Assembly: GCF_002214485.1 (NCBI RefSeq)
Contig: NZ_CP015102.1
Location: 620,001-684,000 of the forward strand
Length of the DNA stretch: 64,000 nt
Direction: 5' to 3'
From: Thermococcus pacificus
GTDB taxonomy: Archaea > Methanobacteriota_B > Thermococci > Thermococcales > Thermococcaceae
Shown here one piece after another: positions 1 to 64,000 of this stretch. The notes beneath the pieces were generated by a model that was not told where the DNA came from, ran no database searches, and saw only the letters and a list, made by a program, of their open reading frames with translations. The position numbers and the translations under genes are program-made. Every line of letters begins with the position of its first letter. The stretch's first letter is position 1.

Positions 1-6396: not shown

Positions 6397-6963
6397 CAAA
6401 CTTTGATGAAACTTCGCGAGCAAGCTTTTTCCAAAAGCTTGGGCAAAAAAGTCCCCTGCGCAAAAATAGGCGATGGTATTAGCATGCACATTTCGGGACC
6501 CTGTTAAAGCATGGGTTTACTTCCAAAAGAATCCTTCCAGACGGGTTTGCGTTTTGTTCTGGCGTCCTTCAGACGCCTTGAGGAGAGCAAACGTTCGAGA
6601 AATTATGGTTAATGAGCAAACCCACTCGGGAATTCAGCATTTTCAAAACAGCGCGCAATCTTTCCGTCAACGCTTTGCGCCAGCAAGCAAACTTTGCTTT
6701 GCAAAGTTTGATCGAAGAATAAACCCCTGCCAAAACTTCCCAGAATAAGTTTGCGTGTCTCTTTAAGATGGCAAGTTTGAAGGGGTTTGAATCTAGAAAG
6801 CAATCCAAAACAGGTTTCAACTTCCCATTAATCCCTCTGGGCGTTATTATTACAGTGAAACACACTTTAAAAAGCGTTAACGGGAGAACAAATCCTTCCA
6901 AAACCAGGAACTTTTAGAAGTGACATGCAAACCTTGATCAAACTTCGCGCAGGCGAAGTTTGT
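6397..6963 (-). repeat. Dispersed tRNA-flanking repeat element, long copy A
   Basis: Read on the minus strand, the element begins 3 bases after the CCA of tRNA-Pro with the hairpin CAAACTTCGC/GCGAAGTTTG (6939-6962) followed by GATCAAGGTTTGCATG. Three blocks match copy B at 37682-37973 in the same order. These are the first 42 positions (35 identical), the interior block 6807-6863 (GTGTTTCACTGT, AATAACGCCC and GGAAGTTGAAAC all conserved), and the distal end around 6401-6500 (GAAAYGTGCAYGC, then a T-rich stretch, then AAGCTTG and GAAGTTT). A short region CAAAGCGTTGACGG is also shared. Copy A is about 275 bases longer than B and contains a further 10-bp hairpin at 6688-6710. Near-direct repeats lie at 6397-6418 and 6928-6949 (20 of 22 identical). 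No open frame is shared by the copies, so it is a noncoding or MITE-like element. I do not recognise it. Confidence 0.75.
6688..6710 (+). repeat. Internal 10-bp hairpin of repeat copy A
   Basis: CAAACTTTGC TTT GCAAAGTTTG is a perfect 10-bp inverted repeat. It has the same outer seven base pairs as the terminal hairpins at 6939-6962 and 37683-37706 but different inner pairs. It points the other way, which suggests that copy A is a composite of two elements. Confidence 0.7.
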
Positions 6964-6965
6964 GT

Positions 6966-7043
6966 TGGTGGGGCCGCCGAGATTTGAACTCGGGTCCCCG
7001 GCTCCCGAAGCCGGAAGGATAGGCCAAGCTACCCCACGGCCCC
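6966..7043 (-). tRNA. tRNA-Pro (anticodon CGG)
   Basis: The minus-strand cloverleaf has acceptor stem GGGGCCG/CGGCCCC, discriminator A and an encoded CCA (6966-6968). The anticodon stem CCGGC/GCCGG carries loop TTCGGGA, giving anticodon CGG. The T-arm loop TTCAAAT is intact and there is no intron. The TATA box CTTTATAAG at about 7074-7082 lies 30 or more bases upstream. The 3' end is 3 bases from repeat copy A. Confidence 0.96.
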
Positions 7044-7118
7044 ACTGCCCGCCCTTAAGGGAATTCGTAGGGCTTATAAAGTTTACGGATTTACCCAAGT
7101 GCATCGGAGGGAAGGGTA

Positions 7119-8177
7119 GTGAAGGTCTCGGTTATAATCCCGACCTACAACGAGAGGGAGAACCTCGAGGAGCTCTTTGAGAGAATAAACAGCGCTCTGC
7201 GGGATTACGACTATGAAATCATTGTTGTTGATGATGATTCCCCTGATAGAACCTGGGAGTTCGCCCAAAAGCTCTCGGAAAGGTACCCCCTGAAGGTTAT
7301 CAGACGGACAGATGAGAAGGGCCTCTCCTCCGCTGTAATAAGGGGCTTCAAGGAAGCTGAAGGAGACGTCTTTGTCGTGATGGACGCTGATTTGCAGCAT
7401 CCGCCGGAGAAGATACCCGAGCTTGTGGAGGCCATAGAAAGCGGAGCCGACATAGCAATCGCCAGCAGGTACGTCCCCGGTGGGGCTGTCAAGAACTGGT
7501 ACTGGTACAGGAAGCTCATCTCCAAGGGTGCGATAATGATAGGCCGCCTCGCCCTTCCGAAGATAAGGGATGTGAAGGACCCAGTGAGCGGCTTCTTCGC
7601 CCTAAAGCGAGAGGTTGTCGAGGGGACCGAACTCAACCCGATAGGCTTCAAGATACTCATGGAGATACTCATCAAGGGGCGCTATAATAAGGTCGTCGAG
7701 GTGCCCTTCACCTTCGGCCTGAGGAAGGCCGGCGAGAGCAAGCTGAGCGGAAAGACGATGGTCAGCTACCTCAAGCACGTCTACAGGCTTATGCGCTGGG
7801 AAGGTGAGCTGGACAGGATAATCAAGTTCACCCTCGTTGGCCTCTCGGGCGTTCTCGTCAACGAGGGCTTCCTCTGGGCCTTTGTCAACTTCCTGGGCTG
7901 GGACAAGATACTCGCCAACATACCCGCGACAGAGCTGGCCATCCTCAACAACTTCACCTGGAACGACCTCTGGACCTTCAAGGACCTCAAGAGAAAGCCC
8001 CTCTTGAGGCGCCTCCTGAACTTCCACATAGCCGCGCTCACGGGCGCGGTCGTGCAGTGGGTCATCTACGCGGGCCTTGTGTACATTGGGCTTCACTACC
8101 TCATCTCCAACCTCGTGGGCATCGTGGTCTCTTTCACAGTCCGCTTCCTCGTCAACAGGCACGTCACGTGGGGATGA
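7119..8177 (+). CDS. Dolichol-phosphate mannose synthase (GT2) fused to GtrA-like membrane domain
   Basis: The protein has 352 residues, the same length as the structurally characterised Pyrococcus furiosus DPMS. The N-terminal GT-A domain (1-230) has VVDDDSPD at 36-43 and the metal/nucleotide motif D89-x-D91-x-Q93 (MDADLQHPPE). The C-terminal part (about 235-352) has four membrane segments of the GtrA type. It transfers mannose from GDP-mannose to the polyprenyl phosphate lipid carrier, for N-glycosylation and surface glycans on the cytoplasmic face of the membrane. The start is GTG at 7119 after GGAGGGAAGG. It is a single gene downstream of tRNA-Pro with no operon partner. Confidence 0.92.
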   Translation: MKVSVIIPTYNERENLEELFERINSALRDYDYEIIVVDDDSPDRTWEFAQKLSERYPLKVIRRTDEKGLSSAVIRGFKEAEGDVFVVMDADLQHPPEKIPELVEAIESGADIAIASRYVPGGAVKNWYWYRKLISKGAIMIGRLALPKIRDVKDPVSGFFALKREVVEGTELNPIGFKILMEILIKGRYNKVVEVPFTFGLRKAGESKLSGKTMVSYLKHVYRLMRWEGELDRIIKFTLVGLSGVLVNEGFLWAFVNFLGWDKILANIPATELAILNNFTWNDLWTFKDLKRKPLLRRLLNFHIAALTGAVVQWVIYAGLVYIGLHYLISNLVGIVVSFTVRFLVNRHVTWG

Positions 8178-8250
8178 TTGTTTTCCTCTCGTTTCTCCTT
8201 TCTCCGCTTAGCTTAAATATCCGCTGGCCCTATATTGGATGGGGATACCC

Positions 8251-9939
8251 ATGAGGCGCTTTTTGAAGGAAGCCGAAGTTTTTGACCCGAACAGGGTTCT
8301 GCACTACATAGCGGAGATAAGCCAGTTCCACAGGATACAGGGCTCAAAGGAACTCCCTGAGGCGGTCAGGTTCATACGGGAGGAACTCCGCATCTGGGGC
8401 ATCAGTCCGGAGCTTTACGAGGAGGTCTACGATGGTGAGAGCAGGTATCTCACGCTCAGGGCACCAATAGCATGGGACGTTGTTGAGGGAAAGGTGGAAG
8501 TTCTCGGAAAGACCATCACAACCGGGCAGAGCCCCCTCGTCGTCATGGCACACTCTCCGAGTGGGAGTGCCGAGGGCGAGATCGTCCACGTGGCGAGGGA
8601 GAAAGACTGGGAAAATGTTGAAGGAAAGATAGTCCTGGCCGGGAAGGAGTGGCGCGAGGCTTACCGGCGCGCAAACGAGAAGGGTGCGGCCGGCTTCATC
8701 GCCTACCGGGAGGGAACGGGCAACGCCATCCCCTACATCGGGCTTTTTCTGACGAAGGCGGACCTAGAGTGGGCGCGGATTCCTGCCGTGGCCGTTCCTG
8801 AGGGCCTTGCTAAGGAGATGATCAGGAAGCTGAACTCCGGGGAGAAGGTGGAGGCGAAGATCGAGGTCAAAGCCCAGATAAAAGAGCGGGAAGTTCTCCC
8901 GATACTCTACGCTGAGATAGGGGAGCCGCCTTTCATTCTCTTCACGGCCCACATCTGCCATCCGAAGCCTGGGGCAAACGACAACGCCAGCGGCAGTGCG
9001 ATGCTGATGGAGCTCGCGAGGGTTCTCAGCAGGCTCCACGACGGCTCTTCTCGCTTCGGCTTTGCCTTCCTCTGGGTTCCGGAGTACTACGGGACGCAGG
9101 CCTTCGTTGAGCAGTATGCGGAGCTGGAAAAGTACTACGCCGTTATAAACCTTGATATGGTGGCTGGAAGTCCGGACCGCTCCGGGTCGACGGTGATGCT
9201 CGTGAGGACGCCCCTGTCGAGGTTTTCCATCGTTTCGGGCCTGCTCGAGTACTTCCTTGAACTGGCGAACGAGGGAGGAAAGAGCTTCTCTGGCAGTCCT
9301 CTTCCGAGGCTCAGGCTCAAGAGTTTCCCCTACGAGATGGGCAGCGACCACGACGTCTTCAACTTCTTTGGGATACCCTCAACGATGCCGATAACCTGGC
9401 CTGACCGCTTCTACCACTCGAGCGAGGACACCGTTGACAAGGTGAGCAAGGAGAGCATAGAGATCATCGGAAAAGCAGTTCTTGCAACGGCCCTTGCCCT
9501 CGCGAAGGCTGAAGGGGATGAGCTCCGGCGCTTCGCCAGGGGCTACGCCATGAAGTACCTGGGCGAACTCTCACGGGAGCAGGAGACCGAAGAGGCCGAG
9601 AGGCTGGTGATGATGGGCCTCGCGAGGGATTCTGATTTTCTCGGCATCGAGAGCGGGCACCGCTTTGAGGAAAAGCCCTGGCTCGTCTGGGAAATCAAGG
9701 GCGTGGTCTCGGAGCGTTTCATACGCGAGAGGGATGAAAAGCTAGCTGAGGAGTTCAAGGAGCTGACGGGGGACAGAAAAGTACTGGCGCACCTGCACGA
9801 GCTCCTGATGCTTGGGGAGCTCCTTCCGAAGGAGAGGGCCTTTGAGGCCCTGAAGGAGGAGTACGGAGATGTGGAGGGAGAAAAGCTGGAGAGGCTCGTG
9901 ATCATCCTGGAGAAGGCGGGAGTTGTGAGGTTCCTTTAG
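8251..9939 (+). CDS. M28-type zinc aminopeptidase with DUF4910/PA-like inserts
   Basis: The protein has about 562 residues from the ATG at 8251, with GGGG six bases upstream; the ATG at 8239 is possible but would be nearly leaderless. The N-terminal region and a PA-like domain (about residues 75-195) are followed by a zinc peptidase core with HICHPKPGANDNASG, PEYYGTQAF, INLDMVAGS and a late FYHSSED. These are recognisable M28 metal-ligand motifs (His, Asp, Glu, Asp, His). A helical winged C-terminus of about 130 residues follows. DUF4910-type enzymes of this build are aminopeptidase-like. The substrate is unknown and no signal peptide is seen, so it is probably cytosolic. TTAAATAT at 8213-8220 is the likely TATA box. 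The last 4 bases overlap the convergent regulator gene. Confidence 0.8.
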   Translation: MRRFLKEAEVFDPNRVLHYIAEISQFHRIQGSKELPEAVRFIREELRIWGISPELYEEVYDGESRYLTLRAPIAWDVVEGKVEVLGKTITTGQSPLVVMAHSPSGSAEGEIVHVAREKDWENVEGKIVLAGKEWREAYRRANEKGAAGFIAYREGTGNAIPYIGLFLTKADLEWARIPAVAVPEGLAKEMIRKLNSGEKVEAKIEVKAQIKEREVLPILYAEIGEPPFILFTAHICHPKPGANDNASGSAMLMELARVLSRLHDGSSRFGFAFLWVPEYYGTQAFVEQYAELEKYYAVINLDMVAGSPDRSGSTVMLVRTPLSRFSIVSGLLEYFLELANEGGKSFSGSPLPRLRLKSFPYEMGSDHDVFNFFGIPSTMPITWPDRFYHSSEDTVDKVSKESIEIIGKAVLATALALAKAEGDELRRFARGYAMKYLGELSREQETEEAERLVMMGLARDSDFLGIESGHRFEEKPWLVWEIKGVVSERFIRERDEKLAEEFKELTGDRKVLAHLHELLMLGELLPKERAFEALKEEYGDVEGEKLERLVIILEKAGVVRFL

Positions 9940-10274
9940 CCCTCGCCGGCTCTGGAGCCCTTTAGCTCCTGCTCCAGCTCGTTTATCCTTTTTAAGAGGT
10001 TGCGCTTTATGTTATCGAGGACCTCGCCCGGAGAAACGGCGCTGTAAGTGTAGCCGAGCCAGCCCTGTTCGATGAGCGTCCTCCTGAGGATGCCCTTACG
10101 GTAGAGGCTCAGGACATGCTCCCTGACGGAGCGCTCGCTTATGCCGAGCTCTCTCTGTATCTCGGTTATCCTCATCGGTTGTTTTTTCTCAAGAAGAAGT
10201 CTGTATATTTTCAGCTCGGTCTTCTTCACCCCCAGCGAACGCAGCAGTGCCTCAAGCCTCTCGTAGACGTCACT
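9936..10274 (-). CDS. Winged-helix transcriptional regulator (MarR/TrmB-like HTH)
   Basis: The protein has 112 residues from the ATG at 10274, chosen because GGTGAGAG lies just upstream; a further upstream start is possible. An HTH occupies residues 10-75 (KKTELKIYRLLLEKKQPMRITEIQRELGISERSVREHVLSLYRKGILRR) and a short amphipathic helix ends the protein (NLLKRINELEQELKG), probably for dimerisation. There is no ligand domain. The TATA candidate GTTTATAAC at about 10334-10342 lies upstream. It is convergent with the M28 peptidase with a 4-base overlap. The target is unknown. Confidence 0.7.
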   Translation of the reverse strand, partial: SDVYERLEALLRSLGVKKTELKIYRLLLEKKQPMRITEIQRELGISERSVREHVLSLYRKGILRRTLIEQGWLGYTYSAVSPGEVLDNIKRNLLKRINELEQELKGSRAGEG

Positions 10275-10377
10275 CATCACTCTCACCTGATACGTATGTA
10301 TTCTCACCTATGAAAGATTATCTTCATACTAGGTTATAAACTTTACCCGTGGACTGGACGATACTGGACGTCGGGTT

Positions 10378-11028
10378 TCACCGGAGCTGGACCCTGCCAA
10401 CGTAAACCCCTTCCGGCAGAAAGAGGTCCAGCGAGGGGACGCCCCTCAAAAAGGGCACCATTCTTACTCCTTCCCTCACGTCAAAGCCCTCTATGAACGG
10501 GTTCACTGTTGGGAGTATCAGAAACTTCCCCGCACGGACGAAGACCTTGGTCTTCCGCGAGACACCCCCGCTCTTGAACGTGTACGCGGGGTGAATGTGG
10601 CCGAGGTACGCCTCCCTGAACTCCACCCCCTGCAGGTTCGTGTGCCCGTGAAGGAAGAGTTCCTCGTCCAGCAGGAGGTGCTCGGTGACCTGAACGTGGG
10701 GGAACTTTCCGGCGACCTCCTCTATCCTTCCGTCGTGGTTTCCCTTTGTTATCACCGTTGGGATTTCACGCAGGTCCGAGAAGAAGCCCATGAGAAGGCG
10801 CTTGACCGTGAAGCTCAGCCCTATTGGCTCCTTCACGTCCCCGAGGATGACGAGCAGGTCTGGGTCCTTCTCGGAAACGAAAGCCGCGAGCCTCTCCTCG
10901 AAGTGTGTCCTTATCCTCAGTCCCCTCGATAGCTCGAACCCGATGTGCGGGTCGGCTATGAGAAGCGTCTTTCCATGCGAAGTCTCCATCTCCAGGGAGA
11001 GCCTCTCAAGGTCATCAAAAGAGTCCAT
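10378..11028 (-). CDS. Calcineurin-like metallophosphoesterase
   Basis: The protein has 216 residues from the ATG at 11028 (CGGTGG upstream). The longer open frame upstream overlaps eL41 in another frame and is rejected. All motifs of the two-metal phosphoesterase family are present in order: LIADPHIGFE (D-x-H), ILGDVKE, TKGNHDG, FLHGHTN and LGHIHP. It belongs to the archaeal ICC-like phosphoesterase group, whose substrate is not established. The gene lies 36 bases downstream of the ribosomal protein eL41 gene on the same strand, so it is probably co-transcribed with it. Confidence 0.85.
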   Translation of the reverse strand: MDSFDDLERLSLEMETSHGKTLLIADPHIGFELSRGLRIRTHFEERLAAFVSEKDPDLLVILGDVKEPIGLSFTVKRLLMGFFSDLREIPTVITKGNHDGRIEEVAGKFPHVQVTEHLLLDEELFLHGHTNLQGVEFREAYLGHIHPAYTFKSGGVSRKTKVFVRAGKFLILPTVNPFIEGFDVREGVRMVPFLRGVPSLDLFLPEGVYVGRVQLR

Positions 11029-11063
11029 AGAACCACCGAAAACGTGGAGAAAAAGGAGGAGCA

Positions 11064-11177
11064 TCAGATAAGTCCGCGCTCCTTCCTGCGCTGCCTCTTG
11101 AGCCTCCTGATCCTCTTCTTGATCCACTTCCACCTCATCCTTCCCTTCTTCTTCCACTTCCTCGGGCGCCTCTTCAT
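11064..11177 (-). CDS. rpl41e: Ribosomal protein eL41, 37 residues
   Basis: This is a very short gene missed by length-based calling. The peptide [20 protein letters not shown] continues [17 protein letters not shown]; its last 25 residues align with eukaryotic eL41 (an arginine/lysine-rich single helix beginning MRAKW). eL41 is a single-helix ribosomal protein found in Thermococcales ribosomes and sits at the subunit interface. The start is ATG at 11177 after GGGGTGATG; another ATG two codons earlier is less well placed. The TATA element CTTAAAAAG at about 11224-11232 lies 50 bases upstream. It is followed by the phosphoesterase gene. Confidence 0.9.
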
Positions 11178-11542
11178 GATCATCACCCCTGAGTTTCTCT
11201 CCAGCCTTAGCTCCGGGAGTCCCTTTTTAAGCTTTTCCGTGAGGAAAGGTTTCTCCCTTTCTAACGGCAAAAAAGATACAGAAGGGCCTTTGAGCCGCGA
11301 AATGGACGCTGGAGCTTCGGTTTTAGTCCGCCTATTTTTCCGGGGTAAAAACAGCTTCTGCTGGCCAAATATTATGTTTGCCTCGTTCTATTGGGTGTTG
11401 CGTTGTGATTCGTATTTCAATCTTCACTTGGCTCCTTAAACACTGGGAAAACGGTAAAAACTCAACTGTAATATTTGACATTTTGCCCCCACTCCGCCGC
11501 TAACCTTATTTGCCCCTGGCACGATTCTTTCTAGGTGGTACC
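11178..11542. promoter_or_regulatory. Divergent intergenic region, eL41 and nitrilase
   Basis: These 365 bases hold the eL41 promoter (TATA near 11224-11232, minus strand) and the nitrilase leader (GGTGGT before the ATG at 11543). Between 11270 and 11490 I see no supported gene. CGCCTATTTTTCCGGGG (about 11331-11347) resembles a segment of repeat copy A (CGCCTATTTTTGCGCAGGGG on its minus strand), a weak hint of a decayed relative. Confidence 0.45.
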
Positions 11543-12337
11543 ATGAAGGTCGCCTACGTTCAGATGAGGCCTGTTTTCCTCGAGCCGGAAGTGAACTACT
11601 CGAGGGCAGAGGAGCTGATTCGCATAGCGGCCGACAAAGGCGCAAAGCTCATTGTTCTGCCGGAACTCTTCGACACCGGCTACAACTTCAGGAGCAGGGA
11701 GGAGGTTGAGAGCGTTGCTGGAGAAATTCCGGATGGTCCAACGACCCAGTTCCTCATGGAGCTCTCGAGGGAGCTTGGGGTGTTCATAGTTGCAGGAACG
11801 GCCGAAAAGGATGAGAATGGGAAGCTCTACAACTCCGCCGTCATAACCGGGCCTATAGGAAGCGGATACATTGGAAAGTATCGCAAGGTGCACCTCTTCC
11901 ACCGCGAGAAGCTCTTCTTCGAGCCCGGTAACCTCGGCTTCCATGTCTTCAACATAGGCATCGCGAAGGTGGGCGTTATGATTTGCTTCGACTGGTTCTT
12001 CCCCGAATCGGCGAGGACTTTAGCTTTGAAGGGCGCTGACATTATAGCCCACCCGAGCAACCTCGTGATGCCCTACGCGCCGAGGGCCATGCCTATAAGG
12101 GCTTTGGAGAACAGGGTTTACACGATAACCGCCAACAGGGTTGGCGAGGAGTTCGGGCTGAGGTTCATAGGCAAGAGCACGATAGCCTCACCGAAGGCGG
12201 AGGTTTTAGCCATGGGCAGCGAGGACGGGGAGGAGGTCGGCGTGGTGGAAATAGACCTCGAACTCGCGAGAAACAAGAGAATAAACGAGATGAACGACGT
12301 CTTTAGGGACAGGCGGCCGGAGCACTACTCACTTTGA
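11543..12337 (+). CDS. Nitrilase-family carbon-nitrogen hydrolase
   Basis: The protein has 264 residues from the ATG at 11543 and is close in length to the characterised Pyrococcus abyssi nitrilase. The catalytic triad of the superfamily is visible: Glu41 in LPELFDTGY, Lys115 in YRKVHLF and Cys148 in MICFDWFFPES. These cytosolic enzymes hydrolyse small nitriles or amides to acids plus ammonia; the natural substrate is not known. Its 3' end overlaps the convergent methyltransferase gene by 35 bases. The promoter is weak by eye. Confidence 0.88.
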   Translation: MKVAYVQMRPVFLEPEVNYSRAEELIRIAADKGAKLIVLPELFDTGYNFRSREEVESVAGEIPDGPTTQFLMELSRELGVFIVAGTAEKDENGKLYNSAVITGPIGSGYIGKYRKVHLFHREKLFFEPGNLGFHVFNIGIAKVGVMICFDWFFPESARTLALKGADIIAHPSNLVMPYAPRAMPIRALENRVYTITANRVGEEFGLRFIGKSTIASPKAEVLAMGSEDGEEVGVVEIDLELARNKRINEMNDVFRDRRPEHYSL

Positions 12338-13103
12338 GCTCCGCCACCTTTTTATCCGGTTTTTTGAAGACGAGGATCTTCCCAACACCCCCAACCCCGT
12401 GTTCCTCGCGCCCTATGAGTTCGTACTCCCTGAAGAAGACGCTTCCAATGGCCAGCTGCGTCGCTATGTCCCAGTAGTGGAAATCCACGGTGCTTACCTT
12501 CCTGAAGCCCGGGAGGAGGTAGTAGCCCCGTTTGAACGTGCCTCTAAGGATGTCGTAGCCCTCGTGCATCGAGGCTATCGTATGGTCGCCCTTGCGCCCC
12601 TCAATCAGGAACTCTCGGTAACCGGCCCTGTAAAGTATCCAGTAGACCCTATCCATGTCCTCTATCATGAAGACCCCGTCGTCGCTGAGGACAAGTGCGA
12701 CGTTCGCGAACAGTTTTACAGCGTCAAAGGGGTCGAAGTGCGGCATCGTGTAACCCCAGAGAACCGCTACGTCATGCTCGCCTGCGAGTTTGGCAGCTTC
12801 CCTCGCGTCCCCCTGAACCGTTCTGAGCTCCGGGTTTATGCCCGCCACCTCAAGCCACTCGCGGGCAAGCTCGAGGTCATCGCTTCTCGCATCTAAAACC
12901 GTTAGGAGCTTTGCACCGGTAGCCTTCGCCAGGGCAACTCCGGCTATCCCCGTGCCGGCGCAGAGGTCGAGGACCCTTCCGTTCCGGGGGAGCCACTCAA
13001 GGGACTCGAAGAACTTCAACAACTCTCCAAACCGCTCCCTGGCCCTCCCGTCACCCGGGTTCATCCGCCAGTTTATGTGGCGGTAGAGTTCCTCGAGAGA
13101 CAT
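12303..13103 (-). CDS. SAM-dependent class I methyltransferase
   Basis: The protein has 266 residues. Motif I VLDLCAGTGIAGVALA (about residues 44-59) and the following acidic VLDARSDD define a Rossmann SAM-binding domain. VLWGYTMPHFDP stands at the motif IV position and MIEDMDRVYW follows. The C-terminal half (GDHTIASMHEGYD, DFHYWDIATQLA) probably forms the substrate site. The substrate is unknown. It is monocistronic and overlaps the nitrilase gene tail to tail by 35 bases, so each transcript is antisense to the other's 3' end. Confidence 0.75.
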   Translation of the reverse strand: MSLEELYRHINWRMNPGDGRARERFGELLKFFESLEWLPRNGRVLDLCAGTGIAGVALAKATGAKLLTVLDARSDDLELAREWLEVAGINPELRTVQGDAREAAKLAGEHDVAVLWGYTMPHFDPFDAVKLFANVALVLSDDGVFMIEDMDRVYWILYRAGYREFLIEGRKGDHTIASMHEGYDILRGTFKRGYYLLPGFRKVSTVDFHYWDIATQLAIGSVFFREYELIGREEHGVGGVGKILVFKKPDKKVAELKVSSAPAACP

Positions 13104-13154
13104 GGCATCACCACAGGAAAGAGTGAGTCGGATAATTTAAGGTTATCGAAAGGC

Positions 13155-13187
13155 TTAAATATTTTGTCAATTTACTTAGGTTGACAA
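13155..13187 (+). promoter_or_regulatory. Promoter with inverted-repeat operator TTGTCAA-N10-TTGACAA
   Basis: TTAAATAT (13155-13162) is the TATA box. TTGTCAA (13164-13170) and TTGACAA (13181-13187) form an inverted repeat with a 10-base spacer, lying between TATA and the expected transcript start. That position is typical of archaeal repressor sites. The HTH protein encoded at 13978-14370 in the same operon is a candidate ligand. Confidence 0.55.
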
Positions 13188-13197
13188 GGTGAAGGGC

Positions 13198-13317
13198 ATG
13201 AAGCTTGGCCGTGTTATGAAAGATGAAGATCCCATACGCAGGTATGCTCCTTTCAGGGTAAAAATTGAAGACATAGGAGGGAGACCCCCGGAGGTGTTGA
13301 GATGCCACTTAGAATAG
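13198..13317 (+). CDS. Small ORF, 39 residues, leader of the membrane protein/HTH operon
   Basis: The ATG at 13198 follows AGGTGAAGGG with good spacing and a TATA box about 40 bases earlier. The 39-residue product starts MKLGRVMKDEDPIRRYAPFR and continues with a short stretch containing VKIEDIGG and PPEVLRCHLE. It is soluble and charged. Its last 16 bases overlap the next gene, and the next gene's GGAGGTG lies inside it, so translation of the two is likely coupled. No family was recognised. It could be a genuine small protein or the leftover N-terminus of a longer one. It is too short for most gene callers. Confidence 0.5.
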   Translation: MKLGRVMKDEDPIRRYAPFRVKIEDIGGRPPEVLRCHLE

Positions 13318-13994
13318 TGGACCATCCGGTTGTTCTCATGCCCTTCCTACTTCTTGCGGTGTCCCTCCTAACAGGCGAGAAAGTCAGCTGGATTCTCATG
13401 GGGCTTTCTCTCTGGCTTATCGTCTACATTTCCTTCACGGGCGAGGCCAAAATAGAGGGCCAGAAAATAGTCATCAGGATTGGAAGACCAATCCCCCTCG
13501 CCAAAAAGGAAATCCTCCTAGACGAGGTGGTTGAGGTCATAGAACTACCTGGGGCATATGGAATCAGGATGATCGGACAGTTTCAAAGGCCTTGGGTTCC
13601 CATAGGGTGTCTAACAACTGGACTATTCGTGGGGATCCTCCTGCTTCTTAGGGGAGAGTCCTACGGAATTTTCTGGATGTATATCTCACTGCTCTCGTCC
13701 CTTGACTACCTCTTTAGGCCGGTAGATAAGAGAATCCGGGTTGTGGCTTCTGGAATCATCTCCCTATTCTCGGCACTGGCGTTCTTTTACCTCCGGCATC
13801 CCGAGTTCAGTTTGGGTGTTATCGCCTACGGCTTCTTCGATGTTATCTCCAGCGAGGATTATGGTCAAGACGCGATCATAATCAAAACCGAAAATGAAAA
13901 GATAGTCCTCCTCGGAGAGTCAGCCTCCAAGGAGAGATTTCTGAAGGGGCTTAGATCCATCATAGTGGGTGGTTTGAATGCTCAGACTCCCTGA
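13302..13994 (+). CDS. Integral membrane protein of unknown function
   Basis: The protein has 230 residues from an ATG preceded by GGAGGTG. Membrane segments lie near residues 12-26, 28-45, 103-120, 122-140 and 150-165. A soluble stretch (about 47-90, AKIEGQKIVIRIGRPIPLAKKEILLDEVVEVIEL) between TM2 and TM3 looks like a small beta domain of the bacterial-PH type. The C-terminus (DAIIIKTENEKIVLLGESASKERFLKGL) has a similar PH-like end. The 3' end overlaps the downstream HTH gene by 17 bases. The function is unknown; sensing or envelope stress is a guess based on the regulator it is coupled to. Confidence 0.6.
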   Translation: MPLRIVDHPVVLMPFLLLAVSLLTGEKVSWILMGLSLWLIVYISFTGEAKIEGQKIVIRIGRPIPLAKKEILLDEVVEVIELPGAYGIRMIGQFQRPWVPIGCLTTGLFVGILLLLRGESYGIFWMYISLLSSLDYLFRPVDKRIRVVASGIISLFSALAFFYLRHPEFSLGVIAYGFFDVISSEDYGQDAIIIKTENEKIVLLGESASKERFLKGLRSIIVGGLNAQTP

Positions 13995-14370
13995 GGGCAT
14001 GGAACGCGTCTGGCTCATGAGAGCTAAAGGAATGCGCGAGGTTGAGATAGCCGAGACCCTCGGGATATCGAGGCAGGCCGTAAACAAGGCATTGAAGGAT
14101 GCCCGGGTCAAGCTCTTTGAAGCGTTCTTTGGCCTTGCCGAGGTCTTCTCGTGGGACGTGGTGAGGGTCAACGCCGAGAAGGGCTTCATGGTGGCGAGGG
14201 GGAAGTGCGGCGATGAGAACGTTCGCGTTTACGCCTTCTACCTCCCGGGAAGGGGGATAAGGGCCTTCTTCAACGGCGAGTTTCCGGAATACATTCTCCA
14301 ACACGCGATTAGCATCGGCCTTATATGGAAGAAGGAAAGGGCTGAACTGGTGAAGGTCCTCGAGGGATGA
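13978..14370 (+). CDS. Tfx-family/sigma-region-4-like HTH protein
   Basis: The protein has 130 residues. The N-terminal HTH (residues 3-40: LPEGMERVWLMRAKGMREVE, then IAETLGISRQAVNKALK) matches the Tfx type, in which a sigma-70 region 4-like HTH is followed by a small archaeal domain (about 55-125). Tfx of Methanothermobacter binds DNA next to the fmdECB promoter. It overlaps the membrane protein gene by 17 bases and is the likely autoregulator at the TTGTCAA/TTGACAA site (inference). Its stop codon touches the stop codon of the convergent DUF1648 gene with no gap. Confidence 0.75.
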   Translation: MLRLPEGMERVWLMRAKGMREVEIAETLGISRQAVNKALKDARVKLFEAFFGLAEVFSWDVVRVNAEKGFMVARGKCGDENVRVYAFYLPGRGIRAFFNGEFPEYILQHAISIGLIWKKERAELVKVLEG

Positions 14371-14772
14371 CTACTTTGCCTTTGCCAGCCGGTATATCCC
14401 AAGGAAAACGAATGCAAGGAATATCCACGCCGAATAGCCTATCCACTCCCCTGGGATTGCCCCCACGTTGTAGAGGATCACCATCGAGAAGACTACGATC
14501 AGCCCGAGGCCCATCAGCGTGGTGAACTCGGCCCAAGCTTTCCAGTCGGCTGGGGAGAAGTGCTTCATCCTCGCGAAGAATCCGGGGTCCCTTCCGAGCA
14601 GGGTGAGGCCGAAGAACATGGCCCAGACCATCATAGGCACGCCCACCGCTCCCCATGCCCGCGACATGAAGCCGTTTGGGTTTCCAGATGCGTCGAAGTG
14701 GGACGCCATAGGCTCCGGTAGGGAGTTCCAGTTGACGGCAACGAGCAGTAGATAGAGGCCGAGGAAGGCCAG
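14371..14772 (-). pseudogene. DUF1648 domain membrane protein lacking a normal start codon
   Basis: The open frame continues upstream of the first ATG (14709) through 21 sense codons reading LAFLGLYLLLVAVNWNSLPE (then P) directly to the TAG of the SdpI gene, in the same frame. Those codons encode the first membrane segment and the LP-P-x-ASHFDASGNPNGF motif typical of the DUF1648 N-terminus, so the true domain begins before 14709. No ATG, GTG or TTG is available; the first codon after the stop is CTG. A total of 112 residues from the ATG and 133 from the CTG are encoded, with two or three more membrane segments. It may be a start-lost gene, a CTG-started gene, or the C-terminal half of an amber-interrupted SdpI-DUF1648 fusion. 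Confidence 0.55.
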
Positions 14773-15162
14773 CTACACGAGCAGGTAGGGCTTTATGTTC
14801 GCCTCTATTCTCTCCCCCGTGGGTTTTTCTGGGGCTTCCTCCGAGAGTTCTTCAAGCTCGTACGTTCTCTTGGCCACAGCCACGGATACACCCACGCCGG
14901 CAAGGACCCCGACGATGAGGACGATGAGAAAAGCCCCTATTGAAGCCCCTGCAATGGCCATGATGACGAGAAAGAGGGAAAACCCCACGAAGAACAGCCC
15001 TCCAGCCGTGTTTGCCTTCCGCCACGCTTCTTTCGACATGTAAGTGTAGCCTATCCTAACCCCAATAAAGGGGTTCTGTCTGTTCCGGAAGGCCAGGGTT
15101 AAGAGGCCTGCAGCTAGGAGGGTCAGGCCTATGAAAACCTCAAAGGCGGTTTGAAACTCCAC
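14773..15162 (-). CDS. SdpI-family membrane protein
   Basis: The protein has 129 residues. Two or three membrane segments are seen (about 8-26, 52-70, 76-95). The motif NPFIGVRIGYTYMSKEAWRKANTAGGLFF is the hallmark of the SdpI/YfhL family, known in Bacillus as an immunity and signalling protein against the SdpC toxin. In Bacillus SdpI this domain is joined to DUF1648 in one chain; here the DUF1648 part follows in the same frame after a TAG. It is preceded one base away by a PadR regulator, a common pairing with SdpI. A role in envelope defence is inferred only. Confidence 0.75.
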   Translation of the reverse strand: MEFQTAFEVFIGLTLLAAGLLTLAFRNRQNPFIGVRIGYTYMSKEAWRKANTAGGLFFVGFSLFLVIMAIAGASIGAFLIVLIVGVLAGVGVSVAVAKRTYELEELSEEAPEKPTGERIEANIKPYLLV

Positions 15163-15163
15163 C

Positions 15164-15523
15164 CTACCATCCCCCGTTCACCTTCTCTACGACCATCACG
15201 GTCTCCCTGATTTCATCCCTAAGCTCCCCCAAAACCTCCCTCCCAAGCTCGGTGAGGCGGTAGTACTTCCTCGGCCTTCCGTCCGCTTCGGCCCACTCGT
15301 CCTCCACAAGGCCGAGCTTTTTAAGTCCCTTCAGGATGTCGTACAAAGCCCCTTCACTCGGGACGAGCCTCCCACCGCTAAGCTCGCCGAGCCTCTTCCT
15401 TATCGCGTAGCCGTGCAGTTCGCCCTCCCTTTCTAGAATGGAAAGAATTAAGTAGGAGTAAAGGCCGGAGCGGAGTTCCTTTCGGAGCTTCTTGAGGGCC
15501 TTCTCCTTCGGGTTTCCGAGCAA
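15164..15523 (-). CDS. PadR-family transcriptional regulator
   Basis: The protein has 119 residues. The winged helix runs from LYSYLILSILEREGELHGYA through LSGGRLVPSEGALYDILKGLKKLGLVEDEW, with the characteristic PadR wing RPRKYYRLTELGREVL and a C-terminal dimerisation helix. The PadR family typically represses its own operon with membrane or efflux genes. The stop codon is one base from the SdpI start, and the YhfC-like gene ends 6 bases before its start. So it sits mid-operon: YbjQ, YhfC, PadR, SdpI, DUF1648. Confidence 0.85.
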   Translation of the reverse strand: MLGNPKEKALKKLRKELRSGLYSYLILSILEREGELHGYAIRKRLGELSGGRLVPSEGALYDILKGLKKLGLVEDEWAEADGRPRKYYRLTELGREVLGELRDEIRETVMVVEKVNGGW

Positions 15524-15529
15524 GCTTTC

Positions 15530-16261
15530 TCACCATATGGGCCTTTCTTCCACTTCTGGCTCACTGAGTGCCTTTAACGCCCCGTAAGCAAACACTAGGA
15601 TTCCAACAACCGCAACGGCGGCCTCCAGGAAGTAGGCTAGGACGTTTAACGTGTGAACGGGCCGGGGCTCCATAAAGAATGCCAGCTGGAAGTATGCCGC
15701 ACCTGTGTCAAGTACCGTGTGGAGGCCAATCATGTAAAGGAGTCCCCTCTTTCCCAGGCCTTTTTGGGCGTAGTAGGCTAAAAGAACCGCGGTTCCTACG
15801 TGGAAGAGGGTCGTGAAATAGCGCTCGCCCATGGAAACGAGGGCGTTCAGAAGGGGCACTTCCGGTGAGAGCCCGCGGGTGATCAATGGAATGGCTGTGG
15901 CGATGGCTATCACAACTGCCTCAGTCACGCCAAAGCCGAGGCCAACGAAGACGGCCTCACGGAGCCTTCTCTCCCTGACGAGGTAGTACTTAACGCCCTC
16001 CTGGACAAAGCCAGCGGCTAATCCAAGCCAGAGTGCCACAGCAACCGTGAAGGCCGTTCCCCTCGCCACAACGTCCGCGTTTGACCTGATGCCGATCCCC
16101 AGGAGGGGGAGCTGCTGAACCGGGTTCTGGACTATCATCGCAAGGAAAAACGCTGCCAGACCCAGAATGAACTCGGCCCACCTCTGCTTTCTGAAACCGA
16201 CTGCATAAACCGTCGCCCAGGCGAGTAAGGCCCCCAGAATGGTAAATGGGAACGGGTACAT
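15530..16261 (-). CDS. YhfC-family putative glutamic intramembrane protease
   Basis: The protein has 243 residues from the ATG at 16261 (GGAGTGAGG upstream, overlapping the YbjQ stop). Seven or so membrane segments are seen. Conserved polar positions lie inside membrane helices: AGFVQEGVKYYLVR near 90-105, ERYFTTLFHVGTAVLLAYY near 145-163 and GLHTVLDTGAAY near 180-190. This is the EExxK/H/H pattern of the YhfC (DUF2324) group, related to CPBP/PrsW proteases. The first Glu is replaced by Gln in QEGVKY, which could affect activity. Substrates are unknown. Confidence 0.7.
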   Translation of the reverse strand: MYPFPFTILGALLAWATVYAVGFRKQRWAEFILGLAAFFLAMIVQNPVQQLPLLGIGIRSNADVVARGTAFTVAVALWLGLAAGFVQEGVKYYLVRERRLREAVFVGLGFGVTEAVVIAIATAIPLITRGLSPEVPLLNALVSMGERYFTTLFHVGTAVLLAYYAQKGLGKRGLLYMIGLHTVLDTGAAYFQLAFFMEPRPVHTLNVLAYFLEAAVAVVGILVFAYGALKALSEPEVEERPIW

Positions 16262-16266
16262 GGCCC

Positions 16267-16605
16267 TCACTCCTTCTCGACGACGACGGCCGTTCCGTAG
16301 GCGTAGACCTCCGCGACGCTCGAACCGACGTTTGAAGTGGCAAAGCGGACGTCAACGACCGCGTTGGCCCCCATCTCCTTGGCGTGAAGCACCATTCTTC
16401 TCAAAGCTTCTTCCCTCGCCTCGGCCATCATCTCAGTGTACTCTTTGACTTCACCGCCCTTGATGTTCCTGAGGACGGCCATTATGTCCCTCCCAAGATG
16501 GGTTGCCTTGACGATGCCCCCTCTGGCAATGCCCTTGACCTCGACTATCCTGTAGCCGGGGATTGCCTCTGTGGTGACAACAATAACATCTTCAATGGTC
16601 TCCAT
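16267..16605 (-). CDS. YbjQ/UPF0145 family protein
   Basis: The protein has 112 residues from the ATG at 16605, with GGGGTGA five bases upstream. The sequence VVTTEAIPGYRIVEVKGIARGGIVKATHLG, the central AREEALRRMVLHAKEMGANAVVDVRF and the end YAYGTAVVVEK are the conserved parts of the YbjQ fold, a pentameric beta-rich protein sometimes called heavy-metal-binding. Its function is not established. It heads the YbjQ-YhfC-PadR-SdpI operon. A perfect palindrome (16618-16640) covers its promoter region. Confidence 0.8.
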   Translation of the reverse strand: METIEDVIVVTTEAIPGYRIVEVKGIARGGIVKATHLGRDIMAVLRNIKGGEVKEYTEMMAEAREEALRRMVLHAKEMGANAVVDVRFATSNVGSSVAEVYAYGTAVVVEKE

Positions 16606-16617
16606 ATCGGTCACCCC

Positions 16618-16640
16618 TATACCTCGAACTTCGAGGTATA
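16618..16640. promoter_or_regulatory. Perfect 11-1-11 palindrome between ybjQ and dph2
   Basis: TATACCTCGAA, one C, then TTCGAGGTATA form a perfect inverted repeat in the divergent promoter region. It sits at the TATA/start region of the YbjQ operon and about 15 bases upstream of the dph2 TATA (TATTTAAAG near 16656). It is probably an operator for a dimeric regulator; the PadR protein encoded in the YbjQ operon is the natural candidate (inference). Confidence 0.65.
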
Positions 16641-16696
16641 TTTGGTGGGGAGAAGTATTTAAAGCTTTCCCGCTGAGAGTGCATAGGTGCGAGACA

Positions 16697-17725
16697 ATGC
16701 ATGAGATACCTTTTGAGGAGATACTTCAAAGGCTTCTCGATCTTAAAGCTAACCGTGTTCTCATTCAGACTCCAGAGGGCCTGAAGGGGGAGGCACAGGC
16801 ATTAGCGGACTTCCTTGAGAGGAATGGGATAGAGGCGATAATAAGCGGCGACATCAACTACGGCGCCTGTGACCCGGCTGATACAGAGGCCAAAAGGCTC
16901 GGCTGCGGCGCCCTTATCCATCTAGGCCACAGCTACATGGCGCTCCACCTCGAGGTTCCGACGCTCTTCGTGCCGGCCTTCGCGAAGGTCGACGTCGTTC
17001 CAGCCCTCGAGCGGAACATTGAAGAGATTAAAAAGCTCGGGAAGAAAATAGCGCTTGTAACAACGACCCAGCACATCCACCAGCTTGAAAGGGCGAGGAC
17101 GTTCTTGGAAGAGAACGGTTTTGAAGTCCTCGTTGGGAAAGGCGACTCTCGCGTCAGCTGGCCTGGACAGGTTCTCGGCTGCAACTTCTCTGCCGCGAGG
17201 GTCAATGCCGATGGGGTTTTATTCATTGGAGCGGGTTATTTCCACCCGATAGGCCTTGCAATCTCAACGAGAAAGCCCACACTCGCGGTAAATCCCTACT
17301 CGGGCGATGCAATATGGATGGACAAAGAAGCTGAACGGCTCATCAGGAAGCGCTGGGCGCAGATAGCGAAGGCTATGGACGCGGAACGCTTTGGCGTAAT
17401 CACGAGTACCAAGAAGGGACAGTTAAGGCTTGCGGAGGCGAAGCGCGTGGTAAAGCTCCTCCGCGAGCACGGGAAGTACGCTAAGCTGATAGCGATGAAC
17501 CACATAAGCTACCCGGCTTTGGAGGGCTTTGACTTCGATGCCTATGTCGTCGTCGCCTGCCCGAGGGTCCCGATAGATGACTACGAAAACTGGAGGAAGC
17601 CGGTGCTCACGCCGAGGGAGGTCGAGATACTCCTCGGCCTGCGCGATGACTACGAGTTCGACGAAATACTCGGCGTTGAACGAAAGGAAGATGAACCGCC
17701 TGGGATATCTGTTAAGGGGTTGTGA
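16697..17725 (+). CDS. dph2: Diphthamide biosynthesis protein Dph2 (radical 4Fe-4S enzyme)
   Basis: The protein has 342 residues, the length of Pyrococcus horikoshii Dph2. Three separated Cys that bind the 4Fe-4S cluster are present: Cys58 in INYGACDPAD, one in VLGCNFSA (about 163) and one in VVACPRVPID (about 287). The homodimer uses SAM to transfer the 3-amino-3-carboxypropyl group to the target His of elongation factor aEF2, the first step of diphthamide synthesis. The start is ATG at 16697, about 35 bases downstream of a TATA box. It is a single gene. Confidence 0.95.
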   Translation: MHEIPFEEILQRLLDLKANRVLIQTPEGLKGEAQALADFLERNGIEAIISGDINYGACDPADTEAKRLGCGALIHLGHSYMALHLEVPTLFVPAFAKVDVVPALERNIEEIKKLGKKIALVTTTQHIHQLERARTFLEENGFEVLVGKGDSRVSWPGQVLGCNFSAARVNADGVLFIGAGYFHPIGLAISTRKPTLAVNPYSGDAIWMDKEAERLIRKRWAQIAKAMDAERFGVITSTKKGQLRLAEAKRVVKLLREHGKYAKLIAMNHISYPALEGFDFDAYVVVACPRVPIDDYENWRKPVLTPREVEILLGLRDDYEFDEILGVERKEDEPPGISVKGL

Positions 17726-17735
17726 TTTCCACCAT

Positions 17736-17993
17736 TCATTTCTTAGATACCAGCTCTATGGCCCTTATGACATCTTCCTCTGTTCTAACCCTGATGCCGA
17801 GGCCCTTCTCGTCGGCCATCTTCTGGAGCATCGCCCTCGTCGGAAACTCCCCCAAATATCTTACGAGTGTCCTGTAGACCTCGTGGGGGTCTGTTTCATT
17901 TGAGATATCCTCTATCGCTCCTTCAAGGCCCTGGAGCATTATGCTGAGGAAGTCGTACTTGGTTTTGAGGACCTCGAGTATCCTCTCAGCCAT
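17736..17993 (-). CDS. Small helical protein of the KaiC-like operon (85 residues)
   Basis: The protein has 85 residues from the ATG at 17993 (GGGTGAG upstream, inside the end of the preceding gene). It is predicted all-helical: AERILEVLKTKYDFLSIMLQ, then VYRTLVRYLGEFPTRAMLQKMADEKG and a last helix. No family was recognised. It is the last gene of a three-gene overlapping operon led by a double-domain KaiC-like ATPase, so it may be a partner or adaptor. Confidence 0.6.
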   Translation of the reverse strand: MAERILEVLKTKYDFLSIMLQGLEGAIEDISNETDPHEVYRTLVRYLGEFPTRAMLQKMADEKGLGIRVRTEEDVIRAIELVSKK

Positions 17994-17994
17994 A

Positions 17995-18297
17995 TCACTC
18001 ACCCACGTAGCTCTTCAGGGCCTTTAGGAGGCCTTCCTCACTCTCCTCTTCAACACTAAGGTGGAGCTCCCTCACCAGGCTCTGGAGGAACATCACGGCC
18101 GCGAACTCCCCGAAGAGGTCCTTGACGGCGTCGTAGAAGAGCTCCGGATCCCTCCCGGCGAGCTCAAGGGTTTCCCCGTATTTTGCCTTCAGGTACGCCT
18201 CCACGGCAACTAAGAAGTGGGGGCCAAACTTGGTGAGGAGTTCCCTGGCGGTGGCGACAACCATCCCCCTGTTTATCTCGGAGTGGAACTCACTCAA
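17995..18297 (-). CDS. Small helical protein of the KaiC-like operon (100 residues)
   Basis: The protein has 100 residues from a TTG at 18297, which overlaps the stop of the KaiC-like gene; an ATG at 18264 is an alternative. It is all-helical and acidic, with FGPHFLVAVEAYLKAKYGET followed by RDPELFYDAVKDLFGEFAA. This pattern resembles the small archaeal NitrOD5/DUF3227-type domain, but I hold that loosely. It lies between the ATPase gene and the 85-residue gene with overlaps on both sides. The function is unknown. Confidence 0.6.
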   Translation of the reverse strand: MSEFHSEINRGMVVATARELLTKFGPHFLVAVEAYLKAKYGETLELAGRDPELFYDAVKDLFGEFAAVMFLQSLVRELHLSVEEESEEGLLKALKSYVGE

Positions 18298-19636
18298 TCC
18301 TTATCCCCCCTTCCCCTATCGTGAAGCGCCTCAGCGTTGGGTCGCTCTTCGAGCGCCTGCTCTTCAGGACTATGATCGCGCGCTCAAGCGTCTCCCCTAT
18401 TGCCTTGGGGAAGGTGTACATGAGGAACACCAGGTTGTCAACGAGGGTGCTGAACCCGGTCCTCACCATTTTTTCCCATCCTGCACCGGTGTACGTTAGG
18501 ACGAGAGTTAGAGCGCGCTCCTTTGATAGGAGCTGGAGGTAGCGGAGGGCCTTGGTGAACTCCTCCTCGTTCATGTGAGCCTGCATCGCGGACAGGGAGT
18601 CTATTATGAGCACGTCGGCATTTTCTCGCTCCACGAGGGACTTTATCATAACGTAGTACTCAACCGGAGTCTTTGCCTCTGGCACCAGGGAGAGTATTTT
18701 GAACTCACCTTCGAGGCCCAGCTTCTCCTTTGCATCCCTTAGCCCCTCAGCAGTTTCCTCGAAGGCTATGTAGAGGACTCTCTTTCCTGCCTTCGAGAGG
18801 TTCGCGGCTATGTTGAGGGCCAGTATCGTCTTTCCTGAACCTGTTGGGCCAGCAAGAAGCGTTATGCTACCCTCGTAGAGGCCGCCCCCGAGTAAGTCAT
18901 CGAAGCCGGGTATGTTCGTCCTGATGCGCTCTCTTCTCTTCTCCTCTTCCACAAACTCAAGCTCTGGAACGGCGAAGACCTCTATGCCCTTATCTGTAAT
19001 CACGTACTCGTATGAGTAGCGCTCAAGGGGCCTGTTGCGCATCTTGGGTATCCTCATGTAGCGCCGAATTATCTCGCCGTACTTCTCCATCTCAAGGACT
19101 ATAACCCCGTCCGCCACGAACTCCTCGATGCCAAAACCTATACCCTTTCCACCGTAGGGTATCTCGTCGATAAGGAAAACGAGCATGTTGAGCGCGTTCA
19201 CGAGTCTGCCCACTATCGAGTGCAGGAAGGCCCTGAGGTGTATCTCACCAAAAACCTGGCCGAAAACAGTTATGGAGTCGAAAACGACTATGTCCGGTTT
19301 CCAGTCCACCAGATCGGTGACGAGGTAGTCCACGAAGTCCTCAAACTCATCCTTCGGCAGGGTGAGCATGTCGTAGAACCTGAAGAGGCCCTTTTCCTCC
19401 ATCTCCCTGAGGTCTATCCCCTGGTTCAGCGCACCCTCATAGAACTGCTTCTTGGTCTCGGCGAAGGAGATGTAGGCTCCCTTTAGGCCCCTCTTCATGT
19501 TGTTGTAGAGAACGTGGAGCATAAGGTGGGTCTTACCCGCCCCGGGGTTTCCGGCTATTAAAACCGTCGAACCCCTGTTGAAACCGCCGCTCAAAGCCCT
19601 GTCAAGGCTCTCTATGCCCGTTGGTATGATTTTCAT
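18290..19636 (-). CDS. KaiC-like ATPase with two RecA-type domains
   Basis: The protein has 448 residues from the ATG at 19636, chosen for the GGGGGGAAGAG upstream; the longer frame is not needed. The N-terminal KaiC domain (about 1-225) has Walker A GNPGAGKTH and Walker B IVVFDSITVFG. The C-terminal domain (about 235-448) has Walker A GPTGSGKTI, IAFEETAEGLR and VLIIDSLSAMQAH. Both P-loops look intact. Archaeal KaiC-like proteins act in signalling and motility contexts. The two small helical proteins encoded downstream with overlapping genes are probable partners. The role is otherwise unknown. Confidence 0.88.
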   Translation of the reverse strand: MKIIPTGIESLDRALSGGFNRGSTVLIAGNPGAGKTHLMLHVLYNNMKRGLKGAYISFAETKKQFYEGALNQGIDLREMEEKGLFRFYDMLTLPKDEFEDFVDYLVTDLVDWKPDIVVFDSITVFGQVFGEIHLRAFLHSIVGRLVNALNMLVFLIDEIPYGGKGIGFGIEEFVADGVIVLEMEKYGEIIRRYMRIPKMRNRPLERYSYEYVITDKGIEVFAVPELEFVEEEKRRERIRTNIPGFDDLLGGGLYEGSITLLAGPTGSGKTILALNIAANLSKAGKRVLYIAFEETAEGLRDAKEKLGLEGEFKILSLVPEAKTPVEYYVMIKSLVERENADVLIIDSLSAMQAHMNEEEFTKALRYLQLLSKERALTLVLTYTGAGWEKMVRTGFSTLVDNLVFLMYTFPKAIGETLERAIIVLKSRRSKSDPTLRRFTIGEGGIRIE

Positions 19637-19702
19637 GTCTCTTCCCCCCGGAAAGGTTAATGCACAAAAAATATAAATAGTTTTCTGAATTTTAAAGCCA
19701 CT

Positions 19703-20338
19703 ATGATGAAAAAGAAGCACCTCGCGATGACGCTTTCAAAATTAAAGGGCTTTCCGAAGCCGAAGCAGGAGCTGGAGCAATACAGGACGCCGGGAAACGT
19801 TGCGGCGGAGCTTTTATGGCTGGCCCACTCCCTCGGCGATATTGAGGGCAGGGTCATAGCGGACCTCGGCGCCGGGACGGGAGTTTTGAGCATCGGGGCG
19901 GCGCTCCTGGGGGCGAAAAAGGTTTACGCGGTTGAGATAGACGGGAATGCCCTCAGGATAGCCAAAGAAAACGCCCGCTCCCTTGGTGTTGAGTGCGTTG
20001 AGTTCATAAACGCCGACGTCTCTGGGTTCTCGGAGAGGGTTGATACGGTCGTGATGAACCCGCCCTTCGGGAGCCAGGTAAAGCACGCGGACAGGCCGTT
20101 CCTCCTCAAGGCTTTCGAGGTGAGCGATGTGGTTTATTCCATCCACCTCGCGAAGCCTGAAGTTAGGGGCTTTATAGAGGCCTTCACTCGGGACAACGGG
20201 TTTGAAATTACCCACCGCATAACCCTGCCGTTTGAAATCCCCGCCCAGTTCCACTTCCACAAAAAGAGGCTGGAAAGGATTATGGTTGACGTATACAGGT
20301 TCGAGAGGGTTGGAAATGGGAAAGCTGAAACTGAGTGA
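19703..20338 (+). CDS. METTL5-like N6-adenine RNA methyltransferase
   Basis: The protein has 211 residues. The SAM motif IADLGAGTGVLSIGAALLGA lies near residue 52 and the catalytic NPPF (VVMNPPFGSQVKHADRPFL) near 118, the signature of N6-adenine methyltransferases. The N-terminus KHLAMTLSKLKGFPKPKQELEQYRTP is the METTL5 pattern also seen in P. horikoshii PH1948. METTL5 methylates an adenosine of small-subunit rRNA in eukaryotes; a similar rRNA role in archaea is likely. The 3' end overlaps the next RNA methyltransferase gene by 23 bases. It is divergent from the KaiC-like operon. Confidence 0.88.
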   Translation: MMKKKHLAMTLSKLKGFPKPKQELEQYRTPGNVAAELLWLAHSLGDIEGRVIADLGAGTGVLSIGAALLGAKKVYAVEIDGNALRIAKENARSLGVECVEFINADVSGFSERVDTVVMNPPFGSQVKHADRPFLLKAFEVSDVVYSIHLAKPEVRGFIEAFTRDNGFEITHRITLPFEIPAQFHFHKKRLERIMVDVYRFERVGNGKAETE

Positions 20339-21644
20339 CAGACAGCTCTACGCACTCATAGAGTCGGTCAAGCTCGGTGAAGAGGTGAAGCCGAGTCAGC
20401 AGGCCAAGAGAAAGGCCTTCGCAAAGTATAAAATCGAGGGCTGGGAGAACTCCAAGCTGACGGGGATTTTCTACTCCATCCAAAGGAGACTTGGCCTCAT
20501 AGACGAGATAATAGAAGAGCTCGTCGGCGTCTCCCCCCTCATCCTCGACCCCTGGCTGAGGGCCGCTTTGAGGGTGGCCGTCGAGGTCGCCGTATTCCGT
20601 GATCCGAATGAAAAAACAATTCAGCACCTCAGGGGCCTCGCCCAGTTTCTGTCAAAGCGAACCCACCCCTACGTTGGCTATTACTACTACGACATCCTTC
20701 CGAGGGTTCTCGAATACATGCCCGTTATCGACTCCGAGGAGAAGAGGCTGAAATGGGACTACCTGTTCCCCGAGTGGTTCATAAGGAGGGTGAGAAACCT
20801 CCTTGGAGACGAGGCAGAGGAACTCCTAAAAGCACTAAACGAGACCCTGCCAACGAGTATAAGGGTCAATCGGCTGAAGGTGAGCGTTGAGGACGTTGAG
20901 AACTACCTGAGAAAAAAGAACGTCCGCTTCGAGAGGAGCGAGAGGGTTGATACCGCCATCAGAATCCTCGACCCCTTCAACCCTGAGTGGCTTTTCAACA
21001 AGGGCTTTGCTGTAGCGCAGGAGGAGGCTGCTGCCGTTGCATCGCTCGTCCTCTCGCCAAAGCCCGGGGAGACAGTGGTAGACCTCGCGGCAGCTCCCGG
21101 TGGGAAGACGAGCCACATGGCCGAGTTAATGAACAACGAGGGTAAGATATACGCCTTCGACATTGACAAAGCAAGGGTAAAACGCATGAACGAAGTCTTG
21201 AGGAGAACGGGCGTAGAGATAGCGGAAACGATCAAAGCCGACGGCAGGAAAGCCCCGGAAATCCTCGGTGAGGGCGTGGCGGACAGGGTCATGCTCGACG
21301 CGCCGTGCACGAGCGATGGAACGATAGCAAAAAACCCTGAACTGAGGTGGCGCCTCCGCGAGAAGAACATTTCAAAAGTAGTCGCCCTCCAGAAGGAGCT
21401 AATAGAGAGTGCATGGAAGCTTTTAAAGCCTGGCGGGAGGATGCTTTACTCGACTTGCTCGATGCTCCCAGAGGAGAACGAGGAAGTTGTGAAGTGGTTT
21501 CTCAAGAGACACGAGAACGCGGAGCTAATCCCCCTCAACGGTCCATACGACGAAGGCTTTTTACCGGGCACGATGAGGGCGTGGCCCCACCGGCACGGGA
21601 CGATAGGCTTCTTCTACGCGCTGATTGAAAAGAAGAGGGGTTAA
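20316..21644 (+). CDS. NOL1/NOP2/NSUN-type RNA m5C methyltransferase (paralogue 1)
   Basis: The protein has 442 residues from the ATG at 20316. An N-terminal NusB-like helical domain (1-150) precedes a PUA/RRM-like part and the SAM domain, with VDLAAAPGGKTSHMAELM, motif IV LDAPCTSDGT and motif VI YSTCSMLPEENEE. The two Cys (PCT and TCS) are the catalytic pair of RNA m5C methyltransferases. Whether the target is rRNA or tRNA cannot be read from the sequence. It is translationally coupled to the METTL5-like gene, which suggests joint rRNA modification. Confidence 0.88.
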   Translation: MGKLKLSDRQLYALIESVKLGEEVKPSQQAKRKAFAKYKIEGWENSKLTGIFYSIQRRLGLIDEIIEELVGVSPLILDPWLRAALRVAVEVAVFRDPNEKTIQHLRGLAQFLSKRTHPYVGYYYYDILPRVLEYMPVIDSEEKRLKWDYLFPEWFIRRVRNLLGDEAEELLKALNETLPTSIRVNRLKVSVEDVENYLRKKNVRFERSERVDTAIRILDPFNPEWLFNKGFAVAQEEAAAVASLVLSPKPGETVVDLAAAPGGKTSHMAELMNNEGKIYAFDIDKARVKRMNEVLRRTGVEIAETIKADGRKAPEILGEGVADRVMLDAPCTSDGTIAKNPELRWRLREKNISKVVALQKELIESAWKLLKPGGRMLYSTCSMLPEENEEVVKWFLKRHENAELIPLNGPYDEGFLPGTMRAWPHRHGTIGFFYALIEKKRG

Positions 21645-22732
21645 GTCCCGTTCTCCCCCTCTATCTTCACCCTCAGCTCCTCCGCAAACCAGTTGACCCT
21701 CTGCGGGAACGGTATCTCTATGCCCTCCCTATCGAGAGCCTCCTTGATCTTCTGGACTATTTGAGTCCTCACGTCAAACCACTTCTCGCTCGGTGCCCAC
21801 GCCCTAACGGCTATGTTGACGCTGTTGTCCCCGAGGTTGTCCACGAAAACAAGAGGTTCAGGCTCTGCCAGAACGTAGGGCATCTCGTTGAGGGTCTTCT
21901 TTATTACCTCTATCGCTTTTTGTGCGTCTTCCTTGTAGGCTATACCCACCGTTACATCAACCCTCCTTGCCGGATACTTCATCAAGTTCTTTATCTCGCT
22001 GTTGAAGAGCTTCTCGTTTGGAATCCTCACGAGGAGGCCATCCCACGTCCTTATCCTGGTTGAGAGGATTCTGATATCGTGCACTATTCCGGAATAGCCG
22101 GCCACCTCAACCGGGTCGCCTATCTTGAGGGGCTTATCAAAGTACATGAATATGCCCGAGATGAAGTTGGACACGACAGTTTGAGAGGCAAAACCGAGAA
22201 CGATACCCGTTATTCCAGCTGCCGCGAGGAGCGTTGTCAGTTTGCCCGTGAAGCCAGCAATATTGAGGGCTATGAAGAACGCAAGGGTAACGAGGGTGTA
22301 GTAGAAGAGCTTTGCCTTGACCTGAACCTCCGGGAGCTTTTGCTGTGAAGAACGCATTATCATGTATTCTTTTGACTTCTTGGCAAGGAGGTAGGAGAAA
22401 TAGAACACGAGGAAGGCCGTGAGGAGGTTGCTTATTCTGGTTCCCGCAATCTTAAGGGATAGAAGCCCAAGAGCATCAAAGGTGTAAACGAGAGTTACGA
22501 CCATTATCAGGTTGTGGAGCGTTGATGCGGTGTCCTCGTTGATTATCCAGACGTACTTGGTACTCCTGGAGAGGTTAAGGAGATATTTCTTGAGAACCTT
22601 CGCTATTATAATGCCCGTTACAAGAATTAGAACTGCTTTTACAACTGCACCTAAAGTTAGAGTAAGGAAAAGCTTCTCTCCAAGGAGACCCTGCTCCCAG
22701 AGAGAGGTTGTGTTAGCCGCTGTGGAGTTCAT
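21641..22732 (-). CDS. MscS-family mechanosensitive ion channel
   Basis: The protein has 363 residues from the ATG at 22732 after GAGGTGGTG. Five membrane helices span residues 15-190. The pore helix and beta domain follow: TTLLAAAGITGIVLGFASQT and VVSNFISGIFMYFDKPLKIG, then DPVEVAGYSGIV, the MscS signature. The C-terminal alpha/beta domain (AYKEDAQKAIEVIKKTL, SEKWFDVRTQIVQKIKEALD) is complete. It releases solutes on hypo-osmotic shock. It overlaps the upstream DUF432 gene, a recurring archaeal pair. Confidence 0.92.
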   Translation of the reverse strand: MNSTAANTTSLWEQGLLGEKLFLTLTLGAVVKAVLILVTGIIIAKVLKKYLLNLSRSTKYVWIINEDTASTLHNLIMVVTLVYTFDALGLLSLKIAGTRISNLLTAFLVFYFSYLLAKKSKEYMIMRSSQQKLPEVQVKAKLFYYTLVTLAFFIALNIAGFTGKLTTLLAAAGITGIVLGFASQTVVSNFISGIFMYFDKPLKIGDPVEVAGYSGIVHDIRILSTRIRTWDGLLVRIPNEKLFNSEIKNLMKYPARRVDVTVGIAYKEDAQKAIEVIKKTLNEMPYVLAEPEPLVFVDNLGDNSVNIAVRAWAPSEKWFDVRTQIVQKIKEALDREGIEIPFPQRVNWFAEELRVKIEGENGT

Positions 22733-22734
22733 CA

Positions 22735-23376
22735 TCACCACCTCATGAGGAAGTTTGGAAGCGAAAGCTGGTTGCCCAAGGAGTTCAGCCCCTCCTTGGG
22801 GGGTTTTCCCGTGTTGTTGACTTCTGGGATATGATTTTTAATTGTAACAACAAGCAGGGGATAATACGCCTTATCTTCTGTATAATACATTGAGCTCCCT
22901 TTTACTGGGATTATAACCTTCTCAAGGGATTTCCACTCGCTGGAGGGATTCGAGACAATCAACTTAACCACGCCTAAACTCTCGGGCTCTTCCGCGTGGA
23001 ACGAACTCACATGATAGCGGCATATAACCCCTGCCTCAAGCGTCCCGTAGAGGGCGTACTTCTCCTTTCCGACAATAAAGTGGTCTATGCTCAGCTCACC
23101 AACCTTAACATCAATCTCCACTGGAGCTTCAATATACCCTATTAAAGAACCCTGAGGGGGGACCACAACGGGTTCCCTGAACTTCACCATGAGGAGCCTA
23201 ACCCCATAGCCCACCGCGGGAGAGGGGAGAATTTTGAGTTTTTCCCCGTTGCTCTTGATAATTTTTTCAACCTCATCCCTTCTGTAACGAACAATGCCTC
23301 CCTTATCCTCAAGCAGATGTACCTTTTTGTCGGCAATCTTTATGAACTGTGTTTTTAGCTCGTGCTCTCCGAACAT
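22735..23376 (-). CDS. DUF432 family protein coupled to MscS
   Basis: The protein has 213 residues, soluble and beta-rich, with no signal peptide. The start MFGEHELKTQFIKIADKKVH and the central VVVPPQGSLIGYIEAPVEID and GELSIDHFIVGKEKYALYGTLE are the segments I associate with archaeal DUF432. The gene ends inside the start of the MscS channel gene, so the two are co-translated. In several archaea DUF432 is adjacent to or fused with MscS, so a cytoplasmic regulator or vestibule partner of the channel is likely (inference). Confidence 0.75.
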   Translation of the reverse strand: MFGEHELKTQFIKIADKKVHLLEDKGGIVRYRRDEVEKIIKSNGEKLKILPSPAVGYGVRLLMVKFREPVVVPPQGSLIGYIEAPVEIDVKVGELSIDHFIVGKEKYALYGTLEAGVICRYHVSSFHAEEPESLGVVKLIVSNPSSEWKSLEKVIIPVKGSSMYYTEDKAYYPLLVVTIKNHIPEVNNTGKPPKEGLNSLGNQLSLPNFLMRW

Positions 23377-23433
23377 GGGAGAAAAGTAGTCTTTGAAAGA
23401 TTTAAACTTTGCCTGAAAAATGGGAACGGGGCT

Positions 23434-24545
23434 TCAGATTTTCTCGAAGCCTATGTCTTCCATCTTGACGTGCGTGAAGACGTTGGTTCCCTGTGCTATG
23501 AAGACGCCTTTCGCCTCTATGGGCACCGGGAGGTTGGCTGCCAATGTTGCCTCTCCCTGTCCGGTGGCGTCACCGAGCTGGTAGGTCCACTTGACGTTTG
23601 ATACCTTGAAGTCGTGTCCGCCAAGGGTCATGGTCCCGTCCGGGTCTATCTCGTAGTTGTACTGGTACCCCATGGCCCCCACGCTGGCCTGAGTGGCCTG
23701 GTATAGGTTCTCGTCCTCAAGGGCCACCCAGAAACCGAAGTTATAGAAGCCCCACCAGCCCATGTAGATGTCCTGTATGTCCGCAATCTGCGAGAGCACG
23801 TTGATGTCCCCCTCTTGGTAGGGGGTAACACTCATTTCTCCAACCGCGCCGGGGTTGTAAAACTCGACCTCTGTGTCTCCGTACTTCATCCAGACCCAAC
23901 GGTATCGCCGGCTCCTCCGTACAGTGATGCGTAGAGCGTCAGGAAATCGAGTGAGGGGAACAGGAAGAAGGTATCTGTGTCTTCTGTCCTCTCTTTAACC
24001 CAGAGGCGGTACTCAAAGGTGTCCGTCATGTTCTCGGAGTTTATCGGAATTATCTTTCCGTAATACTCGTAGACATCGAATTCGCCGAGGTCGACCTTCT
24101 CCTGCTCGCCGGTCTCCATGTTTATCTGGTTCCCGTAGACGTGGATTTTTGTGGGGCCCCGCCTCTTCTCGACCTCGTACTCGTAAATCTGACTGCCCTC
24201 CTCGGTTCTTACCCGGAGTTTGTACTTGACGTAGGTGATCATATACTGCTGGTCGTCTATATCAACTGGATTGTACGCGTCCCATGGATCGGCCCACGAG
24301 GCGTATTCGCCCGTTCCTGTCTCAGTTTCGGTGGTGGTGCCCGTTGAGGTTCCGGTGCCTGTCCCTCCAGGGCTTTCAGTCGTACCGTATCCACCGCTGC
24401 TGGTTCCGCCCTGGCTGGTGGTCTGAGAACCGCCGCTGGGCTGTTCCGAGGTGGTGGTCCCTCCCCCGCCTCCGAGACATCCGTTAACGCTTACAATCAC
24501 CAAAAACACGAGAAAAACTGCAAAAGCAGCCCTGAATCTTTTCAT
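23434..24545 (-). pseudogene. Lipoprotein gene split by an apparent one-base frameshift
   Basis: Two overlapping frames are seen. The first (24545-23886, 219 residues) has a lipoprotein signal (FLVFLVIVSVNGC), a long Gly/Ser/Thr-rich linker and a beta-rich domain ending DTVGSG. The second (23889-23434, 151 residues) begins MKYGDTEVEFYNPG, lacks a signal peptide and has no good ribosome-binding site (GGGTCTGG). Reading through GTTGGGTCTGGATGAAG, adding one base at the G run (23895-23897) joins them as V-x-VWMKYGDTEVEF, giving one protein of about 370 residues. It is either a real frameshift, a sequencing error in a homopolymer, or genuine ATGA-coupled genes. The function is unknown; it is a surface lipoprotein. 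Confidence 0.6.
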
Positions 24546-24594
24546 ACTCTCTCAACTCCTTCCTTTCTCTTACTCAAATATGATCTGTGAGTAT

Positions 24595-25770
24595 TTAAAC
24601 GTTAAGTGTCAGCCCTTTGACATAAAGCCAAAAACTGCCAAATTCACCTGAGACAAGGAGAACCCTACCGTCGTCGCTCAGCCTAACGTAGCCAAGTGAC
24701 TCCCCCGGAACCTTCACGCTGAAGACCTCGTGGAAGTCCCGGAGGGAGTAGCAGTGAATCACCCCGCCTTTGACTGTAACCACGAAGTTCTCGTTGGCGA
24801 AGCGCATGAATCCCTCGAGGCTCTTCACCTCGGTCATGTTCCAGGTCAGAACCCTCGTGCCCTCGAACTCGTCGGTCCAGAGGAGGTACTTCTCCGTCGC
24901 CCGCACGCTCGGTATCAGAAGGGAGTACCAGCGGAGGCAGTATTGGCCGCTCCGGGCGAGAACATTCCCCTCCGCGTCTAGGACCCTCAGCTCTCCCTCG
25001 AACTGTCCGATTATTCTGTCCCCGTAGAGAACCACCATGTGGCTGTCGGGGCTGAGCGTCATGACTCTGCTCCCGTTCTTGAATATCAGGACGTCCCCCG
25101 CTTCCCCTCCGCTGCCGACGGCAACGAGCCCGGTGTCAGAGACATCCACCATGTTGTAGCCCCCGGCGTTCTCTATCGTGGTCTTCACCCCGTCGCAGTA
25201 CAGCTCCTGCGTGGTTGCACCGGTGGTTATCAGGTAGCAGAGGTGGTTCCCACTTGGGGAGATGGCTATAGAGTCAGCAACAGCGCCGGCCCAGCCGTGT
25301 CTCTCCTCACCGGTCTGTCCTTCCCAGGAGTAAATCCTTACCCCGGCGAACTCAGCGTAATCGGCCAGGACGTGGGCTTCCCTGTCCCTCACGACCACCC
25401 CAACTACTACCGGCTCGACGGCATCGTCCCCTTGGAGGTCGAAGGTAACACTCTCGCCGCTGGGCTTCACGAGGTACAGATCGGCGTTGTTCCAGTCTAT
25501 AACCGCCGAAAGGCTCCCATCCGGGCTCATGTCCAGGAGGGGAATGCCCGAGGTCGAAACGTTCCAGACGAGCTCCATCTCCCAGCTCTGCGGGGCCTGG
25601 CTCGTCGTGGTCTCGGACGGCTTTGAGGTCATTGGCAGGGAACTCGTCGGCGCGGTGGTTGAGCTGGTTGGGGAGGTCTTCGAGCTCTCTTCGCCTCCAT
25701 CGAGACAGCCGCTCGCTGCGACCATCCCGAGGAGTGTCAATATCAGCATCACGGTTACAACTTTCTTCAT
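24595..25770 (-). CDS. Secreted lipoprotein with beta-propeller-like domain
   Basis: The protein has 391 residues. The signal ends in a lipobox (MVAASGC, Cys22) and is followed by a Ser/Thr-rich linker (about 25-60). The rest has repeated segments of the form MSPDGSLSAVID, ISPSGNHLCYL, VDVSDTGLVAVGS and LSDDGRVLLVSG spaced by 40-60 residues, as in WD40/PQQ-like propellers. It is anchored outside the membrane. It lies downstream of nothing obvious and upstream of the other lipoprotein gene on the same strand, 49 bases apart. No enzymatic motif is seen. Confidence 0.75.
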   Translation of the reverse strand: MKKVVTVMLILTLLGMVAASGCLDGGEESSKTSPTSSTTAPTSSLPMTSKPSETTTSQAPQSWEMELVWNVSTSGIPLLDMSPDGSLSAVIDWNNADLYLVKPSGESVTFDLQGDDAVEPVVVGVVVRDREAHVLADYAEFAGVRIYSWEGQTGEERHGWAGAVADSIAISPSGNHLCYLITTGATTQELYCDGVKTTIENAGGYNMVDVSDTGLVAVGSGGEAGDVLIFKNGSRVMTLSPDSHMVVLYGDRIIGQFEGELRVLDAEGNVLARSGQYCLRWYSLLIPSVRATEKYLLWTDEFEGTRVLTWNMTEVKSLEGFMRFANENFVVTVKGGVIHCYSLRDFHEVFSVKVPGESLGYVRLSDDGRVLLVSGEFGSFWLYVKGLTLNV

Positions 25771-25917
25771 GCAATCCCCTCCGGACCCGCAAGAAACGAA
25801 AGCGGCCTACAGGATGGGTTTATGACATTACTATCTCATTTGAATATTAAAGATTTTCCAAAGCTTCAACCGCGCCTGTAGTCATTCGAAAGGCGTCTCA
25901 TGCTAAATCTGGGATAA

Positions 25918-26565
25918 TTACGCTTCCCCTAGAAGTTCAACGAACGATTGGGGCCTTTTTCCTAGCCTTTGGGCTATGTATTGCGCCAGGTCGAAAACAT
26001 GGGGGACTTTCGAGATTACCCCAACGTCGGCCGTCGCTACGGTCTCAAAACCCTTCAGCTCGAAGTCCGGGTTTTTCACCAGGTGAACTTCGCTCTGGAG
26101 GCCGAACCTTTTTAGAGCCTCCTCAGTGAGAGCCTTCACCACGCCGCTCTTCGGGACGTTCCTCCCGTAGAAGAAGACGGCCTTTCTAACTTCGAGCCCG
26201 CTCACTGCCCCGGCGATTTTTTCCAGAAGTTCCTCCGTATTCTCGTTGAGCTTATACCTTCCCTGGTACTTTAAATCCCTAACCAGGCCGTCCTCGCAGA
26301 TTATCCCCTTTCCCTCCATGATGGACTCCAAGGTTATCAGAACGTTGAAGCCGTCTATGGCGAGGGTTCTGCCAGCGAGCTCTTCCAGTTTTAGAAGCTT
26401 TCTCCTGACCTCCTCAACCCAAGAATCCGGAAAGACGCACCTCGCGAGAAGGTGCCTTTCCTCAAGGGTCAGGCGGTAGTGGTTGGCCACGAAATCAAGG
26501 GCATACTTCTTCCTGTAGCCCCTGTTCAGGAGGTACTTGAGGTCGCGGTAGGCTTCCTCCAGCAT
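25918..26565 (-). CDS. DUF434 family protein
   Basis: The protein has 215 residues. The N-terminal helical part LEEAYRDLKYLLNRGYRKKYALDFVANHYRLTLEERHLLARCVF and the central LAIDGFNVLITLESIMEGK, ICEDGLVRDLKY are the DUF434 (and following DUF5616) signature. The middle has PIN/NYN-like features (an acidic IDGFN motif at the strand end, FFYGRNVPKSG, a late TADVGVIS), so a nuclease-like fold is possible. The function is unknown. It is 21 bases downstream of the HD phosphohydrolase gene on the same strand. Confidence 0.75.
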   Translation of the reverse strand: MLEEAYRDLKYLLNRGYRKKYALDFVANHYRLTLEERHLLARCVFPDSWVEEVRRKLLKLEELAGRTLAIDGFNVLITLESIMEGKGIICEDGLVRDLKYQGRYKLNENTEELLEKIAGAVSGLEVRKAVFFYGRNVPKSGVVKALTEEALKRFGLQSEVHLVKNPDFELKGFETVATADVGVISKVPHVFDLAQYIAQRLGKRPQSFVELLGEA

Positions 26566-26586
26566 GGATAAAGAAACGGTGGGAGG

Positions 26587-27363
26587 TTAAATAACCTTCT
26601 CCACCACCTCTCCATCTGTGCCCGTGTGTATCCTGAGCCTGACCTTTCCGCTGAGGAGGGAGCTCTTGACCTTCTTCGTCAGTATCTCGTCAACCTGAAA
26701 GATTCCTGCGGGATGCTTCATCCATATCTCGATGAGTATCGGCTGTTCCTCGTCCCCTTCCGTTATTTTCACTCTCTCGATGGCCAGTGCCGAAACCGCG
26801 TGGATGTCCACCTTGTCCTTCTTGTGGACGAGCCTGCTCCGCCCCTCCTCCATGTCGCAGCCGTCCGCTATGGTCACGAGCGAGCCCTCGATGGTGGTGC
26901 ACGGGACTGCCTCGTCGTGGGTGTAGATGGCGTTGAGGGTGAGGGCTTTGAGAAGGAGGGGGTCTCCGTCCTCGAACTCGCCCACGAGCTTCTCTATTAT
27001 GGGCTCCGCGAGGAACGCGCTGAACCCGTAGTGGTTTATCCTGTGTATCATGTTGCCGATGTCGTGAAAGAGGGCTCCAAAGGCCACTATGAACTTGCTC
27101 CAGCGGAGGGGCTTTCCGAGCTTTTCTGCCGTCGTCTGGATGCCGAACTTTTTGATGATACTGAGGAGCTCCAAAGCCCTTCTCGTCGTCAGAAGGACGT
27201 GCACGGGGCCGTGGTCGTTGAAGCCGTAGACGTTGAGGACTATGTAGTTGGTGGTGTCGAAGTAGTAGTGGTACTCTCTGAAGGTTCTCTCGTACATGCT
27301 GAAAAGTTCATCGTCGCCCATCAGCTCCCTTATCTCCTTGAGGAGTTCTTCCTCCGTGTACAT
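26587..27363 (-). CDS. HD-domain metal-dependent phosphohydrolase
   Basis: The protein has 258 residues. HD motifs are visible: an early NDHGPVHVLLTTRRALEL, the central FGALFHDIGNMIHRINHYGF (His-Asp pair) and later IADGCDMEEGRSRL (Asp). These ligate metals in nucleotide or dNTP/cyclic-nucleotide phosphohydrolases. The C-terminal beta-rich part (EEQPILIEIWMKHPAGIFQV) is typical of the archaeal version. The substrate is unknown. GGTGAGAG precedes the ATG at 27363. It is followed by the DUF434 gene. Confidence 0.8.
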   Translation of the reverse strand: MYTEEELLKEIRELMGDDELFSMYERTFREYHYYFDTTNYIVLNVYGFNDHGPVHVLLTTRRALELLSIIKKFGIQTTAEKLGKPLRWSKFIVAFGALFHDIGNMIHRINHYGFSAFLAEPIIEKLVGEFEDGDPLLLKALTLNAIYTHDEAVPCTTIEGSLVTIADGCDMEEGRSRLVHKKDKVDIHAVSALAIERVKITEGDEEQPILIEIWMKHPAGIFQVDEILTKKVKSSLLSGKVRLRIHTGTDGEVVEKVI

Positions 27364-27462
27364 TCTCTCACCCGGAAGCTAAACGGTGGGGAGAATTTAA
27401 GGGTTTTGAACGGAAGCCGGTGAAAATGACAGGGTGTTTTTTGGCGTTTTTAACTTTCTCTT

Positions 27463-27876
27463 TCACTCCAGCATTCCCTCAAGCTCAAGGATCTTCTTCG
27501 AGCGGAGGTAAACTACGGGAACCCCTCTCTCGCGGAGGCGTCTCTTCAGCCCCTTGTCATTGGTGCAGACTATGACGCGCTCGTTTTTCACCGCGAAGTC
27601 GAAAATCTGGTCGTCTATGGGCCTCTTTCCAAACTCTCCTATATCAACCCTCTCAAAGCGCTCGGCCAGCTTCTTCGCCATCCTTATGGCCATCAGGTCC
27701 TTCCCCTTTGATTTCCTCTCTATGACCTCCAGCTCCTGAAGGACGACGTTCGGGATGAGGATTCTGAAGCGGACGTCGAGAATTCTGTTGAGCTCACCTA
27801 TGATGTCAACGCCGAACTGCCCCGGCACGAGGAGGAAGTTGGTGTCTGGAATGACCAGCCACTCTTTCTTTCCCAT
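27463..27876 (-). CDS. PIN-domain nuclease of the FCF1/UPF0129 type
   Basis: The protein has 137 residues from the ATG at 27876; the upstream extension only reads into the aIF2-gamma gene. Four conserved acidic sites of the PIN active centre are visible: D in VIPDTNFLL, E in LQELEVIERK, D in PIDDQIFDFA and D in CTNDKGLKRRLRERGV. The family resembles eukaryotic Fcf1/Utp24 (pre-rRNA cleavage) rather than VapC toxins. No antitoxin gene is adjacent. It lies in the aIF2-gamma transcript, which supports a translation or RNA-processing role. Confidence 0.8.
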   Translation of the reverse strand: MGKKEWLVIPDTNFLLVPGQFGVDIIGELNRILDVRFRILIPNVVLQELEVIERKSKGKDLMAIRMAKKLAERFERVDIGEFGKRPIDDQIFDFAVKNERVIVCTNDKGLKRRLRERGVPVVYLRSKKILELEGMLE

Positions 27877-27908
27877 GGGAACCACCAACGGGAGAAAAGG
27901 GGAGGGAA

Positions 27909-29141
27909 TCACTCCCTGATGAAGCCGTAGCCTATGAGGCGCCACCTGCTTCCGACCTGCCTGCTTATGGCAACGCGGTCTCCAGGCTCGGCACAGACAG
28001 GTATCTGGAGCTTCAGCTCAACGGTGTCCTTTCCGAGGCCCGTGACGAGCCCCATGGTTCTTGCAGTTCCAACGTTGAGCAGGAGAACCTCGCGCCTCTT
28101 TATCGGCTCGACCTTGAGTTCCTCCTCGGTTCCGACGACGCGGTCGAGGAGGTGAACCTCGAGGGTTATGTCGTCCCACACCGGCGGGAGCTTCCCTGGC
28201 TTTCCGACGACGTTTCCCGCCATGAGGTCGCCCTTGGTTAGGAACGGGTCGAGCTTGGTTCCGACACCGACGAGACCGCCTGGATAGGCTTCATCCACGA
28301 ACTTCCCTCCGGCCTGAAGCGATACTATCTCCGTTGTTATCGGCTCGTAGCGTATCCTGCCGTGCTCCTCATAGGGGACACCGGGCCTTATCTCGATCTC
28401 ATCCCCGACTTTGAGCTTGCCCTGGACTATGGAACCTCCTATGACTCCTCCAACGAGCTTCTCGGGAGGAGTTCCCGGCTTGTTAACGTCGAAGCTCCTC
28501 AGGACGAGCATCTTGGGCGGTTTCCTGAGGTCGTGCTTCGGTGTCGGAATGAATTCCTCAATCGCGGCGAGGAGAACGTCAACGTTTGCCCCGTGAAGTG
28601 CTGAAATCGGGATTATCGGAGCGTTCTCGGCGACGGTGCCCTTAACGAACTCCTTTACCTCTTCGTAGCGCTTCATAACGGTCTCCCTGTCGACGAGCTC
28701 TATCTTGTTGAGGGCTATGACGATGTTCTTGTTCCCTACTATCTGGAGGGCCATGAGATGCTCCCTTGTCTGGGGCATTATGCCCTCGTTGGCGGCTATG
28801 ACGAGAACCGCGCCGTCCATGAGGGAAGCGCCGGCAAGCATCGTTGTCATGAGCGCCTCGTGACCAGGGGCGTCTATGAATGAAACCCTTCTCTCGAATT
28901 TGGTTTCATGACCGCAGTACGGGCAGACCGGGGAGCTGGAGTACCTGCCGCAGTTCGGGCACTTTCTTATCTCGGCATCGGCGAAGCCTATCTTAATGGT
29001 AATTCCTCTCCTCAGCTCTTCGCTGTGCGTGTCAGTCCAGATTCCAGTTAAAGCCTTTGTAAGAGTTGTTTTGCCGTGATCAACGTGACCGACCATTCCG
29101 ATGTTAACTTCAGCCTGTCTAAACTCCTTCTTCTTTGCCAT
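27909..29141 (-). CDS. eif2g: Translation initiation factor aIF2 subunit gamma
   Basis: The protein has 410 residues. The EF-Tu-like GTPase domain has G1 [10 protein letters not shown]3 DAPGHE, and G4 NKIE. A zinc knuckle of four Cys ([17 protein letters not shown]) sits in the G domain as in archaeal aIF2-gamma. Two beta-barrel domains follow. It carries initiator Met-tRNA to the small subunit as part of the alpha-beta-gamma heterotrimer. S6e is encoded upstream and a PIN protein downstream on the same strand. Confidence 0.97.
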
Positions 29142-29255
29142 ATTCTCTCACCCCTAACTTTAGAGCGTGGGGACGTTTATTAAGGTTACTTTAGGAGGGA
29201 CTTTTTGAGAATAAATGAACCCAGCAGAAAAGCGGAAGTTAAGAAGGGGAGAAGC

Positions 29256-29633
29256 TCAGAAGATGAGCTTCATGTTGACCTGAACGATCTCGGGGCTGAT
29301 GGTGTTGCCCCTGACGGTCTTCTTCCTCCTCTCACCGCGCTCCTTGGGCCTGAAGCCAGGGCCGCGGGAGACGAGGATCTTGACCCTCCTCGGGCCGTGA
29401 ACGTCGGGCCTCATGGCGAAGCCGTCCTTGTCGGTTCCGCCGGTTATCCTGAGCTTCGCGTCGCCCGGAATCTCCTCGCCGAATATCTCGGTGAGGTTGA
29501 GTCCGAGCTCGCTCGCAGGAACTTCATCGCCTATGCGCTTTCCTATGAGCTTCTCAGCCTCTTCTCCGCTTATCTCTACCTGCTTGGCTATGCCGTTCTT
29601 CGGGTTGGATATAACAAGCTTGAAAGTGGCCAT
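29256..29633 (-). CDS. rps6e: Small-subunit ribosomal protein eS6
   Basis: The protein has 125 residues, the usual archaeal length (eukaryotic eS6 is longer). The N-terminus [20 protein letters not shown], the middle [20 protein letters not shown] and [21 protein letters not shown], and the basic end are diagnostic. The gene is upstream of aIF2-gamma with a 114-base gap, and divergent from Sec61-beta. Confidence 0.97.
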
Positions 29634-29780
29634 TTCCTCCCACCTCCTGTGTCATTAGCGGGATTCATTGGGTTAGCCCCTTATCCACCCCCTGGTGTGG
29701 CTCGGCCTTTAAAAAGTTTCCCCTTCCCATCACAACTTTTTTATACTCACACGAGAGCCTTATGTAAAGGGGTGAGAGAA

Positions 29781-29951
29781 ATGGCAAAGGAAAAGACGAC
29801 CCTGCCACCGACGGGAGCTGGATTGATGAGGTTCTTCGACGAGGACACGAAGGCAATAAAGATCGGGCCTAAGGGAGTCATCGCCCTGACGCTTATACTG
29901 GTTGCCTTTGAGATACTCCTCCACACCTTTGGTCCCCAGATCTTCGGCTAA
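29781..29951 (+). CDS. secG: Preprotein translocase Sec61-beta subunit (SecG in archaea)
   Basis: The protein has 56 residues from the ATG at 29781 with GGGGTGAG upstream; a longer open frame overlapping S6e is rejected. The N-terminus is short and charged (MAKEKTTLPPTGAGLMRFFD), followed by a single C-terminal membrane helix (about 32-50). The TLPPTGAGLMRFFDEDT segment is the archaeal Sec61-beta signature. It is the small tail-anchored subunit of the SecYE translocon. A TATA element (TTTTATACT) lies at about 29739-29748. It is convergent with the coiled-coil gene, overlapping by 4 bases. Confidence 0.93.
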   Translation: MAKEKTTLPPTGAGLMRFFDEDTKAIKIGPKGVIALTLILVAFEILLHTFGPQIFG

Positions 29952-30604
29952 ATGAAGCTCGTCTTCTTTAATCCCCTTGCGTTCAGCTCTTCGTTTATTA
30001 TGCTCCTTACGACTTCTTCCAGCTGGTTCTGAAGGAGCCTGTCCACATCCTCTTTTATCTTGTCTATGTCGTGTCTGAGTCCCTCGAGGAGCCTTATGTA
30101 CTCCTTGGCCATATCCAGTTGTCCCTCCTGCCTGACCAGCTGCTCCTTGAGGTGCTCAAAGTCGTCCTTCATGACCTGGAACTTTCTGAGTTCGCGCTGA
30201 AGCTCATCAACCTGCTTCGTGAGGGAGTAGTTCTCCGCCTTGAGCTTCTCTATCATCTTGTCCTTCTCCTCAAGCTCCCTCACTAAGGTGTTGTACTCCT
30301 CCGCAACCTGGTTGAGCCGCTCGATCTCCCTCAGCGGGGGGACCTTGCCGTTACCGAGGATTATGACGTCCGGGCCAACGTTCACTATGTCGCTCGGCTT
30401 TATCTTCAGCTTCTTCTCGCTTGAGAACATGCTCTGACCCTTTCCGAGGTTCTCAACCTCCCTCATCTTCAGGATGAAGTAGAACTGGTCCCCCTCGACC
30501 TCGACGTTGATGTCCGTCACGTAGCCCAGTATCTTTCCTTCGGTGAGAGAGATTACGAACTTGTTAATGAGCTGGTTCGCCTTGGCTTCACTAGCTTCAC
30601 TCAT
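29948..30604 (-). CDS. PRC-barrel plus coiled-coil protein, CdvA-like architecture
   Basis: The protein has 218 residues. The N-terminal 90 residues form a PRC-barrel-like beta domain (GKILGYVTDINVEVEGDQFY, then LKIKPSDIVNVGPDVIILG). A long coiled coil (about 95-205) follows, with heptads of Leu and charged residues, and a short tail ends LKKTSFI. This barrel plus coiled-coil order is that of crenarchaeal CdvA, a membrane-associated cell-division scaffold; related PRC-barrel proteins take part in euryarchaeal division. Thermococcales divide with FtsZ, so the role is open. It is monocistronic, divergent from engB, and convergent with Sec61-beta. Confidence 0.65.
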   Translation of the reverse strand: MSEASEAKANQLINKFVISLTEGKILGYVTDINVEVEGDQFYFILKMREVENLGKGQSMFSSEKKLKIKPSDIVNVGPDVIILGNGKVPPLREIERLNQVAEEYNTLVRELEEKDKMIEKLKAENYSLTKQVDELQRELRKFQVMKDDFEHLKEQLVRQEGQLDMAKEYIRLLEGLRHDIDKIKEDVDRLLQNQLEEVVRSIINEELNARGLKKTSFI

Positions 30605-30698
30605 AGAATATCACCCGGCCAATTTTGTTTGGAAGGATACTTAACCTTTCCGCCAATGCTTATAAAGCAACCACCGCCATCAACCTACGGTGAGAGAC

Positions 30699-31313
30699 AT
30701 GATAATCTTCGCGGGACGTTCAAACGTTGGTAAGAGTACGCTCATATTCCGTTTAACCGGAAAGTGGGTCAAGCGCGGAAAGCGGCCCGGAGTGACGAGA
30801 AAACCCACCGAGGTGAACTGGAGGGGGAAGATAATAGTCGACATGCCGGGCTTCGGCTTCATGAGCGGTGTTCCGAAGAGGGTTCAGGAGAAAGTCAAAG
30901 ATGAGATAGTGCGCTTCATAGAGGAGAAAGCGGACGAGATAGAGCTTGCCGTTCTTGTGGTGGACGGCAAAGCCGCGCCGGAGATAATCGAGCGCTGGGA
31001 GAAGCGCGGGGAGATACCCATCGACGTCGAGTTCTATCAGTTCCTCCGGGAGCTCAACATACCGACGATAGTAGCCGTGAACAAGCTTGACAAGATAAAG
31101 AACCTCCAGAGGACGATAAACTTCCTGGCGGAGAAGTTTGGGGTTCCGCCTTCCGAAATCAACGAGACCTTCGTGCCGATATCTGCAAAGTTCGGGAAGA
31201 ACCTGGATAAACTCAGGCTGACGATGGAGAAGAAGCTGAAGGAGGGCAGAGAAAAGCCCTCAGAGAACCTCAAGGACGATGTGGGTGATGGTCTCCTTGA
31301 CTCCGTCGAGTGA
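30699..31313 (+). CDS. engB: EngB/YsxC-family GTPase
   Basis: The protein has 204 residues from the ATG at 30699 after GGTGAG. GTPase motifs: G1 GRSNVGKST, G3 DMPGFGF, G4 NKLDK and G5 ISAK. EngB proteins assist large-subunit ribosome assembly in bacteria; the archaeal role is presumed similar. TATA AGCTTATAA-like sequence lies about 40 bases upstream (TTATAAAG near 30660). The 3' end overlaps the convergent Lrp-like gene by 54 bases, an unusually long tail-to-tail overlap. Confidence 0.9.
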   Translation: MIIFAGRSNVGKSTLIFRLTGKWVKRGKRPGVTRKPTEVNWRGKIIVDMPGFGFMSGVPKRVQEKVKDEIVRFIEEKADEIELAVLVVDGKAAPEIIERWEKRGEIPIDVEFYQFLRELNIPTIVAVNKLDKIKNLQRTINFLAEKFGVPPSEINETFVPISAKFGKNLDKLRLTMEKKLKEGREKPSENLKDDVGDGLLDSVE

Positions 31314-31724
31314 AGATATCTCCTCGAGTATCTCGTCCAGCCTCGTTTTGTCCGCTTCGATGATCAGATCGATGTCGCCGGTGACGCGGTATATCTTCTT
31401 TATCTTGAGGTTCTTTATGGCCTCGTAGACGTTCCTCCTCTTGGTGGGCTCTATCCTGACGAAAACGAATACATCACCCTTCTTTTCGCCAAGCAGGTCA
31501 AGGGCCTTGTCGGTTAGGTCTATGAAGCCCCTGCCCGTTCTTATGTATCCAAGTTCTTTGAGAACCTTGAGGTGGTTGCTGAGGGCCTGTCTGGTTATCC
31601 CGAGCTCCTCCGCGAGCTCGTCCTGGGTCTTTTCGACGGTGTGCACCTCTATGGTCTTGCCGTCCTCGTAGAACTTTCTCAGAAGCCTGAGCTGCCTGGG
31701 GGTGAGTGCAGTTTTCTCCTCCAT
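31260..31724 (-). CDS. Lrp/AsnC-like transcriptional regulator
   Basis: The protein has 154 residues. The N-terminal HTH (TQDELAEELGITRQALSNHLKVLKELGYIRTG) is of the ArsR/MarR style. The C-terminal domain VFVFVRIEPTKRRNVYEAIK, KIYRVTGDIDLIIEADKTRLDEIL is a RAM-like alpha/beta ligand domain of the Lrp family. The start is ATG at 31724, preceded by GGAGG. The promoter has TATA (TTTAATAAATG) near 31758-31768. It is convergent with engB. Ligand and targets are unknown; amino acid sensing is typical of the family. Confidence 0.8.
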   Translation of the reverse strand: MEEKTALTPRQLRLLRKFYEDGKTIEVHTVEKTQDELAEELGITRQALSNHLKVLKELGYIRTGRGFIDLTDKALDLLGEKKGDVFVFVRIEPTKRRNVYEAIKNLKIKKIYRVTGDIDLIIEADKTRLDEILEEISSLDGVKETITHIVLEVL

Positions 31725-31939
31725 TTTTAAACCTCCTTTGCATGATTAGCCTTTATGCATTTATTAAACCAACGATTTTTCAGGCCAATGTCAACTTTTG
31801 ATGGCCCAATATTAGTGGCGTAGGGGGAATCTTATAAGTTTTTTCATCCTCCATTCCACTTCCAAGATAGGGCCCGGTTCAGCATGTTCTGTGGGCCTTA
31901 GCAGTTAGATTTTTAATTTCTTCCTCAAAGATTTCCTCC
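31725..31939. promoter_or_regulatory. Divergent promoter region, Lrp-like gene and clp1
   Basis: The region holds a TATA box for the Lrp-like gene (near 31758-31768, minus strand) and one for clp1 (ATTTTTAATTT near 31909-31919, plus strand), so clp1 has a very short leader. GCATGATTAGCCTTTATGCAT contains an inverted repeat (TGCAT/ATGCA) close to the Lrp-like start that could be an autoregulatory site. No gene is seen. Confidence 0.45.
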
Positions 31940-33007
31940 ATGAACAAAGCGACCTACACCACGGACGTTCCAGGGGACAGGCTCTCCCTGCTGGAAACAC
32001 TCTCTTCCCGCCAGAGACCGACCAAAGTAATGCTCATCGGCGGAACGGACAGCGGAAAGACAACCCTCCTCACGTTCCTCGCCAACGGCCTCATTGAGAG
32101 AGGACTGAGGGTCGCCATAGTGGACAGCGATGTGGGTCAGAAGGGAGTACTCCCCCCCGCGGCTATCAGCCTTGCCTTCCCTGAAGGGCCTTTCTCCAAC
32201 CCCAGTGAGCTGAGGGGAGCGGCTCACTACTTCATAGGCACAACCTCCCCCGGGCAGTACGCTGGAGAGATGGCCGTTGGCGTAAAGAGACTCGTTGACA
32301 TCGCCATCAAATCAGCAGACATCGTCCTGATAGATACTACCGGCTTCGTTACAGGCCCGGGTGCCGAGATGAAGCGCCTCAAGGCTGAACTCGTGAGGCC
32401 CGATATCGTGGTCTTCCTGGAGAAAGGGGGTGAACTCGAACATCTGCGGAACCTTCTCGCGCCTTACGGCGAAATACTCCGGCTCCCGGTCAGTCCGAAG
32501 GTCAGGGCTTACTCCAGAGAGGAGCGCAGGGAGATCCGGGGGAAAAAGTGGCGGGCGTACTTCGCGGCCTCCACTCCTGTGGATGTCGATCTGAGGGAGG
32601 TCATTCCAGGGGGCACGTCCCTCTTCCAGGGCAGACCTTTGACCCCTGAAGAAGTGGAGCTCCTTTCTTCTGCATTCGGCTGGCTTGTCCTGGCCGGCTG
32701 GAAGGGAGGGCGATACACCGTCGTCAAATCCGACGTTGAGTCCTCCCCAAGGCACTACGACCGCTTTGCCCTCCATGCCGTTGATTTTGAAAAGCTGAGC
32801 AACCTGCTTGTGGGCTTCATTGATGGGGATGGCCTTTGCCTTGGCGTAGGTATACTGAAGTGGATAAGCTTCAGCGCGAGAAAGGCGCAGGTTTTAACTC
32901 CCCTCTCCCCCGAGGAGGTGAGCAAAGCCGTGGAACTCCGCTTCGGCCGCATAAGGGTCCTTGAAAACGGCGAGGAGCTGGGCCTCCTCCGGAGGGATGA
33001 GCTGTAG
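31940..33007 (+). CDS. clp1: Polynucleotide 5'-hydroxyl kinase, Clp1 family
   Basis: The protein has 355 residues, near the length of the characterised P. horikoshii Clp1 homologue. Walker A GGTDSGKTT (about residues 34-42), Walker B/lid motifs VAIVDSDVGQKGVLPP and VLIDTTGFV, and a C-terminal beta-rich domain (VGFIDGDGLCLGVGILKWIS) are present. It phosphorylates 5'-OH ends of RNA (and DNA) with ATP, probably in tRNA splicing or RNA repair. A transcript without a long leader is expected from the TATA near 31914. It is followed 44 bases later by the UbiA gene. Confidence 0.9.
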   Translation: MNKATYTTDVPGDRLSLLETLSSRQRPTKVMLIGGTDSGKTTLLTFLANGLIERGLRVAIVDSDVGQKGVLPPAAISLAFPEGPFSNPSELRGAAHYFIGTTSPGQYAGEMAVGVKRLVDIAIKSADIVLIDTTGFVTGPGAEMKRLKAELVRPDIVVFLEKGGELEHLRNLLAPYGEILRLPVSPKVRAYSREERREIRGKKWRAYFAASTPVDVDLREVIPGGTSLFQGRPLTPEEVELLSSAFGWLVLAGWKGGRYTVVKSDVESSPRHYDRFALHAVDFEKLSNLLVGFIDGDGLCLGVGILKWISFSARKAQVLTPLSPEEVSKAVELRFGRIRVLENGEELGLLRRDEL

Positions 33008-33051
33008 CAAAGATTTTTAAGCCAATTCTCTAACTGAATTAGGTGACCCTA

Positions 33052-33882
33052 ATGGAATTCAAGGCCTTCATCGAGATAACCAGGCCCCACAACTGCCTCC
33101 TCGCAGGGATAGTCGGGGTTCTCGGCTCCATAGTGGCCGTCGGCGACATCCCTGCCCCACGGACAGCGCTCCTGGTCTTTTTGGTGGTCGTCCTCGGTTG
33201 CGCCGGAGGAAACACCATCAACGACTACTTCGACTACGAGATAGACAAGATCAACCGGCCGGAGAGGCCCCTCCCGAGAGGTGCAATGAGCAGAAGGACA
33301 GCCCTCTACTATTCGCTGGCCCTGTTTGCCGTTGGCCTTTCTCTGGCGGCTCTGATAAACATCTACGCCTTCACCATTGCGTTGGTGGCTTACGTCATGA
33401 TGTTCCTCTACGCCTGGAAGCTCAAACCCCTCCCCTTCGTGGGGAACCTCACCGTGGCGGCTCTGACGGCGGCGACGCCGCTCTACGGTGCCGTTGCGGT
33501 TGAACACCTCGGTCTTGCTGGTTATCTTGCGGTATGCGCCTTCCTCGTCAACGTCGCGAGGGAGGTCATCAAGGACATCGAGGACGTGGAGGGGGACGTC
33601 GCCAAGGGCGCCAGGACGCTCCCTATACTCTGGGGAAATAAGAAAGCCGCCCGCGTGGGGGCTCTCTTTGCGGTGCTCACCGTTGCGGCCTCTTTCCTCC
33701 CGGTTAAAGCCGGGGTCGGGCTCGGCTACTATGCCATGGTGCCGGTCGATTTGATAATCCTCTACGCTGCGTACCTGATACTCCGCTCCCAGGACAGGGA
33801 GACCGCTCACAGGTCGCAGAAGTTGCTCAAAATCAGCATATTCCTTGCGGTAATGGCTTTCCTGGTTGCGGCACTGGTCTAA
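33052..33882 (+). CDS. Digeranylgeranylglyceryl phosphate synthase (UbiA prenyltransferase)
   Basis: The protein has 276 residues from the ATG at 33052 (AGGTGA upstream). It has eight or nine membrane segments. The two Asp-rich motifs are intact: NDYFDYEIDKINRPERPLPRG near 55-75 and REVIKDIEDVEGDVAKG near 165-181. It attaches the second geranylgeranyl chain to geranylgeranylglyceryl phosphate, a core step of archaeal ether lipid synthesis, in the membrane. It starts with ITRPHNC as in other archaeal DGGGP synthases. A small conserved gene follows 17 bases later. Confidence 0.9.
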   Translation: MEFKAFIEITRPHNCLLAGIVGVLGSIVAVGDIPAPRTALLVFLVVVLGCAGGNTINDYFDYEIDKINRPERPLPRGAMSRRTALYYSLALFAVGLSLAALINIYAFTIALVAYVMMFLYAWKLKPLPFVGNLTVAALTAATPLYGAVAVEHLGLAGYLAVCAFLVNVAREVIKDIEDVEGDVAKGARTLPILWGNKKAARVGALFAVLTVAASFLPVKAGVGLGYYAMVPVDLIILYAAYLILRSQDRETAHRSQKLLKISIFLAVMAFLVAALV

Positions 33883-33899
33883 GAAAGGAGGTGATGCTC

Positions 33900-34280
33900 A
33901 TGGAGTTTAAGGAGGAGATAGGTAAGGCCCTCGAGGGGGACGGCCTCTGGACGGTCGTCACGTTCAAGACGCCCCATGGTCCGGGGATTACACTGGAAAA
34001 GCTCGCCGAGGCCGCTGAGAGCGCCGGCTGGAGGATAACCTTCCGTGCCAACTGGTGGACCGCTGACATACCCTACGGTCTGGCCAGGCTGGACCTGAGA
34101 AAGAACGGCAGGGAGAAGATACTCCTGGGGAAGTGGATACTCGGCAGCAAGTGCGAGCTGATAAGCCTGGAGAACATGTCCCTCGAGAGGGGACGCGATG
34201 AGTTCTTCCGCATGGTGGACAGCATAACCTCCACTCTGATCCACGACCCCGTCATAAGGACGATGAGGGAGCAGTACTGA
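33900..34280 (+). CDS. Conserved small protein downstream of DGGGP synthase
   Basis: The protein has 126 residues from the ATG at 33900. The ribosome-binding site AAGGAGGTGAT directly upstream decides this start over the GTG and ATG before it. An alpha/beta protein, it begins MEFKEEIGKALEGDGLWTVV and contains GWRITFRANWWTADIPYGLARLDLR and ILGSKCELISLENMSLERG. No family was recognised. It probably shares the UbiA transcript, which ends at the T run that follows. Confidence 0.65.
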   Translation: MEFKEEIGKALEGDGLWTVVTFKTPHGPGITLEKLAEAAESAGWRITFRANWWTADIPYGLARLDLRKNGREKILLGKWILGSKCELISLENMSLERGRDEFFRMVDSITSTLIHDPVIRTMREQY

Positions 34281-34288
34281 CTCCCCGG

Positions 34289-34301
34289 CTTTTTTGTTTT
34301 A
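34289..34301 (+). terminator. Oligo-T terminator of the clp1-UbiA operon
   Basis: GCTTTTTTGTTTTAA, right after the stop codon at 34280, is a T6-G-T4 run typical of Thermococcales termination. The convergent RPA operon ends at 34354. Confidence 0.55.
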
Positions 34302-34353
34302 ACCGTCAGTTTTCAGGTCTAATTCTTACGGGTGGGTAGAAAAGTAGAAAAGC

Positions 34354-35169
34354 TCAGAGCGGCTCGTAGTAGCCGATCTCCGGCTCGTATATCTCGCCCT
34401 CCGCCAGGAGCTGGGTTATGGCTTCCTCGATGAGCTCCTCACTGAAGTCCTTGGAGAGCTTCTTGACTATGAACTTGTGTGAGAGCGCCTTTTCCTTTTC
34501 CTTGAGCAGCTCTAAGACGGCATTCTTGGCCTTCTCAAGCTCCGGGTTCGTGGGGGCCTCCTCCTCTTCCGAAATCTCCTCCGAAATCTCTTCCTCAAAG
34601 AGAGCCTCCTCCGCGCTCCTCTGCTCCAGCATCATGGTGTAGAGTTCGTCTATGGTGAGGAGCATATCCTCACTTACCCCTTTGTTCTTGGCTATGACCT
34701 TGGCCTTAGCGGTGACGCCGTACTTGTCGTATATCTCGAACGCTATCTTGGCCTTTTTAGCGTGCTCGACTTTTTCCTTGAGGGTCTCGAAGCGGTGGAG
34801 TATCCACATGTTCGGCTCCACCTTGGATATGCCCTCAACGAGAATCTGCTTGTCGTCGCGCCACTCACTGATCTTCCCGATTATCTGGACGAGGTCGCCC
34901 TTCTTCACGAGTCTGATGAAGCGCGTGTCCTCGCGGAAGCCGAGCACCCAGATGGTTCCGGTTCCATCGTCAATCTGGAACTTGCCGTAGGTCTCATCCT
35001 CGCTTATCGCCGGCTCCCTAACCACCGTCGCGACCACCTTGACGCGGTAGACCTTCCTTGCGTCCCTGGTTATCAGGTAGTTCGGCTCAAAGTCGCCCTC
35101 GCTCTTGACGAAGTAACCGTTAATGATGTCCATGATGTAGACCCTGCTCGCTGGGAGGCGCTTCTTCAT
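34354..35169 (-). CDS. rpa32: Replication protein A subunit RPA32
   Basis: The protein has 271 residues. The N-terminal OB fold (about 40-135: RKVYRVKVVATVVREPAISE, YGKFQIDDGTGTIWVLGF, GDLVQIIGKISEWRDDKQIL) is that of RPA32. A long acidic linker (about 190-215, EEEISEEISEEEEAP) and a C-terminal winged helix (about 215-271) follow, as in eukaryotic RPA32. With RPA41 and RPA14 it makes the heterotrimeric single-strand DNA-binding complex described in Pyrococcus. The start overlaps the RPA14 stop by 4 bases. Confidence 0.93.
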   Translation of the reverse strand: MKKRLPASRVYIMDIINGYFVKSEGDFEPNYLITRDARKVYRVKVVATVVREPAISEDETYGKFQIDDGTGTIWVLGFREDTRFIRLVKKGDLVQIIGKISEWRDDKQILVEGISKVEPNMWILHRFETLKEKVEHAKKAKIAFEIYDKYGVTAKAKVIAKNKGVSEDMLLTIDELYTMMLEQRSAEEALFEEEISEEISEEEEAPTNPELEKAKNAVLELLKEKEKALSHKFIVKKLSKDFSEELIEEAITQLLAEGEIYEPEIGYYEPL

Positions 35170-35543
35170 AGCTCCTCACCTCCGAAGAACTCAATGATGC
35201 TTTCCACCTTCGGGAGAACCTTCCTTTCAAGCTCCCTTACCTCCTCTAGGGCGTCGAGGTCTGCGTTGCTGAAGTCCTGTATGACCTCGCCGTAGATGTG
35301 CGTGCCCTCCTCGTTCCTGATGACCCTTCCAATGACCCTGACGATCTGACCGTTCTCCGGTAAAACGTTCTCCTCGCTCTCGACGAGTATGACCCCGGTA
35401 CCGTCGTCGAGCCAGAAGGTGTAGTCCATCTTATCAACCTTGAATGCCTTGCCTATGAGGGAAACACGCGTGTCGTCTTCCCGTATCTCGCCTATCTTCC
35501 TCTCGACGGCCGGCTTTCTTCTTCTAAACTTAATCTCTTCCAT
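35166..35543 (-). CDS. rpa14: Replication protein A subunit RPA14
   Basis: The protein has 125 residues from the ATG at 35543, which lies two bases past the RPA41 stop codon. A single OB fold (DDTRVSLIGKAFKVDKMDYTFWLDDGTGVILVESEENVLPENGQIVRVIGRVIRNE) makes up most of the protein, followed by a C-terminal helix (ALEEVRELERKVLPKVESIIEFF) that mediates trimer assembly. It is the middle gene of the operon and overlaps RPA32. Confidence 0.93.
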   Translation of the reverse strand: MEEIKFRRRKPAVERKIGEIREDDTRVSLIGKAFKVDKMDYTFWLDDGTGVILVESEENVLPENGQIVRVIGRVIRNEEGTHIYGEVIQDFSNADLDALEEVRELERKVLPKVESIIEFFGGEEL

Positions 35544-35544
35544 T

Positions 35545-36618
35545 TCACTCACCACCCTCGAGCTCGGCTATGGCCTTCTTCAGCTCGGCCCTAACCCTGG
35601 CTATCTCCCTCTTGGGGTCAACTTCGTCCCAGCCAAAGGCCTTGAGTATCAGACCCAGGAACTTGTCGTCGACAACGTTGCCCCTGACGATTATCTCCTT
35701 GCCGAGAAGGTAGTAGTACTCCTCCTCCGCAAGCTTCCTTCCGGCTTCCCTGAGGGTTAATCCCCCCTCAACGAGTTCCTTGAGCTTCTCGGCTATCTCT
35801 TCTGGCTCTCTGCCGAGCAGGTCAGCGGCGTCATCTCCAAAGAGGGTCGTCCTGATGTAGCCCGTCGAGTCGTCGAGGCCGAAGTCGATTATAACCATCG
35901 TAACCGGCTTCACCTCGCCGTGCTCCGGGCATATCCAGGTCTCCGTGGCCGGGTCGTAGTCGACCTTCCTCCTGCACTGGGGGCAGGCGTCGTAAGCCGT
36001 GACGCGGTAGAGCCTCGCTATCGTGCCCCTAACTTCGACGAACTTCTCGCCGCCCATAAGCTCGCCTATCTTCCTTCTCTGGTAGTTGTAGCTCCTTATC
36101 TCCTCGAGGGGGGGTATCTCCTCGACGCGCGGGTCTTCTGGGTTGGGTATTATCCTCGTCCTGAAGTTGGCGTGCAGCTCTATTCCGTTCCTTCCCTCCC
36201 TAACTGTGGGGTCGATTATCTTGATAACATCTCCCGGCTTGAGCTCCTCGTAGTACTTGCCCACCAGGTTGTCCCAGAGGACGAGCCTTGTCCTGCCCGT
36301 TCCGTCGTAGATTATGAGGTTGGCCACCCTGCCGGTAGAGCCGTCGCGCCTCTGGTACTCCCTTGGCGGGTACTTCCTCATTATCCTCGCGACTACGTTG
36401 ACCCCGGTCATCCCGGGGACGAGGTCGGCTATGTGGAGAAGCTCTTCCTTTCCTTCAAGGTTAACACCAAGTTCTTCCGCGAGCATGACTGCAGCGGCGT
36501 GCTCCGAGATGCCCTCACGCTCTGCAATCTCGGCTATCCTTTCCTCTATTTCATCCTCCGAGAGGCCCTTCTGCCTCTTGATCATCTCGATAACCTGCTC
36601 CTTTGTCAGCACTCCCAT
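35545..36618 (-). CDS. rpa41: Replication protein A large subunit RPA41
   Basis: The protein has 357 residues from the ATG at 36618 after GGTGAG. An N-terminal helical part (LTKEQVIEMIKRQKGLSEDE) is followed by an OB fold (about 70-170) and a zinc-binding OB fold with CPQCRRKVDYDPATETWICPEHG (C-x2-C...C-x2-H). It binds single-stranded DNA in replication, repair and recombination. The operon order is RPA41, RPA14, RPA32. Confidence 0.94.
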   Translation of the reverse strand: MGVLTKEQVIEMIKRQKGLSEDEIEERIAEIAEREGISEHAAAVMLAEELGVNLEGKEELLHIADLVPGMTGVNVVARIMRKYPPREYQRRDGSTGRVANLIIYDGTGRTRLVLWDNLVGKYYEELKPGDVIKIIDPTVREGRNGIELHANFRTRIIPNPEDPRVEEIPPLEEIRSYNYQRRKIGELMGGEKFVEVRGTIARLYRVTAYDACPQCRRKVDYDPATETWICPEHGEVKPVTMVIIDFGLDDSTGYIRTTLFGDDAADLLGREPEEIAEKLKELVEGGLTLREAGRKLAEEEYYYLLGKEIIVRGNVVDDKFLGLILKAFGWDEVDPKREIARVRAELKKAIAELEGGE

Positions 36619-36740
36619 AACACTCACCTTAATGGTAATTGGGGCTTCGGGTATTTAAACCTTTCTCCAGAGAGAGCGTTTTCAAAAATAAAGCTGTTCT
36701 TCCCGGCATAGGGAGAAATGGGGAAGTAATAGTCCAAAAT

Positions 36741-37370
36741 TCACTCCTCGGCCGGACTGATTGCTTCAGTGCTTTCCACTTCCTTCATCCCTTCGCCCTC
36801 AGGAGCCTCCTCGTCTTCCCCTTTACCCTCAAGCTTCGATATCAGGTCGCTGTACTCGGCGTGAACGACCCTCTTGAAGGCCTCCTTTATGATGTTGGGG
36901 TCGTTCTCTGGGAAGCCGTAGAGTTCGGCGAACTTCGATGTCGTCCCGAGGAGCTTCGTCCTCTCGTATGGCTCCGCATAGATAAGGCCCATCTCAAGGA
37001 GCTTCCTTATGTGCTCGTAGGCCTGGCTTCCGCGCAGCTTTACGACCTTGCTCTGCTCTATCGGCTGTAGGTAGGCTATCAGTGCGAGCGTCTTGAGCTC
37101 ACCGGTTCTCAGATCTGGCCTCGGCATGAGGTGGACGACACGCTGGCTGTACTCCTGCTTGACCTGCATGACGTACTTGTCCCCGAGAACCTTGACAACC
37201 TCTATCGCGCTCTTTCTCTCGGCGTACTCTGCAGCTATCAGTTCGATGAGTTTTTCAAGGTAGTCGAGGGACCTTATTCCAAGGGCCCTTGAAAGCTCTT
37301 TGATGCTCAACGGCCTTCCAGAAACGAACAGAGCGGCCTCGACGAGGGCTTTATCCTCAAGCAGTCCCAT
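36741..37370 (-). CDS. scpB: Segregation and condensation protein B (ScpB)
   Basis: The protein has 209 residues from the ATG at 37370 (GAGGTGA upstream). Two winged-helix domains are evident: the first MGLLEDKALVEAALFVSGRP and LSRALGIRSLDYLEKLIELI, the second LALIAYLQPIEQSKVVKLRG through AYEHIRKLLEMGLIYAEPYER. An acidic tail ends the protein. It is the accessory subunit of SMC condensin, binding ScpA. A TATA element (GGTTATAGTAG, minus strand, near 37405-37415) fits. It is divergent from the 5S rRNA gene. Confidence 0.9.
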   Translation of the reverse strand: MGLLEDKALVEAALFVSGRPLSIKELSRALGIRSLDYLEKLIELIAAEYAERKSAIEVVKVLGDKYVMQVKQEYSQRVVHLMPRPDLRTGELKTLALIAYLQPIEQSKVVKLRGSQAYEHIRKLLEMGLIYAEPYERTKLLGTTSKFAELYGFPENDPNIIKEAFKRVVHAEYSDLISKLEGKGEDEEAPEGEGMKEVESTEAISPAEE

Positions 37371-37434
37371 TATTATCACCTCTCCATGAAACCTCCGATG
37401 AAACTACTATAACCTTTTCCATGTCCGACCGCAA

Positions 37435-37444
37435 AATTTATAAA
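37435..37444 (+). promoter_or_regulatory. TATA box of the 5S rRNA-tRNA-Asp unit
   Basis: AATTTATAAA lies about 25-30 bases before the 5S rRNA 5' end near 37469, as expected for a stable RNA promoter. The same motif AATTTATAAA serves tRNA-Gln at 5911-5920. Confidence 0.7.
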
Positions 37445-37468
37445 CCCGTCTAGAAAGGTTGGTACCGG

Positions 37469-37593
37469 TACGGCGGTCATAGCGGCGGGGTCACACCCGG
37501 TCTCGTTTCGACCCCGGAAGTTAAGCCCGCCAGCGATCCCGGGTGTACTGCCCTCCGAGAGGGGGCGGGAAACCGGGGACGCCGCCGGCCACT
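37469..37593 (+). rRNA. 5S ribosomal RNA
   Basis: The sequence begins TACGGCGGTCATAGCGGCGG and ends GACGCCGCCGGCCAC, with the conserved GGAAGTTAAGCCCGCCAGCG block in the middle. The ends pair (GGCGGTC... with GCCGCC). It is a solitary 5S gene, not linked to 16S/23S, as usual in Thermococcales. tRNA-Asp starts 6 bases downstream. The exact ends are estimated within a few bases. Confidence 0.96.
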
Positions 37594-37598
37594 CACAT

Positions 37599-37676
37599 GC
37601 CCGGGTGGTGTAGCCAGGCCCATCATACGGGACTGTCACTCCCGTGACTCGGGTTCAAATCCCGACCCGGGCGCCA
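37599..37676 (+). tRNA. tRNA-Asp (anticodon GTC)
   Basis: The cloverleaf has acceptor stem GCCCGGG/CCCGGGC, discriminator G and an encoded CCA (37674-37676). The anticodon stem CGGGA/TCCCG carries loop CTGTCAC, giving GTC. The T-loop TTCAAAT is intact. It is co-transcribed with 5S rRNA. The repeat element copy B begins 5 bases after the CCA. Confidence 0.97.
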
Positions 37677-37681
37677 TTCTG

Positions 37682-37973
37682 ACAAACTTTACTTTCGTGA
37701 AGTTTGATTAAGGTTGCATGTCGTGTTTATGGAATCCCTGTTTTGAGGGGGTTGCTCTTCCACTTGCTGGTTCTGCAGTGTTTCACTGTGGGAATAACGC
37801 CCTTCGGGCGTTAATTGGAAGTTGAAACTTGTTTTAGCTGGTGCAAAGCGTTGACGGGAAGTGCGTGCCTTCTGAAAGATGGTTCTGAAACGTGCACGCC
37901 AGTATTATTCACTCAGAGGGAGAATTTTTTGGTCAAACTTTTTCCAGAAGCTTGTTAGTGAAGTTTGTTGTTA
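37682..37973 (+). repeat. Dispersed tRNA-flanking repeat element, short copy B
   Basis: The element lies between the convergent tRNA-Asp (CCA at 37674-37676) and tRNA-Lys (CCA at 37974-37976) and fills the gap completely. It starts with the hairpin CAAACTTTAC TTTC GTGAAGTTTG (37683-37706) and ends, read from tRNA-Lys, with ACAAACTTCAC. Its order of blocks matches copy A at 6397-6963 (minus strand). It also contains AACGCCC TTC GGGCGTT (about 37794-37810), a stable small hairpin absent from A. No open frame longer than background is shared with A. It is noncoding, MITE-like or a structured tRNA trailer. Confidence 0.75.
37683..37706 (+). repeat. Terminal hairpin of copy B next to tRNA-Asp
   Basis: CAAACTTTAC, four-base loop TTTC, GTGAAGTTTG. 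Compared with CAAACTTCGC/CTGC/GCGAAGTTTG of copy A, pair 9 changes from G-C to A-T with both sides altered, and pair 8 from C-G to T-G. The structure is kept while the sequence drifts. Confidence 0.7.
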
Positions 37974-38051
37974 TGGCGGGCCGGACGGGATTCGAACCCG
38001 CGGCCACGGGGTTAAAAGCCCCGCGCTCTAACCAGGCTGAGCTACCGGCCC
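37974..38051 (-). tRNA. tRNA-Lys (anticodon TTT)
   Basis: The minus-strand cloverleaf has acceptor stem GGGCCGG/CCGGCCC, discriminator G and an encoded CCA (37974-37976). The anticodon stem CGGGG/CCCCG carries loop CTTTTAA, giving TTT. The T-loop TTCGAAT is intact and there is no intron. The TATA box CTTATAAAAT lies at 38078-38087. Its 3' end abuts repeat copy B. Confidence 0.97.
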
Positions 38052-38077
38052 GTGTCCGAGTGGGAATTTTGGGGATG

Positions 38078-38087
38078 ATTTTATAAG
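38078..38087 (-). promoter_or_regulatory. TATA box of tRNA-Lys
   Basis: CTTATAAAAT on the minus strand lies 27-36 bases before the tRNA-Lys 5' end at 38051. Confidence 0.65.
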
Positions 38088-38250
38088 CTTTGCCCTGCGG
38101 TTGAGCTGACCTCCCCCGCCCTAAAGGGTAAGTTTTCAGAGAAAAGTCTATGGTCGGCCAAAAAACTTCTTCCCCTGTTAAGGTGTCCGAGCGGTGTGAA
38201 GCTCGTCTCCCTGCGAAAACTACTTAAACATTTTTGGCCAACCTAATGCG

Positions 38251-38700
38251 GTGAGGCCGTTGGAAATAAGTAAGAGAGAAGAGGAGTACCTTGAGACCAT
38301 GTACCTCCTGCACAAGAACAAGGGCGTTATCCGCGTCAAGGACATAGCTAAAACGATGCGCGTGAAGCCGCCCAGTGTAGTCGATGCCCTCAAAAAGCTC
38401 GCCGACAAGGGCCTTGTCGAGTATGAAAAGTACGACAGGATCCTCCTGACAGATGAAGGAAGAAAGGTGGCCGAAGCTACCTACTCCAAGCACCTGCTCC
38501 TCACGCAGTTCTTCATCGACATCCTCGGCATTCCGCCGGAGATAGCGGAACAGGACGCCTGCCAGTTTGAGCATTACGTCCACGATATCACCGTTAAACG
38601 CATCAAGGAGTTCGCCCAGTTCGTACAGGAAGAGTGTCCCTACGTCCTCAAGCAGTTCATCAAGGAGAAGCTCGCCGAGAACGAAAAAGCTTCAGAATGA
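38251..38700 (+). CDS. DtxR/MntR-family metal-dependent regulator
   Basis: The protein has 149 residues from the GTG at 38251; a TTG at 38260 (MEISKREEEYLETMYLLHKN) with GGTGAGG upstream is an attractive alternative. The DtxR-type winged helix (VRVKDIAKTMRVKPPSVVDALKKLADKGLVEYEKYDRILLTDEG) is followed by the metal-binding dimerisation domain with HLLLTQFFIDILGI, AEQDACQFEHYV and a late Cys/His set. It has no SH3 domain, as in MntR. A TATA box (CTTAAACA, 38223-38230) is followed by TTGGCCAACCTAA, possibly its own operator. Regulated metals are Fe or Mn by family. Confidence 0.82.
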   Translation: MRPLEISKREEEYLETMYLLHKNKGVIRVKDIAKTMRVKPPSVVDALKKLADKGLVEYEKYDRILLTDEGRKVAEATYSKHLLLTQFFIDILGIPPEIAEQDACQFEHYVHDITVKRIKEFAQFVQEECPYVLKQFIKEKLAENEKASE

Positions 38701-38741
38701 ATGCCGCTCTTCTTTACCCCTTTAAAAATGGTAAAAAGGCC

Positions 38742-40079
38742 TCAAAAGGCTCCACCGAGGTAGGCGAAGTAGGCCAGGAACACAATTGCCAGGGCGTACA
38801 TGAGCGGGTGGAGCTCCCTTCCGCGGCCGCTGAAGAGCTTGAGCAGTGTGTAGCTTATGAAGCCCGCTCCTATTCCGTCGGCTATCGAGTATGTGTAGGG
38901 TATCATAACGAGCACGAGGAATGCCGGAATGGCCTCTGTGTGGTCGGTGAAGTCTATCTCCTTGACGGCACTGAGCATGTAGTAGCCGACTATGACGAGC
39001 GCAGGCGCTGTTGCGAAGGCCGGTATCGCCCCGGCGAGGGGTGCTATGAAGAGGCCTATTCCGAGGAAGAGCAGGCCGGTGACGAGGGCTGTCATCCCGG
39101 TTCTTCCACCCTCCTCTATTCCCGCGGCGCTCTCAATGTAGGTCGTGACGGTTGAGGTTCCCAGGACGGCACCGACGGTGGTTCCTATTGCATCGGTCAG
39201 GAGAACCTTCTCAGCATCCGGGACCTTTCCGTCCTTCGTCAGGAAGCCGGCCTTGGCGCTGAGTCCGGTGACCGTTCCGAGGGTGTCGAAGAAGTCCACC
39301 ATGAAGAAGGCGAAGATGACTCCCAGTGCCCCGACGTTGAGAAGCCCCTTGAGGTCCATCTTGAGGAAGGTGTAGCTTATGTCAGGCGTTGAGAACAGGT
39401 GGTCGGGCCAGGGGGCGGCCCCAGTCAGCCAGCCCAGGACGCTGGTGGTTATTATCGAGATCAGCAAAGCTCCCTTGATGCGGAGCGATATGAGTATCGC
39501 CGCGAGGAAGAGGCCGAAGAAGAAGAGCACTATCTCCTTGCTTGCGAGAGCGCCCGTGTTCAGCCCGGTGAACTGGAGGACACCTGAGTCGTTGACGACG
39601 GCGGTGAGAAGGCCCACATCGTTGAGGCCGATGAAGACGAGGAAGAGCCCGATTCCGGCTCCGACGGCGTACTTCTGGCTGAGCGGGATGGCGTGGATTA
39701 TCGCGCTCCTGACCTTGGTGACGCTGAGGGCTATGAATATCAGGCCCTCGACGAAGACCGCCGCGAGGGCTATCCTCCAGTCGTAGCCCATCCCGAGGAC
39801 GACGCTGTAGGCGAAGTAGGCGTTGAGGCCCATTCCCGGAGCGAGGGCGAAGGGCTTCTTGGCGTAGAGGCCCATCAGGATTGTCGCGAAACCGGCTGCC
39901 AAGGCAGTAACTGCCACCAGCGAGTTGAAGGCCTCTTTACCCATGGCATCGCTGAGTATACTGGGGTTGACAAAGAGGATGTAAGCCATCGTCATAAAGG
40001 TGGTAACGCCGGCCAGGATTTCGGTCTTCATATCTGTTCTGTGCTTATCAAACTCGAAGTAGTCCTCAAACCAGCCCAT
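38742..40079 (-). CDS. NCS2/AzgA-type purine permease
   Basis: The protein has 445 residues with about 12-13 membrane segments. MGLNAYFAYSVVLGMGYDWRIALAAVFVEG and TSTVTTYIESAAGIEEGGRTG are signatures of the AzgA subfamily of NCS2 transporters, which import adenine, guanine or hypoxanthine with protons. The TATA-like element (ACATTTAAAAAACC, minus strand) lies near 40125-40140 and the ATG at 40079 has GGAGGG upstream. It is monocistronic. The specific base cannot be fixed by eye. Confidence 0.9.
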   Translation of the reverse strand: MGWFEDYFEFDKHRTDMKTEILAGVTTFMTMAYILFVNPSILSDAMGKEAFNSLVAVTALAAGFATILMGLYAKKPFALAPGMGLNAYFAYSVVLGMGYDWRIALAAVFVEGLIFIALSVTKVRSAIIHAIPLSQKYAVGAGIGLFLVFIGLNDVGLLTAVVNDSGVLQFTGLNTGALASKEIVLFFFGLFLAAILISLRIKGALLISIITTSVLGWLTGAAPWPDHLFSTPDISYTFLKMDLKGLLNVGALGVIFAFFMVDFFDTLGTVTGLSAKAGFLTKDGKVPDAEKVLLTDAIGTTVGAVLGTSTVTTYIESAAGIEEGGRTGMTALVTGLLFLGIGLFIAPLAGAIPAFATAPALVIVGYYMLSAVKEIDFTDHTEAIPAFLVLVMIPYTYSIADGIGAGFISYTLLKLFSGRGRELHPLMYALAIVFLAYFAYLGGAF

Positions 40080-40201
40080 GAGCTTACCCTCCGTGAATTG
40101 ACTTGTTTTTGCCTAATAGGTTGGTTTTTTAAATGTTTTTTAACGCAAAAATGTTAAAAGATGAAAGGGTGGGGTCCTGAGAAGAGGTATCGAGGACACC
40201 C

Positions 40202-41206
40202 TCAATCCAGCACCGAGAAGCTCCTCACCTCGATGCCAACGCGCTCCGGCATTTCTTCCACGCTGAAGGGCAGTTCTTCGAGGAAGCGCTCCGCGAGGAT
40301 TACTTCGCCTTCAATCCCGAGCTTCAGCCTTATCCTCCCGGGCAGGAGCTCGTAGTCGATTACCTCCGCCGTGTCCCCTGACTTTATGTAGACGCTCTCC
40401 GGGCGGAAGAAGACCCTGACCTTCCCTTCCCCCGCAACGTCGAAGCAGAGCCCGTTGAGGCAGGCCCTCCCGTTCTCCGCTTCAAGCTCCAGTATGTTGC
40501 TTAAACCAAGAAACCTCGCCACGAACTCGGTCTTTGGCCTGTAGTAGAGCTCCAGCGGTTTTCCGACCTGCTCTACCCTGCCGACGTTCATGACCGCTAT
40601 CCTGTCGCTTACCGCCATGGCCTCCTCCTGGTCGTGGGTGACGTAGATAGTGGTTATCCCAAGCTCGCGCTGGATCCTCTTTATCTCTCCTCTCAGGCGT
40701 TCCCTTATCTTGGCGTCGAGGTTGCTGAGCGGCTCGTCGAGGAGCAGAACCTCCGGTTCAACCACCAAGGCCCTCGCCAGCGCGACCCTCTGCTGCTGGC
40801 CGCCGCTGAGCTGCTCTGGATAGCGGTTCTCAAAGCCGGTCAGACCCACAAGCTCAAGGGCCCACCTGACTTTCCTCTCTATCTCCGGCTTTGGCAGTCT
40901 CTTCATCTCAAGCCCGAAGGCGATGTTCTTGAAGACGGTCATGTGCGGGAAGAGGGCGTAGTCCTGGAACACTATCCCAATCCCGCGCTCGTAGGGGGGT
41001 AAATCGTTCACCGGCTTTCCGTCGAAGAGTATCTCGCCCCGGTCGGGTCTCTCAAAGCCCGCTATCATCCTCAGCGTCGTGGTCTTCCCGCAGCCGCTCG
41101 GCCCGAGTAGCGTGAGGAACTCGCCGTCCTTGACCTTCAACTCGCCTATTTCCAGCTTAAAGTCGTCCCACTTCTTGATAACGCCCCTCAGCTCGACCCT
41201 CACCAT
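40202..41206 (-). CDS. ABC transporter ATP-binding protein (Fbp/Thi/PotA type)
   Basis: The protein has 334 residues. Walker [11 protein letters not shown]-loop, signature LSGGQQQR, Walker [13 protein letters not shown] and the switch His THDQEEA are all intact. The C-terminal third (about 235-334) is a TOBE/OB domain. It energises import with the two-domain permease encoded just upstream. The ATG overlaps the permease stop, with GAGGAGGT before it. The substrate class is thiamine, iron or similar by family. Confidence 0.92.
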
Positions 41207-42825
41207 ACCTCCTCACCTATCCTCTCTATCACCAGGAAGCTCAGCGTTGAAATCGCCATCAGGAGAACCGAGAGTGCAGAGGCGCTCCCGAACTGCCTTG
41301 CCCCGAGGAACTTGTATATTGCCACAGCCATAGTCGTGTACTCCGGCTTCGCCAGCATGTAGGTCGCTCCCAGCTCCGCTATACTCATGGCGAAGGCGAA
41401 GATCGCCCCCACTATCACGCCGCCGATGGCCAGTGGCAGCTCCACTTTCAGGAAAGCCTTCCACTCCCTCGCCCCCAGACTGAGCGCCGCCTCGAAGAGG
41501 TTCGGCCTTATCTTCTTGAGGCTCGTAGAAACGGCCCTCAGGACGAAGGGGTAGGCTATGACGGTGTGCGCCGCTATTACGATCCACATAGTGTAGTAGA
41601 GCGGTGTGGCGTGGAATACCCTGATGTAACCGAGGCCCAGCGTTATCGCCGAACTCGCGAGCGGGAGCATCGCTAAGACGTCGAAGAGCCTCTTTCCCCT
41701 GAAGTTCCAGCGGTGGAGGGCGTAGGCTATGGGCAGGGCCACGAGGACCGAGAGAAACACCGTGGCGAGGCCGAAGGTCAGGGAGTTCCTCACCGCCCCC
41801 AGCGTCGTCGCCCCGAACATCGGATTGTACTCGGCAGAGAATACCCTCCTGTACCATTCGAGGCTCCACTGGCCGTTGAAGTGGAGCGAGTCGTAGATAA
41901 CCGCCAGAAGCGGAGAAACGATGAAGATGAAGACTATGAAAGAGTAAACCGCTATTGCAAGCCCCCTGAGGCTCAGCCAGTCCCTTTTTGTGAAGGGAAC
42001 CGGCTTCCTGAAGACCCTCTGCTCCTCCCTCTTGGCGTAGGCGTCGAGGGAGCGGAGATAAATATACATGAAGACCACGCTCAGGGTTATCTGGATTATC
42101 GCCAGGGCAGAGCCGGTCTTGAAGTCGAGGAGCGTCATTATAGAGGTGAAGATGTCGACTTCGATGGTGGCGTACTGGTAACCGCCGATGATGAGGGGTA
42201 TGGAGAAGCTCAGGAAGCAGAAGACGAAGGTGAGCATCGCGGAGGCAAATATCGCCGGGGAGAGCATGGGCAGCGTTACGCGCCAGAAGAGCTTCCAGCC
42301 CCTCGCTCCAAGGGCCATCGCGGCCTCTTCGTAGTGTGGGTTGATGCGCTGCCAGAGCGACGAGACCATCCTGATGACGATGGGAAAGTTGTAGAACGCG
42401 TGGGCTAGGAGTATGCCCTTCCAGGAGTAGAGTATTCCGAGATCACGCCCGATTAGCCCAGTCACAAACCCGTTCTTCCCGAAGAGCAGGATGTATCCGA
42501 GGGCAACCATAACGCTCGGCATCACGAAGGGAACCGTCAGAACGGCCTTTACCGCCCTCTTCCCGGGAAAATCGTACTTGGCGAAGATGTACGCCCCGGG
42601 GAGCCCGAAAGCTAGGGTCAGGAGCGTCGAGGCTATCGCCTGCCCGACCGTGAATAGGATGACGCGCCTGTGATAGTCGTTCGCGAGAACAGAGCTGATG
42701 TACCTGAGCGTGGGGCCGTTGTCCCACAGCCCCATGTAGATAATGCTGACTAGGGGGATGTAGAAAAAGACCATCAGGAAAGCCAGCGGAATGAGGAGCA
42801 CAAGCTGGGTGGGCCTTATCCTCAT
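41200..42825 (-). CDS. ABC transporter permease with two fused permease domains
   Basis: The protein has 541 residues in two homologous halves, each with about six membrane segments and the EAA cytoplasmic loop ([21 protein letters not shown] and [21 protein letters not shown]). This duplicated architecture is that of FbpB/ThiP-type permeases. No substrate-binding protein gene is adjacent in this window, so it must be encoded elsewhere. It is transcribed with the ATPase. A short 80-base region separates it from the divergent P1 peptidase. Confidence 0.9.
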
Positions 42826-42908
42826 GCCAACAACTCGGTTTTCGTTCTTTATAAGGGTTGATTGGACAAAATTGTTAAGCTTTGCTGAGAAGTATCCCCG
42901 GTGGTAGC

Positions 42909-43952
42909 ATGAAGGCCCCCGAACTTGGGATAAAAATTGGGATTCATGAGCACGGAAAGAGGAACTCCATAGCGGACCTGGGCGTCAGAGTTGGGCACAA
43001 GACGCTCATCGAGGGTGAAAACATCAGGACTGGCGTCACAGTCCTTTTACCGCCCGTGAAAAACCCCTACCGGGAGAGACTTTTTGCCTCAACCTTCGTC
43101 ATGAACGGCTTTTCCAAGCCGATAGGCTTCGTCCAGGTAAATGAGCTCGGCTACATTGAGACGCCCATCGCTTTAACAAACACGCTGAGCGTCTACACCG
43201 TTGCGAGCGCAATGGTCAGGCACATGATCGAGCTGAACCCGGATTTGAAGAGCGTCTCGCCGGTAGTTATGGAGTGCAACGACTCCTACCTGAACGACAT
43301 TCGGAGGATGGCCGTCCGTGAGGAGCACTACTTCGAGGCCGTTAAGAGAGCCAAACTCGACTTCGAGGAGGGTTCAGTTGGAGCGGGAACCGGAATGAGC
43401 GCCTTCGAGTTCAAGGGAGGTGTAGGCTCATCGTCAAGGGTCGTTGAGATTGGCGGGGAAGAATACACGGTAGCTTCCCTCGTCCTGGCGAACTTTGGCA
43501 GAAGGGAGGACTTGACCATCGCCGGCGTTCCGGTTGGACTCTGCCTGAAGGACTACCCCGGCAGGGGCACCTCCGGAAAGGGAAGCATCTCCATGGTAGT
43601 TGCTACGGATGCGCCCCTTACAGCGAGGCAGTTGAAGAGGCTCGCAAAGAGGGCCGTTGTAGGATTGGCGAGAACCGGCGGCTACGCCTACCACGGGAGC
43701 GGCGACGTTGTTTTAGCATTCTCTACCGCCCAGACGGTTCCAATGGGGAAGGAACCCGAACTCGTGAGCTTCCTACCCGACAACTCCCTCAGCAGGCTCT
43801 TCAGAGCTACCGCCGAGGCGACGGAAGAGGCGATAATCAACGCTCTCCTGCAGGCGAAAACAGTTGAAGGCAACGGGCACGTGAGGTATGCACTGCCCGT
43901 GGAAAAAGTGCTAGAAATTCTGGAAAGGCACGGGATGATTGAGCGTCCGTAG
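42909..43952 (+). CDS. P1/DmpA-family self-processing aminopeptidase
   Basis: The protein has 347 residues from the ATG at 42909 (GGTGGT upstream). NSIADLGVRVGHKTL at the N-terminus, GAGTGMSAFEFKGGVGSSSRVV in the middle and GRGTSGKGSISMVVATDAPL near 215-235 are the P1-family motifs. The Gly-Ser in GKGS is the predicted autocleavage site, making the Ser the N-terminal nucleophile of the beta chain. These enzymes are aminopeptidases or beta-peptidyl peptidases. P. horikoshii has a structurally known relative. The in vivo substrate is unknown. It is monocistronic with a T6 terminator. Confidence 0.88.
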   Translation: MKAPELGIKIGIHEHGKRNSIADLGVRVGHKTLIEGENIRTGVTVLLPPVKNPYRERLFASTFVMNGFSKPIGFVQVNELGYIETPIALTNTLSVYTVASAMVRHMIELNPDLKSVSPVVMECNDSYLNDIRRMAVREEHYFEAVKRAKLDFEEGSVGAGTGMSAFEFKGGVGSSSRVVEIGGEEYTVASLVLANFGRREDLTIAGVPVGLCLKDYPGRGTSGKGSISMVVATDAPLTARQLKRLAKRAVVGLARTGGYAYHGSGDVVLAFSTAQTVPMGKEPELVSFLPDNSLSRLFRATAEATEEAIINALLQAKTVEGNGHVRYALPVEKVLEILERHGMIERP

Positions 43953-43963
43953 GTCATTCGACT

Positions 43964-43980
43964 CTTTTTTACCATGGTTT
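43964..43980 (+). terminator. Oligo-T terminator after the P1 peptidase gene
   Basis: CTCTTTTTTACC about 12 bases after the stop codon, followed by a second GGTTTTTAG run, fits the archaeal oligo-T termination signal. Confidence 0.5.
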
Positions 43981-44038
43981 TTAGTGTTAACCCGGAATGT
44001 TTTTAGTTTTATCAATCCACTTTAGAGAAATCCGAAAC

Positions 44039-44050
44039 GCATATATATGC
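44039..44050 (+). promoter_or_regulatory. TATA box of the radical SAM gene
   Basis: GCATATATATGC is a strong, fully palindromic TATA box 32 bases before the ATG at 44082. GAGGTGAT lies at 44071-44078. Confidence 0.6.
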
Positions 44051-44081
44051 AAGATTTTCTTCATACCCATGAGGTGATAAA

Positions 44082-45692
44082 ATGGCCCGCATCGTCCTGA
44101 CGACGGACGAAACCCTGACGAGCACGTACCATGACGTGCCGTTGCTCGATTTTCTGGGCTGTGCGCCCTACGATAAACTGCCGAAGTGGGTCTTTCGCTT
44201 CTTTGACACCCAGTTACCGGATGAGAACGGTGTTCTAAGCCAGGCCCCTTACGGGCTGAGAAAGGTTGAAGCGGCACTGCTGAGGGATGGCTTCAATAGG
44301 GATGAAGTAGTGGTAGCCCATCCGCGGGCGGTGGAGCGGTTCATTGACGGGAAAACCACGATAGTTGCCCTTTACGAAATGGACCCCCTCGGCCTCGGGC
44401 CTGTCAGCATGATGTTCACGAACGGTGGCCAGTGGAGGAACTACACGAGCGTCAAGTTCAGGGAGCTGATCAACAGGATAAACCGGGTTCGGGAGGCAAA
44501 GGGGCTGAAGTTCAAGCTTGTAGTTGGCGGGCCCGGTGCATGGCAGCTCGAATTTAGAAGGGAAGAGCGGGAGAAACTTAGAATAGACCACGTTGTGATG
44601 GGTGAGGTGGATCACGTAGCGGGCGAAATCTTCAGGGACATAGAGAGCGGGAGTGCCGACGAGGCGGTATTCGTGAGGGGCTGGCCGAGGGTGGAGCAGA
44701 TACCAACGATAGTAGCTCCGTCCTACAAGGGGCTTGTCGAGGTCATGAGGGGCTGCGGCAGGGGGTGCCGCTTCTGCGAGCCCAACCTGAGGGTGGCCCG
44801 CTATATACCCATCGAGAAGATTGAAGAGGAAATAAGGCTCAACGTGAACGCTGGAATAGACCACGCCTGGCTGCACAGCGAGGACGTATTCCTCTACCGG
44901 GTGGAGGACAAGAAGAACTTCTACCCCAACGCAGAGGCCGTTGTGGAGCTCTTTGAGGTCGCGAGGAGGTACACGAGGAACGTGAACCCGACCCACGGCT
45001 CGGTGGCAGGGGCCCTGGCGATTCCGGACATGATAGAGCGGATCTCCGAGATAGTCGATGCCGGACCGAACCACTGGGTGGGCATACAGGTTGGCTTCGA
45101 GACGGCCTCGCCCGAGCTGATAGGCAAATACATGAACAACAAGATGAAGCCCTTCTCGCCCGAGGAGTGGCCCTGGGTTCTGCTCAATGGAACCTACGTC
45201 TTCAACAAGAACTACTGGTTCCCAGCTTATACCACAATCCTCGGCCTCCCAGGTGATACCGATGAATACGAGATAATGACGGCCCGCCTCATAGTCACGA
45301 TGGAGAAGGAACTCGAGGAAAAGCTCGGCAACAGGGCGCACTTCACGGTCACACCTCTGGCGTTCGTGCCCATGGGCCTCCTCAAGGACCAGGAGTTCTA
45401 CAAAATCGACGACATGATCACCTACGGCCAGTTCCTCCACCTGTACTACGCCTGGAAGCACATGATGCGGGAAGTTACGAGGGGACTGCCTGCGGTAATG
45501 AAGAACAACCCGTTCCTGATACCGTTCTACCCCCTGGCCAGACTGGGAACGAGGATCGTCATAAGGCAGATCGAGAAGTGGGGCAAAAGCAAAGGCTACG
45601 AGGTCAAGAGGCTGGAGCCGCTGGAAGGCCTAAGGATCGAGGTTGATGAGCATAGGTGGTATTCCAAGCCTGCCCTCGCGGAGGCCTACTAA
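44082..45692 (+). CDS. Radical SAM protein with N-terminal B12-binding-like domain
   Basis: The protein has 536 residues. The N-terminal 180 residues resemble the Rossmann domain found in B12-binding radical SAM enzymes (FKLVVGGPGAWQLE, VVMGEVDHVAGEIF). The radical SAM Cys triad is MRGCGRGCRFCEPN (C-x3-C-x2-C) near residue 225, and TTILGLPGDTDEYEI is a typical later motif. The C-terminus has helices with no extra Cys cluster. The reaction is unknown; the family includes methylthiotransferases and lipid or cofactor enzymes. The strong promoter suggests it is well expressed. It is convergent with the TIM-barrel gene. Confidence 0.85.
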   Translation: MARIVLTTDETLTSTYHDVPLLDFLGCAPYDKLPKWVFRFFDTQLPDENGVLSQAPYGLRKVEAALLRDGFNRDEVVVAHPRAVERFIDGKTTIVALYEMDPLGLGPVSMMFTNGGQWRNYTSVKFRELINRINRVREAKGLKFKLVVGGPGAWQLEFRREEREKLRIDHVVMGEVDHVAGEIFRDIESGSADEAVFVRGWPRVEQIPTIVAPSYKGLVEVMRGCGRGCRFCEPNLRVARYIPIEKIEEEIRLNVNAGIDHAWLHSEDVFLYRVEDKKNFYPNAEAVVELFEVARRYTRNVNPTHGSVAGALAIPDMIERISEIVDAGPNHWVGIQVGFETASPELIGKYMNNKMKPFSPEEWPWVLLNGTYVFNKNYWFPAYTTILGLPGDTDEYEIMTARLIVTMEKELEEKLGNRAHFTVTPLAFVPMGLLKDQEFYKIDDMITYGQFLHLYYAWKHMMREVTRGLPAVMKNNPFLIPFYPLARLGTRIVIRQIEKWGKSKGYEVKRLEPLEGLRIEVDEHRWYSKPALAEAY

Positions 45693-45696
45693 AGGT

Positions 45697-46542
45697 TCAG
45701 GCCTCTATCTCCTCGTACTTCTTCTTCATCAGCAGCGCGTCTTCCTCTATGTTGGGACTCTCGCTTATGACGACTCCTTTGACCTTGAACTCCTTGAGAA
45801 CCTTTAGGAGGTCCTCCCACTTCATGTCGCTCTCCTGGAGGTTGAGGTGCCTCCTCTCGCCCTTGGCAGTGTACTCTATGCCCGACATGTGTATGTGCAT
45901 ATTGTCTAGGGCTTCCCTGCCCAGTCTGTCCTCCAGGAGGGAGAGCATCTCCCGCCACTCCTCTATGCTGTTGAACTCCCCCTTGCTCCTCGCGTGGGCG
46001 TGGGCAAAGTCTATCGTCGGGAGAACCATCTCAAGCTCCTCGCTGAGCTTCACTATCTCCTCAAGGTCTCCGAACTGGGTCGGCTTTCCCGTCAGCTCGG
46101 GCCTTATCCAGACCTTGATCCCTTTGTCCATCAGCTTTTTCTCGATGTCCCTGAGGGCTTCGAGTATCTTCTGGTAAACACTCTGAGGGGGCTGCTTGAG
46201 GTAGTAACCCGCGTGGAAGACCACACTCCAGCCACCGGCGTCGTGCAGGCGCTCTGCGCTCTGGATTATCCTGTTCTTACTGGCCTCGACCTTCGCCTTC
46301 TCAGCCGCGTTGAGGTTGATGTAGTATGGAGCGTGGGCCGTGAGCAGGACGTCGTGCTTTTTGGCCACGTACTTTATCTTCTTCGCCAGTTCCGGCTTGA
46401 GGTTGACCCCACGGACGAACTCGAGCTCCATGGCATCTAAACCCAGGTTCCTCACGTGGGCTACGCCATCAATCGTTGAGCGCTTCGGTGTTGAGAGCGG
46501 AATCCCGGCCGTTCCGAAGCGCAGTCTATCAACCTTAAACAT
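45697..46542 (-). CDS. AP-endonuclease IV-like TIM-barrel protein
   Basis: The protein has 281 residues from the ATG at 46542 after GGTGGTGAG. It has the xylose isomerase/endonuclease IV barrel: LDAMELEFVRGVNL, LLTAHAPYYINLNA, SVVFHAGYYLKQPPQ, IRPELTGKPTQFG, LPTIDFAHAHARSKG, NMHIHMSGIEYTAKGERRH and VVISESPNIEEDAL. The His, Glu and Asp residues are placed as the trinuclear zinc ligands of Endo IV. It probably cleaves 5' to abasic sites in DNA. It is separated by 41 bases from the coiled-coil gene upstream. Confidence 0.82.
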   Translation of the reverse strand: MFKVDRLRFGTAGIPLSTPKRSTIDGVAHVRNLGLDAMELEFVRGVNLKPELAKKIKYVAKKHDVLLTAHAPYYINLNAAEKAKVEASKNRIIQSAERLHDAGGWSVVFHAGYYLKQPPQSVYQKILEALRDIEKKLMDKGIKVWIRPELTGKPTQFGDLEEIVKLSEELEMVLPTIDFAHAHARSKGEFNSIEEWREMLSLLEDRLGREALDNMHIHMSGIEYTAKGERRHLNLQESDMKWEDLLKVLKEFKVKGVVISESPNIEEDALLMKKKYEEIEA

Positions 46543-46583
46543 GCTCACCACCCAAAAGAATTAGGGAAGCCTAACTTATAAGC

Positions 46584-47645
46584 CTACCGTTCGATTTCCG
46601 TGCCCAGTATCTTTTCAAGCCTCTCGATTTCCTTCTCCAGCTCACTCTCAAGGTGTTCCAGCCTGTTCCCGAGCTTTTTGAGCTCTGCTTCCCTTTCTTC
46701 TATCAATCTCTTTAGCCTTTTGAGTTCCTCCTCCAGCTCGTGCCCCCTTGAGAGGATCTCTTCCCTCCTCACCTCAAGTTCCCTGAGCTCTTTCCTCCGG
46801 GCCCTTATCTCCTCTGCCCTCTCTTCAAGGTTCTCAAGGAGCCACTTCGCTGCCTTTCTCTGCTTGGGTTCGAGCTTCGGCTCAATCTTTCTGACGAACT
46901 CGATGAACTCCTTGGGCCGCCCAAGCGCAACGGAGCTGTCCCTTACGAGCTCTTCAGCTATCGGCTCGTGGAGGCGCATCCTCTTCACGGGCTTCTGGAG
47001 CTTTGAAACCTTCGAGCGGACCTCCAGCTCTTCGTTCTTCACCTTTGAGGAGAGCCTCTTGATTTCCTCTTCCAGTTTGGGGAGACCTTCCCTGTCGTAG
47101 AACTCCTCAAGTTCCCTCTCCCCAGTACGGAGCCTCTCGGTCAGCTCAGTGAGCTCATCCTTCACCCTCTCAATGTCTTTCTTTACATCTTCGATCTCCC
47201 GCATCTTTTCCCTGATCCTGAGGTCTTCCAGCCCCTTCTCAGCCAGTTCGTTGTGGTAGTTCAGGTACTCCTCGTTCAGCTCCTTGAGAAGGCGGTTTAT
47301 GGCGTAAACGTCCTTTTCAAAGATTATGAGAAGGTACCTCCCGTGCCCCACGTGGAGCTTCGCCAGGTCTGGGAGGCGTTTTCCCAGGCTTTCCATGTCG
47401 TTCACGCTGCTGAGGGCGTTTCTGAGGGCGGTGACGTAGCTCCTGCGCTCTGCGGTCACTATCTTCTTTATGCTATCGTCCACGTTCTTTGGAATGTCTT
47501 TCCTATCCAGCTTGTCTATTCTCTTCAGAATCTCCCTTACTTTCTTCTCCAGCCGTTTGTTGTAATTCTTCCTTATTTTCTCAGCTTCCTTCAGGGCTTT
47601 CTCCCTCTTCCTTTCGTACTCGTCAAGCGCTTGCTCCAGCTTCAA
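46584..47645 (-). CDS. Long coiled-coil protein
   Basis: The protein has 353 residues from a TTG at 47645 (GGGAGAAAG upstream). Almost the whole chain is charged heptad coiled coil (residues 1-60, 120-215 and 265-350), with a short globular insert HVGHGRYLLIIFEKDVYAINRLLKELN. There is no membrane segment, ATPase or known domain. The gene overlaps the end of the DUF373 gene by 23 bases, so the two are made together. It could be a scaffold or tether for that membrane protein; that is inference. Confidence 0.65.
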   Translation of the reverse strand: MKLEQALDEYERKREKALKEAEKIRKNYNKRLEKKVREILKRIDKLDRKDIPKNVDDSIKKIVTAERRSYVTALRNALSSVNDMESLGKRLPDLAKLHVGHGRYLLIIFEKDVYAINRLLKELNEEYLNYHNELAEKGLEDLRIREKMREIEDVKKDIERVKDELTELTERLRTGERELEEFYDREGLPKLEEEIKRLSSKVKNEELEVRSKVSKLQKPVKRMRLHEPIAEELVRDSSVALGRPKEFIEFVRKIEPKLEPKQRKAAKWLLENLEERAEEIRARRKELRELEVRREEILSRGHELEEELKRLKRLIEEREAELKKLGNRLEHLESELEKEIERLEKILGTEIER

Positions 47646-48756
47646 CTTTCTCCCATCCCTTAACTTTTCCTCTCATGTACACGCCTACAAGAATTGCGAC
47701 GGCCACGTCCATGATGGCCAGCAGGAGCTTTGTGAACACCTCTATATCCGACAGAGTGAGTATGGCCATCGCGTACCTCGTGGTGAGGTCTATCGTCACC
47801 CACATTGCCGGCATCATTAAGAGCGCCGAGGACTGGTACCAGATGTGGTAGTCCTTCTTAAGGTAGGACTGGATGACCTTACCGGTTATCATGACGGAGA
47901 CTCCCAGTATAAGCGACGCGTTGAGGGCGCTGATGTAGATAAGCGTCGCAAGCAGCGGCGTTCCGGGGTAGCTTCCTATCAGCTCTAAGGCGTATTCTTC
48001 GAGGCGGAAGTAGGCGTTTATTGCGCCGCCCGCGATTATCAGCGAGCCGGCTATGACGGAGATGACGACAACGAACTGCTTTGTGACCGTTTCCCTTACG
48101 TTGAAGCGGAAGCCCTTGGTGAAGAAGTAGCCGCCGATGAGAAGTAGTATCGTGCCCGTTATCGTCGCCGAGATTATCTTAACGCTTTCGGGATACCAGA
48201 CACTTATGAGCCTTGCTATGCCGTAGAGGAGTAGTATCATTCCCGGAATTCCGAGGACAACTTTGGCGACCTCCGGGTCGCTCAGTATCTCCTTCATGTA
48301 GCGGTAGATGATGTAGTAGGTCGTCTCTATGCCCTCGCTCTGCTTGACCACAACGCGGTGAGACGTCAAAATTGGAACCCTGGAGGTTATGATGGGAAAA
48401 ATCTGCTCATCCTCAGCACCATCGGTCACGGGAATAACCCCATCGGCCGGAAAAACCTTGAGAACCTCCTCAAGCTGTCTCGCGAGTTCCATGTCGCTTT
48501 TCAGCCCGACCTTTGGATGTCCGGTTATGAGGGCAACCTCGACCTCGTCAAACTCACCGCTCTCCTTGAGCTCGTCGTGGAGCTTCACGGCAGCGTAAAC
48601 AACGTTCGCATCGCTGTCTTCGGGATCTGCCAGACTGAGCTTTAAAGCCGCGTCTACACAGGCGTCTCTCCCTATCACGGGCCCCTCAACGCCGGCCTTC
48701 TGGCCGAAGTCGTCGTCGCGGTCTATGGCAAGAACCAGTGCCTTGATATCAACCAC
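47623..48756 (-). CDS. DUF373 family membrane protein
   Basis: The protein has 377 residues. The soluble N-terminal domain (about 1-150) begins VDIKALVLAIDRDDDFGQKAGVEGPVIGRDACVDAALKLSLADPEDSDANVV, the DUF373 signature. Seven or so membrane segments follow (about 155-365). The start is GTG at 48756, overlapping the end of the MTH1187-type gene by 8 bases. The function is unknown. It is the middle of a tight run: thiamine-binding protein, DUF373, coiled coil. Confidence 0.85.
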   Translation of the reverse strand: MVDIKALVLAIDRDDDFGQKAGVEGPVIGRDACVDAALKLSLADPEDSDANVVYAAVKLHDELKESGEFDEVEVALITGHPKVGLKSDMELARQLEEVLKVFPADGVIPVTDGAEDEQIFPIITSRVPILTSHRVVVKQSEGIETTYYIIYRYMKEILSDPEVAKVVLGIPGMILLLYGIARLISVWYPESVKIISATITGTILLLIGGYFFTKGFRFNVRETVTKQFVVVISVIAGSLIIAGGAINAYFRLEEYALELIGSYPGTPLLATLIYISALNASLILGVSVMITGKVIQSYLKKDYHIWYQSSALLMMPAMWVTIDLTTRYAMAILTLSDIEVFTKLLLAIMDVAVAILVGVYMRGKVKGWEKVEAGASA

Positions 48757-49051
48757 CCCTAACCTTTTCCATGACGGATTTCACCTTGTCCTCCATCTTC
48801 CGCTCCTTATCACGCCTGTCGTCGATTCTGATGGTGGTGGAGACCCTTTCGGCGCCGAGCTTGAACATCAGCTCGTGGGCCTCCTCGATCACTGCGAACG
48901 CGTCCTTCACGGTCGGAACCTCTATTATCGTTGACATCGGCGTCAGTTGATATTTAACACCCTTACTCTCTAAAAGCTTTACTACCTCGGCCACGTATCG
49001 GCTCAGGCTCCTCTCGCCGAGGGGGACGACTACGAACTCCACTATGACCAC
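48749..49051 (-). CDS. MTH1187-family thiamine-binding protein
   Basis: The protein has 100 residues from the GTG at 49051; the longer open frame upstream overlaps the divergent AMMECR1 gene and is rejected. It is a ferredoxin-like alpha/beta fold: VIVEFVVVPLGERSLSRYVAEVVKLLESKG, YQLTPMSTIIEVPTVKDAF, ERVSTTIRIDDRRDKERKME. The family (PF01910) binds thiamine-like ligands as a tetramer. It is translated together with the DUF373 protein. Confidence 0.82.
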   Translation of the reverse strand: MVIVEFVVVPLGERSLSRYVAEVVKLLESKGVKYQLTPMSTIIEVPTVKDAFAVIEEAHELMFKLGAERVSTTIRIDDRRDKERKMEDKVKSVMEKVRGG

Positions 49052-49147
49052 ATTCGACACCCGACTTAATCTTTTTCGGCAATCTTTTAAATTTTGCGGG
49101 AAAGGTAAATAACCCTTCGGGTGCATCATATCATTGGGGTGAGGTGC

Positions 49148-49765
49148 ATGTACAGGATAAAGGATGAATGGGGTGAGTTCCTCGTCAGGCTCGCGAGGAA
49201 AGCCGTCGAGGAGTACGTGAGGCACGGCAGAACGATAAAACCTCCGGAAGATACCCCACCGGAGCTGTGGGAGAAGATGGGCGTCTTCGTCACCCTCAAC
49301 AGGCACGACGTTCCGCCTCAGGCTGCTCTTCGTGGTTGCATAGGTTTTCCACTCCCGATTTATCCACTCGTTGAAGCGACGATAAAGGCGGCAATCTACG
49401 CCGCTGTTGACGACCCGCGCTTCCCGCCGGTGAGGGAGAGCGAGCTTGACGATCTTGTTGTTGAGGTCAGCGTTCTAACTCCTCCTGAACCTGTTGAAGG
49501 CCCGCCCGAGGAGAGGCCTAAGAAGATAAAGGTCGGCAGGGATGGGTTACTCATAGAGAAGGGCATCTACTCGGGCTTACTGCTCCCGCAGGTTCCGATA
49601 GAGTGGGGCTGGGACGAGGAGGAGTTTTTAGCGCAGACCTGCTGGAAAGCCGGCCTTCCACCCGACTGCTGGCTCGATGAGGACACGAAGGTCTACCGCT
49701 TTACTGCAGAGGTATTCGAGGAAGAATACCCGAGGGGGCCAGTGAGGAGGAAGCCGCTGGTCTAA
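49148..49765 (+). CDS. AMMECR1-domain protein
   Basis: The protein has 205 residues from the ATG at 49148 after GGGGTGAGG. LRGCIGFPLPIYPLVEATIKAA with the invariant LRGCIG motif, DDPRFPPVRESELDDLVVEVSVL and LPQVPIEWGWDEEEFLAQTC are hallmarks of AMMECR1 (P. horikoshii has a solved structure). Cysteines in RGCIG and near QTCWKAGLPPDCW might be functional. In many prokaryotes AMMECR1 is linked to MEMO and radical SAM genes, but none is adjacent here. Its role is unknown. The 3' end overlaps the NSUN gene by 4 bases. Confidence 0.9.
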   Translation: MYRIKDEWGEFLVRLARKAVEEYVRHGRTIKPPEDTPPELWEKMGVFVTLNRHDVPPQAALRGCIGFPLPIYPLVEATIKAAIYAAVDDPRFPPVRESELDDLVVEVSVLTPPEPVEGPPEERPKKIKVGRDGLLIEKGIYSGLLLPQVPIEWGWDEEEFLAQTCWKAGLPPDCWLDEDTKVYRFTAEVFEEEYPRGPVRRKPLV

Positions 49766-51117
49766 CCTCTCCTCAATTTTGCAATGAAAAAGCTGTTGCA
49801 GTCGTGCCTGTGAGTCCAGGCCCGGAAGACTTTATCCCCAATCTCAAGGAAGCCCCTATCACCCCAGCTGAACTCGTAGGGAACAAGCTCCAGCCCAACG
49901 CGGTTTACCGCGAAGAGCACGTTCTCCTCGTCCTCATCGATTCTGATCGAGCATGTTGAGTATGTCATCTCGCCGCCGTTGCGGAGGTTCTCGTAAGCAT
50001 TCCTCAGCATGTTCCTCTGCACGCTGATTATGCGCTTAATCTTCTCCCCGTCGAAGCGCCACTTCACCTCCGGGAACTGGCGGTAAGTCCCGGAGCTTGA
50101 ACACGGCGCGTCGAGGATTATTTTGTCGAACTTATCTTTATCCCTGAAGCTCTGGCCGTCGGCGTGAACCAGTTTGACGTTTTTAATCCCCAAAAGCTTC
50201 ATTTTCTCTTTCATTCTCATCAATCTGTCGTAGGAATAATCCACAGCAACTATCTCGCCCCTGTTCTCCATCAGCGCCGCCGCATGGAATGTCTTCGAGC
50301 CGGGGGCCGCCGCCAAATCGAGAACCCTCTCGCCCGGATCAGGATTCAGAACGTGGGCGACATATGCTGAGGCCAAATCCTGGATCACGAACTTCCCTTG
50401 TTTATACCAGTCGAGCCTCGTGACCGGCGTCTTGTATTCAAGAACCTTCAAAACGTCAGGAACCGGAGTTAAGGCAGTCCTAACGCCGTTTTCCTCAAGG
50501 TAGTCCCTCAGCGAGTCAACGTCCGTCTTCAGCGTGTTGGCCCTTACATAGTAGCGCTGAGGTTTGTTGTTGCTGAGGAGAAGCCTTACCGCCTCGTCGT
50601 AGCCGAAAAGGTCGATAACATACTCCACGTACCAGCGCGGGTGGGAGAAGCGAACGCTCAACCACTCTATCCTGTCCTTCTCCTTGAGCCTCTTTAGAGC
50701 CTTTTCGACGTCGAACTTCTCTATCGAGTGCATCAGCGCGTTGACGAATTTGGCGCGGGAGAAATCGAACTTTTCTTTAACCACGCGGATTATTGAGTCA
50801 GTCGCTATCGCGGGAGGAACCTTCCGGAAGTGTATCTCAAAGGTCCCTATGCGGAGGAGGTTTGCCAGGTAGGGGTCGAGGTCTTCAACGGTTGAGCCCT
50901 TCAAAACCGAGTTGATTATGAAGTCTATCTTCGCCCGCCACTTCTCTATCTCGAAGACGTAGGCGTGGGCCAAACCTCTCGCCTTCTCGCGGTCCTTTCC
51001 GACCACTCGCTTAAAGACTCTCTCAAGCGCGTGCTTGGAAGACAGCTCGCGCTCCTCAACGAGCATCAGCGCGTCCGCCACCACTTCCTGGAAGCTCACG
51101 CGGTAAAACAGTTCCAT
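49762..51117 (-). CDS. NOL1/NOP2/NSUN-type RNA m5C methyltransferase (paralogue 2)
   Basis: The protein has 451 residues. The NusB-like N-terminal domain (1-150: VVADALMLVEERELSSKHAL, VGKDREKARGLAHAYVFEIE) precedes the SAM domain with VLDLAAAPGSKTFHAAALME, motif IV LDAPCSSSGT and motif VI YSTCSIRIDEDEEN, so both catalytic Cys are present. It is a distant paralogue of the enzyme at 20316-21644 with the same architecture. The RNA target is unknown. It is convergent with AMMECR1 and divergent from the antitoxin-like gene. Confidence 0.88.
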   Translation of the reverse strand: MELFYRVSFQEVVADALMLVEERELSSKHALERVFKRVVGKDREKARGLAHAYVFEIEKWRAKIDFIINSVLKGSTVEDLDPYLANLLRIGTFEIHFRKVPPAIATDSIIRVVKEKFDFSRAKFVNALMHSIEKFDVEKALKRLKEKDRIEWLSVRFSHPRWYVEYVIDLFGYDEAVRLLLSNNKPQRYYVRANTLKTDVDSLRDYLEENGVRTALTPVPDVLKVLEYKTPVTRLDWYKQGKFVIQDLASAYVAHVLNPDPGERVLDLAAAPGSKTFHAAALMENRGEIVAVDYSYDRLMRMKEKMKLLGIKNVKLVHADGQSFRDKDKFDKIILDAPCSSSGTYRQFPEVKWRFDGEKIKRIISVQRNMLRNAYENLRNGGEMTYSTCSIRIDEDEENVLFAVNRVGLELVPYEFSWGDRGFLEIGDKVFRAWTHRHDCNSFFIAKLRRG

Positions 51118-51198
51118 GGGCGGGACTTTGATGGGAGGTTTAAAAAGGTGGTGGTGAGGTTTATTAGCTCCTTTGCCTAATATCTACTGGTGAGTGGC

Positions 51199-51471
51199 AT
51201 GGAAGAAGTTAACCGGCTGGTGTTCAACTTTCCCCTCTTCAAAGATTACGAGGAAAAGGAGCGGTTCTTCAAAGTGATAGGCCTGCTTGTAAGTCACCAA
51301 ATAACTCTTGAGAAGGCCGCAGAACTCTTGGACATGAAACTCGAAGAGCTTTCATTTCTTCTTGACAAGCTGGGCGTTGAATATTCACTCCTTGACGAAG
51401 AAGAAGCCGAGCTTGAACTCTCAAAGCTGAAGGAGATTCGGGAGGAATTGAAACGTGAGGGTCGTCTTTAA
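51199..51471 (+). CDS. UPF0175-like antitoxin candidate
   Basis: The protein has 90 residues from the ATG at 51199; a GTG at 51190 is possible. An HTH-like middle (VIGLLVSHQITLEKAAELLDMKLEELSFLLDKLGVEYSLLDEEEA) and an acidic helical tail fit the UPF0175 antitoxin family. Its end overlaps the following PIN gene by 17 bases, the usual antitoxin-toxin order and coupling. Its own strand continues into polB, so it starts a three-gene run. Confidence 0.75.
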   Translation: MEEVNRLVFNFPLFKDYEEKERFFKVIGLLVSHQITLEKAAELLDMKLEELSFLLDKLGVEYSLLDEEEAELELSKLKEIREELKREGRL

Positions 51472-51931
51472 CTCTTCTCCCGTCATAGCCCTCGCAAAGC
51501 TCGGATACCTAAAGCACGCGGTTAGACTCTTCGGCGAAGTTTTTGTTCCAGAGGCCGTTGTTGAAGATATCAACGCCAAAGAAGACGAAGTTAGCTCGGT
51601 TCTCTCAAAATTGCTGAAGTCCGGGGAGGTTAAGATGGCTTCTCCCTCCAGAGAGGCTCTGCCCGGCTATTCAGGGCTCCACCATGGAGAATTGGAGGCA
51701 ATAGCACTCGCCAAGGAACTCGGAGCGTTTGTCATATTGGACGATTTAAAGGCCCGCAAAGCGGCGAGATTGGAGGGACTTAGTGTCATTGGCACGGTGG
51801 CAGTCCTGAGGCTTCTTAAGGATGCCGGTCTTTTGAAGGAGACTGACGACGAGCTATTTAATGCTCTGCGTTCGGTCGGGTTTAGGATACGCCCAGAACT
51901 GTTTTACAAGATTATGGGTGGTGAGTTATGA
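51455..51931 (+). CDS. DUF3368 PIN-domain toxin candidate
   Basis: The protein has 158 residues. The PIN core has acidic residues at the expected positions although the first is replaced ([15 protein letters not shown], where the usual first Asp is Asn-Ser as in DUF3368), then E in [10 protein letters not shown] in [17 protein letters not shown] and DD in [19 protein letters not shown]3368 proteins pair with UPF0175 antitoxins. The last bases GGTGAGTTATGA overlap the polB start (ATG at 51928) and supply its ribosome-binding site. Activity as an RNase is inferred. Confidence 0.8.
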
Positions 51932-54252
51932 TCCTCGATGCCGACTACATTACCGAAGACGGAAAGCCCGTCATCAGGATATTCAGGAAGGAGAAGGGCG
52001 AGTTTAAGATCGAGTACGACAGGAATTTTGAGCCCTACTTCTATGCCCTCCTGAAGGACGATTCTGCGATTGAAGACGTCAAAAAGATAACCGCGGAGAG
52101 GCACGGCACTACCGTTAGGGTCGTCAGGGCCGAGAAGGTGAAGAAGAAGTTCCTCGGCAGGCCGATAGAGGTCTGGAAGCTCTACTTCACCCACCCCCAG
52201 GACGTTCCCGCAATCAGAGACAAAATAAGGGAACATCCAGCCGTTGTGGACATCTACGAGTACGACATCCCCTTCGCGAAGCGCTACCTCATAGACAAGG
52301 GCTTAATCCCGATGGAGGGCGATGAAGAACTTAAGATGCTCGCCTTCGACATCGAGACGCTCTACCACGAGGGCGAGGAGTTCGCCGAAGGGCCCATCCT
52401 GATGATAAGCTACGCCGACGAGGAAGGGGCGCGCGTTATTACCTGGAAGAATATCGACCTCCCCTACGTTGACGTCGTTTCCACTGAGAAGGAGATGATA
52501 AAGCGCTTCCTCAGGGTCATCAAGGAGAAGGATCCCGACGTGCTAATAACATACAACGGCGATAACTTCGACTTCGCCTACCTCAAGAAGCGCTCCGAGA
52601 AGCTCGGCGTCAAGTTCATCCTCGGGAGGGACGGCAGTGAGCCGAAAATTCAGAGGATGGGCGACCGCTTTGCAGTGGAGGTCAAGGGAAGGATTCACTT
52701 CGACCTCTACCCCGTCATAAGGAGGACGATTAACCTGCCCACTTACACCCTTGAGGCAGTATATGAAGCCATCTTTGGACAGCCAAAGGAGAAGGTCTAC
52801 GCGGAAGAGATAACGCAGGCCTGGGAGACGGGCGAGGGATTAGAAAGGGTGGCCCGCTACTCGATGGAAGATGCTAAGGTAACCTACGAGCTCGGAAAAG
52901 AGTTCTTCCCGATGGAGGCCCAGCTCTCGCGTCTCGTAGGCCAGAGCCTCTGGGATGTCTCGCGCTCGAGTACCGGAAACCTCGTCGAGTGGTTTTTGCT
53001 GAGGAAGGCCTACGAGAGGAACGAGCTTGCACCAAACAAGCCAGACGAGAAGGAACTGGCCAGGAGAAGGGAGAGCTACGCGGGTGGATACGTCAAGGAG
53101 CCTGAGAAAGGACTGTGGGAAAACATAGTCTACTTAGATTTTCGCTCTCTCTACCCCTCTATAATTATTACACACAACGTCTCCCCAGATACGCTCAACA
53201 GGGAGGGCTGTAAGGAGTACGACGTGGCTCCTCAGGTGGGACACCGCTTCTGCAAGGACTTCCCCGGCTTCATTCCGAGCCTCCTCGGAGACCTTTTGGA
53301 GGAGAGGCAGAAGATAAAGAAGAACATGAAGGCCACGATAGACCCGATCGAGAAGAAGCTCCTTGATTACAGGCAACGGGCCATTAAAATCCTTGCTAAT
53401 AGTTTCTACGGTTACTACGGCTACGCAAAGGCCCGCTGGTACTGCAGGGAGTGCGCCGAGAGCGTGACAGCTTGGGGCAGGCAGTACATCGAGACCACGA
53501 TAAGGGAAATAGAGGATAAATTTGGCTTTAAAGTGCTTTACGCAGACACCGACGGGTTTTTCGCGACAATCCCAGGAGCTGATGCCGAAACCGTCAAAAA
53601 GAAGTCCAAGGAGTTCCTCAAGTATATTAACGCCAAGCTGCCCGGCCTGCTCGAGCTGGAGTACGAGGGCTTCTACAAGCGCGGTTTCTTCGTGACGAAG
53701 AAGAAGTACGCGGTTATAGACGAGGAAGACAAGATAACGACGCGCGGGCTTGAAATAGTCAGGCGTGACTGGAGCGAGATAGCAAAGGAGACGCAGGCGA
53801 GGGTTCTTGAGGCGATACTCAAGCACGGTGACGTTGAGGAAGCTGTAAAGATTGTCAAAGAGGTGACGGAAAAGCTCAGCAAGTACGAAGTTCCACCAGA
53901 GAAGCTTGTCATCCACGAGCAGATAACTCGCGACCTGAAGGACTACAAGGCCACCGGCCCGCATGTGGCTGTTGCAAAGCGCCTCGCCGCGAGGGGAATA
54001 AAAATCCGGCCCGGGACGGTCATAAGCTACATCGTGCTCAAAGGCTCTGGAAGGATTGGGGACAGGGCTATACCGTTCGACGAGTTCGATCCGACAAAGC
54101 ACAAGTACGATGCGGAATACTACATCGAGAACCAGGTTCTGCCGGCGGTGGAGAGAATTCTGAGGGCCTTTGGCTACCGTAAGGAGGACCTACGCTACCA
54201 GAAGACGCGGCAGGTTGGCTTGGGGGCGTGGCTCGGAATGGGGAAGAAGTGA
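51928..54252 (+). CDS. polB: Family B replicative DNA polymerase, intein-free
   Basis: The protein has 774 residues, the length of mature KOD/9N polymerases. The 3'-5' exonuclease has [10 protein letters not shown] (Exo I), [12 protein letters not shown] (Exo II) and [13 protein letters not shown] (Exo III). Polymerase motifs are [39 protein letters not shown] and YADTDGFFA. The N-terminal domain contains the uracil-sensing pocket region. The usual intein insertion sites in the three polymerase motifs are uninterrupted. It is translationally coupled to the upstream PIN gene by an ATGA overlap. No promoter of its own is visible at its start. Confidence 0.97.
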
Positions 54253-54257
54253 AAGAT

Positions 54258-55328
54258 TTAAGTCTTCAAGTGCACCCAGTATTGGTGTTTTCCTTTTCTC
54301 TTGATTTTGATCTCTCCTGAGGTACAATACTCTCTAAACGGGCATTTTTCAAATTTAGGGCAGGATTCGGGGTGTGTTCCTCCTCTATAACTGCATCCGT
54401 TTCTGGAGAGGTGCCATAAAGGCCTGTCCAAATCGAGGGATATAATATGTTTCCCAGACTTTCTAAGTTGCTCTGTGGATTCCATCCACGCATTTGCCAC
54501 CACTTCTCTGAACTCGTCCAATGTGCCCTCAAAGTTTCCACGTATTATGCCCAAGCTTAGCGTAGCTCGGGTTATATGAACGTCTACGGGAATGGGGACT
54601 TTTTCAAGGTTGTCTAGCAGAATACCTGCGTTGTCCCTAAGCATTCTCAACCATAGGGATCTTATTTTCTCCCCATTCAAGTTTGGATACTTTGTTCTGT
54701 GTTTTGTGAGATATTCTATGATTTTAAGGGCATCAAATTCCATACTCTCCAAGAAATTCTTGGGATCATCGTTCCATTCTTCGTGGAGGCTCATAGCAAT
54801 TGTAAGCCAGATATTCGTATCTCGGTTTGGTCTTAATGCAAGTTTGTACTTGGTGAGGGCGGATTTTACATTCTCTATCTCCCTCAAAGGAATTTCAGCC
54901 AATCTCTCGGGGAAGAATACGAACTGCGTTTCAGGGTCTTCGAACGTTTTTCTTGCGCTCTCCCATAGTGCGTCTGCGTTTCTCATGTAATCTATGGCCA
55001 CGGTGAGGGTCAAAAACAGCAGGTGTTCTCTTGATCCTATTTTGACGCCCTTGGGCGGATAATCCTCTGGCATCTCTCTTTTCCCAAAAATGCCCTCATT
55101 CGAATATATCTGGAATAATCTCTCAGCGAGTGCTGCGCCCCGCTCGGCATCGATAACTATACTGCTCTGATAGGGGGTGGTATCATTCTCCCTTATTAGC
55201 TTCGGGGAAAGCTCGAAGTCAGACCCAGTTTCGTGTGGTTTTTGCTCTGGGAGAAGGTGCATCTTGTGCCACCCGGAGTATTGTTTTGTGTTTTTGTTAC
55301 TTAAAACAATTTTCAGTATGCTCCTCAT
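54258..55328 (-). CDS. HhH-GPD-like protein with C-terminal Cys cluster, AT-rich
   Basis: The protein has 356 residues (or about 334 from an internal Met). It is mostly helical. EKVPIPVDVHITRATLSLGI (about residues 240-260) resembles the helix-hairpin-helix/GPD region of base-excision glycosylases, where an Asp precedes H-v-x-R. The C-terminus has four Cys as C-x10-C-x5-C-x5-C (NGCSYRGGTHPESC then CPFREYC), like an Fe-S loop of EndoIII-type enzymes but with wider spacing. The DNA is visibly richer in A+T than the genes on both sides, suggesting recent acquisition. It is convergent with polB with a 5-base gap. A DNA repair or modified-base excision role is inferred; the catalytic Lys is not securely placed. 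Confidence 0.5.
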   Translation of the reverse strand: MRSILKIVLSNKNTKQYSGWHKMHLLPEQKPHETGSDFELSPKLIRENDTTPYQSSIVIDAERGAALAERLFQIYSNEGIFGKREMPEDYPPKGVKIGSREHLLFLTLTVAIDYMRNADALWESARKTFEDPETQFVFFPERLAEIPLREIENVKSALTKYKLALRPNRDTNIWLTIAMSLHEEWNDDPKNFLESMEFDALKIIEYLTKHRTKYPNLNGEKIRSLWLRMLRDNAGILLDNLEKVPIPVDVHITRATLSLGIIRGNFEGTLDEFREVVANAWMESTEQLRKSGKHIISLDLDRPLWHLSRNGCSYRGGTHPESCPKFEKCPFREYCTSGEIKIKRKGKHQYWVHLKT

Positions 55329-55380
55329 ATTGTCAAAATAACGGGGGTATCACTTCCTGAAGCAATTCACTCATCGTACG

Positions 55381-55575
55381 TCAGTCTTCACCGAAGAGTT
55401 CCTCGAACTTCACGAAGTCGCCTCTCTTGACCTCTTCCCTCATTTTTCTGAGCTCCTCACGCTCCTTTTTTGTCAGACTCTCATATCCAAGAAAGTTATC
55501 CACCTTTGAGTTAAGTGCTATGAGCAGCTTTTCTATTCTTTCCAGCCTTTCAATAACCTCACTCAAACCTCTCAT
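55381..55575 (-). CDS. Orphan antitoxin-like coiled-coil protein
   Basis: The protein has 64 residues from the ATG at 55575 (two further Met codons lie just before). It is a single charged helix pair: LSEVIERLERIEKLLIALNS then KKEREELRKMREEVKRGDFV, ending KFEELFGED. The C-terminal part (GDFVKFEELFG) resembles RelB/VapB-type antitoxin tails. No toxin gene lies beside it; the neighbours are the AT-rich HhH gene and a HAD hydrolase. It may be a remnant of a toxin-antitoxin pair or act on a distant partner. Confidence 0.5.
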   Translation of the reverse strand: MRGLSEVIERLERIEKLLIALNSKVDNFLGYESLTKKEREELRKMREEVKRGDFVKFEELFGED

Positions 55576-55596
55576 CATCATATTTGGTGCTTTAAC

Positions 55597-56301
55597 TTAA
55601 ATATCATTCCCTTTTGTCAGCTCCAGCACCTCCAAAATCCCCTCAACGCCCGGAACCTCAAAGCCCCTCTCGTGGATCTGCCTTACTCCTTCCGCTTCCG
55701 GGTTTATCCAGACGGCCCACATTCCGGCCTTCAAAGCTCCCTCGAAGTCTTCCGCCTTTGTGTCGCCGATGTGTATCGCTTCCTCCGGCTTCACGTTGAA
55801 GGCCTTGAGAGGCTTCTCGAACATCTCCCTCATTGGCTTGAAAGCCCTGACCTCGTCCGCGAAGAAGGTCTTATCGATGTAGTCCATGAGCCTAAAGCGC
55901 TCGAGCAAAAGCCTCGTGTATGAGCCTGGCCAGAACATCACGTTGCCCGTCACGGTAACCTTCAGGCCTCTCCGCTTGACGCCCTCAAGGGCCTCTTTTG
56001 CTCCCGGCAGGACTATCTCGTCCCCAACTCCAAGAACTGCCCTCGCGGCGGCCCTCTTAACGAGTTCGACGTCGATTCCGAGGAGTTCGGCCAGCATCTC
56101 CTGGCTCTCCTCCAGGGCCCTGGTCGGGTCGCCAGCCGTTTTGGCGCGCATGGCCTTTATCCTCTCCCTCGTGAGCATCATGCCCTCGACAACGTCCACT
56201 ATGCACGCTCCCATGAGCTTCGAGAGCTCAACCGCCATAGCGTCGAGCATGACGTTTATGTCTAGGAGAGTGTTCCAGACGTCGAATGAAACCAGCTTCA
56301 C
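55597..56301 (-). CDS. HAD-superfamily hydrolase
   Basis: The protein has 234 residues from the GTG at 56301 (GGTGGTGAAG upstream; GTGs at 56310/56307 are possible). HAD motifs are [11 protein letters not shown] (nucleophile Asp), VTVTGNV (motif II Thr), KPMREMF (Lys) and [22 protein letters not shown] (Asp). A helical cap (about 15-100) makes it a C1-cap phosphatase. The substrate is unknown. It is the last gene of the DUF2391-TOPRIM-HAD run, 40 bases after TOPRIM. Confidence 0.85.
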
Positions 56302-56340
56302 CTTCACCACCGAATTAGGTTGGAACGGGGGAATAAAAAC

Positions 56341-57378
56341 TCAACGCCTCCCACCCACTTCCATTCCGGCCAGGTAGGAGAGCTCCTCCATCAGCCTAGC
56401 TTCCCTCAGGACCGCCTTCAGGTTCCTGAAGCGGGAGCGCATGACGAACAGCTCGTAGAAGCCTTCAAGGTTCCCCCAGTGCCCGTAGGCCGAGAGCGCC
56501 AAATACATGACCTCCTTTGGCTTGAGCTTTCTCCCGAGGCTCTCGTTGAGTGCCCTCAGGCCGGGCTTTACCTTATCAAGCAGTCCCTCCCTCGCTATGA
56601 GGTGGAGCATTAGGTCTTCAACCGTCGGTTTCTTCCACTCTATCAGCTCGTCCTCGAAGGGAAGGCCTATTATGAGCGGAACCACCTCGGTTTCGCCGAC
56701 GCGGTAGCCCAAGGGGGTCTTTTCGTGTTTGAAACCGGAGAGCTTCCCGGTTATGGATGCGAGGGCACTCTCTCGGTCTTCATCTACGTCTATTGCCGCC
56801 CCTACTCTGTCGACCCTGAAGTCGAAGACGTCCATCGCCCTCAGGAAGTTTCCGAGGTTCCTGATGACCCCAGAGTTTCCCTCGCTCGGAATCACCGCGA
56901 GGTAGTAGTTGTCCCCCTCACGCCTGAGCAGGTCGAAGTTGTCGCGCTCGAAAACCCGTTCAATGAACCTTAAATTTCTCGGGGCACTTCTGCTCTCTTT
57001 GAACTCAAAGAGCTTCTTGAAGACCGCCTTGAAGAACTTGGCGTCCGTCTTTCCCTCAACGAACAGGACGCTCGTCCTCGCTTCTTCACCCGAGAAGCCA
57101 CCGCGAACGTCGAAGTCGAGGTACTTCCTCAGCTCATAGACTTCCTTGAGCGTGAGGGCCTTTCCAGTGTCCGAGTATATCAGAACGTTCTCCTCGCCCT
57201 TTCGGAACCTCCAGGCGATCAGGTCAATCAGCTCAAGGCTTGAAGTTACGACTGTCTCGTTCCCTTTGAGTGAGCTGGTAAAAGTCAACAGTTCATCACG
57301 GTTTTTCCGGTATTCTGGGAAAAGAGCAGAGTTTTCCTCCGCAAACTCCTCCCATCTGCTTCCAGTTACGACTCGCAT
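56341..57378 (-). CDS. TOPRIM-domain protein (DUF3226-like)
   Basis: The protein has 345 residues. The TOPRIM core is visible: SVLFVEGKTDAKFFKAVFKK (catalytic Glu, about residue 110) and VGAAIDVDEDRESALASI (DxD, about 197). The N-terminal 100 residues (VVTSSLELIDLIAWRF, NVLIYSDTGKALTLKEV) and the C-terminal helical part are unassigned. TOPRIM proteins of the DUF3226/OLD type are nucleases or nucleotidyl enzymes, often in defence. The ATG follows the stop of the membrane gene directly (TAAATG). The real function is unknown. Confidence 0.75.
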   Translation of the reverse strand: MRVVTGSRWEEFAEENSALFPEYRKNRDELLTFTSSLKGNETVVTSSLELIDLIAWRFRKGEENVLIYSDTGKALTLKEVYELRKYLDFDVRGGFSGEEARTSVLFVEGKTDAKFFKAVFKKLFEFKESRSAPRNLRFIERVFERDNFDLLRREGDNYYLAVIPSEGNSGVIRNLGNFLRAMDVFDFRVDRVGAAIDVDEDRESALASITGKLSGFKHEKTPLGYRVGETEVVPLIIGLPFEDELIEWKKPTVEDLMLHLIAREGLLDKVKPGLRALNESLGRKLKPKEVMYLALSAYGHWGNLEGFYELFVMRSRFRNLKAVLREARLMEELSYLAGMEVGGRR

Positions 57379-57912
57379 TTACTTCACCAGGTCTACAGTT
57401 ATCGCGCCTATTACCGCGAAGGTACTCACGAGAACGGTCGCGTTCAGGTATTGGGCCACGTTGAAATCAGCTATCCGGTTGATGCCGTAGAGGTATATCA
57501 ACCCTGCAGAGGTTAGATACGCTATGACTGCCACTGTGAAGAGTCTTTTGGGTATATGGAACATCTCCTCCCTCTTGAGGTTGCCTATCCTGGATTTTGC
57601 TATGAAGAGGTAAGCCACAACCAGCGTCATCAGGAAAATCGCCAGGGAGCGCTCCAGGGAGATATCTTTGGCTATCTCCCACAGCTCGCCGGTGAATAGG
57701 AACGGCAGTGCGAAGGTTATCGCTCCCACCACTTCCTGCGCTATGTCATCCCAGCCGAGGGCGTCCGGCGCTTTCCTGCCGTCGAATTCCTTCCTGAGCT
57801 CCTCTATGCCTTCGTATATCTCCTCAAGTTTCTCCTCCATCGTGGTTCGCCTTTCGTCCTTTGTGCGCTCAGGTTCGGGGTTCATCATCCGGTCAGCATT
57901 GGATTCACTCAT
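57379..57912 (-). CDS. DUF2391-like membrane protein
   Basis: The protein has about 177 residues from the ATG at 57912; the TATA box (TTTATAAC near 57940) implies a start close to there and not at the farther upstream Met. An N-terminal soluble coiled segment (about 20-50, EEKLEEIYEGIEELRKEFDG) precedes four membrane segments (about 65-82, 95-110, 128-146, 155-175). ALGWDDIAQEVVGAITFALP is like DUF2391. The function is unknown. It heads the transcript with TOPRIM and HAD genes. Confidence 0.6.
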   Translation of the reverse strand: MSESNADRMMNPEPERTKDERRTTMEEKLEEIYEGIEELRKEFDGRKAPDALGWDDIAQEVVGAITFALPFLFTGELWEIAKDISLERSLAIFLMTLVVAYLFIAKSRIGNLKREEMFHIPKRLFTVAVIAYLTSAGLIYLYGINRIADFNVAQYLNATVLVSTFAVIGAITVDLVK

Positions 57913-58088
57913 CATCGCGGAAAACTCTTCATCGAGAAGGGTTATAAATGTTGAGATTGACCTTAAACTTGTTACCGTTACAGAATTCACGAAAATCTAG
58001 ATTGGCCTGCTTCTCCGTTTTTCGTTCCCCATTCTCCCCTGGCAGTGTTCCCGGTACTTTTATATACTCGATGAGCATCTGAACGTTC

Positions 58089-59264
58089 ATGTCATTGCAG
58101 AATTACCGGGGGTTCAGCAGGGACGCGTGGCTTCTGGTGGCCTACTCCTTCGTCTCCTGGCTGGGCGACAACATAGCTTGGTTCATATTCCCCTTCTACC
58201 TGAAATCGCTCAGCTACGACTACACCGGAATCGGCATGGTATTCTCCCTCTCGACGCTCGCCCAGGCCTCGGTACTCCTGTTTTCCGGCCCGCTGGGGGC
58301 CAGGATCGGCTACAAGAGGGCCGTTCTCATGGGAATCTCGTTCATGTTCTTCGGTCGGCTGGTCCAGGTGCTCTACCCGGCCTTGATCCCTCTCGTCCTC
58401 GGTGGAGTCCTGCTCGGGGTTGGAATGGCCTTCGAGGGCCCCTCCTTCATGGCACTCCTCAGCGGCGAGGTCACGGACGTGAAAAGGCACTACCTGTTCA
58501 GTTTATCCTCCGCCGTTGGGACGATAGGCTCCGCAATCGGCCTCGTCCTCGCTGGCTTCCTCCCGAGGTACCTCACCTACCGCGAGGTCTTCTCCCTCGT
58601 GCTCTTCATAATCCCAGTCCGGTTCGTCCTGGTGGCGGTCGTGAAGTCGGTGCTCGCCCATTCCGAGAAGTCGCTGAACCTGAACAGGGAGCTGCTCTTC
58701 AGGATAGGTCGCTTTGCCCTCCCGAGCGCCCTCATCGGTCTCGGCGCGGGAGTTACGATTCCGTACGTCGGCCTCTGGTTCAACCAGCGCTTTGGGACGA
58801 GCCTTGAGAGTATAGGGTGGCTCTTCGCTCTCCAGCAGTTCATAATGGGTCTGGGCACGTTCCTCCTGCCGATGATAGCCGACAGGCTGGGCAGCGTGAA
58901 GACGATAGTCTCTTTCAATGGGAGTGCCAGTGTTCTGATCGCCGCGATGCCCCTTTCCCCGACGTTCTACATAGCGGCAGCCGTTTACACCGTGAGGACG
59001 ATTCTTATGAACATAGTCAGCCCCATATGGAACTCCTTCATGATGAGCCTCTTTAAGAAGGAAGAGCGCTCAACGGCGATGGCGCTGAACAACCTCTCTT
59101 GGACGGCGACCTTTGGGGCCGGTCAGTACCTCGGCGGCATACTCTTCGACGTCTCGCTCACGTGGCCCTTCATGATAACCGCGCTGCTCTATGCGCTCTC
59201 GATGGTCTTTTTCTGGGGCTTTTTTAGGGGGGAGACAAAAGGTTATAAGCCATCCAGGGCTTAA
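58089..59264 (+). CDS. Major facilitator superfamily transporter
   Basis: The protein has 391 residues with 12 membrane segments. The MFS motif A region between TM2 and TM3 is GPLGARIGYKRAVLMGI (G-x3-D-like) and the second half has IADRLGSVKTIVSF. N-terminal SRDAWLLVAYSFVSWLGDNIAW is typical of archaeal drug or sugar efflux pumps. The TATA TTTTATATACT (58058-58068) lies about 25 bases before the ATG at 58089, so the leader is nearly absent. The substrate is unknown. Confidence 0.85.
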   Translation: MSLQNYRGFSRDAWLLVAYSFVSWLGDNIAWFIFPFYLKSLSYDYTGIGMVFSLSTLAQASVLLFSGPLGARIGYKRAVLMGISFMFFGRLVQVLYPALIPLVLGGVLLGVGMAFEGPSFMALLSGEVTDVKRHYLFSLSSAVGTIGSAIGLVLAGFLPRYLTYREVFSLVLFIIPVRFVLVAVVKSVLAHSEKSLNLNRELLFRIGRFALPSALIGLGAGVTIPYVGLWFNQRFGTSLESIGWLFALQQFIMGLGTFLLPMIADRLGSVKTIVSFNGSASVLIAAMPLSPTFYIAAAVYTVRTILMNIVSPIWNSFMMSLFKKEERSTAMALNNLSWTATFGAGQYLGGILFDVSLTWPFMITALLYALSMVFFWGFFRGETKGYKPSRA

Positions 59265-59299
59265 GAGTTCTCCAGTAAGAGGCTTCTAAGGTGATGCTC

Positions 59300-61522
59300 A
59301 TGGTGGTTAAAGAGTGTCCAGAGTGTCGTGGAACGGGGAAAGTTAAAGTTGGCGAGAAGGAGTGCCCCGTGTGCGAAGGGTGGGGCTACGTTCCCGCTGA
59401 TTTCAATGTGGGCGACAAGCTGAAGGGCTACCGCAACCTCGACTACCTTGGAGTTGAGGACGAGGTGGATGAGATACCCTGTCCCGAGTGTCACGGGAAG
59501 GGAGTCGTTCCTGTTTACGACACCTGCCCGACCTGCGGCGGAACGGGCAGGGTTCTAGCCTGCGACATCTGTGGAAAGATCAAGGAGCCCTGGGAACCCG
59601 GTATGGAAACTACCTGGGTCTGCCCGGACTGCCTCAGGAAGCACAAGGTCGTCTACATTCTCGACAAGACCTGCGACTACGAGGACGTTGAGGTCGGGAG
59701 TGTCTACAAGGGCACTATAGACCGCGTTGAACGCTTCGGTGTCTTCGTCAGGCTCAATCCACACGTTACGGGATTAATCAAGAGAAAGGACCTGCTCGGA
59801 GGAAGGGAGTACAAACCCGGTGAAGAGATACTCGTCCAGGTTCTCGACGTCAGGCCCGACAAGAAGGAGGTTGATCTGGTCGAGTCTGCCCTCAGGAACT
59901 ACAAGGAGGTCGTCGTCAGGAAGGAGATCCCGGTTACCCCAATAAGGGAGCTCAGCAAAGACATGGCGGGCAAGACCGTCAGGCTCAGAGGCAGGGTGAC
60001 TCAGATACAGGTCACGGGCGGCCCGACCGTCTTCACGATAACCGACGGGACGGGAATAACCTGGGTTGCTGCCTTCGAGGCCCCGGGAGTGAGGGCTTAC
60101 CCCAACATAAACGTCGGCGATGTCGTTGAGGTCATCGGAAAGGTCGCGTTCCATGCCGGCGAGATCCAGATAGAGGCCAGCGACATGACCAGGCTTTGGG
60201 GCCCGGATGCAGCCCAGGTCAAGCAGGCTATCGAGCGGGCCCTCGACGAGCGCGCCCAGCCGAAGGACGTCGGCTTCCTCGTGGAGAGCGAGGTTCTCGA
60301 AAAGCTCAAGCCCAAGATAATGAAGGCCGCGTTCATGATAAGGAGGGCCATTCTCGAAGGCAGGCCGATACTCCTGAGACACCACTCCGATGCCGACGGC
60401 TACACCTCAGGCCTAGCACTGGAGTACGCGATAGTTCCGCTCATCGAGCAGGTTTCACCGGATTCTGGCGCGAGGTGGAAGCTCTTCAAGAGGAGGCCGA
60501 GCAGGGCCCCCTTCTACGAGCTTGAGGATGTCCTAAAGGACATCATATTCATGATCGAGGACCACGAGAAGTTCGGCGACCCGCTCCCGCTAGTTGTTAT
60601 AGTTGACAATGGAGGAACGAGCGAAGACATTCCGGCCTACAAGCGCATAAGGGCCTACGGAGTTCCCATCGTCGTCATAGACCACCACGACCCGCGCGAG
60701 TGGATCAGCGAGGACAAGGCCAAGGTTGACGAGTACGTTGACGTGCACGTCAATCCCCACCACGTCAAGCGCGGCTACTACGAGCTGACGGCTGGAATGC
60801 TTGCAACTGAAGTGGCCCGCTTCATCAACCCCGAAGTGGAGGACAAGATAAAGCACCTGCCGGCAATAGCGGGAACTGGCGACAGGAGCAAGGCACCAGA
60901 GTTCCAGCAGTACCTCGAGATAGCGAAGAAGACCAAGGGCCTGACCGAGGAAGACCTCAAGAAGATAGCCGAGGTGATAGACCACGAGGCCTTCTACTGG
61001 AAGTTCATGGACGGCCACGGAATAATCGACGAGATACTCCTCCTCACCGGCAACCTCCAGCGGCACCGCGAGCTTATCAATGCTATCTACCCCGAGGTCA
61101 AAGAGAAGCAGGAGAAGGCTTTGAGGGCCTCCCTGCCGCACGTCAAGAGCGTCGTCCTTCCAAACGGCATAAGGTTCAACACGATAGACGTGGAACTCTT
61201 CGCACCGAAGTTCAGCTATCCCTCACCAGGAAAGCTCTCAGGATTAATCCACGACCACTTCAAGGAGAAGTACGGCGAGGACTCGCCAATACTAACGCTT
61301 GCCTATGGTCCGGACTTCGCGGTTGTCAGAGCCGCGGACGGAATGGCCGCTTACGGCTTCGACCTGAACGAGATAATTCCAAAGCTCCAGGAGGCACTGC
61401 CGAGTGCTGGAATAGAGGGCGGCGGCCACAGTTACGCGGGCTCGATAAAGTTCTTCGAGGGCATGAGGAAGGAGGTTTTGGAGGAGTTCGCCAAGCAGGT
61501 TGTCAAGCTGAAGAGGGTTTGA
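59300..61522 (+). CDS. DHH-family exonuclease with DnaJ-Zn, S1 and OB domains (HAN-like, RecJ2)
   Basis: The protein has 740 residues from the ATG at 59300 after AAGGTGATG. Domains in order: DnaJ-like zinc module with CPECRGTGKVKV, CPVCEGWG, CPECHGKG and CPTCGGTG; a CxxC...CPDC knuckle; an S1 domain (VGSVYKGTIDRVERFGVFVRLNPHVTGLI); an OB fold (VRLRGRVTQIQVTGGPTVFT); and the DHH phosphoesterase with HHSDADGYTSGLAL, IVDNGG and VIDHHDP motifs plus a DHHA1-like end GGGHSYAGS. This matches the second RecJ-like nuclease of Pyrococcus, called HAN because it works with Hef at stalled forks. The nuclease activity is well supported, the partner inferred. Confidence 0.85.
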   Translation: MVVKECPECRGTGKVKVGEKECPVCEGWGYVPADFNVGDKLKGYRNLDYLGVEDEVDEIPCPECHGKGVVPVYDTCPTCGGTGRVLACDICGKIKEPWEPGMETTWVCPDCLRKHKVVYILDKTCDYEDVEVGSVYKGTIDRVERFGVFVRLNPHVTGLIKRKDLLGGREYKPGEEILVQVLDVRPDKKEVDLVESALRNYKEVVVRKEIPVTPIRELSKDMAGKTVRLRGRVTQIQVTGGPTVFTITDGTGITWVAAFEAPGVRAYPNINVGDVVEVIGKVAFHAGEIQIEASDMTRLWGPDAAQVKQAIERALDERAQPKDVGFLVESEVLEKLKPKIMKAAFMIRRAILEGRPILLRHHSDADGYTSGLALEYAIVPLIEQVSPDSGARWKLFKRRPSRAPFYELEDVLKDIIFMIEDHEKFGDPLPLVVIVDNGGTSEDIPAYKRIRAYGVPIVVIDHHDPREWISEDKAKVDEYVDVHVNPHHVKRGYYELTAGMLATEVARFINPEVEDKIKHLPAIAGTGDRSKAPEFQQYLEIAKKTKGLTEEDLKKIAEVIDHEAFYWKFMDGHGIIDEILLLTGNLQRHRELINAIYPEVKEKQEKALRASLPHVKSVVLPNGIRFNTIDVELFAPKFSYPSPGKLSGLIHDHFKEKYGEDSPILTLAYGPDFAVVRAADGMAAYGFDLNEIIPKLQEALPSAGIEGGGHSYAGSIKFFEGMRKEVLEEFAKQVVKLKRV

Positions 61523-61595
61523 TGTTTTCATTTTCTGCCAACCTTTTTAACCCCCTATGAGAACCTATTCCGAAGAAAGATATGGAGGAATGTTG

Positions 61596-61850
61596 ATGAA
61601 AATCGTTCTTGAGGTTACCTTCCGCATGGGCGGTGTTTCTTACCGCGGCCACCGCTGGGAGGATGATGCACTCGTTTTTGAGTTTGAAAGGCTCGGAGAT
61701 GCGTTCATACAGGTTCTCAGCACCAGAAAGGTCGAGGAGGAAGTGGAGAAGGCTCCCTCTAAAGTTCTCGTCGAGCTGAGGACAAAGGAAGGTGGAAAGG
61801 TCTTCGAGGCCACCGAAACCGATGGCGTTTACAGGGCAATGGAGCCTTAA
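61596..61850 (+). CDS. Small alpha/beta protein downstream of the DHH nuclease
   Basis: The protein has 84 residues from the ATG at 61596, selected by GGAGGAA 8 bases upstream. Beta-rich N-terminus MKIVLEVTFRMGGVSYRGHR, a helix near LGDAFIQVLSTRKVEEEVEK and strands in KVLVELRTKEGGKVFEATE. No family was recognised. TTTTTAAC about 45 bases upstream may be its TATA box, so it may have its own promoter. Confidence 0.6.
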   Translation: MKIVLEVTFRMGGVSYRGHRWEDDALVFEFERLGDAFIQVLSTRKVEEEVEKAPSKVLVELRTKEGGKVFEATETDGVYRAMEP

Positions 61851-61889
61851 GTTTTTATACTTCCTTTCCAACCCCCAACGGTGGTGCCG

Positions 61890-62111
61890 ATGTACATGGC
61901 CGAGTTCAAGCTTCGCTTCGGCGACAGGAAGTGGTACGTCAGGAGGATCGTCGAGGCTTCCAGCATGGAGGAGGCGGAGGAGAAGGCGAGGCGCTACGCC
62001 GCGCTTATGAACCGGGGAGAAGTGAAATGGGAGCTGAGCTATGTTATAGAATCGGAGAGGCCCCTCCTCATTGGGGATGACGAGCTCAAGAAGCTGGCCT
62101 CAGGTGCCTGA
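61890..62111 (+). CDS. Small conserved alpha/beta protein
   Basis: The protein has 73 residues from the ATG at 61890 with GGTGGTG directly before it. The pattern MYMAEFKLRFGDRKWYVRRIVEASSMEEAEEKARRYAA is a strand-helix unit similar to archaeal L20a/LX-like small folds, which I mention only as a fold-level impression. The TATA box TTTTTATAC is at about 61853-61861. It ends one base before the stop codon of the convergent asparaginase gene. Confidence 0.6.
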   Translation: MYMAEFKLRFGDRKWYVRRIVEASSMEEAEEKARRYAALMNRGEVKWELSYVIESERPLLIGDDELKKLASGA

Positions 62112-63101
62112 TCAGCCCCTCGGGGTGATTTCCCCGGCAATGTTTCTTTCCATAATTTCCCTGACTTCAGCGACGTCCGCAGTGTGGCCGAGGGCCCACA
62201 TGAGCTTGGTCAGCGTGGCTTCCTTCGTCATGTCGCCCGCGGGGATGATTCCCGCTTCCAGTGCCCTCCTCCCGACCTCGTAGCGGGTGAGGTCAACACC
62301 CCCGTAAACCGCCTGGGTGGTCATCACCACGGGCTTTTCTCCCGCGACCCTCTCCACGGCTTTCAGGAGGTTCCTCTTCCTGTAGGGGATTCCGCCGGCT
62401 CCGTAGCCTTCGAGAACAATTCCGTGGCTCCATTCCCCTATGGAGGAGAACACCTCCGGGGAGAGACCGGGGGTCAGCCTTATGTGGACGACGTTTGGAT
62501 CCAGAAGGGGGTCGAAGATAACCTCTCCCTGGGGCACCTCCGGCCTGTGGAGAACCTTCAGCTCGCCGCCCTTCACGTAGGCGATATCCGGGTAGTTTAT
62601 GCTCTGGAAGGCGTTGAGGCCGAGGGAGTGAACCTTTGAGACCCTCGTTCCCAGCATTATTTTGTCCATGAACGCTACGTAGATTCCGGGAAACCCCTTA
62701 GAGGCGAAGGTCAGGGCGGTCCTGAGGTTCCGGGGGGCGTCGCTCTTCGGCTCCGTTATCGGGAGCATCGAGCCGGTTAGAACGACGGGGATTGGAACGT
62801 TCCGGAGCATGAAGCTGAGGGCGGAGGACGTGTATGCGAGGGTGTCCGTCCCGTGAGTTATGACGATGCCGTCGTAGTCGCTGAGGTTTCTGAAGACGGC
62901 TTCCCCTATCGTTACCCAGTCCTCAGGCTGGATGAGCGTGCTGTCCAGGTTAAGGATGTCCTCGGTCTCTATGATGAGCCCGTTCCTCTTTTTGATTCCC
63001 GCCACCTCGAGGATTTCATCGGCACTCAGCGCCGCTTTGTAGCCCTTCTCTGTCCTCGCGCTGGCTATGGTGCCCCCGGTTCCTATTATCAGAATCCGCA
63101 C
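62112..63101 (-). CDS. L-asparaginase, type I
   Basis: The protein has 329 residues from the GTG at 63101 (MRILIIGTGG...), preferred over 63110 because GGTGAGG is then correctly spaced. Active-site motifs are IIGTGGTIASAR (nucleophile Thr, about residue 11) and VITHGTDTLAYTSSAL (Thr-Asp, about 81-84), with a later Lys in SKDAPRN-like PKSDAPRNLRTA. It hydrolyses asparagine to aspartate and ammonia in the cytosol; Pyrococcus and Thermococcus enzymes of this length are characterised. It is monocistronic. Confidence 0.93.
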   Translation of the reverse strand: MRILIIGTGGTIASARTEKGYKAALSADEILEVAGIKKRNGLIIETEDILNLDSTLIQPEDWVTIGEAVFRNLSDYDGIVITHGTDTLAYTSSALSFMLRNVPIPVVLTGSMLPITEPKSDAPRNLRTALTFASKGFPGIYVAFMDKIMLGTRVSKVHSLGLNAFQSINYPDIAYVKGGELKVLHRPEVPQGEVIFDPLLDPNVVHIRLTPGLSPEVFSSIGEWSHGIVLEGYGAGGIPYRKRNLLKAVERVAGEKPVVMTTQAVYGGVDLTRYEVGRRALEAGIIPAGDMTKEATLTKLMWALGHTADVAEVREIMERNIAGEITPRG

Positions 63102-63188
63102 TTTCCTCACCGGTGGGGAATGTGCACATCACCTTTTAGTCTTTTTGACAAAATTCCACCGAAAAAGGCACTAAAAATGGGAAAAATG

Positions 63189-64000
63189 TCAATGAGATTC
63201 CGGAACGAAAAACATCATGACAAAAGCGAGGGCGTTCATCAGGGCGGCGTAGGTGAATGCGAGCTCGAGGGAGCGGGCCTGCCACAGGTAGCCCGCTATG
63301 ACCGAGGCGGGGAAGACGAAGAGGCCAAAGACGGTGTGGTAGGCACCTATTATCGTCCCCTTCTCGTGCTCCCCCGCTAAATCCGCCATGTATGCCCTCG
63401 GGATGGTGTCCTCTATGGCTATGTAGACCCCGTAGAGGACGAAGGCCACAACAAGCGTGTAGAAGTCCCTCGCGTAGGCGAAGGCTAAAGAGGCCAGCGT
63501 CGCAACGAGGAAGCCTATGGTTATGAGCCTCTTCTTGCCGAAGCTGTCCGAGACGACGCCGAGCGGGTATGCCGAGAGGGCGTAGATGAGGTTGAAGAGG
63601 GCGTAGAACGCTATCCCCTGGACGACGGTAAAGCCGAGCTCCTCCGCCTTCCAGAGTGTGAAGGCGTAGCTGTACCTGCCGAGAGCTCCCACCGCAACGA
63701 CGGCAAGGAAGAGCTGTAAGCCTCTGCTCCTCAGCGTGGAGATGCCCTTGATCTTTTTCTTTACCTCGCTTCCCCGGTCCCTGACGAAGAGGACTATAAC
63801 GAAGAGCGATAGGAGGCCGGGAATCGCAGATAGCAGGAAGATATAACGGTACATCGTCTCCTTCGGCAGACCCCTGAGGAGCTCAATGAGGGCTATGGCA
63901 GCGAGAGGACCGGCCACAGCTCCAAGCGTGTCCATCATCCTGTGGAAGCCGAAGGACTTGCCGCTCTTCCCCTTCTCGCTCGACTCCGCTATGAGCGCGT
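63189..64000 (-). CDS. Major facilitator superfamily transporter, C-terminal part (cut by window edge)
   Basis: The frame is open to the right edge of the window, so the start lies beyond 64000. The first visible residues include EKGKSGKSFGFHRMMDTLGA, the MFS loop motif after TM4, so the internal Met at 63938 is not the start. About 270 residues and eight membrane segments are visible, with VVSDSFGKKRLITIGF between TM8 and TM9 and AIEDTIPRAYMADLAGEHEKG, an MFS loop. The substrate is unknown. Its 3' end is close to the divergent end region of the asparaginase gene. Confidence 0.85.
   Translation of the reverse strand, partial: ALIAESSEKGKSGKSFGFHRMMDTLGAVAGPLAAIALIELLRGLPKETMYRYIFLLSAIPGLLSLFVIVLFVRDRGSEVKKKIKGISTLRSRGLQLFLAVVAVGALGRYSYAFTLWKAEELGFTVVQGIAFYALFNLIYALSAYPLGVVSDSFGKKRLITIGFLVATLASLAFAYARDFYTLVVAFVLYGVYIAIEDTIPRAYMADLAGEHEKGTIIGAYHTVFGLFVFPASVIAGYLWQARSLELAFTYAALMNALAFVMMFFVPESH

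Follow-up and report, generated by a model that had tools for sequence, protein, structure and literature searches.

Two noncoding segments behind tRNA genes of the archaeon Thermococcus pacificus raise the question of what kind of element places related sequence at the 3' ends of several tRNAs. They lie in a 64,000-nucleotide stretch of the chromosome (positions 620,001 to 684,000 of NZ_CP015102.1; hereafter the window), copy A behind tRNA-Pro and copy B between tRNA-Asp and tRNA-Lys. The original prediction, made from the sequence of the window, regarded them as members of a noncoding family that uses or forms tRNA trailers. We report that the two copies are indeed members of a family of noncoding repeats associated with the 3' ends of tRNAs. 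They are probably arrays of a non-autonomous, REPIN-like foldback DNA repeat that occurs in Thermococcaceae, is added at tRNA 3' ends and passes from one such end to another.

The family is apparently undescribed so far. Titles and opening abstract lines in the open-licence PMC literature do not describe it, which implies nothing about publications elsewhere, and neither do the available parts of PMC5495485, PMC2718504, PMC3116915, PMC9897764, PMC4877046, PMC4247193 and PMC5316973 (both on transcriptomes), PMC11946384, PMC12713403 and PMC3124441.

Two arrays in the window

ARAGORN and Rfam both placed the three tRNA genes where they had been predicted. The features of the two arrays are as follows:

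6966..7043, minus strand: tRNA-Pro (cgg), carrying array A at its 3' end (ARAGORN, Rfam)
6939..6962, minus strand: terminal hairpin HP1, C-type, beginning 3 nt past CCA (10-bp stem by inspection)
6688..6962, minus strand: array A unit 1, with an inverted hairpin at its end (6688-6710) and a tip-like stretch (6833-6843)
6421..6684, minus strand: array A unit 2, starting with half of an HP2-type hairpin (the 3' half, 6664-6684), with a tip hairpin (6561-6577) and a right-end hairpin (6421-6441)
6276..6417, minus strand: array A unit 3, G-type, with a truncated start (6401-6417) and a tip (6277-6291), mostly past the originally reported left edge
37599..37676, plus strand: tRNA-Asp (gtc), with array B behind it (ARAGORN, Rfam)
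37683..37835, plus strand: array B unit, with HP1 (37683-37706), inner stem arms (37780-37788/37822-37828) and a tip hairpin (37797-37811)
37837..37954, plus strand: array B unit 2, truncated, comprising an HP2 3' half (37837-37857) and a right-end hairpin (37934-37954)
37958..37973, minus strand: half hairpin facing tRNA-Lys (ACAAACTTCAC) at the other end of array B
37974..38051, minus strand: tRNA-Lys (ttt), convergent with tRNA-Asp across array B (ARAGORN, Rfam)

Alignment of the two copies recovered the three ordered blocks that had been noticed, with 71% identity over 158 nt (E 7e-15), 82% over 44 nt and, at the distal end, 75% over 48 nt; the first 42 positions, counted on the alignment, hold 35 identities and one gap. 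As anticipated, the copies share no long open frame: translated matches are short (28 amino acids at best) and spread over several frames, the longest stop-free frames being 114 codons in array A and 71 in array B. The motif ACAAACTTYRC does follow all three tRNAs, starting 2, 5 and 5 nt past CCA for Pro, Asp and Lys, in correction of the 3-7 nt first given. It occurs exactly three times in the 64 kb, each time at a tRNA end, against an expectation of 0.11, and none of 100 shuffles reached three occurrences. Copy A is likewise genuine, with its left edge wrongly drawn at position 6397: the third unit extends to about 6276 and almost touches an ORF ending at 6240. Unit 3 matches the tail of a tRNA-Ile elsewhere in the T. 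pacificus genome (86% over 142 nt), and the array B unit at 37683..37835 matches a tRNA-Cys tail (95% over 145 nt). Rfam also located the box C/D sRNA sR46 in the window (57867-57919, minus strand).

Organisation of the units

Measured from hairpin to hairpin, the unit has a median length of 298 bp (38 units). Each end is an outward-facing hairpin, usually one of C-type (GTTTGATCAAGG) and one of G-type (GTTTCATCAAAG), and the bases next to the end hairpins form an inverted repeat within the unit, such as GTGATTC/GAATCAC or GTAGCTC/GAGCTAC. Across 29 units, this match between the two ends averaged 7.28 of 9 positions, compared with a mean of 6.67 and a maximum of 7.21 in 1000 shuffles. Inner stems and a GC tip lie inside the end repeats. 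None of the 38 units showed a target-site duplication, searched for as an exact boundary repeat of 2-9 nt; many of the flanks are themselves other units.

The units are strongly self-complementary, since 135 tails folded at -89.9 kcal/mol against -67.1 kcal/mol for mononucleotide shuffles. A named structure of 41 pairs was evaluated on an alignment of 20 type-2 units, 3 of 35 such units having been dropped. It left 89.4% of the cells paired, compared with 36-57% when slid along the alignment, and had 27 double-changed cells where shuffles averaged 14.1; the number of pairs with a double change and the number of further pair types did not exceed shuffles in these 20 units. RNAalifold recovered the tip on both 9 and 20 sequences and one inner stem on 9 sequences only, the remaining pairs on 20 sequences differing from the named structure. 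Some terminal hairpins are enlarged by an inserted two-hairpin segment, HP1 in the tails L051 and L052 (tRNA-Leu(tag) and tRNA-Val(cac)) and in L184, L186 and L190, and HP2 in L200.

Placement at tRNA 3' ends

The family is neither restricted to two copies nor indifferent to tRNA flanks: BLAST of the T. pacificus genome (1,785,673 bases) listed 67 matches to copy A and 21 to copy B (E<=10, the weakest possibly arising by chance), many of them at tRNA 3' ends. By eye, the family stands directly behind CCA in 25 of the 46 tRNAs called by ARAGORN in the stretches analysed. Fifteen of these tails are type 1, defined by a CAAACTT or GAAACTT hairpin that is degenerate in two cases, nine are type 2, defined by a CAGCCCTT hairpin, and tRNA-Lys(ttt) carries the half hairpin. 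Where two tRNAs form a pair (Phe-Gly, Glu-Ile, Ala-Val, Asn-Met, Ser-Cys), the first was found by eye to lack the family in this genome. A second genome (G049) has the family on 22 of 46 tRNA tails, labelled by script as 16 HP1, 4 HP2 and 2 half hairpins. G049 is probably T. nautili 30-1, as the position of its tRNA-Leu(caa), 10,012-10,099, agrees with the one published for this strain (PMC9897764).

Across genomes, the hairpin starts 0-9 nt past CCA in 146 of 147 tails from 54 genome labels, with modes at 2-3 and 6 nt. The sets of 147 and 135 tails were limited to tails whose hairpin lies no further than 75 nt (HP1) or 50 nt (HP2) into the tail, with duplicate rows dropped; in the 147-tail comparison, metagenome records were labelled by accession prefix and, except for G003, left unmerged with the genome handles. 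Units flush (0-9 nt) with a tRNA 3' end were found behind tRNAs of 32 isoacceptor labels.

Three element-rich genomes (G061, G049 and G052, with 20, 15 and 14 hairpin matches) provided 49 hairpins, of which 20 are flush with a tRNA 3' end. Seventeen of these begin 2-5 nt past a tRNA found by Rfam, and the other three abut long tRNAs missed by Rfam (Trp twice and one 108-nt call; L219, L229 and L250). A further 17 lie deeper, within about 1.3 kb of a tRNA, and for 12 no tRNA was found within 1.5 kb. The tRNA tie is thus not exclusive. At non-tRNA sites, units border on a stop codon, on the promoter-like box of a divergent gene or on the box C/D RNA sR36, the last at L117:1489-1547, where a unit begins right behind sR36 in place of a tRNA. 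A promoter belonging to the repeats themselves was considered and rejected on inspection: a TATA-like box adjoins some non-tRNA copies, but it reads better towards the divergent gene.

Two other observations concern tRNAs. A second 3' module, ACGAAAGACAAGGGGGCTCCGCCCCC, often followed by CTGTACTCTCAA, stands behind tRNAs that lack the foldback repeat at that end (L206:2119 onward, the T. pacificus tRNA-Val(tac) tail, L295 and L202). The 108-nt gene at L069:3511-3618 (minus strand, genome positions 1666010-1666117) is tRNA-Ser(aga) according to ARAGORN but, judging from the usual gene set, is probably the intron-containing tRNA-Met.

Distribution in Thermococcaceae

Genomes were scanned with the strict hairpin pattern AAACTTN{8,14}AAGTTTSATCAARGTT, which matched 73 of 94 Thermococcaceae genomes and gave no control matches. 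The 21 Thermococcaceae genomes without a match comprise all nine of genus g2, eight of genus g6 and four of the genus of T. pacificus itself, and in the other families of the class none of 21 genomes matched the pattern. In a further genome table, 36 of 61 genomes matched, again with no control match. Relatives of a type-2 unit were found in 52 of 61 own-genus genomes and in none of the nine g2 genomes. Scanning a collection of named genomes with a pattern gave 27 stretches, each bearing the title Thermococcus, Thermococcaceae or Thermococci archaeon, and the plasmid and phage collections yielded no family match. One IMG/VR contig of 87,836 bases has a terminal-hairpin match at L251:4276-4305. 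Loci outside T. pacificus were mostly gathered by similarity to HP1 or to type 2, so that the proportions of HP1 and HP2 among them are biased.

Growth and exchange of the arrays

Behind the first unit, most further copies lie roughly 225-375, 450-600 or 800-1000 nt away from the tRNA. The arrays are polar: the tRNA-adjacent unit mostly keeps its tRNA-facing hairpin, and the inner units have mostly lost that half. Under one strict rule applied equally to proximal and distal units, proximal units had an intact tRNA-facing arm of HP1 in 83 of 89 cases and distal units in 10 of 52; for HP2, whose short motif may give a few chance hits, the counts were 40 of 44 and 3 of 42. Proximal units also match units elsewhere better (164 versus 123.5 bits and 206 versus 118.5 bits), and in 59 paired arrays the unit closer to units elsewhere was the proximal one in 38 and the distal one in 21. 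This polarity suggests that units are added at the tRNA end, although it could instead arise by tandem duplication with loss of the junction.

There is turnover of tails both among tRNA genes and among species. Of 139 tails, 112 have their closest relative from another genome at a different tRNA, with identities of up to 94% (tRNA-Val(gac) of G016 versus tRNA-Arg(ccg) of G011). For 27 of the 139, the closest relative lies behind the same tRNA; label shuffles gave a mean of 5.5 and a maximum of 17, so vertical descent of tails also occurs. In G016, a two-unit array and 94 bp of other DNA separate tRNA-Val(gac) from the next conserved block; at this site the corresponding interval consists of about 1.1 kb of other DNA in G011, G006, G040 and G028, and measures about 0.2 kb in G032 and G035. 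The array of G016 recurs in G011 and G040 behind a tRNA that ARAGORN calls Val(tac) (93-94% identity). Within G049, the loci of tRNA-Gly(ccc) and tRNA-Gly(tcc) are 96% identical over 247 nt, covering the tRNA and 167 nt of tail.

The surroundings of tRNA-Lys offer a closer view. Beside a gene identified through Pfam as an Fe-dependent repressor, tRNA-Asp and tRNA-Lys stand together in 16 of 30 loci. In 14 of these 16 the Asp tail is C-type, G-type or type 2 by eye (seven according to the script labels), and two have none; the type varies between species. In other genomes, the tRNAs upstream of the repressor gene are those for Pro, Gln, Val or Arg. At L182-L211, tRNA-Lys(ttt) lies in either orientation beside the Fe-dependent-repressor-like gene, depending on the species, which suggests small local inversions at arrays.

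Relation to known mobile and repeat systems

Several known systems share part of this organisation. The miniature elements (MITEs) of DDE transposons are short, non-coding, present in many copies and bounded by terminal inverted repeats, and they duplicate their target site. The foldback units are equally short, non-coding, many-copy and bounded by terminal inverted repeats; they differ in having no target-site duplication (0/38), in ends that are themselves hairpins and in their precise siting at tRNA 3' ends. Casposons have terminal inverted repeats and target tRNA 3' ends as the foldback units do, but they carry cas1 and produce 14-15-bp duplications; a casposon origin was rejected, as the 38 units have no boundary repeat. 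The rtT RNA of E. coli consists of tandem repeats behind tyrT and has been reported as an RNA. It resembles the foldback arrays as tandem structured repeats directly behind a tRNA gene, and differs in being known from a single locus and in including tRNA tail sequence in its repeats. A search for an autonomous element enclosed by hairpins led to a 1.9-kb pair in G034 (L232) with tRNA-Ile at one end; its ORF, the sole long ORF between hairpin pairs that was typed, matches Pfam ATPase_2 and not a transposase. In Pyrococcus abyssi, the ncRNAs sRk48 and sRk52 are also repetitive, structured and from Thermococcales; the available part of their description relates them to the 3' ends of OrfB/IS607 transposases and places a promoter before sRk52 (PMC3124441), and this reported transposase link would set them apart from the family described here.

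The closest likeness is to bacterial REPINs, which, in the part of the literature available to us, are inverted pairs of extragenic palindromes forming a long hairpin, occurring in clusters and showing compensatory changes (PMC3116915). The foldback unit too consists of two inverted extragenic palindromes and a spacer that together form a hairpin, with compensatory changes (the 7.28 versus 6.67, maximum 7.21, and the 27 versus 14.1 given above, two other measures not being above shuffles). That the units are REPINs proper, moved by a RAYT, an IS200-type Y1 transposase since lost from T. pacificus, is nonetheless very unlikely. Y1 genes (PF01797) are present in 25 of 94 genomes, but PF01797 has no match in the T. 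pacificus genome, so that no linked RAYT was found, nor in G061, G049 or G052. The same source reports REPINs to be random in extragenic space (PMC3116915), whereas the foldback repeats are not, as the 20 of 49 flush hairpins show, and the archaeal unit, of about 298 bp, lies flush with tRNA 3' ends. We give almost no credence to the view that the units were left behind by plasmids or viruses which tyrosine recombinases had inserted at tRNA genes. Thermococcales integrases do use tRNA genes, according to the available parts of PMC5495485 and PMC2718504, yet the left flank is not repeated at the far end of any of 38 units (14 nt compared per side), one kind of 300-bp unit lies behind many unrelated tRNAs, and the plasmid and phage collections contain no match.

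RNA role or DNA element

Should the tails act as RNA, they would be transcribed together with the tRNA and set free at its CCA end, yielding a multi-copy RNA with a regulatory or protective role. By inspection, no five-T run separates CCA from the hairpin in the occupied T. pacificus tails, so read-through is plausible, and the stems covary. Strand comparison of 135 tails, however, lent no general support to the idea that the repeats use or form tRNA trailers: the sense strand folds lower in 80 of 135 tails compared with 59.5% of mononucleotide shuffles, the mean difference between sense and antisense is -3.6 kcal/mol compared with -3.0 in those shuffles, and type-1 tails are evenly split (35 of 70 and 15 of 28 lower in sense). 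Type-2 units are a partial exception, with sense lower in 30 of 37 tails and G-U exceeding A-C by 79 to 31 in 20 units, both of which point to RNA; in view of this preference of type-2 tails for the sense strand, an RNA role stays among the rival readings. One long-range stem alone accounts for 39 G-U versus 2 A-C, and without stem P1/P1b the counts of 27 and 19 show no clear bias. The inner pairs 8-10 of HP1 comprise 15 G-U and 8 A-C, which are small counts. Units also occur away from tRNAs, inverted and within arrays, and Rfam, run on the window and 18 loci, returned only tRNA, 5S, sR46, Pab160 and sR36, with no match to the repeat above the gathering score. On balance, we regard a structured noncoding RNA as unlikely.

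Similarly unlikely is a selected DNA element at highly transcribed tRNA 3' ends, serving as a terminator, an insulator or a chromatin/SMC roadblock and refilled by recombination when lost. Roadblock work on TrmBL2 and SMC has reportedly been carried out in T. kodakarensis. Such an element would agree with the Asp-Lys locus, which keeps a family tail in 14 of 16 cases by eye (seven by script labels) while the type changes. It would also agree with the convergent neighbours found at 15 of 25 tRNAs with the repeat versus 6 of 21 without, a rough comparison in which ORFs were called by length and are noisy. According to the available part of PMC4877046, the chromatin protein TrmBL2 binds DNA in double- and single-stranded form and influences the opening and closing of hairpins. 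Against selection stand the roughly half of tRNA ends without the repeat in two genomes and the lack of the pattern in all nine g2 genomes. Occupancy of about half of the tRNA ends, taken with stem covariation, would also fit a selected function.

The reading that we prefer, a non-autonomous foldback DNA repeat, would have new units enter between the CCA end and the existing array, each incoming unit consuming the front half of the hairpin already in place. Recombination through the homology of tRNA plus tail would in addition swap entire tails. The repeat would then work like a REPIN, as paired extragenic palindromes spreading in trans, only aimed at tRNA 3' ends; neither the PF01797 search of T. 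pacificus nor the plasmid and phage collections revealed a transposase or carrier. As a by-product, homologous stretches of 250 bp would be scattered over tRNA genes, sites at which inversions of Thermococcus chromosomes have been reported. More tentatively, the family may reflect a new tRNA-3'-end-directed insertion system. Units would be added singly at the tRNA-array junction with CRISPR-like polarity, the newest by the tRNA, and with neither an IS200-type transposase nor a target-site duplication, and the resulting homologies would drive tail exchange and chromosome inversions.

Implications for chromosome rearrangement

The low repeat and IS content of Thermococcus genomes contrasts with their fast rearrangement, as stated in the available part of the T. 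gammatolerans genome paper (PMC2718504). Between T. onnurineus and T. sp. 4557, two inversions have been mapped to tRNA pairs of opposite orientation (Cossu et al. 2017, PMC5495485); the parts of that article available to us describe these tRNA-to-tRNA breakpoints and no repeat family. The legend of one of its supplements mentions strictly conserved sequences immediately after two tRNA-Gly genes (PMC5495485), which, judging from this legend, may be the foldback repeat.

In two genomes, the family described here gives about half of the tRNA genes up to 250-300 bp of common sequence immediately downstream, some of it between convergent tRNAs, and thereby provides a testable substrate for rearrangements. 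Swapping of the foldback repeat between tRNA genes may help to explain why these chromosomes are frequently rearranged at such genes. More generally, our results suggest that short foldback DNA may dock at tRNA 3' ends and that its arrays grow there in a polar fashion.
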